NCBI GenBank assembly: GCA_030527165.1
Contig: JAUNBH010000013.1
Span: forward strand, 1-33,535
Direction of reading: 5' to 3'
DNA length: 33,535 nucleotides
From: Clostridia bacterium
GTDB taxonomy: Bacteria; Bacillota; Clostridia; Christensenellales; CAG-138
The notes beneath the pieces are model-generated. The model saw only the letters and a list, made by a program, of their open reading frames with translations, made no database searches and had not been told where the DNA came from. Positions 1-33,535 of the stretch are shown here, one piece after another. The translations under genes were made by a program, and so were the position numbers. Each line of letters opens with the position of its first letter. The first letter of the stretch is position 1.

Positions 1-83
1 ATCCTTTTTCTTCTTGCCCCCTTCCTTTGTCCAATATGTATTGTAATCCTACAAAATATATCGCGCTGGGGGCTTACTGTTTC

Positions 84-112
84 TTGCGCGTGAAACTCTG
101 GTGTGTTATAAT
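84..112 (+). promoter_or_regulatory. Probable sigma-A promoter of rplS
   Basis: A perfect TATAAT -10 lies at 107-112, preceded by an extended -10 TGT at 104-106. A weak -35 TTGCGC lies at 84-89 with a 17-base spacer. Transcription would start near 119, giving an rplS leader of roughly 60 bases. This suggests rplS can be transcribed separately from whatever lies upstream. Confidence 0.75.
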
Positions 113-117
113 CGCGC

Positions 118-177
118 TTGGACTATGGGTGGTCCTCTGCCAATGAGCACGAACGCCTGAATGAAAGGAGAATTACA
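118..177 (+). promoter_or_regulatory. rplS 5' leader, L19-leader-like
   Basis: The short leader between the promoter and rplS holds a small hairpin, GGAC paired with GTCC around an 8-base loop (119-134 region), followed by a strong AAAGGAG ribosome binding site at 164-170. Low-GC Gram-positives carry a known L19 autoregulatory leader at this location. Position and compactness fit, but I could not check the covariance model, so the family assignment is inference. Confidence 0.45.
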
Positions 178-531
178 ATGTCTGACATCATTCGTGAACT
201 GGAAAAAGAACAACTCCGAACTGACCTGCCGAAGCTTGAAATAGGTGATACGGTTAGGGTTTACGTCAAGGTCATTGAGGGCACCCGCGAGCGTCTGCAG
301 AACTTCGAGGGTACCGTCATCAAAATGCAAGGCGGAGGCCTGCGCAGGACGTTTACTGTCCGCAGGATTTCGTACGGCATAGGCGTTGAGCGTACTTTCC
401 CATACCACAGCCCGAGGATCGGCCGCATAGAGGTGGTTCGTCACGGTAAAGTTCGCAGGGCGAAGTTGTATTATCTGCGCGACCGCGTAGGTAAGGCAGC
501 GAAGGTAGTTGAACGCTTTGTTGAGAAATAA
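178..531 (+). CDS. rplS: 50S ribosomal protein L19
   Basis: This 117-residue protein is ribosomal protein L19 of the large subunit, located near the interface with the small subunit. The sequence shows the family hallmarks: an N-terminal helix, the [13 protein letters not shown] strand, the [10 protein letters not shown] segment, a [14 protein letters not shown] core and the [14 protein letters not shown]-terminus. Length matches the usual 113-120 residues. The ATG at 178 is chosen because AAAGGAG lies 7 bases upstream and the product begins MSDIIRELE as in homologues; an in-frame ATG further upstream would add an unrelated leader. It has its own promoter and is followed by a terminator-like hairpin, so rbgA may depend on read-through. 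In many Bacillota trmD lies directly upstream, but that side is outside this window. Confidence 0.98.
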
Positions 532-544
532 GCGCTGATGGATT

Positions 545-571
545 CAACCCCCAACCATGGGGGTTGTTCTT
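545..571 (+). terminator. Terminator/attenuator between rplS and rbgA
   Basis: A perfect 8-bp stem, CAACCCCC (545-552) with GGGGGTTG (559-566), encloses a 6-base loop and is followed by TTCTT. It looks like an intrinsic terminator with a weak T-tract. It would end most rplS transcripts and let a fraction continue into rbgA 12 bases further on. Confidence 0.7.
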
Positions 572-582
572 ATAGGTGAAGC

Positions 583-1452
583 ATGCAGATTAACTGGTAT
601 CCGGGCCACATGGCGAAAGCCAAGCGAATGCTCCAAGAGAACCTCCGACTCATCGATGTAGTCGTGGAGGTTGTTGACGCGCGTTGCCCCGCCTCGACCC
701 GCAACCCCGACTTTGACGACCTGTTTGCAGGCAAGGAACGCGTCATTGTGCTCAACAAATGTGACCTCGCTGACGCAGTATTGACGCGCAAATGGCTGGA
801 ATACTTGCGTTCGGAGGGATATCGCGCGTTGGATTTCGTTGCTACGCGCAACTCTCTGAGAAAGAACGCCATTGAAGTTATTAAGTGCGCCGCCGAGGAG
901 AAGATAGCAAGAATGCGCGCGAAGGGCGTTACAAAGACCGTGCGCGCGATGGTCGTCGGCATACCAAATGTCGGCAAGTCCACTTTTATTAACTGTATTG
1001 CGGGTTCTGTCCGTGCACAGGTCGGCGATAAGCCCGGCGTCACGCGGGGCAAGCAGTGGGTTAGAATAACGCCGTATCTAGAGCTCATGGACACCCCCGG
1101 CTTGCTATGGCCAAAGCTGGACGACGCACTATATGCGAAAAGATTGGCGTATATCGGTTCTATCAAAGACGATATTCTGGATGTCGAGAAGTTGGCGGCT
1201 GATCTCATTGATACACTGCGCGGAGAGTATCCCGATGCGCTCGCTCTCAGGTATGGCATTGAGCTCTCAAGTGCGGATTCTGCGAACGATGTTATGGAGA
1301 GGATATGCGTTCAGCGCGGGTTTAAGCTGCCAAACGGCGAGCACGATACAGAGCGCTGCGTGAGGATACTGTTGGATGAGTTCAGGGGCGGACGAATCGT
1401 TCGCACCACACTCGATGCGCCCCCGGAGCCATGCAATGATGAAAGTAACTGA
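583..1452 (+). CDS. rbgA: Ribosome biogenesis GTPase YlqF/RbgA
   Basis: This 289-residue cytoplasmic GTPase acts in late assembly of the 50S subunit. Its G-motifs are circularly permuted, as is diagnostic for the YlqF/YawG family: the G4 motif NKCD is at residues 58-61, the G1 P-loop GIPNVGKST follows at 126-134, G2-like GVTRG is near 152, and G3 DTPG is at 170-173. The N-terminus INWYPGHMAKA is characteristic. A C-terminal helical domain of about 100 residues follows, as in Bacillus RbgA. The ATG at 583 has AGGTG just upstream. It sits after rplS and overlaps rnhB by 17 bases, the usual Bacillota order. Expression probably depends on read-through of the hairpin at 545-566. Confidence 0.96.
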   Translation: MQINWYPGHMAKAKRMLQENLRLIDVVVEVVDARCPASTRNPDFDDLFAGKERVIVLNKCDLADAVLTRKWLEYLRSEGYRALDFVATRNSLRKNAIEVIKCAAEEKIARMRAKGVTKTVRAMVVGIPNVGKSTFINCIAGSVRAQVGDKPGVTRGKQWVRITPYLELMDTPGLLWPKLDDALYAKRLAYIGSIKDDILDVEKLAADLIDTLRGEYPDALALRYGIELSSADSANDVMERICVQRGFKLPNGEHDTERCVRILLDEFRGGRIVRTTLDAPPEPCNDESN

Positions 1453-2095
1453 CTATCTGGGAAAATACCGTGCAATGACGCTGCACGAGTCCGAGTTCTG
1501 GTCGCGCAATCAGGTCGTGGCGGGGATGGATGAGGCGGGGCGAGGACCGCTCGCGGGGCCTGTAGTGTGCGCGTGCGTCGTACTATCGTCCGATACGCTC
1601 ATAGAGGGCGTAGATGACTCTAAGAAGCTCTCAGAGAAAAAGCGAGAGCGTCTGTACGAACTAATATGCAGCAATGCGTTGAGTGTTGGCGTAGGTTGGG
1701 CAAGCAGGGAAGAGATAGATGATATCAATATACTCAACGCAACGCTTAACGGCTTCAGGCGTGCCTACGAATTGGCACGAGTTCAATGCTCCATTGATGC
1801 GCTGCTGGTTGATGGGAATACCAGAGTACCTGTCGAGCTGCCTCAGAGAACTGTAGTTCACGGCGACGCGCAGTGTTATCTCATAGCTGCGGCTTCGATT
1901 GTCGCAAAGGTGGCGAGGGACCGGTATATGACCGAGGCGGACAAGCTGTACCCGCAGTACGGCTTCGCACGCAACAAAGGCTACGGGACGGCGTCCCACA
2001 TTGCCGCTTTGCGCGAATATGGGCCGTGTCCGCTGCACAGGGAATCATTTATAGGGAATTTTGTAGATTGCGAGGGTGCGCATGTCTCCGGATAA
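1436..2095 (+). CDS. rnhB: Ribonuclease HII
   Basis: This 219-residue enzyme cleaves the RNA strand of RNA/DNA hybrids and incises at single ribonucleotides in DNA. The catalytic motif GMDEAGRGPLAGP places D32 and E33 in the active site; the conserved DDSKKLSEKKRE segment, LLVDGN aspartate and ASIVAKVARD aspartate follow, and the C-terminus carries GYGTASHIAAL. I chose the ATG at 1436 (or the next codon, 1439) because GGAG at 1425-1428 is correctly spaced; a more upstream in-frame ATG at 1376 lies deep within rbgA and lacks a site. It overlaps rbgA by 17 bases and yraN by 14, indicating translational coupling. Confidence 0.95.
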   Translation: MMKVTDYLGKYRAMTLHESEFWSRNQVVAGMDEAGRGPLAGPVVCACVVLSSDTLIEGVDDSKKLSEKKRERLYELICSNALSVGVGWASREEIDDINILNATLNGFRRAYELARVQCSIDALLVDGNTRVPVELPQRTVVHGDAQCYLIAAASIVAKVARDRYMTEADKLYPQYGFARNKGYGTASHIAALREYGPCPLHRESFIGNFVDCEGAHVSG

Positions 2096-2447
2096 CCGTA
2101 GAATCGGCACAAGGGGTGAGGCCGTCGCATTGCAATACCTGCTTGACAATGGGTATGAGCTGCTGTGCTGTAATTATAGGGCGCAGCGCTGCGAGATAGA
2201 TTTGATTGTGTTGGACATTGCCGAAAACGCAATAGTGTTTGTAGAAGTCAAGACGCGCAGTGACCAGCGTATGTATCCCGGGAAGGAAGCTGTTGGAACG
2301 TCTAAGCAGCAGCACATAATCACTGCCGCGACGCATTATGCATACACGCACGAGTGCATAGACGCGCGAATGCGCTTTGACGTGATTGAGGTGGATAGGG
2401 GCAATGGCTATACTATCAACCACATCAAAAACGCCTTTACTCTCTGA
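2082..2447 (+). CDS. YraN/UPF0102 family protein (endonuclease-like fold)
   Basis: This 121-residue protein belongs to the UPF0102 family, which has a restriction-endonuclease-like fold; its physiological role is not settled. The N-terminal RRIGTRGEAVALQYL helix, the aspartate of CEIDLIV (D40) and the EVK triad (E55-K57) of the core are all present, so the putative nuclease site is intact. The ATG at 2082 follows GAGGG by about 5 bases; a GTG at 2076 would add two residues but has no room for a binding site. It overlaps rnhB and is the last gene before the glycosyltransferase insertion. In other Bacillota comM usually follows directly. Confidence 0.92.
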   Translation: MSPDNRRIGTRGEAVALQYLLDNGYELLCCNYRAQRCEIDLIVLDIAENAIVFVEVKTRSDQRMYPGKEAVGTSKQQHIITAATHYAYTHECIDARMRFDVIEVDRGNGYTINHIKNAFTL

Positions 2448-2453
2448 GCTCGG

Positions 2454-2482
2454 TATACATTTGCTGGGCGCTATGGTATAAT
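2454..2482 (+). promoter_or_regulatory. Probable sigma-A promoter of the glycosyltransferase-GtrA pair
   Basis: A perfect TATAAT at 2477-2482 with extended -10 TGG at 2474-2476 lies 17 bases downstream of a weak -35 TATACA (2454-2459). It sits in the 71-base gap after yraN and would give a leader of about 30 bases. Confidence 0.7.
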
Positions 2483-2518
2483 CACCCGGTAAAACTATTG
2501 ATTGTTATGGGAGGCAGT

Positions 2519-5500
2519 ATGCGCAATCGTAGCATTTTCGTAGTTCTCACGGTTCTGCTCCTGTCGATATGCTTGAGCTTTTCGGGCTGCAGCACGGAGC
2601 AAGAGATAGGCGCAGAGCTGATAAAGAACGGATCGTTCAGCGCTGAAGGCGATGGCGCGCCCGATGGCTGGACAGTTACCGGTTGGGACCTCAGCACGAG
2701 CATATCGTACTTCGAGATTGTATCCGATGGCGGTCGAGAGGACTGCGTGCATCTGGTAAATGCATATCCAAATGATTTTCGCCTCGAACAGACCGTTAAT
2801 GTCGCTCCCAATTCGTTCTACAAGCTTACATGCTATGTGAAGACTGCCGGTGTTACGGGTGGAACCGCAGGAGCCAATATCTCTTTGACCGACTCGCTTG
2901 CTACCTCCGTCGGCATTCTGGGAACGACTGAGTGGCAGCAGATTCAGCTCATTGGCAAGACAGCGTCCGGGCAAAAGCATATCAACGTCGCCATTAGACT
3001 TGGCGGGTTCGGCAGTGAGGCGAGCGGTGAAGCTTGGTTTGACGATTTCAGCATAGTTCGCATAAACGCCGAGGAGGCCGGCACACAGTATGCGGACTTT
3101 TCATACTACACAGTCAGCGACACAGAAGACGATGGGTACGTTTCCGATGCGGTGTATGGATATGTACTCGCTGCGGCTCTCTTGACCTTCACCGCACTGG
3201 CTTACGCGCTCGTTCGACAGATATCGAAGCCGGTTGAACTGAATGACACATCTGGTGACAGAAGACTGAAGCTCGTGCTGATACTCGTGATCGCGTTTGT
3301 GTTTCGCGTTGTGTGTTCACTCGTTTTCCAAGGTCACACAACGGATTTAGGCTGCTTTGTGGGGTGGGCAAATCACGCTGCCGACGTGGGAATCTCAAGC
3401 TTCTATGAGACGATTTCATTCTGCGACTACCCTCCCGGATACATGTATGTGTTGTGGTTAGTAGGATCTATTGGCAAGCTAATTGGTGTGAATTCCGGGC
3501 CGTTTTACTACATACTGATAAAACTTCCGTCCATGCTTGCCGACTTAGTCGTGGCTTACCTGCTGTACAGGTTGGTACAGTCAAAGTTCTCACAGCGCGC
3601 TGCGGTTGCCGCACTGATCGTCGCCGCATTCTGCCCCGCTTTCATGTTCATAAGCGCCGGATGGGGGCAGATAGATCAATTGCTTGCCCTGTGCATTTTG
3701 CTGGCGATGTATATGTTCATACGCGGCAAGGTATTGCCCGCCGGGTTGCTCTATGGGCTTGCAATTCTCATGAAGCCCCAGGCGCTCATATTCGGACCGC
3801 TGTTCTTTGTGGCATATATGCTGCACATAAAGGATTCCGACGAGCGCAATAAGTTTGGTATAACGCCGATAGGCTATGTAGTACTGGCGGCGGCTGCGGT
3901 CGCGGCATATCTTTCCATAGGGGAAGGCGCCTCCGACGCGTACGTCACCATAGGCATAGTGCTCGCCTGCGTCGCGCTTGCGGCGTTTGTGGCTGACTTC
4001 GTGATGAGCAGTGGCGAGCGCCGAAAAACGCTTTTGAATGTGCATGGCGCCGTTGCAGGCGCGGTGGCATTGGTGCTCTTAGGAACACTTCCATTCAAGG
4101 GCGGGCAGGAATTCCTCTGGTTCATAGACAAGTACGCGGGAACAGCTACATCGTACAGATATGCGAGTATAGAGGCATTTAACCTGTTTTCGCTGTTTGG
4201 GGGGAATTGGGCGCCGGTGGACACCGTGTTCATTCTGGGGATGAGTTACGAAACCGTAGGAAGCGTTCTAATCGCGCTCTCTTGTGTCGTCACGGCAGTG
4301 TTCTATGCCTATGGTCGTAGAACGAGCGATGGATGTATTTCGCTCTGTGGCGCGTATATTATTGTAGCGGTATTTGTGCTCGGTCACTTCATGCATGAAC
4401 GGTATTTAATGCCTGCTTTGGCATTGCTGCTGTTTGCATCCTTCATCTACAACGACCGGAGGCTTTACTGGTCGTTTGCGCTGTTTGCAAGCACATTCCT
4501 GTTCAACGCACTGTTTGCGTTCTTTGTCGTTGCGTATCCGGAGTGGAGAACTACCATATACAATGCCATGCTGCGCATTTGCTCTTTGGTAAACGTACTC
4601 GGCTTTGCATATCTGACGTACGTTTGCGCCGATATAACCATAAGGAAGCGTACCTCGCCTATACTCACGAAGAAGGACAAACAGTCGCTTAAACTCAGCG
4701 CAGCTGAATATGACAAAAACCGAGAGGAGACTATTGCTGATATGAGCCGTGCAAAGAGGGATATGACGGTTAAGGTCGCGCCTGTGTACTTGCCGGAGCC
4801 GACGGACAATAAGCTTCGCTACTCAAAGCGGGACTATATCTTCTGCATATCGTTAACTGTCCTCTACGCTGTCGTGGCAATTCTTAATCTTGGTTCGCTT
4901 AAAGCGCCTGAGAGCTATTGGATCGCCTCCGGCGGAGACAGTTTCAATATAATCCTGGAGGAAGAGACGTACATATCGGAAGTGCGCATATTCGGCGGCA
5001 TTGAGACTACACCATCGCGGACGACGAGTATAACGGTTGAGAGCGATTCCGGAAACATGGCGACATACGAGTTTGAAAATGGCGATATGTTCCGATGGAC
5101 GGTAATGATGTCGCCGGCAGAGACATGCTCAAATCTGACCGTCACCATTACGGGAGGCGAGGCGTGGATAAACGAGATTGCGCTGTTTGACGGCGACAAT
5201 CAGTACATACCGTATACTGTGGATAACGACGAAGCGCTCGCTGTGTGCGATGAGCCGGAGGAAGTTGAAAACGTGCCGTCTAATCTCAACGGGATGTACT
5301 TTGACGAGCTCTATCATGCGAGAACGGCTTATGAGCACGCCAATGGCCTCAATCCCTACGAGAACTCGCATCCGCCGCTTGGCAAGGTGTTTATATCTAT
5401 TGGCATCGCCATATTCGGCATGAATGCTTTTGGTTGGCGAATCATTGGCACTTTGTTTGGCATTGGCATGCTCCCGATAATGTATGCTTTTGCGAAGCGC

Positions 5501-6541
5501 CTCTTTAAGAAGTCGGAGTTTGCCCTGCTGGCGACGGGACTGTTAGCGCTGGACTTCATGCACTTTACGCAGACGCGGATAGCGACTATTGACGTCTATT
5601 CCGTGTTTTTCGTCATTCTCATGTACTACTACATGTATCAGTACTACTGTATGAACTTCCATGTCGATGGTCTCAAAAAGACGCTCAAGCCACTGGGCTT
5701 GGCGGGCCTGTTTTTTGGGATAGGCGCGTCCTGCAAGTGGACAGGCATTTATGCCGGCATGGGACTCGCCGTTATACTTGCTATTTCGTTGGTAAAGCGT
5801 TGGATTGAGTACAGAAATGTGATGAGAGACGGTTCAGATGCGGAGCGCGCTGCGGTATCGGGCTGTTGGAAGAAGATTATTCTGACTCTGGCATGGTGTT
5901 GTGTGTTCTATATCGCGGTGCCAGTGACAATTTATCTGCTGTCCTATATACCGTACATGCTCTGCGAGTCACCTCGTGACATACAGGGAATACTGGATTT
6001 GCAGGCGTATATGTTCAACTATCACAGCTCATTAACGGATACGCATAGCTTCCAATCCGCGTGGTATTCATGGCCGTTTACCATACGACCGATATGGTAT
6101 TACAACGCTAGCCACACCGCCTCCGGCATGGCAGGGTCTATTTCGGCATTTGGCAACCCCGCCGTATGGTGGTTGAGTACAATTGGAACCGTGGCGCTCG
6201 GCGCGGGCCTCTTGAGCAAAAGAGTCAAATCCGAGAAGGGAATGACCATAGCTTTTATAGGAATCGCCGCAAATCTGCTGCCGTGGGTCTTTGTCACTCG
6301 ATGTACGTTTATATACCATTTCTTCGGTACGGTGCCGTTCATTATACTCTGCGCGGTGTATCTACTGAAAGCGCTTGAGGAACGACTGCCGTCGCTTGCG
6401 CCTGTAAAGTGGGTGTGGCTCGCAATCGCACTGGTGTTATTCGCAATGTTCTACCCGGTGCTGTCCGGCACCCCTGCATCTGTCGACTATGTGAACTGGT
6501 TGGAGTGGATGCCATCGTGGGTGTTCACTAATAAGGTGTAG
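2519..6541 (+). CDS. Giant multidomain glycosyltransferase with two GT-C-like membrane domains (PMT-type C-terminal half)
   Basis: This 1340-residue membrane protein starts at the ATG at 2519, behind GGGAGG at 2509-2514. Residues 1-24 form a signal peptide ending in FSGC, a possible lipobox with C24. Residues 30-190 resemble a carbohydrate-binding beta-sandwich (NGSFS, GWT, EAWFDDFSI). After a membrane helix, residues about 250-710 form a first GT-C-like domain with D276 in TTDLGCFVGWA and a DYPPGYMYVLW loop near 303. A charged cytosolic linker precedes a second unit. There a helix is followed by a discoidin-like sandwich (about 798-890), then the protein-mannosyltransferase motifs DELYHART (D929, E930) and HPPLGK (951-956) and further helices. 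PMT enzymes move mannose from a polyprenyl-phosphate donor to Ser/Thr of exported proteins. Here the acceptor, sugar and activity of the N-terminal half are unknown. Confidence 0.85.
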   Translation: MRNRSIFVVLTVLLLSICLSFSGCSTEQEIGAELIKNGSFSAEGDGAPDGWTVTGWDLSTSISYFEIVSDGGREDCVHLVNAYPNDFRLEQTVNVAPNSFYKLTCYVKTAGVTGGTAGANISLTDSLATSVGILGTTEWQQIQLIGKTASGQKHINVAIRLGGFGSEASGEAWFDDFSIVRINAEEAGTQYADFSYYTVSDTEDDGYVSDAVYGYVLAAALLTFTALAYALVRQISKPVELNDTSGDRRLKLVLILVIAFVFRVVCSLVFQGHTTDLGCFVGWANHAADVGISSFYETISFCDYPPGYMYVLWLVGSIGKLIGVNSGPFYYILIKLPSMLADLVVAYLLYRLVQSKFSQRAAVAALIVAAFCPAFMFISAGWGQIDQLLALCILLAMYMFIRGKVLPAGLLYGLAILMKPQALIFGPLFFVAYMLHIKDSDERNKFGITPIGYVVLAAAAVAAYLSIGEGASDAYVTIGIVLACVALAAFVADFVMSSGERRKTLLNVHGAVAGAVALVLLGTLPFKGGQEFLWFIDKYAGTATSYRYASIEAFNLFSLFGGNWAPVDTVFILGMSYETVGSVLIALSCVVTAVFYAYGRRTSDGCISLCGAYIIVAVFVLGHFMHERYLMPALALLLFASFIYNDRRLYWSFALFASTFLFNALFAFFVVAYPEWRTTIYNAMLRICSLVNVLGFAYLTYVCADITIRKRTSPILTKKDKQSLKLSAAEYDKNREETIADMSRAKRDMTVKVAPVYLPEPTDNKLRYSKRDYIFCISLTVLYAVVAILNLGSLKAPESYWIASGGDSFNIILEEETYISEVRIFGGIETTPSRTTSITVESDSGNMATYEFENGDMFRWTVMMSPAETCSNLTVTITGGEAWINEIALFDGDNQYIPYTVDNDEALAVCDEPEEVENVPSNLNGMYFDELYHARTAYEHANGLNPYENSHPPLGKVFISIGIAIFGMNAFGWRIIGTLFGIGMLPIMYAFAKRLFKKSEFALLATGLLALDFMHFTQTRIATIDVYSVFFVILMYYYMYQYYCMNFHVDGLKKTLKPLGLAGLFFGIGASCKWTGIYAGMGLAVILAISLVKRWIEYRNVMRDGSDAERAAVSGCWKKIILTLAWCCVFYIAVPVTIYLLSYIPYMLCESPRDIQGILDLQAYMFNYHSSLTDTHSFQSAWYSWPFTIRPIWYYNASHTASGMAGSISAFGNPAVWWLSTIGTVALGAGLLSKRVKSEKGMTIAFIGIAANLLPWVFVTRCTFIYHFFGTVPFIILCAVYLLKALEERLPSLAPVKWVWLAIALVLFAMFYPVLSGTPASVDYVNWLEWMPSWVFTNKV

Positions 6542-6544
6542 CGC

Positions 6545-7033
6545 ATGGAGAAGAAGGGGTTCCTGCAGTTTATAAAGTTCGGATTGGTCGGGGTATCGAA
6601 CACGATCGTGGATTTCGTCGTGTACACGGTGCTGGTGACCTTCACGCCGCTGAGCTATGTTCTATCCCAAGTTATATCGTACACTTGCGGCGTGCTCAAC
6701 AGCTACCTCCTCAACACTGCATGGACTTTTAGGGAGGAGCGCAAGCGCAACATCAAGGAATTTGCGGAGTTCGTTTTGGTCAACGTGGTTTCACTGGGAG
6801 TATCCATTGGAATACTGTACCTGTGCACGAATTATGTGTTTGCAGACGGCGTTCTGGCGCAGGGGTTGATGGATATATCCGGCGGACTGTTCGATACAGT
6901 TGAAAAGGCCATCGAGATACTGAGCAAAATCGTCGCTACGCCAATAGCAATAATAGTGAACTTCGTTGGCAATAAGCTGCTCGTGTTCCGCAAAAGCGGC
7001 GGCGAAGGTACGGGGGCCGACGATGTTAGGTAA
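6545..7033 (+). CDS. GtrA family membrane protein
   Basis: This 162-residue protein has four predicted membrane helices and matches the GtrA family: FIKFGLVGVSNTIVDFVVY at the N-terminus, the NSYLLNTAWTFRE connection after helix 2 and NFVGNKLLVFR at the C-terminus. Some GtrA proteins are implicated in moving polyprenyl-phosphate-linked sugars across the membrane. The start at 6545 lies 3 bases after the stop of the giant glycosyltransferase, with AAGGTG at 6533-6538. This tight coupling supports a role in providing or recycling lipid-linked sugar for that enzyme, which is inference. A somewhat long loop of about 40 residues separates helices 3 and 4. It overlaps comM by 11 bases. Confidence 0.9.
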   Translation: MEKKGFLQFIKFGLVGVSNTIVDFVVYTVLVTFTPLSYVLSQVISYTCGVLNSYLLNTAWTFREERKRNIKEFAEFVLVNVVSLGVSIGILYLCTNYVFADGVLAQGLMDISGGLFDTVEKAIEILSKIVATPIAIIVNFVGNKLLVFRKSGGEGTGADDVR

Positions 7034-8561
7034 GGTTATCAGCTATGGTCTGACGGGAATATCGGGCTGTATGATTCATGTCGAAGTCGACATGGCAAAC
7101 GGGCTTCCGAGTTACGAAACGGTTGGCTTGCCCGACGCTGCAGTGCGCGAATCTAAGGACCGCGTCCGCTCCGCAATAGTAAACAGCAGCCTCCCTTATG
7201 CCCATGGCAAAGTAACTGTCAACCTCGCGCCGGCAGACGTCAAGAAAGTAGGCTCCGTTTATGATTTGCCCATAGCCCTGGGGTTGCTCATATGTGGGGA
7301 GGCCTTAGAGCAGGAGCGTATTGACGGCTACGTCGTGCTGGGCGAGTTAGCGCTTGGCGGCGAGGTTCGTCCTGTAAAGGGCGTCCTGCCCATGGCGCTT
7401 GCAGCTAAAGAGAGCGGTTTCGAGCGCATAATCGTGCCATTTGAGAACGCCGCGGAGGCGTCATATGTCGAAGGGATGAAGGTTTTCCCGGTCAGAACTC
7501 TAAGCGAAGCGGTACATCATCTCAACGGGGCTGCGCCGATTGAACCGCACGCAACCCAACCGTGGACCCCTGAACCCCTCGGCAGCAATGTAGATTTTGC
7601 CGATATAAAGGGTCAACAGGGAGCTAAGCGCGCCGCCGAGATAGCCGCCGCAGGCGGACATAACTTATTGCTGATAGGTGCCCCTGGCTCCGGAAAGACA
7701 ATGATAGCTAAGGCGTTGCCGTCGATATTGCCGCCGCTTTCTTTTGAGGATGCGCTTGAAGTCACTAAGATACACTCGGTAGTCGAGGGAATTGACTCTA
7801 ACAGCGGGATCATATCGCGACTGCCATATCGCGCTCCGCATCATACTGCGTCGGCCGCTTCGCTCGTCGGGGGAGGCAGCAACGCGATGCCGGGCGAGGT
7901 TAGTCTGGCGCACATGGGCGTGCTCTTTTTGGACGAGTTCACAGAATTCGACAAGCGGGTACTGGAGACGCTGCGGCAACCGCTTGAGAACGGCACGATA
8001 TCTGTGGCGCGCGTCAATGCTAAAGCGGAATACCCCGCGCGCTTTATGTTGGTGGCGGCGATGAATCCGTGCCCATGCGGTTATTTTGGCTCGCGCTCAA
8101 GAGCTTGTGTCTGCACGCCATATCAGATTCAAAAGTACCTCGCCAGGGTTAGCGGGCCGATGCTCGATAGAATTGACCTGCACGTGGAGCTGTCTGAAGT
8201 GGCGTATACAGACTTGCGCTCCACGGACAGCGCCGAATCATCGCTCGAAGTGCGCAAACGCGTAGAAAGCGCGCGCGCCGTTCAGACGGAGCGCTATTGC
8301 GGTGAGGAGCGGATAAGCTCCAACGCCCAACTGGATCAGAGAAAGATAAAGGCATATTGTGAATTGGACGACGCCGGCTCCAAGCTGCTCGAGCGTGCGA
8401 TGACCGCGTACAATCTTACACCCAGGGCGTACACCCGCATACTTAAGGTCTCGAGAACCATAGCGGATTTAGATGATTCGCCAAGTATAAAGGCGCATCA
8501 CATGGCGGAGGCGATACAGTACAGAAGCATTATTGGCAAGTATTGGAGGATGCATGTTTGA
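7023..8561 (+). CDS. comM: YifB/ComM family Mg-chelatase-like AAA ATPase
   Basis: This 512-residue protein is the YifB/ComM family. In naturally transformable bacteria ComM is a hexameric helicase that promotes branch migration during recombination; in Clostridia its role is less clear. The N-terminal Lon-like domain shows GLPSYETVGLPDAAVRESKDR and the C-terminal half is an AAA domain with Walker A GAPGSGKT (219-226), Walker B LFLDEF (D304, E305) and the MNPCPCG cysteine segment. A Mg-chelatase C-terminal domain closes the protein. The start at 7023 gives the canonical MLGKVISYGLTG opening and overlaps gtrA by 11 bases; the upstream GGGGG at 7012-7016 is a poor binding site, so coupling to gtrA is likely. 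dprA follows with an 8-base overlap. Confidence 0.95.
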   Translation: MLGKVISYGLTGISGCMIHVEVDMANGLPSYETVGLPDAAVRESKDRVRSAIVNSSLPYAHGKVTVNLAPADVKKVGSVYDLPIALGLLICGEALEQERIDGYVVLGELALGGEVRPVKGVLPMALAAKESGFERIIVPFENAAEASYVEGMKVFPVRTLSEAVHHLNGAAPIEPHATQPWTPEPLGSNVDFADIKGQQGAKRAAEIAAAGGHNLLLIGAPGSGKTMIAKALPSILPPLSFEDALEVTKIHSVVEGIDSNSGIISRLPYRAPHHTASAASLVGGGSNAMPGEVSLAHMGVLFLDEFTEFDKRVLETLRQPLENGTISVARVNAKAEYPARFMLVAAMNPCPCGYFGSRSRACVCTPYQIQKYLARVSGPMLDRIDLHVELSEVAYTDLRSTDSAESSLEVRKRVESARAVQTERYCGEERISSNAQLDQRKIKAYCELDDAGSKLLERAMTAYNLTPRAYTRILKVSRTIADLDDSPSIKAHHMAEAIQYRSIIGKYWRMHV

Positions 8562-9663
8562 GAAGGGAACTGAAGGCCGGTATTGGCTTTGGATTCACAG
8601 GGCGCTCGGCGTAGCTGCACAGGCTTTCTACCTGCTGCTGTCCGAGTATGAAACTGCGCAGGCGGCGTATGAAGCAGTGAAGAGCAACAACATAAAGCCC
8701 GGTTCTTTTGCCACGCAGCGTGTAATTGATAAGCTGAAAGCGGGCCCCAGCGAAATGGAGTTGGACGATTACATAGCGCGTGTCGAGTCGCTCGGCATTA
8801 AGATGCTGCTCTCATGCGATGACGATTATCCGATGCTCCTGAAGCACATATTCGACTCACCGCCGGTATTGTACTATAAGGGCGTGGTCGAAACGGAGCC
8901 GGAGTTGCCTATTGCGGTCATAGGCGCGCGCAAGTGCACCGATTATGGGCGTAAGGTAGCGCGAATCATGTCAAAGCAGTTGGCGGACCTGGGCGCGCGG
9001 GTGGTTTCGGGCCTCGCATACGGTATAGACGCAGAGGCCTCGAGAGGTGCGTTGCGCAGCAGTTCGGACAACTGTACGATTGCGGTGCTCGGAAGCAGCA
9101 TCGACAGAATCTACCCTAAGACAAATGAACGCCTCGCGGCGGAAATAGTTGAGCGCGGCGCCTTGGTAAGCGAGTTCCCTCCGGGGTATCCGACGCTTAC
9201 GAGCAATTTCCCCATGCGCAATCGCATAATAAGCGGTTTGTCGAAAGGTGTGTTAGTAGTTGAAGCGGGATTCAAAAGCGGCACGAGTATAACCGTCGAT
9301 GCCGCCTTGGATCAGGGGCGCGACGTATTCTGCGTGCCCGGTCGCATTACGGATCCCCAGTCTGCAGGTACTAACAAGATGATACGGGAGGGAACCGCAA
9401 AAGCAGTATTTGGCGTTAACGATATACTCGAGGAATACGGTCTGCACGCTGACTCGCGGAAAGCCGTGCGCAAGGAATTGCGCCGTGTTCTGGATAAGCA
9501 GGCATATGCCGTCTACTCTATACTCTGTACTCAGCCCTGCAGTTTTGATGAACTGTGCATGATTACGGGCATTGCTCCCCCTGTTCTAAATTGTGTCTTG
9601 ACAGAGCTGGAGTTTTCTAGTTTAATTAGCCAATCGCCGGGCAGAGTATATACAGTCCAATGA
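8554..9663 (+). CDS. dprA: DNA processing protein DprA/Smf
   Basis: This 369-residue protein loads RecA on incoming single-stranded DNA during transformation and is widely kept in bacteria not known to be competent. The central Rossmann-like domain carries IGARKCTDYGRK (G124-R126), the SGLAYGIDAEAS loop and the FPMRNRIISGLS motif; a C-terminal winged-helix-like segment of about 60 residues ends the protein. The ATG at 8554 lies only 3-4 bases after GGAGGA (8545-8550), tighter than normal; the in-frame TTG at 8533 has no site. It overlaps comM by 8 bases and precedes topA, a standard Bacillota arrangement. Confidence 0.96.
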   Translation: MFEKGTEGRYWLWIHRALGVAAQAFYLLLSEYETAQAAYEAVKSNNIKPGSFATQRVIDKLKAGPSEMELDDYIARVESLGIKMLLSCDDDYPMLLKHIFDSPPVLYYKGVVETEPELPIAVIGARKCTDYGRKVARIMSKQLADLGARVVSGLAYGIDAEASRGALRSSSDNCTIAVLGSSIDRIYPKTNERLAAEIVERGALVSEFPPGYPTLTSNFPMRNRIISGLSKGVLVVEAGFKSGTSITVDAALDQGRDVFCVPGRITDPQSAGTNKMIREGTAKAVFGVNDILEEYGLHADSRKAVRKELRRVLDKQAYAVYSILCTQPCSFDELCMITGIAPPVLNCVLTELEFSSLISQSPGRVYTVQ

Positions 9664-9683
9664 TTGACGGAGGAAACTAGCGC

Positions 9684-11786
9684 ATGTCAAAGCTCGTTAT
9701 AGTCGAGTCACCAACAAAGGCAAAGACGATTGCCAAGTTTTTAGGCGCACAGTACAAGGTGCTGGCGTCAAACGGTCATGTTGCCGACCTGCCCAAGAGC
9801 GTGCTTGGCGTTGATGTAGACAACGGTTTTGCGCCGAAGTATATAACGCTCAGGGGTCGCGGAGATGTGCTCGACAGGATAAGGACCGAGGCGAAGAAGG
9901 CCGATCAGGTATTCCTTGCCACCGACCCGGATAGGGAGGGGGAGGCGATATCCTGGCATTTGGCTCGTTTGCTGAAGCTCGCGGATGATTCAGACTGCAG
10001 GATAGAGTTCAATGAGATTACGCCAAAGGCCGTAAAGAATGCGATCAAGCATCCTCGTGCGATAAACATAAATCTCGTTGACGCGCAACAGGCGAGACGT
10101 GTGCTCGACCGGCTGGTAGGCTATAAAATAAGCCCAATACTCTGGAGAAAGGTAAAGCGCGGCCTTTCCGCCGGTAGGGTGCAGTCGGTTGCGACGAGGA
10201 TAATATGCGATAAAGAGCGGGAGATACAGGGCTTTGTACCGCAAGAGTACTGGATAGTCACCGCAATGTTGACGCGCGACGGCATCAAGAAGCCCGTGTT
10301 AGCGCGCTTCTATGGCTTTGCCGGCAAGAAGGCGGAGCTTTCCACTGAAGATAGCGTGCGCGATGTAATGCGGCGAATCGACGGCACCAAGTTTGTAGTT
10401 GCGGAAGTACGTACGAACGAGAGAAAACGCCACGCGCTGCCGCCTTTCACTACGAGCAGTCTGCAGCAAGAGACGTCGCGCAAGCTTTCGCTTACAACGC
10501 AGATGACTATGATGGTGGCGCAGCAGCTCTACGAGGGCATAGACGTACTGGGAAAGGGCCCGGTAGGACTGATAACCTACATGCGCACGGATTCGGTGCG
10601 CGTGTCGTCTGAAGCTCAGAGCGCGGCCCTGAGTTACATACAGGATAAGTATGGCGACGCGTATGTGCCGGAGAAGCCGAACTTCTACAAAGGGCGCGCT
10701 AACGCGCAAGACGCGCATGAGGCAATACGCCCTTCCGATGTGTCCTTAACGCCGGAGAAGATAAAGAAATCGCTGACATCCTCGCAGTATCGGGTTTACA
10801 AGCTCATATACGACCGCTTTATTGCGAGCCAGATGGCTTCGCAGACGGTTGAGTCTACGACGGTATCGTTTGATGCAAACGGGTGCACTTTCCGGGCAAC
10901 CGGTGAGAGAGTGCTGTTTGACGGCTGGACGGCGGTTTACACGGAAGGAATGGATGCAAAGCACGAGAAGGAACAGCTTCTGCCGCGAATCGCCGAGGGC
11001 GAGCAGTTCAACGCCGTTTCCGTTGAACCCGAGCAGAAGTTCACGCAGCCGCCGTCGCGGTATACTGAAGCAACTCTCGTAAAGCTTCTGGAGGAGAAGG
11101 GCATAGGGCGTCCGAGCACCTATGCGCCCACTATTTCTGCAATCATAAACAGGCGCTATGTCAAGCGCGAGAAAAAGCAGCTCGTTCCGACCGATTTGGG
11201 ATTTGTGGTAACCGAGCTGATGCAGGACAATTTCGAGAATATTGTCAGCCTTGAGTTCACTGCGGAAATGGAGGAGATGTTGGATCACATTGAGCACGGG
11301 GAAGTCGCGTGGAATTCGGTTATCGCCGACTTCTACGGCCCTTTCATTGCGTCCGTGGAGCGCGCTTCCGAGAGTATCGAGCGCATAGTGATACCCGATG
11401 AAGAGTCCGACATTGTTTGCGACAAGTGCGGCGGGATAATGGTGTATAAAGAGGGACGCTTCGGTAGATTTCTCGCTTGCAAGAACTATCCGGAATGCAA
11501 GAACACTATGCCGATTTTAGAACCCATCGGCGTTCCCTGTCCTAAGTGTGGAAAGGATATAGTAGTCAAGCGCTCCCGTGCAGGCAGGACTTTCTACGGT
11601 TGCTCCGGATATCCGGAGTGCGACTTTGCGGTTGGTCAAAAGCCAGTCAATAAGAAATGCAGCCACTGCGGCGCTATAATGGTCGTGCGATACGGGAGAA
11701 CAGTCTGTTCCAATTCCGAATGCGTGAAACAGAGGAGCGCTGCAGCAAAGCAAAAAGCGGAGCAGGGCGACAGCAGGAATGAGTGA
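9684..11786 (+). CDS. topA: DNA topoisomerase I (type IA)
   Basis: This 700-residue enzyme relaxes negative supercoils through a transient 5'-phosphotyrosine link. The TOPRIM domain has E8 (VIVESPTKAKTIAKFLG) and the metal-binding ATDPDREGE cluster; the catalytic tyrosine is Y299 in ITYMRTDSVR; IGRPSTYAPTI marks the central domain. Three C4 zinc ribbons end the protein (CDKCG..CKNYPEC, CPKCG..CSGYPEC, CSHCG..CSNSEC), the common Bacillota number. GGAGGA at 9669-9674 supports the start at 9684, 20 bases after dprA. trmFO overlaps its end by 8 bases. Confidence 0.98.
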   Translation: MSKLVIVESPTKAKTIAKFLGAQYKVLASNGHVADLPKSVLGVDVDNGFAPKYITLRGRGDVLDRIRTEAKKADQVFLATDPDREGEAISWHLARLLKLADDSDCRIEFNEITPKAVKNAIKHPRAININLVDAQQARRVLDRLVGYKISPILWRKVKRGLSAGRVQSVATRIICDKEREIQGFVPQEYWIVTAMLTRDGIKKPVLARFYGFAGKKAELSTEDSVRDVMRRIDGTKFVVAEVRTNERKRHALPPFTTSSLQQETSRKLSLTTQMTMMVAQQLYEGIDVLGKGPVGLITYMRTDSVRVSSEAQSAALSYIQDKYGDAYVPEKPNFYKGRANAQDAHEAIRPSDVSLTPEKIKKSLTSSQYRVYKLIYDRFIASQMASQTVESTTVSFDANGCTFRATGERVLFDGWTAVYTEGMDAKHEKEQLLPRIAEGEQFNAVSVEPEQKFTQPPSRYTEATLVKLLEEKGIGRPSTYAPTISAIINRRYVKREKKQLVPTDLGFVVTELMQDNFENIVSLEFTAEMEEMLDHIEHGEVAWNSVIADFYGPFIASVERASESIERIVIPDEESDIVCDKCGGIMVYKEGRFGRFLACKNYPECKNTMPILEPIGVPCPKCGKDIVVKRSRAGRTFYGCSGYPECDFAVGQKPVNKKCSHCGAIMVVRYGRTVCSNSECVKQRSAAAKQKAEQGDSRNE

Positions 11787-13077
11787 GGTTGCGATAGTAG
11801 GCGCGGGCCTTGCCGGCTGTGAGGCGGCGTATCAGCTCGCTGAGCGCGGCGTCAAGGTTATACTGTATGAGATGAAGCCCAATGACAGGCAGCCCGCGCA
11901 CAAGTCTGACGGCTTTGCGGAGCTGGTGTGCTCTAACTCGTTGAGATCTGACAGATTGACCAATGCCGTTGGCCTGCTTAAGGAGGAACTGCGCAGGCTT
12001 GGTTCGTTGGTGATGAGGGCTGCGGATGCAACGCGCGTTCCTGCCGGCGGCGCTTTGGCCGTCGATAGGGCGGCATTTTCGCAGTATATTACGGATACTA
12101 TACTCACACATCCGAGTATTGCGGTCGTTACTGAGACTGTGACAGAGATTCCGGACACGCCGTGCATAATTGCATCGGGCCCGCTGACAGACGGCGCGCT
12201 GCTCCGTTCTATCGAATCCAAACTGGGCGCCTGCCTGCACTTTCATGATGCCGCTGCACCCATAGTCACGCACGAATCACTCGACATGAATGTTATATTC
12301 GAGGCGTCACGATATGATAGGGGCAGCGATTATCTCAACTGTCCAATGACGCGCGACGAGTATTTCGCTTTCGTTGAGGCGATTGTCAGTGCTGAGACAG
12401 TCAAGCCGCACGACTTTGAATCGCCCAAGGTATTCGAGGGCTGCATGCCCATTGAAGTTATGGCGAAGCGCGGCAGCATGACGCTTGCGTATGGCCCGCT
12501 TAAGCCAGTAGGGCTGGATGACCCGCGCCGGTCGGAAGCACCGTTTGCGGTCGTCCAACTCAGGCGTGAGAACGCAGAGGGAACGCTGTACAACCTGGTG
12601 GGCTTCCAAACAAACCTGAAGTTCTCGGAGCAGCGCAGAGTTTTCGGCATGATACCCGGATTGAGCGCGGCGGAGTACATGCGCTATGGAGTCATGCATA
12701 GGAACTCGTTCATATCCTCGCCCGGGAAACTCAACAGCTCCTACGAGTGTGTAGATATACCTATGCTGTTCTTTGCAGGCCAGATAACGGGTGTGGAGGG
12801 ATATGTTGAAAGCGCATCCAGCGGCTTTGTCGCAGCTTTGGCAGCGCATAGGAGATTGAGCGGAGCGCCTGAGATTGATTTTGGTCAGCGCACCGCCATA
12901 GGCGCTCTCGCGCATTACATCTCCGGGTACGCAGGCCGCGATTTTCAGCCTATGAACATAAACTACGGCATTATGACGCCGCCTGACATTCGTATCCGTA
13001 ACAAACAGGCACGTTATAGCGCGATTGCTGAACGCGCGCTCAAAACAATCGACGATATAGTTGCAAATGGTTTATAA
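11779..13077 (+). CDS. trmFO: Folate-dependent tRNA (uracil-54-C5)-methyltransferase TrmFO
   Basis: This 432-residue flavoprotein makes ribothymidine at tRNA position 54 using methylenetetrahydrofolate and FADH2. The N-terminal dinucleotide-binding motif GAGLAGCEAA (G8-A17) and the following acidic strand end YEMKP are clear, as are the family segments AELVCSNSLRS, NLVGFQTNLKFSEQ and GQITGVEGYVESASSG. Length is typical (430-450). The start at 11779 overlaps topA by 8 bases and has only a weak binding site, so it is probably translated by coupling. The stop TAA is followed directly by TGA. In many Bacillota xerC lies next; here hslV follows after a 66-base gap. Confidence 0.97.
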   Translation: MSEVAIVGAGLAGCEAAYQLAERGVKVILYEMKPNDRQPAHKSDGFAELVCSNSLRSDRLTNAVGLLKEELRRLGSLVMRAADATRVPAGGALAVDRAAFSQYITDTILTHPSIAVVTETVTEIPDTPCIIASGPLTDGALLRSIESKLGACLHFHDAAAPIVTHESLDMNVIFEASRYDRGSDYLNCPMTRDEYFAFVEAIVSAETVKPHDFESPKVFEGCMPIEVMAKRGSMTLAYGPLKPVGLDDPRRSEAPFAVVQLRRENAEGTLYNLVGFQTNLKFSEQRRVFGMIPGLSAAEYMRYGVMHRNSFISSPGKLNSSYECVDIPMLFFAGQITGVEGYVESASSGFVAALAAHRRLSGAPEIDFGQRTAIGALAHYISGYAGRDFQPMNINYGIMTPPDIRIRNKQARYSAIAERALKTIDDIVANGL

Positions 13078-13104
13078 TGATTTCACATTTTCACCTCAGC
13101 GATG

Positions 13105-13113
13105 TGTTATCAT
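13105..13113 (+). promoter_or_regulatory. Possible extended -10 promoter of hslVU
   Basis: TGT-TATCAT at 13105-13113 matches the extended -10 form used elsewhere in this window. No convincing -35 is found at 17 bases. It sits in the 66-base gap between trmFO and hslV, which is the largest gap in this gene block. Weak evidence. Confidence 0.35.
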
Positions 13114-13143
13114 AACTTAATAAAGGTATTCTGGAGGACTTTG

Positions 13144-13677
13144 ATGGGATTTGAAGGTACTACCATATTAGCGGTTCGCAAGGATGGCAAGTGCGCAATT
13201 GCGGGAGACGGTCAGGTAACTTTTGGCGATGCCACTGTCATGAAGCACGGTGCAAAGAAGGTTAGACGGCTGTACCACGGCAAAGTTGTAGTAGGCTTTG
13301 CGGGCTCCGTTGCAGACGCCTTCTCGCTTTGCGAACGATTTGAGGGTAAGCTTGAGAAGTATAGCGGGAGCCTGAAGCGCGCGGCAGTTTCTCTGGCGCA
13401 GGATTGGCGCACTGACAAGGCGCTGAGGCAACTTCAGGCAATGCTCATTGCTGCTGATGCCGACAATCTATTGCTCATATCCGGAACTGGAGAGGTCATA
13501 GACCCTGACGACGGCATACTTGCCATTGGCTCGGGCGGCATGTACGCCATGTCCGCGGCGAGGGCTTTGAGCAGATGCACGGAAATGAGCGCTGAAGAAA
13601 TCGTGTACAACTCCATGAAGGTCGCGGCAGAGATATGCGTGTACACGAATGACAACATTACTATTGAGGTGCTGTGA
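13144..13677 (+). CDS. hslV: ATP-dependent protease proteolytic subunit HslV (ClpQ)
   Basis: This 177-residue subunit forms the double hexameric proteolytic core that works with HslU. It has the proteasome beta fold. The N-terminus reads [15 protein letters not shown], so a five-residue propeptide would be removed to expose the catalytic threonine T6; the following AGDGQVTFG and [10 protein letters not shown] segments are family hallmarks. Bacillus subtilis uses an N-terminal serine instead, so this is the canonical threonine type. GGAGG at 13133-13137 fixes the ATG at 13144; an upstream in-frame start at 13102 would add 14 unrelated residues. hslU follows after 9 bases. Confidence 0.97.
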
Positions 13678-13686
13678 GGTATGAGT

Positions 13687-15066
13687 ATGCAGACGCCAAA
13701 AGAGATAGTTGCAGCGCTTGACAAATACATAGTCGGTCAATATGACGCCAAACGCGCCGTTGCCATCGCACTGCGCAACCGTTACCGCAGAAGTCAGCTT
13801 TCTGATGAACTGCGCGAGGAAATAACACCGAAAAACATAATCATGATGGGTCCGACGGGCGTTGGTAAGACAGAGATTGCGCGTCGGCTCGCAAAGCTGG
13901 TGAATGCGCCCTTTGTAAAAGTTGAGGCCACCAAATTTACGGAAGTGGGCTATGTCGGCCGCGACGTAGATTCGATAATTCGCGACCTAATGGAGGCTTC
14001 CATACGCTTGACTAAGAACCGCAAGTATCAGCTCGTCAAGTTTGTAGCCGAAGCTGCGGTGGAGCAGCGGCTTGTGGACTTGCTGTCGCCGCGCAAGAAA
14101 ACTGCTTCAAAACCAATGACGCCAATAATGCAGCTCCTGGGCGCTGGCGCTGCTCAACAACCGGAAGAGTCTAATGTAACTGATGCCGAGAGAGCGGCAG
14201 CAGAGAGCACGCGCACACAGCTCCTTAGCGAGTTGCGCGCCGGAATGCACGAACAGGATATTGTAGAAATTGAGGTGGAGCAGACTCCGCCCCAGAACGA
14301 CGCGATGTTTGCCATAGGCGTCGATTTGGGCGACATGCTCGGCGGAATACTGCCAAAGCGCACAAAGCTGCGCAAAGTGCCGGTTAGCGAAGCACGCAGG
14401 ATTCTCATATTGGAGGAATCTGACAAGCTCGTCGATATGGATGAGGTGATTCGCGAGGCAGTTGAGAACGCAGAGCAAAACGGCATTGTATTCATTGACG
14501 AGATAGACAAGATAATCGGAAGTCATGACATATCGGGTCCCGATGTATCCAGGGAGGGCGTGCAGCGCGACATATTGCCGATAGTCGAGGGGAGCACGGT
14601 GTCGACTAAATACGGGCCGGTTAAGACGGATCACATGCTCTTCATAGCTGCCGGCGCTTTCCATGTGGCTAAAGCTTCCGACATGATTCCGGAGCTCCAA
14701 GGGCGTTTCCCGATTAAGGTCGAACTGTCTTCGTTGTCGGTCGACGACTATGCGCGCATACTCACGCAGCCCGAAAACTCGGTCACGATGCAATATGCGG
14801 CGCTGCTGCTCGCAGACAGTATCAAGCTTACGTTTACTGAGGATGCGCTAATGTGCATCGCTCAGCATGCATACGACACAAATGAGACGACGGAAAATAT
14901 CGGCGCCAGGCGCTTGCACACGATTGTAGAGCAGCTGCTGGAGGATATCTCGTTCAACGCCGGCGGTGACCATCCGCTCATTGATGTCGTGATAGATGCA
15001 AACTATGTCAAGGAACGCTTAGCCATGACCGACCAGGCGGCTGACTTATCAAAGTACATTATCTGA
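13687..15066 (+). CDS. hslU: ATP-dependent protease ATPase subunit HslU (ClpY)
   Basis: This 459-residue AAA+ unfoldase feeds substrates to HslV. Walker A GPTGVGKT is at residues 55-62, followed by the pore-region segment KFTEVGYVGRDVDSIIRDL; the intermediate domain spans roughly residues 110-240; Walker B IVFIDEIDKI and the GARRLHTIVE sensor-2 segment are intact. I prefer the ATG at 13687 (MQTPKEIVAALDKYIVGQ) because GAGG at 13676-13679 is 7 bases upstream; the ATG at 13681 is only one base from that site. No codY follows, unlike many Bacillota. The gene ends 7 bases from a convergent minus-strand gene, with no terminator in the gap. Confidence 0.97.
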   Translation: MQTPKEIVAALDKYIVGQYDAKRAVAIALRNRYRRSQLSDELREEITPKNIIMMGPTGVGKTEIARRLAKLVNAPFVKVEATKFTEVGYVGRDVDSIIRDLMEASIRLTKNRKYQLVKFVAEAAVEQRLVDLLSPRKKTASKPMTPIMQLLGAGAAQQPEESNVTDAERAAAESTRTQLLSELRAGMHEQDIVEIEVEQTPPQNDAMFAIGVDLGDMLGGILPKRTKLRKVPVSEARRILILEESDKLVDMDEVIREAVENAEQNGIVFIDEIDKIIGSHDISGPDVSREGVQRDILPIVEGSTVSTKYGPVKTDHMLFIAAGAFHVAKASDMIPELQGRFPIKVELSSLSVDDYARILTQPENSVTMQYAALLLADSIKLTFTEDALMCIAQHAYDTNETTENIGARRLHTIVEQLLEDISFNAGGDHPLIDVVIDANYVKERLAMTDQAADLSKYII

Positions 15067-15073
15067 CCTGACA

Positions 15074-15889
15074 CTATGTATCGGTTGCCGGCAGTCTGTT
15101 GACTATTGTGGATATGGCTGCAAAACTCATGCACAGCAGCGCCATCATTCGATAGTACAGCGCATAGCGCATTATAAACGACAACAAGAATAACACGCCC
15201 GCGAGCACGACATACCCCATAGCGCGACTCCTTAAGAAGGGCTTGATTCGAGTGAATCGTGTGCCCTTCTTATCTTTTGCGAGCGAAGCGAGCAAGCGTG
15301 CGTCTACCTCAGCATCGTCGATTTGAGTGACTAATCCGCAATCTAACGCGAGCGCTATGAATTCTTCCGAGAGATAGAAACGAAATGTGCATTCGCCAAG
15401 CGCGCGCTCGATAGCAACGGCTTCCTTAGTAAGTGCTGCCACAGTGAACACCGCTATCTTGGACTTTCCGGCGTCTTTTGCAGCTCTATAGGCCGAAAGC
15501 AGACAGTCTTCGTTTACTTCCCGCAGGGATTGATGCACATACAGGTGCCAATCGGTGTTAGGTAAGGCGCGCTTACAGCATTCCAACAGCGCATCCGAGC
15601 TGGAAGTGAGCATATCTATCTGCTGGTACTCGCGTCTCAGCTTAGCACGCTGATGTGATATGTGCCTGGCGAGGACGCGGCGCTTAATGGCTTCAATCAG
15701 CGCCGACAGGAGCGCGAGGCCTGCGAGCGCGAGCACTATGGCGGCGGAGTCGCGAACGGATGATAGAAAGAACAAGTACAGCGCACAGAACAACAGCAAG
15801 CGCATGAACATGAAATCTATCGCTCTGCCTATCTTGCTGCGGCCGCGATATAACGATTTCTTGTAGTACTCGAGTACTTCGGCTCTCAT
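15074..15889 (-). CDS. Unrecognised membrane protein with central soluble domain
   Basis: I do not recognise a named family for this 271-residue protein. It has a basic N-terminus, two adjacent hydrophobic helices at about residues 27-68, a soluble central region of about 150 residues, and two more helices near residues 227-263. The soluble part contains NTDWHLYVHQSLREVNEDCLL, then a strand-like KIAVFTVAAL and a FRFYLSEEFIALAL segment; the alternation of helix and strand vaguely recalls restriction-endonuclease-like folds, which is speculation. The ATG at 15889 follows GAGGTG by 5 bases on the minus strand. It is convergent with hslU and divergent from pepT. Its coding sequence contains a strong terminator-like hairpin at 15233-15272 and a 14-base palindrome near its start. 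Confidence 0.85.
   Translation of the reverse strand: MRAEVLEYYKKSLYRGRSKIGRAIDFMFMRLLLFCALYLFFLSSVRDSAAIVLALAGLALLSALIEAIKRRVLARHISHQRAKLRREYQQIDMLTSSSDALLECCKRALPNTDWHLYVHQSLREVNEDCLLSAYRAAKDAGKSKIAVFTVAALTKEAVAIERALGECTFRFYLSEEFIALALDCGLVTQIDDAEVDARLLASLAKDKKGTRFTRIKPFLRSRAMGYVVLAGVLFLLSFIMRYALYYRMMALLCMSFAAISTIVNRLPATDT
15233..15278 (+). terminator. Terminator-like hairpin inside the minus-strand membrane-protein gene
   Basis: A perfect 10-bp outer stem pairs 15233-15242 (TAAGAAGGGC) with 15263-15272 (GCCCTTCTTA). Within its loop GATTC (15245-15249) pairs with GAATC (15254-15258). On the plus strand TCTTTT follows at 15273-15278. It is oriented to stop hslU transcripts about 170 bases after the hslU stop, while lying within the coding sequence of the opposing gene. 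Confidence 0.6.
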
Positions 15890-15936
15890 TACAACACCTC
15901 TGACTGATTATTGCCAATGGGATTTAAGCTATACGA

Positions 15937-15965
15937 TTGAGAGGTTGCGTCCGGTGTGATATAAT
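15937..15965 (+). promoter_or_regulatory. Probable sigma-A promoter of pepT-thrC
   Basis: TTGAGA (15937-15942), a 17-base spacer and a perfect TATAAT (15960-15965) with extended -10 TGA (15957-15959). It lies between the divergent membrane-protein gene and pepT and gives a leader of about 15-20 bases ahead of pepT. Confidence 0.85.
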
Positions 15966-15987
15966 CCTCAAAAAGCCGGGAGGGACT

Positions 15988-17196
15988 ATGGAAACTGTAA
16001 TAGATAGATTCTTGCGATATGTTTCGTTTGATACGCAATCGGATCACGAGTCCGAGACGACGCCCAGCACTGACAAACAGAAGGCGCTTGCACGTCAACT
16101 CGTCAAGGAACTGCTCGATATGGGCGTGAAGAACGCCAGAATGGACGAATACGGGTACGTATACGCAAGCATACCTGCGAATGTTGACGGCGTACCGTCT
16201 TTGGGATTTATTGCTCACATGGACACTTCCCCCGACGCGCCCGGAGCGAATATTGTACCGCGCATAGTTGCGAACTACGATGGCGGTGACATACAGCTCA
16301 ATGGAAGTACCGTACTATCGTCTCGCGATTATCCGAGACTCGCCAAGTACGCCGGAACGGACATGATAGTTACAGACGGCACTACGCTTTTAGGGGCCGA
16401 CGACAAGGCGGGAATCGCCGAGATAATGACGCTCGCCGCCATACTTGCTGTCGATCCGACGATAGAGCACGGCGAGATTTGTATCGCGTTTACACCCGAT
16501 GAGGAAGTGGGCAGGGGAACCGACAAGTTTGATGTGGAGGGCTTCGGCGCGCAATTCGCATACACCGTAGACGGCGGCGAGTTGGGCACGATTGAGTACG
16601 AGAACTTCAATGCCGCCACAGCAAAAGTGAGAGTCCGCGGACTGGGCATACATCCGGGCGGCGCGAAAAACCACCTGATAAACTCGATTCACGTGGCCAA
16701 GGAGTTCGATGCAATGCTGCCGGCAGCGCAGAGGCCGGAATACACCGAGGGCTACGAGGGCTTCATTCACCTGACCTCTATCGAAGGCGATATAGAGAGT
16801 ACTTCAATGTCCTACATAATACGCGACCACGACATGGATAAGTTCCGCGCCAAGAAAGCGCTGATGGAAAAAGCCGCTGAAATCATCAATCTGCGCTATG
16901 GCGAAGTGCTGCAGCTTGCGATAACTGATTCATATTTCAACATGCGCGAGATGATTGAGCCGCACATGGGACTGATTACGTCCGTACAGGATATAATGCG
17001 CGACTTGGGCATAACTCCCATCACAACGCCGGTGAGAGGCGGCACAGATGGCGCCAGGCTGTCTTTTATGGGACTGCCGTGTCCCAATATATGCACCGGT
17101 GGAATGAACTACCACGGGCGTTATGAGTGCATACCCGTGCAGTCCATGGAGAAGGTATGCGACGTTCTGCTCGAGATTGTCAGACGCTTTAGGTAG
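15988..17196 (+). CDS. pepT: Peptidase T (tripeptide aminopeptidase)
   Basis: This 402-residue cytoplasmic di-zinc enzyme of the M20 family removes N-terminal residues from tripeptides. Metal ligands are visible: H77 and D79 in GFIAHMDTSPD, the aspartate of GADDKAG (138/139), and the catalytic/ligand glutamates E172-E173 in FTPDEEVGRGTDKFD; the dimerisation-domain signature GIHPGGAKNHLINS and GGTDGARLS follow. Length agrees with characterised PepT (about 408). GGGAGGG at 15978-15984 sets the ATG at 15988. It leads a two-gene unit with thrC, whose start lies 10 bases after its stop. Confidence 0.97.
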   Translation: METVIDRFLRYVSFDTQSDHESETTPSTDKQKALARQLVKELLDMGVKNARMDEYGYVYASIPANVDGVPSLGFIAHMDTSPDAPGANIVPRIVANYDGGDIQLNGSTVLSSRDYPRLAKYAGTDMIVTDGTTLLGADDKAGIAEIMTLAAILAVDPTIEHGEICIAFTPDEEVGRGTDKFDVEGFGAQFAYTVDGGELGTIEYENFNAATAKVRVRGLGIHPGGAKNHLINSIHVAKEFDAMLPAAQRPEYTEGYEGFIHLTSIEGDIESTSMSYIIRDHDMDKFRAKKALMEKAAEIINLRYGEVLQLAITDSYFNMREMIEPHMGLITSVQDIMRDLGITPITTPVRGGTDGARLSFMGLPCPNICTGGMNYHGRYECIPVQSMEKVCDVLLEIVRRFR

Positions 17197-17206
17197 GGAT
17201 GCGGGT

Positions 17207-18439
17207 ATGTATTGCACATCATATAGGTGTACGCTGTGCGGCAAGGAGTATCGCTACGACGGGCGCATGCTCACCTGCCCGCATTGCGGCGAGAAGGGCA
17301 TACTGGACATACTGTATGACTACGATGCGATTAGGCGAGATTTCAGCAGGGCATCACTCGAAACATGCGGCGAGCTGAGTTTATTTCGCTTTGCACCGCT
17401 TTTACCACTGAACACAACGGATTTCTCGCCCTTTTTGCGGGTCGGCTGCACGCCGCTGTACAGAACACGCAGCTTGCATAATGTGCTTGGCGTGAGTGCT
17501 GCATACGTCAAAGACGATGGTCATAATCCCACGGGCTCGCTTAAGGATAGGGCGTCCGTTGTCGCTGTAGCGCATGCAATAGAGCTTGGGTATGCCGTAA
17601 TAGCCTGCAGTTCGACGGGCAACGCCGCTTCGTCCTGTGCGGGCAATGCCGCGCGAATGGGGTTAAGCACCGTCATTTTCGTGCCGGAGCGCGCCCCGGA
17701 AGGCAAGCTCGCTCAGTTGCTCATGTATGGAGCGAAAGTGGTGTCCGTAGCCGGTGATTACAGGATGACATTTGAGCTTTCCAAGGCGACGATAGACAAG
17801 TACGGTTGGTATAACCGCAATGCGGGCATCAATCCAGTAATGGTTGAGGGCAAGAAAACCGTTGCCATGGAAGTGGCGGAGCAGCTGCACTGGTTGCCTA
17901 CGGACTGGGTGGCGGTATCAGTCGGCGATGGCTGCACGATTGGCGGCGTGTATCAGGGATTCTACGACTTATACCAAATTGGATTTATAGAGCGCATCCC
18001 GCGCATTCTGGGAGTTCAATCATTCGGCTGCTGCCCGTTTGTTGACGCCCATTTTGCAAAGAGTGAGCTCAAGCCCGCGCTCGAAAACACAATCGCAGAT
18101 TCCATAGCTGTCGGAGTGCCTCGCAACCCGAAGAAGGCTCAGCGGGCTGTGGAGGCCTCGCATGGTGAGTGGATTTCAGTCGGCGATGATGAAATACTTG
18201 CGGCGATGAAGGTCGTTGGCAACTGCGAAGGCGTATTCAGCGAACCGGCCGCTGCTGCTGCAACTGCCGGTGTTGCCGCAGCGGTAGAGCGCGGCATAAT
18301 ATCGCACAACGATAGTGTCACGATACTGAGCACAGGCAGCGGGCTCAAGGATGTAAAGAACGCTCTCACAGCAGTTACTCGCCCAATGCCTTGCGCACCT
18401 ACGTTAGAAGCGCTTGAGCGCAGCGGGTTGTTGAACTAA
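17207..18439 (+). CDS. thrC: Threonine synthase with N-terminal zinc ribbon
   Basis: This 410-residue PLP enzyme converts O-phosphohomoserine to threonine. The PLP lysine is K113 in NPTGSLKDRAS; the phosphate-binding SSTGNAASS loop and GDGCTIGGV segment are present, and the C-terminus has LSTGSGLKD. Residues 8-27 form a C4 ribbon (C8, C11, C24, C27), as in many class II threonine synthases. The ATG at 17207 has GGG-rich sequence upstream and the ribbon begins at once; longer in-frame extensions run back into pepT. No other threonine genes are adjacent, so it is separated from hom/thrB. Cysteate synthase is a relative and a minor alternative. Confidence 0.93.
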   Translation: MYCTSYRCTLCGKEYRYDGRMLTCPHCGEKGILDILYDYDAIRRDFSRASLETCGELSLFRFAPLLPLNTTDFSPFLRVGCTPLYRTRSLHNVLGVSAAYVKDDGHNPTGSLKDRASVVAVAHAIELGYAVIACSSTGNAASSCAGNAARMGLSTVIFVPERAPEGKLAQLLMYGAKVVSVAGDYRMTFELSKATIDKYGWYNRNAGINPVMVEGKKTVAMEVAEQLHWLPTDWVAVSVGDGCTIGGVYQGFYDLYQIGFIERIPRILGVQSFGCCPFVDAHFAKSELKPALENTIADSIAVGVPRNPKKAQRAVEASHGEWISVGDDEILAAMKVVGNCEGVFSEPAAAAATAGVAAAVERGIISHNDSVTILSTGSGLKDVKNALTAVTRPMPCAPTLEALERSGLLN

Positions 18440-18445
18440 ACTAAC

Positions 18446-18498
18446 GGGATTGCAGCCACGCTAACGCGTGGCACCTTGCGACGTCCCTTAACATTTTT
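18446..18498 (+). terminator. Possible terminator after thrC
   Basis: A perfect 7-bp stem GCCACGC/GCGTGGC (18455-18461 with 18466-18472) has a TAAC loop. An outer GGGA/TCCC pair (18446-18449 with 18484-18487) is followed by TTAACATTTTT. The T-run is separated from the inner stem, so termination efficiency is uncertain. The 3' end overlaps the yunB promoter. Confidence 0.45.
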
Positions 18499-18517
18499 GT
18501 GCGCTTTGGCATACAAT
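18489..18517 (+). promoter_or_regulatory. Candidate sigma-E (sporulation) promoter of yunB
   Basis: TAACATT (18489-18495) matches the sigma-E -35 consensus KMATATT at 6 of 7 positions. A 14-base spacer leads to CATACAAT (18510-18517), which matches the -10 consensus fully. In Bacillus subtilis yunB belongs to the mother-cell sigma-E regulon, so promoter class and gene agree. The same bases could be read as a weaker sigma-A promoter (TTAACA, 18 bases, TACAAT). Confidence 0.65.
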
Positions 18518-18522
18518 ATAAC

Positions 18523-19215
18523 ATGGATGACGTTAGAAGGCGTAGGTCGGGTGCGGCACAGAGGCATAATCGGATAGGCGCGATGATGGCTGTGATCATT
18601 GTGACGCTGCTGTTGCTGTATTGCTATATCTCTATTACGTCTAATATGAATCCGGCGGCGGTCACTCTCGCGGAGGCGCGAACGAAGGCAATGGTGACCG
18701 AGGCGCTCAACGACGCCATAATCGATACTGTGGAGCAATATGCAGCCGGAATCGAGCTGTTGGATATAAGCAGAACCGAAGATGGCGTATATTTGATTGT
18801 GGCGAATACCGTGGCGATGAATACGGTTGCAGCGCACTGCATAGAGTTTGCGCAAGACGCAATAGCCGCATTTGCGGAACAGGGAGTATCGGTGCCGCTC
18901 GGGACTATGACAAACATACCCTTTTTAGCGGGTGTCGGGCCACAGGTGAGTTTTAAGTTTGCACCTGTCGGTAGTGTGGAGAGCGACTTTACATCGGAGT
19001 TGACTTCGGCAGGAATCAATCAGACGCTATACAAAGTCAATTTGAAGCTTGCTGCTACTGTGAGCCTTATAATGCCGACGCAAATCAAAACTCTCGACGT
19101 ATCCGCGAGTGCGGCAATAGCCGAGAGCGTCATAGTAGGCGATGTACCGGAGGTTTATACCAACGTACCAGAGGAGGACATGACGAACCTTATACCTACG
19201 GACCCGTTGGATTAG
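18523..19215 (+). CDS. yunB: Sporulation protein YunB
   Basis: This 230-residue protein is homologous to YunB, a mother-cell protein needed for proper spore formation. A basic N-terminus (RRRRSG) precedes one membrane helix (about residues 22-38), then an extracytoplasmic domain. The C-terminal half has the family signature: FKFAPVGSVESDFTSELTSA, GINQT, and AESVIVGDVPEVY. The ATG at 18523 is chosen because the basic segment and helix match the family, but it lies only 5 bases after the -10 element with no binding site, implying a leaderless or near-leaderless message. ATG codons at about 18583, within the helix, are the alternative. Its stop overlaps the convergent thiI stop by 4 bases. Confidence 0.88.
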   Translation: MDDVRRRRSGAAQRHNRIGAMMAVIIVTLLLLYCYISITSNMNPAAVTLAEARTKAMVTEALNDAIIDTVEQYAAGIELLDISRTEDGVYLIVANTVAMNTVAAHCIEFAQDAIAAFAEQGVSVPLGTMTNIPFLAGVGPQVSFKFAPVGSVESDFTSELTSAGINQTLYKVNLKLAATVSLIMPTQIKTLDVSASAAIAESVIVGDVPEVYTNVPEEDMTNLIPTDPLD

Positions 19216-20393
19216 TCCTCATAACGTACACAAATACACTCCGTCTCCGCAATCGCCCTGTCGATCATATCGTCCATACAATCGCTCAAGAGCAGTTCGC
19301 TCTTGCGCAGTGTATCGAGCTTGGGATGTGTAACCGGATGCTGGGGCACGAATACGGTGCAGCAATCCTCATACGGCAGAATTGAGGTTTCAAACGTGTC
19401 AATCCGCTTTGCTATGCGCACGATATCATCTTTATCGAAGCCAATCAGCGGCCTAAACACGGGCATTGAGACTGCGTCGTCGGTTACACACAGGCTGTCT
19501 AAAGTCTGGCTTGCGACCTGCGCTATCGCTTCGCCCGTCACGAGCGCGCGCGCTCCGTCTGACGCCGCAATTCTCTCGGCAATACGCATCATCAGGCGTC
19601 GCATAAGCACGGTAGTCTCTTTTGAGGGACAACTGTCGTATATGGCGAGCTGGATCTCGGTAAAAGGTACGAGATGCAGCTTGACCTCGCCTGTATAGCG
19701 CGCCAGCAGACGAGCGAGATCGACGACTTTGTCGCGCGCGCGCACGCTGGTGTAGGGGTAGCTGAAGAAATGCACCGCTGACAATTCAACGCCCCTTCGC
19801 GCAACCATGTAACCCGCGACCGGACTGTCTATGCCGCCGGAAAGCAGCAGCGCACAACGTCCTGCGGTGCCGGTTGGCATACCGCCTGCAGCGGGGATTA
19901 CATCCGTGTATATGTACGCGAAATCGCGTATCTCAACGGTCAGTTCTATTTGCGGCCGCTTTACGTTTACGCTCACGCCGTCATAATTGTGAAGTATATA
20001 TGCACCAAGCTCTCTGCAGAGCGTCATCGAGTCCATGTGGAAGGACTTGTCTGAGCGCTTGGCAAATACTTTGAAGGTGCTATCGCCGGTTGACGCTACC
20101 CGTGTTCTTATGAGGTTCAGCGCGGTGTCGGCTATTGTCGCGTAATCTTTGTTTACGGCGACTGCCGGACTGATGGAATGTATGCCAAACACGCGTGTGA
20201 GCGAGTCTAAGACGCCGGGCAAGTGTTCATCGTCAATGCCGAATACGAATATGCGCCCTTGCTCTCGGGTGACGTTAGCGCCAAGTGAGTCGGTAACCTG
20301 CTTGATGCGTTGGAGCAGGGCGCGCTCAAAGTAAGGCCTGTTTAAGCCCTTGAGGTGTATCTCGCCATATCTGATCAACAGTACGTTTTCCAT
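19212..20393 (-). CDS. thiI: tRNA 4-thiouridine sulfurtransferase ThiI
   Basis: This 393-residue enzyme adenylates and thiolates U8 of tRNA, and in many bacteria also supplies sulfur for the thiamine thiazole. It has an N-terminal ferredoxin-like/THUMP region and the PP-loop SGGIDS at residues 185-190, followed by the EDCCTVFVPQHPVT segment near the end. There is no C-terminal rhodanese domain, as in Bacillus, so sulfur should come straight from a partner cysteine desulfurase. The partner is encoded immediately upstream, its stop one base before the ATG of this gene. AAGG on the minus strand supports the start at 20393. No terminator separates it from yunB. Confidence 0.96.
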   Translation of the reverse strand: MENVLLIRYGEIHLKGLNRPYFERALLQRIKQVTDSLGANVTREQGRIFVFGIDDEHLPGVLDSLTRVFGIHSISPAVAVNKDYATIADTALNLIRTRVASTGDSTFKVFAKRSDKSFHMDSMTLCRELGAYILHNYDGVSVNVKRPQIELTVEIRDFAYIYTDVIPAAGGMPTGTAGRCALLLSGGIDSPVAGYMVARRGVELSAVHFFSYPYTSVRARDKVVDLARLLARYTGEVKLHLVPFTEIQLAIYDSCPSKETTVLMRRLMMRIAERIAASDGARALVTGEAIAQVASQTLDSLCVTDDAVSMPVFRPLIGFDKDDIVRIAKRIDTFETSILPYEDCCTVFVPQHPVTHPKLDTLRKSELLLSDCMDDMIDRAIAETECICVRYED

Positions 20394-20394
20394 T

Positions 20395-21546
20395 TTACCT
20401 TCGTTTGTATCTCCTCAATATAGTCACAATATTGCGGACGGCGCTTGCAACCTCATCCATCTCCTCGGGCCTGTTTAGAGGTGAGAAGCTGAATCTTACT
20501 GCGCTGTCTTGTCGCTTGGAGTTGAGCCCCATGGCGGACAAAACTCGGTTTGGCCCGCTCTTGTGAGCTGAACAGGCGGAACCTGTCGACACGATTATAC
20601 CCTTTTCTTCGAGCGCGTGCAGCATAACTTCACCACGCACACCCAAAAAAGATACATTGAGTATGTGTGGTGCGCCCGCGACCGGTGCCGGCCCATTGAC
20701 AAGCACATCATCAATGCGTAGCAGATGCTCCGCAAGTCTGAGCTTGCATGCGCGCATCGTGTCAACAGAGGAACTCTCATTTGCTGCGTTGATTTCAATC
20801 GCTTTCTCCATTGCCATGATGCCGGGAGTATTGAGCGTACCGCTTCTAAGCCCGTTTTCCTGACCGCCGCCGGTTTGGCCGCCCAAAAACCGCACGTTCT
20901 TTGCCACATATAGAGCGCCTATGCCCTTTGGAGCATGGAATTTATGTCCGCTTATAGAGAACATATCACAGTACCTGGCGTTGAATGGAACCTTCAAAAA
21001 GCCCTGTACGCCGTCAACGTGAAATACAGCGTTAGGTACAGCGCGTTTTGTAAGCGTGTAAAGCTTTTCTATGTCATTGATAGCGCCTATTTCGTTATTC
21101 ACCAGCATTATACTGACCAATTGCAAGTCCGGGGATAGCAGCTCGCCAAAAGCTTCGATGTCAATGCAGCCCGTTGGCGTGACCGGTGCGGTTTTTATAT
21201 CGTAACCAAGCGCAGAATACTTTGCTGCCGTGTCATAAACGGACGGATGCTCTGCGGCGCCGACTATTATGCGACCCGTGCCGCGCATGGCGGCCAGAGC
21301 GCCTGAGAACGCAGCATTGTTGCTCTCGGTAGCGCCGGATGTAAATACGATGGAGCCGTTTTGCGTCCCGTGCAAACCCAGCGCATCCAATACGCGCTTA
21401 CGCGCACGGTTCACAGCCTTCTCAACCTCCGCGGCGGGAGCGTATGCGCCCGACGGGTTGAAATACTGTTCTGTCATATAGTAACGTGCGACTTCTCCCA
21501 CTCCGTCAAATACGGGCGTCGTCGCGCTGTTGTCCAAGTAAATCAT
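20395..21546 (-). CDS. Cysteine desulfurase (NifS/IscS-like, ThiI partner)
   Basis: This 383-residue class V aminotransferase-fold enzyme releases sulfur from cysteine as an enzyme persulfide. It opens with IYLDNSATTP; H100 in the AEHPSV segment stacks on the cofactor; PLP binds K202 in SISGHKFHAPKG; and the persulfide cysteine is C325 in STGSACSAHKSG. Start is the ATG at 21546, behind AAGAGG 8 bases upstream on the minus strand; a TTG two codons earlier is also open. Its direct linkage to a rhodanese-less thiI parallels the dedicated NifZ-ThiI pair of Bacillus, so the main job is probably 4-thiouridine synthesis rather than Fe-S cluster supply. Confidence 0.95.
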   Translation of the reverse strand: MIYLDNSATTPVFDGVGEVARYYMTEQYFNPSGAYAPAAEVEKAVNRARKRVLDALGLHGTQNGSIVFTSGATESNNAAFSGALAAMRGTGRIIVGAAEHPSVYDTAAKYSALGYDIKTAPVTPTGCIDIEAFGELLSPDLQLVSIMLVNNEIGAINDIEKLYTLTKRAVPNAVFHVDGVQGFLKVPFNARYCDMFSISGHKFHAPKGIGALYVAKNVRFLGGQTGGGQENGLRSGTLNTPGIMAMEKAIEINAANESSSVDTMRACKLRLAEHLLRIDDVLVNGPAPVAGAPHILNVSFLGVRGEVMLHALEEKGIIVSTGSACSAHKSGPNRVLSAMGLNSKRQDSAVRFSFSPLNRPEEMDEVASAVRNIVTILRRYKRR

Positions 21547-21701
21547 AAGCAAAACCTCTTATAAGATTATGAGTAAACTCATATATCACATATATGCAAT
21601 GCAGCTTAAAACCGCAACAACGACCTTATGATAACACAATAACATGGAATATGAAATGAGTTTTTGTTCTCATTGTATATGATTCTGAAGAGAAAAAAGT
21701 A

Positions 21702-21730
21702 GTGACATCGTAGAAAAAGCGTGCTATAAT
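21702..21730 (+). promoter_or_regulatory. Probable sigma-A promoter of the tRNA-Thr/tRNA-Pro unit
   Basis: GTGACA (21702-21707, one mismatch to TTGACA), a 17-base spacer, and a perfect TATAAT (21725-21730) with extended -10 TGC. It starts 14 bases upstream of the tRNA-Thr gene. Confidence 0.85.
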
Positions 21731-21743
21731 CCAATTCGTCAGC

Positions 21744-21819
21744 GCCAATGTAGCTCAGTTGGTAGAGCAGCTCACTCGTAATGAGCAGGTCTGGGGTTCG
21801 AGTCCCCACATTGGCTCCA
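21744..21819 (+). tRNA. tRNA-Thr (anticodon CGT)
   Basis: The acceptor stem pairs GCCAATG (21744-21750) with CATTGGC (21809-21815), followed by discriminator T and an encoded CCA (21817-21819). The anticodon stem GCTCA/TGAGC closes the loop CTCGTAA, giving anticodon CGT at 21777-21779. The T-arm contains GGTTCGAGTCC. It reads ACG codons and is followed 6 bases later by tRNA-Pro in the same transcript. Confidence 0.97.
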
Positions 21820-21825
21820 TTTTTA

Positions 21826-21902
21826 CGAGGCGTAGCGCAGTTTGGTAGCGCGCTTGGTTCGGGACCAAGAGGTCGCAAGTTCAAATCTTGTCGCCTCGAC
21901 CA
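21826..21902 (+). tRNA. tRNA-Pro (anticodon CGG)
   Basis: The acceptor stem pairs CGAGGCG (21826-21832) with CGCCTCG (21892-21898), followed by discriminator A and encoded CCA (21900-21902). The anticodon stem CTTGG/CCAAG closes TTCGGGA, giving anticodon CGG at 21860-21862. The T-arm has AGTTCAAATCT. It reads CCG codons and ends directly against a terminator. Confidence 0.97.
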
Positions 21903-21903
21903 C

Positions 21904-21940
21904 GTCGTCGCAAGCTAGATATCGCTTGCGGCGGCTTTTC
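21904..21940 (+). terminator. Intrinsic terminator of the tRNA-Thr/tRNA-Pro unit
   Basis: A 12-bp stem (21904-21915 with 21924-21935, including two G-T pairs) around loop TAGATATC is followed by TTTTC. The 5' arm starts one base after the tRNA-Pro CCA. It is nearly identical to the terminator of tRNA-Leu at 23446-23482. Confidence 0.92.
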
Positions 21941-22522
21941 TATTCTCTGCAGTAAAAAGCCCTATGCACCACTTCGCTGTGGCTCCTTCTCGCAAAAAGT
22001 CACACTTGCTGCACCTATGCCCTTATGAGCGCGGGCATAACCTTCCCGCTGTGTTACCAATTTTCTGTGGCTTCACCTGCGGGCTGGAATACCTAAACCG
22101 ACGACATGCCAACAGCGTGATGCTGCACCCGATATCGCAACTCACCTTTGCGAGTTACGATATCTTTATGGCAGAAACACCCGTATCGCTTTTATCAACG
22201 TAATCCAGTTTAAAATCCAGATTCCAGGGTCTTCCTGTTTCTTGCGACGCATCTGCAGAAACTTTTCGCGTGCTCAGAGCTTCATGGTGACTTCGCATAA
22301 CACAGTATCTTTCCGACACCATACCCGACGTATCGGTTTGCGCATTCAAGGCCGATGAGAACGCAGAAGCGATATGGGATTATACTGCCAGACGCATTCC
22401 CATAATGCTTATTCGATTGGTACTTATTTGTCGCACAGAATAGACATCGTATCTTGTAACTTGCTTTATCTTCACGCTTATAGTAGGGTGGTGATGAACT
22501 GATTGTATCTTTGGAGGCTATT
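21941..22522 (+). other. Gene-poor, hairpin-containing intergenic stretch
   Basis: No credible protein gene is visible in these 580 bases: open frames on either strand lack ribosome binding sites and show no family motifs. Two clear inverted repeats are present: TATGCCC/GGGCATA (22016-22022 with 22033-22039) and a longer one at 22131-22164. In the latter GATATCG and AACTC pair with GAGTT and CGATATC across one mismatched pair, followed by TTTATGG. Nothing else is recognised. A structured noncoding RNA or decayed element is possible. Confidence 0.5.
22454..22484 (+). promoter_or_regulatory. Possible promoter of the TIGR04076-like gene
   Basis: TTGTAA (22454-22459) and TATAGT (22479-22484) are separated by 19 bases, which is longer than usual. 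It lies about 40 bases upstream of the coding start. Weak evidence. Confidence 0.3.
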
Positions 22523-22873
22523 ATGAGAAAGTGGTACGCAGAAGAGTATGAGTTTGTAATAGAGGTCAAGGGATTTCTCAACAGCGACACGACCGAAGGT
22601 TACTGCCGCAATGGCGAGGAGCCGGGGGATGTGTATGCTTGCACATATGGTTGCCCGGTAAACGGCGAAGGTCAGGGAATCTGTTCAAAAGTGATGATGG
22701 TATTGTTTCCCATCATGGAGGCGGTCAGAAGCGGGGGAGACTTGATGAATATTGGCGGCAGCGGCATGTACAGCAAGACCGTTGTGTGTCCTGACGGCTG
22801 TGTCATATTCCAACTGACCGCGCGACCTCTTGGAAACGCAAATTTTTATGTGGGGGGTTTTATTGGGCAATAG
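22523..22873 (+). CDS. TIGR04076-like small protein of unknown function
   Basis: This 116-residue protein resembles the TIGR04076 family, which has no assigned function. Visible features are an N-terminal EYEFVIEVKGF strand, a cysteine-containing middle (ACTYGCPVNGEGQGICSKV), the MMVLFPIMEAVRSGGDL helix and a C-terminal CPDGCVIFQLTAR strand pair. The C-terminal tail is slightly longer than the core I expect. The ATG at 22523 is fixed by GGAGG at 22513-22517; a few upstream in-frame codons add nothing. It stands alone between the tRNA-Pro terminator and a structured noncoding segment, with no functional neighbours. Four cysteines might bind metal, which is inference only. Confidence 0.75.
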   Translation: MRKWYAEEYEFVIEVKGFLNSDTTEGYCRNGEEPGDVYACTYGCPVNGEGQGICSKVMMVLFPIMEAVRSGGDLMNIGGSGMYSKTVVCPDGCVIFQLTARPLGNANFYVGGFIGQ

Positions 22874-22888
22874 CGGTGATGCTCGCTT

Positions 22889-23028
22889 AAAAAGCTGTTA
22901 CGCACTGCATTGCCGCCGAGACGTAACGAGGCAGGTGAGAGCCTTCCGACTCTGCCCGGCGCGATGTCGTAGAACTCGCAAATGCGCCCGTCTTTCACTA
23001 TGTCGAATGGGCGCATTTGCTTTCGAGT
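22889..23028. other. Structured noncoding segment with a 12-bp perfect inverted repeat
   Basis: GCAAATGCGCCC (22978-22989) pairs perfectly with GGGCGCATTTGC (23009-23020) across a 19-base loop, and ACTC/GAGT extends it beyond a 4-base bulge. Upstream, GTTACG (22893 region) can pair with CGTAAC (22922 region), and GGCAG with CTGCC near 22930-22957. No U-tract follows on either strand, so a simple terminator is not the best reading. It lies 3' to two convergent genes. Candidate RNA or repeated extragenic element; family unknown. Confidence 0.5.
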
Positions 23029-23042
23029 CAACGCTGTTACCG

Positions 23043-23246
23043 TCAATCCGTGATATCCCTTTTCTTTACAACGGGCGCGGGGATGGGATAGAGCTCCTGA
23101 TAGGCGTCAGCCTCAGCTTCAGTGTGAATCGGCGTGGGAATGAGCCCTGTGCAATCGCAGAGTGAGGCCGTACTGTTTATATCGTAGTAAGCCAGCTCAT
23201 TGGCGTCGAGCTTTGGCCTTCGCTTATTGTCAGGTAAATGGTTCAT
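23043..23246 (-). CDS. Small conserved-looking protein of unknown function
   Basis: This minus-strand frame encodes 67 residues: a basic start (MNHLPDNKRRPKLDANE), a tyrosine-rich AYYDINSTASLCDCTGL segment with two cysteines, then an acidic, proline-containing stretch (IPTPIHTEAEADAYQELYPIP). It has no membrane helix. GGAGG sits 7 bases upstream of the ATG at 23246, the strongest reason to believe it is translated. No family is recognised with certainty. It converges on the TIGR04076-like gene, with the large inverted repeat just beyond its stop, and is divergent from tRNA-Leu. Its function cannot be inferred from context. Confidence 0.65.
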   Translation of the reverse strand: MNHLPDNKRRPKLDANELAYYDINSTASLCDCTGLIPTPIHTEAEADAYQELYPIPAPVVKKRDITD

Positions 23247-23317
23247 ATTAGTGCCTCCGTCGTTTTGGTATTAGGTATTATGGTTGAGTTGCGTGAAGAT
23301 CATTCGTTAAAAACAGT

Positions 23318-23346
23318 TTGCATTTCCATGCTTTGTATGCTAATAT
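23318..23346 (+). promoter_or_regulatory. Probable promoter of tRNA-Leu
   Basis: TTGCAT (23318-23323), a 17-base spacer and TAATAT (23341-23346) with extended -10 TGC (23338-23340), ending 11 bases before the tRNA. Confidence 0.65.
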
Positions 23347-23357
23347 AACCCGTGTTA

Positions 23358-23444
23358 GCCGAAGTGATGGAATTGGCAGACGTGACGGACTCAAAATCCG
23401 TTGGTAGCGATACCGTGTGGGTTCGAGTCCCACCTTCGGCACCA
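23358..23444 (+). tRNA. tRNA-Leu (anticodon CAA)
   Basis: An 87-base class II tRNA with a long variable arm. The acceptor stem pairs GCCGAAG (23358-23364) with CTTCGGC (23434-23440), followed by discriminator A and encoded CCA (23442-23444). The anticodon loop CTCAAAA, closed by ACGGA/TCCGT-type pairing, gives anticodon CAA at 23392-23394, reading TTG codons. The T-arm contains GGTTCGAGTCCC. Confidence 0.97.
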
Positions 23445-23445
23445 C

Positions 23446-23482
23446 GTCGCCGCAAGCTACATATTGCTTGCGGCGGCTTTTT
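23446..23482 (+). terminator. Intrinsic terminator of tRNA-Leu
   Basis: A 12-bp stem (23446-23457 with 23466-23477, one G-T pair), loop TACATATT and a TTTTT run (23478-23482). It begins two bases after the tRNA CCA end and is a near-copy of the terminator at 21904-21940. Confidence 0.93.
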
Positions 23483-23689
23483 GACGCAGTTTGTTTCCGG
23501 GAATGCCGATTTGCGGATGCATCCTGATTAAGATAGGGCAGATGCTTCCTTAGCTGATTGTGCAATGCGAGACGATGTGATATGTTTACTCTCTAACTCA
23601 CTATCACGCTTAAGCTGTGCCTGGTCTTGCGCCGGCACAATGTATTCCGGTCTGCGGCAAATGGCTGAGGCGTGCATGGACTCTGAGTA

Positions 23690-24376
23690 ATGTATGGCAA
23701 GGTGATGAAAGTGTTTGACGTGGAAAGCTACATGACACGACTGATTGTTGCGCTGCACGAACAGTTTGGCGTCCGGCTAATGTATGTCGGCCTGCAGGGC
23801 AGTTATCTTCGCGGGGAGGCGAATGATCGAAGTGACATTGATGTTATGGTCGTTATCGAGGGACTTGGAGTGCGCGACTTGGGTATTTACCGTGATGTGA
23901 TTCTGGCATTTGAACGACCGGACCAATCGTGTGGGTTTATATGCAGCAAGACCGACTTGGCAAATTGGAATTCGCTTGAAATGTGTCACCTGCTCCACAG
24001 CACGCGGGATTATTACGGCACTTTGCGGCAATTTGTTCCGTCGTACACTGAGAACGATGTGCGTAACTTCATTAGAATGAGCGTAAACAATCTATACCAC
24101 GCCATATGTCACCGCTATATTCATGCAGGGCGTGACAAAAGCGCCGAGAGGCTGCCGACTGCGTATAAAGAAGTGTTCTTCATACTTCAGAATCTGTGTT
24201 ACGTCGAGCGCGGCGAGTTTGCTCAGACAAAGGCGCAGCTGCTGACATTGCTTTCAGGTAAGGATAAGTTGGTGTTGGAGCGTGCTATTGCCTTTGACAG
24301 CAACGCTGAGTTCAATTTTGACGAAAGTTTTGAGCTGTTGTTCTCATGGTGCCAAGAAACGTTGCCGCGTGTATGA
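23690..24376 (+). CDS. Nucleotidyltransferase-fold protein
   Basis: Up to 228 residues. The nucleotidyltransferase signature is intact: GSYLRGEANDRSDIDVMVV, with the GS pair and the DxD metal-binding aspartates (about residues 48-50). A helical C-terminal region of about 120 residues, rich in aromatic and basic residues (FIRMSVNNLYHAICHRY), follows. Such stand-alone proteins resemble antibiotic or tRNA nucleotidyltransferases and HEPN-linked forms, and the substrate cannot be read from sequence. The start is uncertain: ATG 23690 has no good binding site, ATG 23705 abuts one, and GTG 23711 has AAGGTG at 23699-23704 with the best spacing. The gene stands alone downstream of tRNA-Leu and is followed by a hairpin and then a terminator. 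Confidence 0.8.
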   Translation: MYGKVMKVFDVESYMTRLIVALHEQFGVRLMYVGLQGSYLRGEANDRSDIDVMVVIEGLGVRDLGIYRDVILAFERPDQSCGFICSKTDLANWNSLEMCHLLHSTRDYYGTLRQFVPSYTENDVRNFIRMSVNNLYHAICHRYIHAGRDKSAERLPTAYKEVFFILQNLCYVERGEFAQTKAQLLTLLSGKDKLVLERAIAFDSNAEFNFDESFELLFSWCQETLPRV

Positions 24377-24377
24377 C

Positions 24378-24403
24378 CGTGTCATTTCCGAATGGTTGAC
24401 ACG
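24378..24403 (+). repeat. Inverted repeat directly after the nucleotidyltransferase gene
   Basis: CGTGTCA (24378-24384) and TGACACG (24397-24403) form a perfect 7-bp stem with a 12-base loop, starting one base after the stop codon. No T-tract follows. It may protect the 3' end of the message or be incidental. Confidence 0.5.
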
Positions 24404-24514
24404 CTGCAGTAGTTATGAACGTGTTCATGACCCGCTCAAAGGAAATCCACTTAGACTGAGCTGAAATAGTATGGCTCGCATTTGACTTGTTGACTTGCCG
24501 TACACACTGAGCAT

Positions 24515-24548
24515 ACGCCCTCATATTGCCCAAGTGGGGGTGTTTTTT
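24515..24548 (+). terminator. Intrinsic terminator upstream of miaB
   Basis: ACGCCCTC (24515-24522) pairs with GGGGGTGT (24536-24543), including two G-T pairs, and the run TTTTTT extends to 24548. It would end transcripts from the nucleotidyltransferase gene and isolates the miaB promoter just downstream. Confidence 0.75.
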
Positions 24549-24569
24549 CAGCCGATGAAACGTGAAATA

Positions 24570-24598
24570 TTGATATACAAGGCAGATTAAAGTATAAT
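24570..24598 (+). promoter_or_regulatory. Strong sigma-A promoter of the miaB-mutSL-miaA-hfq operon
   Basis: TTGATA (24570-24575), a 17-base spacer and a perfect TATAAT (24593-24598). It is the only clear promoter before six tightly packed genes ending at 33047. Confidence 0.88.
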
Positions 24599-24619
24599 GT
24601 CTGAGGAAATGAGGTAAAT

Positions 24620-26020
24620 ATGGCGAATAAGCATATGATTTCAGAGACAGAACGAATAACGCTGCTTGCCACTGCCGCGCGCATTGCGGACATGTCGGGC
24701 GCGGCGAAGTCGTTTTATATTGAGACGTATGGATGTCAAATGAACAACCATGACTCCGAACGCATTGCGGGCATACTGGAGTCATGCGGTCTCGTAATGA
24801 CTGCTGACAAGAACAGCGCATCTGTGATACTCTTTAACACCTGCTGTGTGCGCGAGCACGCCGAACTCAAGGTATTCGGCAATGTAGGAGCTCTTCGCGC
24901 CAGAAAAGAGGAGCATCCAAAGTTAATAATCGGGATTTGCGGCTGTATGATGCAACAAGAAGCCGTTGCAAAGCAGCTGTATCGCAAGTATCCATTTGTC
25001 GATTTTATATTCGGTACGCACGATATGCACCGGCTTCCTCTCATTCTGGAGGAGGTTTTGCAGGGAAAGAGAGTGTTCGCTGTCTCTGGTGATGACGCTG
25101 ATATCGCTGAGGGGCTGCCCATACATCGCTTAGGCAGCGCTTCTACGAATGTTAACATAATGTACGGCTGCGATAATTTCTGCTCATACTGCATAGTGCC
25201 GTATGTCCGAGGCAGAGAGCGGTCGAGAAGTCACGAACGCATCTTGGCGGAGATTAAGCATCTCGTCAAGTCAGGCTACACGGAGGTCACTCTGTTGGGG
25301 CAGAACGTAAACTCCTATCGTTCTCCGGACGGTGCAGTGAACTTCCCTGAACTGCTGTCCATGGTCAATGACATCGACGGACTTCAGCGAATACGCTTCA
25401 TGACTTCGCATCCCAAGGATTTATCCGACGAGTTGATCGCGTCCATGGCACAGCTGAGTAAGGTTTGCAGGCACATACATCTCCCGGTGCAGTCCGGCAG
25501 CACTGAAATACTCGCCGCTATGAACCGCAGGTATTCGCGCGAGGATTACCTCGAGTTAGTACATAAGCTCAGGGCGGCAATGCCGGACATCGAGATCACA
25601 ACGGACATTATTGTAGGCTTCCCCGGTGAGAGCGAGCGCGATTTTGAAGCAACGCTCAGCCTGGTTCGCGAGGTTTGCTACGCGTCCGCATACACTTTCA
25701 TGTACTCTAAGCGAAGCGGTACGACAGCGGCGCAAATGCCGAATCAGATACCCGACGATGAGAAGAAGCGGCGCCTGTACGCGCTTAATGCCTGTGTAGC
25801 CGAAACGCTCGAGGGTGCGAACGAGAAGTATATCGGCACGACGCTAAATGTGCTGGTAGAGGGCTGCAACGCCGCAAGAGGCAACACAGTTGCATATGGA
25901 AAACACTTTGCATATAAAACCGTCTTATTCCCAGGCGACCGCGACCTCATAGGCAAGTATGTCGATGTGCTCATAGAAGGCGTCACGAGTAACTCGCTGC
26001 TGGGCAGACGCGTAGAATAG
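24620..26020 (+). CDS. miaB: tRNA-2-methylthio-N6-dimethylallyladenosine synthase MiaB
   Basis: This 466-residue radical-SAM enzyme methylthiolates i6A37 in tRNAs that read UNN codons. The N-terminal UPF0004 domain carries cysteines for the auxiliary [4Fe-4S] cluster, starting with TYGCQMNNHDSE and continuing through NTCCVRE and GICGCM. The radical-SAM motif CDNFCSYC uses C184, C188 and C191. A TRAM RNA-binding domain ends the protein (about residues 395-466). The ATG at 24620 follows GAGG by 5 bases; a short N-terminal extension of about 30 residues precedes the first cysteine motif, as in Bacillota. It leads the operon that also contains miaA, which makes its substrate. Confidence 0.97.
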   Translation: MANKHMISETERITLLATAARIADMSGAAKSFYIETYGCQMNNHDSERIAGILESCGLVMTADKNSASVILFNTCCVREHAELKVFGNVGALRARKEEHPKLIIGICGCMMQQEAVAKQLYRKYPFVDFIFGTHDMHRLPLILEEVLQGKRVFAVSGDDADIAEGLPIHRLGSASTNVNIMYGCDNFCSYCIVPYVRGRERSRSHERILAEIKHLVKSGYTEVTLLGQNVNSYRSPDGAVNFPELLSMVNDIDGLQRIRFMTSHPKDLSDELIASMAQLSKVCRHIHLPVQSGSTEILAAMNRRYSREDYLELVHKLRAAMPDIEITTDIIVGFPGESERDFEATLSLVREVCYASAYTFMYSKRSGTTAAQMPNQIPDDEKKRRLYALNACVAETLEGANEKYIGTTLNVLVEGCNAARGNTVAYGKHFAYKTVLFPGDRDLIGKYVDVLIEGVTSNSLLGRRVE

Positions 26021-26030
26021 GAATGGTGGT

Positions 26031-28634
26031 ATGTCAAAGCTTTCGCCCCTAATGCAGCAATACCTGCAAGTTAAAGAAGAACACCGCGACTGTATACTTA
26101 TGTTCAGGTTAGGCGATTTTTATGAGATGTTCTTTGACGACGCGAAACTGGCGTCTTCCATCCTCGGACTCGTGCTCGCAGGAAGGGACTGCGGTTTGGA
26201 GGAACGCGCGCCAATGTGCGGTGTTCCGCATCATTCTGTGGATAGTTATATCGGCAAACTCGTAAACTCCGGTCACAAAGTTGCCATCTGCGAGCAGCTG
26301 TCTGACCCAAAGGCATCCCGGGGCCTCGTGGATCGCGATGTAGTGCGCATAATCTCTCCAGGTACAGTCATTGAGGAGAGCATGCTTTCCGGCAAGGAGA
26401 ACAGTTACATAGCCGCAATAGGCTTTATGAACGGTGGGATAGGTTTTTCGTACGCCGACCTTTCGACTGGGGATCTGTTCACAATAGAGTTTTTGGGCGC
26501 GCATGCCGCTGAACAATTGGCAAACGAACTAGCCAGGATAGATCCGCGCGAAATCATTGCCAATAGCTCCAGCGAGGAGAGTATGCACGCATATAAGCTG
26601 TCAGCATATGTGCAGTTCGTACCAGACAGGCAGTTCTCATTATCGAACGCGATAAGTTTGTTGCACGATCAATTCGGAGTGGTTTCGCTAAACGGCTTCG
26701 GGTACAACGAGGGGGGAGATTTTGGCTTAAATGCGGCAGTAGCGCTCATAAAGTATCTGCGCGATACGCAGAAAAACTCGCTCTCGCACATACGCTCCAT
26801 TAAGCGCGTAAACACGCGCTCATATTTGCAGCTTGACGCAACTACCAGAATGAATCTCGAGCTCGTGCGCCCGCTGCGCTTTGATGGCAAGAAGAACGCC
26901 ACACTGCTCTACCTGCTTGATAAGACTAAGACTGCCATGGGAGGGAGGCTGCTGAGAAGCTGGATAGATCAACCACTCGTCATTATGAGCGCGATTTGCG
27001 AAAGGCTGGATACCGTCGAGGCGCTGTATGACGATATCGTGACTGCAGAGGGCATAGCGAGCGCTCTTTCGGGCGTGTTTGACATTGAACGCCTGTGCAG
27101 CAGGATAGCATACGGAACCATAAATCCCAAGGAGTGTAGGGCGATAGGACAGTCGCTCAAGGTTTTGCCGGAGATACATGCGTTGATTCGCGGTATCAAG
27201 TCGCGGCACATGCAGACGATAGCGAACGAGTTCGACTGCCTTGAGGACATAGAAGGCATGCTAAACGCTGCCATATGTGATGATCCGCCTATCGCTCTAA
27301 AGGACGGAGGCATATTCAGAGACGGGTTTGACGCTGAGATAGACAAGCTGCGCGCCGCTTCATCTGACAGTAAGCAATGGCTCGCAAACCTCGAGGCGCG
27401 CGAACGCGAGAACACCGGCATTAAGACGCTCAAAGTCAAGTATAATCGAGTCTTTGGATATTACTTTGAGGTCTCCAAGTCATTCCAACACTTGGTACCG
27501 GAACGCTTTGAGCGCCGTCAGACCATATCGAATGCTGAGCGTTACACCTCGCCGGAGCTCAAATCCATGGAGGACGTCATACTGGGCGCAGACGTAAAGC
27601 GTATTGAACTCGAATACGAACGCTTTGTGGAACTCCGTGCGCAGTTGTTCGCCTGTCTGGAACGTATCAAACGCACCGCGGAGCTTATAGCGCTTATTGA
27701 CGCATATCAATCGCTCTCACGCGTCGCGCTTGAGAATCACTATTGCAAACCGGCGCTGAACAATCAAGGGCGCATTGACATAGTTGACGGCAGGCACCCG
27801 GTTGTGGAGACGTTTGCCGGCGAACGCTTTATAGCAAACAGCGCACATATGGACAACGACGATAACCGCGTACTCATAATCACCGGTCCAAACATGGCGG
27901 GGAAGAGCACATATATGCGCCAGGTAGCCCTAATAACGCTAATGGCGCACATCGGTTCGTTTGTTCCCGCTAAGAGCGCGGACATATGCATTGTCGATAG
28001 AATATTCACGCGCATAGGCGCTTCTGACAGCCTTTCCACGGGACAAAGCACTTTCATGGTGGAGATGAGTGAAGTCGCAAATATACTCAATAACGCCACC
28101 GAAAAGAGCTTGCTCATTTTTGACGAGATAGGCAGGGGAACCAGCACATACGATGGACTTAGCATAGCATGGGCTGTGTTGGAGTTCGTCGTTGACAAGC
28201 GGTTGTGCGGCGCCAAGGCGCTGTTTGCAACGCATTATCATGAGCTGTCCGAGCTGGAAGGTCATTTGGATGGTGTGGTAAACTTCCGCGTTGCCGTCAA
28301 GGAAATGGGTGACAGTGTCGTATTCCTGCGAAAGATTACGCGCGGGAGCGCAGATAAGAGCTTTGGAATCCAGGTGGCAAAACTCGCGGGGCTTCCTGTC
28401 GAAGTGTTGCAGCGCGCGCGGGCTATATTGGCTCAACTTGAGAGCGCCGATGTAAACCGGGAGGCGCGCGTGGACGTCAACTCTGGCAGTTTGCACGAGA
28501 GTGGTTCTGACATTGGCACAGCGCTCATCTCACGGTTGCGCAAGGTTTCACCGGAGACTATTACGCCGATTGAAGCCCTGTTACTAATAAATGAGCTCTG
28601 CGAAATTGCAGACAAGGAGGATACGCCAGGATGA
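26031..28634 (+). CDS. mutS: DNA mismatch repair protein MutS
   Basis: This 867-residue ATPase recognises mismatches and small loops in newly replicated DNA. The mismatch-wedge motif is GDFYEMF with F30 and E32; connector, lever and clamp domains follow; Walker A GPNMAGKST begins at G619, and LLIFDEIGRGTSTYDG is the Walker B/signature region. A helix-turn-helix segment and a moderate C-terminal tail end the protein. Length and order are standard for MutS1, not MutS2 (no Smr domain). The ATG at 26031 lies 11 bases after miaB, and mutL overlaps its stop by 4 bases. Confidence 0.98.
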   Translation: MSKLSPLMQQYLQVKEEHRDCILMFRLGDFYEMFFDDAKLASSILGLVLAGRDCGLEERAPMCGVPHHSVDSYIGKLVNSGHKVAICEQLSDPKASRGLVDRDVVRIISPGTVIEESMLSGKENSYIAAIGFMNGGIGFSYADLSTGDLFTIEFLGAHAAEQLANELARIDPREIIANSSSEESMHAYKLSAYVQFVPDRQFSLSNAISLLHDQFGVVSLNGFGYNEGGDFGLNAAVALIKYLRDTQKNSLSHIRSIKRVNTRSYLQLDATTRMNLELVRPLRFDGKKNATLLYLLDKTKTAMGGRLLRSWIDQPLVIMSAICERLDTVEALYDDIVTAEGIASALSGVFDIERLCSRIAYGTINPKECRAIGQSLKVLPEIHALIRGIKSRHMQTIANEFDCLEDIEGMLNAAICDDPPIALKDGGIFRDGFDAEIDKLRAASSDSKQWLANLEARERENTGIKTLKVKYNRVFGYYFEVSKSFQHLVPERFERRQTISNAERYTSPELKSMEDVILGADVKRIELEYERFVELRAQLFACLERIKRTAELIALIDAYQSLSRVALENHYCKPALNNQGRIDIVDGRHPVVETFAGERFIANSAHMDNDDNRVLIITGPNMAGKSTYMRQVALITLMAHIGSFVPAKSADICIVDRIFTRIGASDSLSTGQSTFMVEMSEVANILNNATEKSLLIFDEIGRGTSTYDGLSIAWAVLEFVVDKRLCGAKALFATHYHELSELEGHLDGVVNFRVAVKEMGDSVVFLRKITRGSADKSFGIQVAKLAGLPVEVLQRARAILAQLESADVNREARVDVNSGSLHESGSDIGTALISRLRKVSPETITPIEALLLINELCEIADKEDTPG

Positions 28635-30568
28635 AAATACTCGTTTTGCCTGAAACCGTATCAAACCAAATCGCCGCAGGTGAGGTGATCGAGCGTCCGG
28701 CTTCAGTCGTAAAAGAGCTGGTCGAGAACGCCATCGACGCCGGAAGTACTGAGATCACAGTGGAAATCGGCGCTTCACCCGCGGAGTATATGCGGATTTC
28801 CGATAACGGCAGCGGTATACCGTATGAAGATGCGCCACTTGCTTTTAAGCGGCATGCGACGAGTAAGATCAGGACGGCCAACGACTTGCTCCGCATTGAT
28901 TCACTCGGATTTAGAGGCGAAGCGCTGGCTTCAATCGCTTCCGTCGCTAAAGTCGTGCTCCGCAGCAGCCAAGAGGACGTTGAACATGGCGTGTTGTACG
29001 AGATCGAAGCGGGACATGAAATCAAGTACCAGCCATGTGCGCATCCGGTGGGTACGGCCATAGAGGTCAGCAACCTCTTTTATAATATTCCAGCCAGATT
29101 AAAGTTCCTCAAATCCAATCGCAGTGAGAGCGCGTTCCTGGCGGATTACATGGCGCGGCTTATACTATCCAGACCAGACATAGCCTTTAAGCTCGTTTCA
29201 AACGACAAAGTAATATACCGCAGCCCTGGCGATGGCAAGCTGAGCAGCGCGATATACTCCATCTATGGCGCTGCGATTCTGCCCGAGCTGATACCCCTTC
29301 AGTTTGACAATGGGTATGTCAGCGTAGTCGGATTTGTAGGAACGGAGGCAGTGGCGCAGAGCAATCGCAACAGGCAATCATTCTTCCTCAATGGACGCTA
29401 CATCAAATCACAGCGGCTGTCCGTTGCCGTCCAACAGGCATTTGAATCGCGGTTGTTGCGCGGAAGATTCCCTTTTATCGTGGCTCATATACGCATTGCG
29501 CCGTCTGAGGTTGACGTAAACGTTCATCCCAACAAGCTGGAAGTGCGGTTTAAGTTTGAGGATAGATTATTCGGTTCGCTGTACAGGAGCGTAATGGACG
29601 CTCTGTCCGGGAAATCGCTGCAAGAAGCGATCTCATGTAACGAGGCTGTTGAAACTGAAGGACAACTCATCAAAACGCCGCCCGCCGCTTCGCGCAGCGC
29701 GCTTACTCCCGAGAACCGCGCGATTTTCGTACAAGCGTACGAAAATGCAAGGACAACCGCCCGACCGCCGCAGCGTATTGAGCCATATACCTCCATACCT
29801 ACACACCTCGCGGAATCCAGTACGCCGCCTTACATGCGTGACGACCGTATTGTCGTTGGCGATATCGCCGATATACGCGGGCGCGCAGAGACCGACAAAA
29901 ACACATCGCCGTCCGCAACCTATGGTGAAGAATCACCGGCCGATGACGCTCGTGCGCGTGTCAATGTTGAGGCGCCTCGGCAGATTGCACTTGACGCCGA
30001 TGCCTATCACTTCATAGGCCGGATATTTGGCACATACATAGTAGTAGAGCAAGGCGAAGACGCATTTTTCATCGACCAGCACGCTGCGCATGAACGCGTG
30101 CTTTATGAAGAGTATGCTTCGCGCGATGTAAAGACACTTTCACAGCTGTTGATGATTCCGCTGGTAGTTAAGCTTGACGCACTCGAATACGACACTGTTA
30201 TCAGCAACATGGACTTGTTCGAGTCTTTTGGCTGCGAGCTTGAGGATTACGGCGCAATGTCCGTGATAGTGCGCGCACTGCCAAGCACCGTAGATTCGGC
30301 GAAGTGTACGGAGTTTCTAAAAGACGCCGCATCTCTCATACAGGATAGGACTATGACGACTTCGACTGACTTGCGGCGAGCTGCATTGATTCAAGCCGCG
30401 TGCAAGCATGCTGTCAAGGGCGGTCAGTATATCGACGATGTTCAGACTAAGCGCCTACTTGAGCATTATGCCGTGCGCGGAGTACCATTGACCTGCCCAC
30501 ACGGCAGACCGGTAATAGTTAAAATGAGCAAGCGCGACTTTGAGAAGCTGTTCAAGAGGATTGTATAG
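28631..30568 (+). CDS. mutL: DNA mismatch repair protein MutL (endonuclease type)
   Basis: This 645-residue GHKL ATPase links mismatch recognition to strand removal. N-terminal ATPase motifs are intact: E29 in KELVENAIDAG, D58 in ISDNGSGI, and GFRGEALASIASV. After a low-conservation linker (about residues 340-450) the C-terminal dimerisation domain carries DQHAAHERVLYEE (from D482), the nuclease motif of MutL proteins from bacteria without MutH, together with AACKHAVKGG and CPHGRP. Thus this MutL should nick DNA itself. AAGGAGG lies 10 bases before the ATG at 28631, which overlaps mutS as ATGA. Confidence 0.98.
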   Translation: MKILVLPETVSNQIAAGEVIERPASVVKELVENAIDAGSTEITVEIGASPAEYMRISDNGSGIPYEDAPLAFKRHATSKIRTANDLLRIDSLGFRGEALASIASVAKVVLRSSQEDVEHGVLYEIEAGHEIKYQPCAHPVGTAIEVSNLFYNIPARLKFLKSNRSESAFLADYMARLILSRPDIAFKLVSNDKVIYRSPGDGKLSSAIYSIYGAAILPELIPLQFDNGYVSVVGFVGTEAVAQSNRNRQSFFLNGRYIKSQRLSVAVQQAFESRLLRGRFPFIVAHIRIAPSEVDVNVHPNKLEVRFKFEDRLFGSLYRSVMDALSGKSLQEAISCNEAVETEGQLIKTPPAASRSALTPENRAIFVQAYENARTTARPPQRIEPYTSIPTHLAESSTPPYMRDDRIVVGDIADIRGRAETDKNTSPSATYGEESPADDARARVNVEAPRQIALDADAYHFIGRIFGTYIVVEQGEDAFFIDQHAAHERVLYEEYASRDVKTLSQLLMIPLVVKLDALEYDTVISNMDLFESFGCELEDYGAMSVIVRALPSTVDSAKCTEFLKDAASLIQDRTMTTSTDLRRAALIQAACKHAVKGGQYIDDVQTKRLLEHYAVRGVPLTCPHGRPVIVKMSKRDFEKLFKRIV

Positions 30569-31536
30569 TGGATATGAGACCGCGCGCATTGTTCCTCGTT
30601 GGGCCCACCGGAAGCGGCAAAACTACGATTTCAATAGCTATCGCGAAATCGCTGAACTGTGAGGTCGTATCCGCCGATTCGATTCAGGTGTACAGAGGTA
30701 TGGACATAGGCTCCGCAAAGCCCACTGATGACGAGATGGCGGGCATTCCTCACTATATGCTCGACTGCGTCGACATAGATGACACTGCATTCAGTGTCGC
30801 TGAGTACTCCCGCAACGCCTTAGAATGCATTGCATATATAGAACGCCGCGAGAAGCTGCCTTTAGTCGTCGGCGGCACGGGCCTGTATATAAACTCTCTC
30901 ACATACCCGTTGAACTTTTCCGGAGTAACGCCTGACCCGGAGTTGCGCGCAATGCTGCTTGAATCGGAGGGCGCACAACGGGGCAGTCTGCATGCGCGAT
31001 TACGCGCGCTTGACCCGAAAAGCGCTGCCCGATTGCATCCCAATGACACAAAGCGCATTGTCCGCGCACTTGAGATATGCATACTTTCCGGCAAGCCTAT
31101 GTCGGAGCAGTGCGATGATTTTAGGAACGAACGCGGCAACCAGAGCCCTTGCATGCCAGTTATGGCTGGGTTGACAATGTCACGAGAAATGCTGTACAGC
31201 AGGATAAATGAACGCGTTGAGACTATGCTCGAGCGCGGTCTGCTGGACGAAGTCAGGGGCATCATGGAACGCGGGCACTCTCCTAAACTGCCCGCATTGC
31301 AGGCGCTCGGTTATAAGCAGTTGATTGCGCATCTAAATGGCGAGTATGACTTGCCTACCGCCATAGAGCTTATCAAGCGCGAGACGCGACGGTTCGCGAA
31401 GCGTCAGATAACTTGGTTTAAGCGTGATACGCGCATCGAATGGTTTGATGCAGGCGGGGGAGAGGCGAGTGTTGCACGCGAAATTACCCAGTACTATGAG
31501 AAGCGCTTAGCGGCGCTGAAGGAGACAAGATTATGA
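30568..31536 (+). CDS. miaA: tRNA dimethylallyltransferase MiaA
   Basis: This 322-residue enzyme transfers a dimethylallyl group to N6 of A37 in tRNA, the step before MiaB. The P-loop GPTGSGKTT (residues 12-20), the substrate segment VSADSIQVYRGMDIGSAKPT and the VGGTGLYI motif are present, as is the C-terminal RRFAKRQITWFKRD. I take GTG 30568 as start because AAGAGG (30554-30559) is 8 bases upstream; the ATG at 30574 is 14 bases away. The start overlaps the last base of the mutL stop. hfq follows with an ATGA overlap. Confidence 0.96.
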   Translation: MDMRPRALFLVGPTGSGKTTISIAIAKSLNCEVVSADSIQVYRGMDIGSAKPTDDEMAGIPHYMLDCVDIDDTAFSVAEYSRNALECIAYIERREKLPLVVGGTGLYINSLTYPLNFSGVTPDPELRAMLLESEGAQRGSLHARLRALDPKSAARLHPNDTKRIVRALEICILSGKPMSEQCDDFRNERGNQSPCMPVMAGLTMSREMLYSRINERVETMLERGLLDEVRGIMERGHSPKLPALQALGYKQLIAHLNGEYDLPTAIELIKRETRRFAKRQITWFKRDTRIEWFDAGGGEASVAREITQYYEKRLAALKETRL

Positions 31537-31778
31537 AGCAAACTAAACAATCCCTGCAGGATTACGTTCTCAACGCGCTGCGAAAGAGCGCCATGTCAGC
31601 AAGCATTATAGTAACTAACGGGTTCCAACTAAACGACGTTAAAGTGTGCGCGTTTGACAATTTTGTCGTTGTAGTACAGAACTCGGACAGACAAATGATG
31701 ATCTACAAGCACGCGATTTCAAGTATAATACCTTCCGGAGATTTGAACCTAGATTTCAGTGAGAGAGAGCAGGTGTAA
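31533..31778 (+). CDS. hfq: RNA chaperone Hfq
   Basis: This 81-residue Sm-fold protein forms hexamers that bind small RNAs and A/U-rich messages. It begins with the KQSLQDYVLNALRKS helix, where Q9 corresponds to the conserved uridine-contacting glutamine, and has the Sm2 motif IYKHAISSI. The Sm1 loop is odd: after NGFQL it reads NDVKVCAFDNF, one residue longer than in Bacillus Hfq and lacking the usual glycine. AAGGAG at 31519-31524 precedes the ATG, which overlaps miaA by 4 bases. The miaA-hfq order is conserved across many bacteria. Confidence 0.93.
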   Translation: MKQTKQSLQDYVLNALRKSAMSASIIVTNGFQLNDVKVCAFDNFVVVVQNSDRQMMIYKHAISSIIPSGDLNLDFSEREQV

Positions 31779-31781
31779 TCA

Positions 31782-33047
31782 ATGGCATTCACATCAGCGT
31801 CTTCAAGAGCACGCGCTTTGGTGGAATCGGCGGAGCGTGACTTGACTGTCGTATACGAGCGCATACACTCTGTGGAATACGCCGTGCAAGAGCGCGTTTT
31901 GCGCGCGTTTTCCTGCGAGGAGATAAGCGCGCGGCACTTTGCACCTACATACGGCTATGGGTACGATGACATCGCGCGAGACGCGCTGGACAGAGTGTTT
32001 GCCCACTCTTTTGAGTGCGAGGATGCGCTCGTGCGCCCGCAGTTGGTATCTGGCACGCATGCCATATTCACGGCGCTCGATGGTCTCCTGCAAGCTGGTA
32101 ATACGCTATTATCTATAACAGGTAAGCCCTATGATACGCTGGAGAGCGCGATAGGTCTGTCGGACGGCGGCGCTCGGGGATCGCTCATCGGCAAGGGAGT
32201 GAAGTACAAGCAGCACGAGCTGTGCGACGGTAGCTGCATGGATGTAAACGCGCTCGACATGGCATTATGCCAAGACACGAGCATTAAAGTGGTTTACATA
32301 CAGCGTTCGCGCGGGTATGATTGGCGCGACTCGATTGACCTCTCGCAAATTGCCGCTGTTTGCGCTGTCGTGCACAGTCATCCAGGCGTGTGTGTGATGC
32401 TCGACAATTGCTACGGCGAGTTTACGGACTTTCACGAGCCGACTCACTACGGCGTTGATATAATGGCTGGGTCGCTAATTAAGAATCCCGGCGGCGGCAT
32501 TGCGCCGACAGGCGGGTATGTATGCGGAAAACACGTACTTGTGGAGCTAATTTCTAACAGGTTGACGGTGCCCGGAACCGGACGCGAGGTCGGCTCATAC
32601 GCGGCGTCCTATCAGCCGTTCTACCAGGGGTTGTTCATAGCGCCGCACGTTACGGCAAATGCGCTAAAGAGCGCAGCTCTGTTTGCCAGAGTGTTTGAAT
32701 TGTTGGGAATGAACACGCTGCCCGCGTCAAACGCAGTTCGTTCGGACATTGTTCAGTCCGTAAGATTTAAAGATGCAGCGTCGCTCATAGCATTCTGCCG
32801 GAGCATACAGGCGGTTTCTCCTGTTGACAGCCATGTAACTCCATACCCATGGGACATGCCCGGTTATTCGGATCAAGTCATCATGGCCGCCGGCGCATTT
32901 GTGCAGGGCTCGTCCATTGAGTTGAGCGCTGACGCACCAATACGCGAGCCATATACGGCTTACGTGCAGGGCGCGCTTACATACGGGCACGGCAGGATTG
33001 CTGTCATGGCTGCCGTCGACGCACTGCGCGCTAATACCGGCGAATGA
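31782..33047 (+). CDS. ynbB: YnbB-type PLP enzyme (methionine gamma-lyase family / 'aluminum resistance' protein)
   Basis: This 421-residue fold-type I PLP protein belongs to the family often annotated as methionine gamma-lyase or aluminum resistance protein (PF06838). The cofactor lysine is in AGSLIKNPGGGIAPTGGYV, preceded by the aspartate in VMLDNCYGEF; N-terminal RHFAPTYGYGYDDIARD and VSGTHAIFTALDGLL are family segments. The true substrate is not established. It starts 3 bases after hfq with AGGTG upstream and corresponds to the ynbB position downstream of hfq in Bacillus. Its 3' end overlaps the convergent lexA by 17 bases. Confidence 0.92.
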   Translation: MAFTSASSRARALVESAERDLTVVYERIHSVEYAVQERVLRAFSCEEISARHFAPTYGYGYDDIARDALDRVFAHSFECEDALVRPQLVSGTHAIFTALDGLLQAGNTLLSITGKPYDTLESAIGLSDGGARGSLIGKGVKYKQHELCDGSCMDVNALDMALCQDTSIKVVYIQRSRGYDWRDSIDLSQIAAVCAVVHSHPGVCVMLDNCYGEFTDFHEPTHYGVDIMAGSLIKNPGGGIAPTGGYVCGKHVLVELISNRLTVPGTGREVGSYAASYQPFYQGLFIAPHVTANALKSAALFARVFELLGMNTLPASNAVRSDIVQSVRFKDAASLIAFCRSIQAVSPVDSHVTPYPWDMPGYSDQVIMAAGAFVQGSSIELSADAPIREPYTAYVQGALTYGHGRIAVMAAVDALRANTGE

Positions 33048-33535
33048 GTCCGACTACTTTTCCGACGAGGTCGACGCGCTCTTTGCCCACGATTATGGGC
33101 TGCATTGCCGCATTCTCGGGTTGTAGGCGCACGGTGGTACTCTCTATGTACACGCGTTTGACGGTGGCTGTGTCACCGTCCACTCGCACGACGGCAATGT
33201 CGCCGTTCTCGATAGCCAATGAGTTGTTAACCAGCACCATGTCGCCATTGAGTATTCCCGCGTCAACCATACTGTCGCCTGCAATGCTCAATGCAAATAC
33301 CTCTGTCGGCTTTGCGCCCTTTAAAAGCGAGCTCGGCAGAGAAAACGTATCCTGTATGTTGTCAGCGGCATATATCGGTTGACCAGCAGCTACAGTGCCG
33401 ACGAGAGCCACGGGCGTTACGCCCTTGTCGCTCATGTGCAGTGTTATGGAGCGCTGCTTGTTGCTCGGCATATCTATGTAGCCGAGGCGCTGAAGCACCT
33501 TCAGGTGCGCATGCACGGTAGAAGTTGATTTCAGC
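33031..33535 (-). CDS. lexA: SOS repressor LexA (N-terminus cut by window edge)
   Basis: The minus-strand frame runs off the right edge; about 167 codons are visible and the first helix-turn-helix part is missing. The visible part begins LKSTSTVHAHLKVLQRLGYI, the recognition-helix end of a LexA DNA-binding domain. The self-cleavage Ala-Gly bond is in VAAGQPIYA; the catalytic serine is in GDSMVDAGI and the lysine in TATVKRVYI. LexA represses DNA-damage genes until RecA triggers cleavage. Its promoter and any SOS box lie outside the window. The 3' end overlaps the convergent ynbB gene by 17 bases. Confidence 0.96.
   Translation of the reverse strand, partial: LKSTSTVHAHLKVLQRLGYIDMPSNKQRSITLHMSDKGVTPVALVGTVAAGQPIYAADNIQDTFSLPSSLLKGAKPTEVFALSIAGDSMVDAGILNGDMVLVNNSLAIENGDIAVVRVDGDTATVKRVYIESTTVRLQPENAAMQPIIVGKERVDLVGKVVGLIRRY

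Follow-up and report, generated by a model that had tools for sequence, protein, structure and literature searches.

A single open reading frame (ORF) in a Clostridia genome raises the question of whether two polytopic glycosyltransferases have been joined in one chain and, if so, what each half does and to which acceptor. The window analysed here is the whole 33,535-nucleotide stretch of DNA covering positions 1-33,535 (forward strand) of contig JAUNBH010000013.1 from Clostridia bacterium, assembly GCA_030527165.1. The original prediction read the 1340-residue product as two fused GT-C-like units with two beta-sandwich domains, and this overall architecture was borne out by Pfam, AlphaFold2 (AF2) models, fold matches and invariant motifs.

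Architecture of the fused protein

The ORF opens with an ATG at 2519, and its stop codon ends at 6541 (Table 1). From the N-terminus, a CBM-like domain is followed by an ALG6/PIG-M-type GT-C unit; a linker, predicted to be cytosolic, leads on to a PMT unit whose first outer loop holds a beta-sandwich. Two AF2 models cover the chain: residues 1-722 (mean pLDDT 82, pTM 0.74) and residues 716-1340 (pLDDT 84, pTM 0.86). Both halves match GT-C folds, and both sets of motifs are conserved, as expected of the two fused polytopic transferases that had been proposed. An internal duplication of one GT-C unit was considered and rejected, since profile comparison of the halves gives a probability of only 3%; the two units thus belong to different GT-C classes. 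The charge distribution agrees with the predicted topology: the linker has 15 K/R, and the outer loop of the PMT unit (residues 790-957) has 29 D/E vs 6 K/R.

The lipoprotein-like signal of the original prediction is doubtful. The FSGC sequence is atypical, with F at -3, and, of the 14 fused relatives compared, most lack a typical lipobox; the lipobox may be genuine perhaps only within the window's genus.

Table 1. Features of the fused gene, its product and the adjoining gene in the window
Feature	Position	Strand	Basis
Extended -10-like element TGG-TATAAT, upstream of fusion gene	2474..2482	+	consensus match only
GGGAGG, likely ribosome-binding site	2509..2514	+	sequence
Fused dual GT-C protein, 1340 aa	2519..6541	+	ORF, Pfam, same-architecture homologues in named loci
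N-terminal signal sequence, residues 1-24; FSGC 21-24, doubtful lipobox	2519..2590	+	
CBM4/16/70-like beta-sandwich, residues 31-186	2609..3076	+	AF2 and VIA Z 18.1 to 4d0q
Extra transmembrane helix, residues 210-235, tethering CBM before GT-C unit 1	3146..3223	+	AF2 secondary structure
GT-C unit 1, ALG6/PIG-M/GT87-like, residues 248-707	3260..4639	+	VIA Z 25.2 to ALG6
D276, catalytic-type Asp of GT-C unit 1	3344..3346	+	profile alignment, 90/90 invariant
DYPPGY, residues 303-308, counterpart of ALG6 DYPPLTAF	3425..3442	+	profile alignment
HERY, residues 626-629, GT-C unit 1	4394..4405	+	H626, R628, Y629 in 90/90
Hydrophilic linker, residues 708-768, 15 K/R, predicted cytosolic	4640..4822	+	composition, AF2
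TM1 of PMT unit, residues 770-789	4826..4885	+	AF2 helix
Discoidin/CBM32-like beta-sandwich in outer loop 1, residues 801-901	4919..5221	+	AF2 strands
PMT (GT39) catalytic membrane unit, residues 915-1338	5261..6532	+	Pfam; VIA Z 33.9 to Pmt4
D929-E930, PMT DE motif	5303..5308	+	aligned to Pmt1/Pmt4 DE motif; 103/103 invariant
HPPLGK, residues 951-956	5369..5386	+	H951, P952, K956 in 103/103
GtrA-family flippase gene, 3 bp past fusion stop codon	6545..7033	+	Pfam GtrA_DPMS_TM 3e-32

The N-terminal half

The carbohydrate-binding-like domain predicted near the N-terminus was confirmed as a beta-sandwich. Its likeness to CBM4/16/70-type modules lies in the fold (4d0q, Z 18.1, rmsd 2.1, 144 residues), with a profile E of 1e-7, and the CBM_4_9_1 profile matches 15 of 21 members. 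Unlike these modules, the domain described here belongs to a glycosyltransferase and not to a hydrolase.

For the multi-spanning region that follows, the absence of a GT-C fold had been named as the result that would overturn the proposal; instead, a complete GT-C fold was found. The model (residues 245-712) matches yeast ALG6 (6snh_X; Z 25.2, rmsd 3.5, 387 residues), ALG3 (Z 24.2), GPI-mannosyltransferase I (Z 22.7) and PimE (Z 18.9). Pfam GT87 is found on residues 304-462 (2e-8; 34.5 bits vs a cut-off of 25), and its profile matches 21/21 members at E up to 1. Sequence similarity to ALG6 is weak (6snh profile E 0.024); the affinity of this half to ALG6/PIG-M/GT87 lies only in the fold and in low-scoring sequence matches. 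With ALG6, it also shares the catalytic-type Asp and the DYPP motif: in the profile alignment, D276 falls on the Asp of GDFEAQRHW, in agreement with the acidic loop and DYPPGY noted in the original prediction. Unlike ALG6, PIG-M/GPI mannosyltransferase I, PimE and GT87, with which it shares the fold (Z 19-25) and the GT87 profile, this half is bacterial, fused and preceded by an N-terminal CBM.

Conservation bears on whether this unit acts as an enzyme. The residues D276, W382, Q384, K419, H626, R628 and Y629 are each invariant in 90/90 relatives, split forms included, and the HERY, WGQID and KPQ motifs are invariant or nearly so. An alternative is that the N-terminal half is catalytically dispensable and positions the donor lipid or acceptor as a non-catalytic partner, in the manner of fungal PMT subunit pairing. 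Fungal PMTs do act as dimers (entries 6p25, 9i5k), fusion ensures a 1:1 ratio, and some PMTs occur without an N-terminal half; in the class, this holds for 13 of 136 genomes, so this half is not always required. Nevertheless, conservation of all the active-site residues, HxRY included, across 90 fused and split relatives is not what a scaffold would predict, and this explanation is improbable. The suggestion that one half serves as a donor-handling module is disfavoured for a similar reason, because the N-terminal motifs are near-invariant and the flippase role is filled by the separate, adjacent GtrA gene.

The C-terminal half

A full PMT domain, as had been proposed, was recovered in the C-terminal half. 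Pfam places PMT_2 (3e-23), PMT_4TMC (4e-23) and PMT (2e-16) on residues 950-1334, and curated cut-offs are exceeded for PMT (60.6 vs 22.7 bits) and PMT_4TMC (82.4 vs 32.4 bits). The GT-C fold is again complete: the modelled unit (residues 770-1338) matches Pmt4 (9i5l_A; Z 33.9, rmsd 3.0, 425 residues) and Pmt2 (Z 32.7). In MtPMT, D74 of the DE motif, D176 in EL2 and R441/Y444 of the Rx2Y motif are essential (PMC12331936); as their putative counterparts, we assign D929, D1025 and R1261-x2-F1264. The residues D929, E930 and D1025 occur in 103/103 relatives and R1261 in 101/103. For the NCBIfam equivalog NF058602 (protein O-mannosyltransferase), the score was 82.8 bits vs a cut-off of 800, which places the protein as a GT39 relative outside that equivalog; mannose must therefore not be assumed.

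The second beta-sandwich lies in the AF2 model between TM1 and the DE pair, i.e., in the first external loop, where it had been expected. Modelled as part of the C-terminal half, the segment gave weak Foldseek matches to CBM32 modules (E 0.1-0.8, prob ~0.97), and the F5_F8_type_C profile was found in 1 of 29 members (E 0.19). The half shares with the fungal and mycobacterial PMTs (Pmt1, Pmt2, Pmt4 and MtPMT) the fold (Z 32-34 over 420-429 residues), the DE motif, the second Asp and Rx2F/Y, whereas it carries this loop-1 beta-sandwich in place of a later-loop MIR domain and is joined to a second GT-C.

Among characterised enzymes, the PMT half has its closest relative in Cbes_1864, a GT39 enzyme of Caldicellulosiruptor bescii. 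Deletion of its gene abolished all detectable extracellular glycoprotein and was complemented in trans (PMC6151902); in that work, the PMT gene alone was deleted and not its neighbour (PMC6151902). Like the window's protein, Cbes_1864 is a PMT whose outer loop 1 contains a beta domain of sugar-binding-like type (its aa 32-124; PMC6151902). It differs in being encoded by a separate gene of about 566 aa, in lacking the N-terminal CBM and in its neighbours, which include cellulases, a WG-repeat protein and a PPIase. In a Caldicellulosiruptor-like genome, the gene matching the C-terminal half shows 28% identity over its length (E 4e-66), and directly behind it lies a homologue of the N-terminal half (E 6e-21; 154 bits). 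From its gene order, its 1701-bp PMT ORF and the flanking GH9-CBM3-GH5 and GH48 genes, this genome is probably a Caldicellulosiruptor. The target of glycosylation, which the original prediction had left blank, can thus be narrowed to exported proteins, because Cbes_1864 is needed for their glycosylation and, in the Caldicellulosiruptor-like genome, its neighbour is a homologue of the N-terminal half; for the window's own lineage, we infer the same acceptor class.

Distribution of fused and split forms

Full-length homologues with ~39-53% identity occur in many MAGs and, with the invariance of both motif sets, lift the observation well above chance; 49/50 good genomes of the window's family carry the fused gene, a recurrence that rules out an oddity of one lineage. 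An artefactual or frameshift fusion was likewise rejected, as fused forms recur across independent genomes and in a sister genome. Among 101 chosen loci, 63 are fused and 25 split but adjacent. In the window's order, most of the families in which a PMT is present keep the two halves fused, as do several families elsewhere in the class. With regard to history, the AU test (p 3e-6) speaks against an ancestral second CBM, for which the CBMs of the C-terminal gene would form a single clade. A PMT-only tree suggested that fission had occurred many times within the family; this, too, was rejected, since the concatenated tree unites the 13 split rows in one clade (support 95).

This distribution also bears on the notion that two independent transferases with unrelated acceptors were joined by chance of operon neighbourhood. 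Lineages of the class do alternate between fused, adjacent and solitary states, and 62 of the 153 order-level genomes having an N-terminal half lack a PMT match. Against this, both halves occur together, whether fused or encoded side by side, in 123 class-level genomes vs 45 expected, the fusion is retained in most PMT-bearing families of the order, and flippase and synthase neighbours are common to both halves. A chance joining is accordingly very improbable.

Gene neighbourhood

In the window's family, most related loci likewise have the GtrA gene immediately downstream. It adjoins the fused gene in 19 of 34 loci in which that gene includes the CBM, but many families elsewhere in the order lack this adjacency. 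Within the window, no gene for a GT-A polyprenyl-phosphate-sugar synthase adjoins the fusion. A DPM1-like candidate synthase is encoded elsewhere in the same genome (locus L040), and its homologues adjoin fusion-type loci in several other families; synthase, GtrA and fusion are found together in L092, L096, L097, L108 and L130.

GtrA adjacency and an extracytoplasmic GT-C are shared with the three-component systems of Gram-positives, CsbB/GtcA/YfhO and GtlA/GtcA/GtlB (PMC8035078). The window's system differs in having two GT-C heads per chain and, probably, a protein acceptor, while a GT-A synthase of the kind found in CsbB/GtcA/YfhO-type systems adjoins only in relatives of the window's protein. 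The resemblance nevertheless invites a different reading, in which the fused protein decorates a glycolipid of the membrane or a polymer of the cell wall, be it teichoic acid-like or a secondary wall polysaccharide, with one side-chain sugar per head. The adjacent GtrA gene and, in other loci, a GT-A synthase gene make up the classic three-component set (PMC8035078), and the near-universal presence of the gene in the window's family is what a wall function would predict. GT-C families are plastic, and PMT_2 enzymes such as Listeria GtlB, which glycosylates LTA (PMC8035078), decorate teichoic acids; a wall polymer might hence be the acceptor here as well. Moreover, AftD and possibly YfhO bear carbohydrate-binding domains on the outer side, to which binding of the acceptor polymer is ascribed (PMC8035078). 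However, PMT_4TMC and the PMT active-site signature of four residues are both present in the C-terminal half, and Cbes_1864, its best characterised relative in Bacillota, which shares the loop-1 domain, is needed for protein glycosylation. A wall-polymer acceptor is on this evidence rather unlikely.

Proposed function

Successive sugar additions by the two heads, one of the options in the original prediction, are the likeliest reading. The fused protein is, on a cautious estimate, probably a two-headed, extracytoplasmic, lipid-sugar-dependent O-glycosyltransferase, whose PMT half would prime exported proteins and whose N-terminal half would add a second sugar to the same glycan. A cytoplasmic GT-A synthase, for which the DPM1-like gene is a candidate, would load a sugar onto undecaprenyl phosphate, and the adjacent GtrA protein may help to flip the product. 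Both GT-C active sites would lie outside and draw on the flipped lipid: the PMT unit would attach the first sugar to Ser/Thr of exported proteins, and the ALG6/PIG-M-type unit would extend it, such that each exported protein would carry a disaccharide or a longer glycan. The two beta-sandwich domains, CBM-like and loop-1, may keep the acceptor or the growing glycan close to both sites.

The literature searched on GT-C fusions and on Christensenella glycosyltransferases yielded no description of a dual GT-C fusion; nor did it yield a characterised single-active-site enzyme of the same architecture, which had been set as a second ground for refutation. For GT39 protein O-glycosylation in Bacillota, the literature searched offers essentially one deletion study, that in C. 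bescii. A Cbes_1864-type enzyme gains an apparent partner, the neighbouring GT-C, and genes for a flippase and for a lipid-sugar synthase are linked to the pair. More tentatively, the fusion could represent a general O-glycosylation machine widespread in Clostridia, with priming and extension from membrane lipid donors in one polypeptide, i.e., a single-chain counterpart, with two active sites, of the separate enzymes of the eukaryotic ER; it is possible that its halves correspond to the pair that glycosylates the exported cellulases of Caldicellulosiruptor and perhaps also cellulosomal ones. The fusion serves as a Rosetta-stone case for lipid-dependent sugar transfer in two successive steps, and a gene of common gut bacteria that had gone unstudied becomes a testable pathway.

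Two GT-C enzymes in one chain

The original prediction, that the 1340-residue protein unites two GT-C-like units, is borne out by structure models of both halves, which superpose on known GT-C enzymes. The C half matches the Pfam profiles PMT, PMT_2 and PMT_4TMC, and its AlphaFold2 model (pTM 0.86) superposes on Pmt4 (Z 33.9) and Pmt2 (Z 32.7). The N half is matched by the GT87 profile, as in 21 of 21 members tested, and its model (pTM 0.74) superposes on ALG6 (Z 25.2), ALG3 (Z 24.2), GPI-mannosyltransferase I (Z 22.7) and PimE (Z 18.9). On comparison of the two halves, an internal duplication was not recognizable as such. Residues 31-186 form a CBM-like beta-sandwich (model superposition, Z 18.1); a second beta-sandwich, residues 801-901, with only weak CBM32-like matches, sits in outer loop 1 of the PMT unit in the AlphaFold2 model. 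In the window and in L016, a locus of the same genus, about 57 inserted residues form an extra helical hairpin in the first GT-C unit; none of the 19 remaining rows of alignment A1 has it.

Judged from sequence, both active sites look intact. Across 90 aligned N halves, D276, W283, Y304, W382, Q384, K419, H626, R628 and Y629 are invariant, and profile alignment places D276 on the Asp of the ALG6 motif GDFEAQRHW, which we take to be the catalytic D69. Across 103 PMT halves, D929, E930, R935, H951, K956, D1025 and K1073 are invariant, and R1261 is replaced by K in two. Residues essential in MtPMT are the Asp of the DE motif, an Asp of outer loop 2 and an Rx2Y pair (PMC12331936); by our assignment, their counterparts are D929, D1025 and R1261-x2-F1264. 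The charge distribution predicts that linker 708-768 lies inside and both active-site loops outside.

Genomic context and candidate donor pathway

As read from ORF translations, the gene is embedded in a run of housekeeping genes (ylqF, rnhB, a gene in the yraN position, the fusion, gtrA, comM, dprA, topA, trmFO, hslV and hslU), an order conserved in most related loci. Only 3 bp separate its stop codon from the start of gtrA, a clear Pfam member of the GtrA flippase family. GtrA adjoins 19 of 34 fused loci with a CBM, as well as several split loci. With the protein of L040, a locus elsewhere in the window's own genome, as query, a DPM1-like synthase was found adjoining the GT-C genes in other families; L092, L096, L097, L108 and L130 each combine the synthase, GtrA and the fusion in one cluster. 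The window's genome holds three GtrA-type genes and, at L040, a DPM1-like gene.

Features of the window and of loci from related genomes (L handles)
Locus	Coordinates	Strand	Feature	Remarks
Window	2519-6541	+	Fusion ORF	1340 residues; good ribosome site upstream
Window	3842-4015		Helical hairpin insertion	Residues 442-499
Window	15074-15889	-	271-aa membrane-protein-like ORF	Between hslU and peptidase; no Pfam match at E 0.01
Window	18499-19215		YunB-type sporulation protein	Pfam 3e-29; genome size 1.54 Mb
Window	21553-23690		Gene-poor stretch, ~2.1 kb	Three tRNA genes, for Thr, Pro and Leu; two short ORFs, neither matched by Pfam
Window	23690-24376		Orphan nucleotidyltransferase-like ORF	Directly after gene-poor stretch
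L075	4298-4928		ORF with GtrA-like BLAST match	Overlaps fusion 3' end by several hundred bases; probably open-frame extension, no real overlap
L076	4679-5177		ORF with GtrA-like BLAST match	As L075
L077	4900-5398		ORF with GtrA-like BLAST match	As L075
L105	4140-4892		Stand-alone gene with same CBM (~240-290 aa class)	Directly upstream of GT-C genes
L117	381-1238		Stand-alone gene with same CBM	As L105
L127	5310-6041		Stand-alone gene with same CBM	As L105
L133	227-1825		Stand-alone gene with same CBM	As L105
L129	6115-8744		WG-repeat protein and PPIC-type prolyl isomerase	Clustered with PMT pair and cellulases

Distribution, fusion and probable fission

Within the window's family, 94 of 103 genomes (49 of 50 good ones) contain matches. 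At order level, the N half occurs in 153 of 248 genomes and PMT in 93, 91 of which have both. Among 391 genomes of the class, 130 have the N half and 136 PMT; both occur in 123, versus 45 expected with kinship among genomes ignored. In the phylum sample, PMT was detected at E 1e-40 in only 15 of 398 genomes. Among 101 hand-chosen loci, whose proportions mirror our choice, 63 are fused (35 with and 28 without an N-terminal CBM), 25 have adjacent genes and 13 lack an N partner on the same strand by our distance rule; in one of these 13, L060, the N gene is present with an overlap larger than the rule allows. At the same syntenic site, L087 and L088, from two other families of the order, carry only a CBM plus GT87-like gene of about 710 aa beside comM; the PMT match was absent in sampled genomes of these families that were listed as negative.

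Among the PMT-bearing families examined elsewhere in the order, the fused form predominates, and the 13 split loci of the window's family form one clade (concatenated tree, support 95); fission is therefore likely the derived state in this family. The PMT gene, once freed, bears a CBM of its own in many split loci, and this module clusters with the CBM of the neighbouring gene and not with the C-gene CBMs of other families. A single clade of C-gene CBMs was rejected (AU p 3e-6; branch supports mostly 83-93). That a CBM was regained after fission suggests that each head benefits from the module.

A characterised relative and a proposed mechanism

One characterised relative supports a protein as acceptor. 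In Caldicellulosiruptor bescii, deletion of the GT39 enzyme Cbes_1864 left no stainable glycoproteins outside the cell and abolished growth on crystalline cellulose; the gene supplied in trans complemented the deletion (PMC6151902). In a Caldicellulosiruptor-like genome, assigned from gene order and flanking genes, the same locus is bordered by GH9-CBM3-GH5 on one side and GH48 on the other. Its PMT ORF (1701 bp, loop domain at residues 32-131) has an N-half homologue as its next gene; after that come a WG-repeat protein and an isomerase of the PPIC type, both suggestive of folding helpers for glycosylated exoenzymes. Since the N-half homologue follows the PMT there, the window's fusion is in effect this pair in one chain, in reversed order. 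No discussion of the neighbouring C. bescii gene as a transferase was found in the available text of PMC6151902. For the linkers of CelA and of the cellulosome, predominantly O-galactosylation is reported (PMC5939190), which cautions against assuming mannose.

In the mechanism that we propose, lipid-linked sugar would be synthesized inside the cell, GtrA would assist its flipping, and the flipped lipid-sugar would be consumed outside by two sites of one chain. Fold, sites, operon and homology are the observed part of this scheme. PMTs act on proteins, and ALG6/PIG-M-type enzymes on glycans; from these enzyme classes, we infer that the PMT would act first, on Ser/Thr, and the ALG6-like head second, onto the first sugar.

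PMTs and GtrA operons are already known, as are a CBM-like domain in loop 1 of a GT39 enzyme and GT-C enzymes that bear a CBM. The literature searched yielded no single chain that combines two complete GT-C enzymes of different kinds. Thus, the apparent new element is the joining of two such enzymes in one chain, from parts already known.
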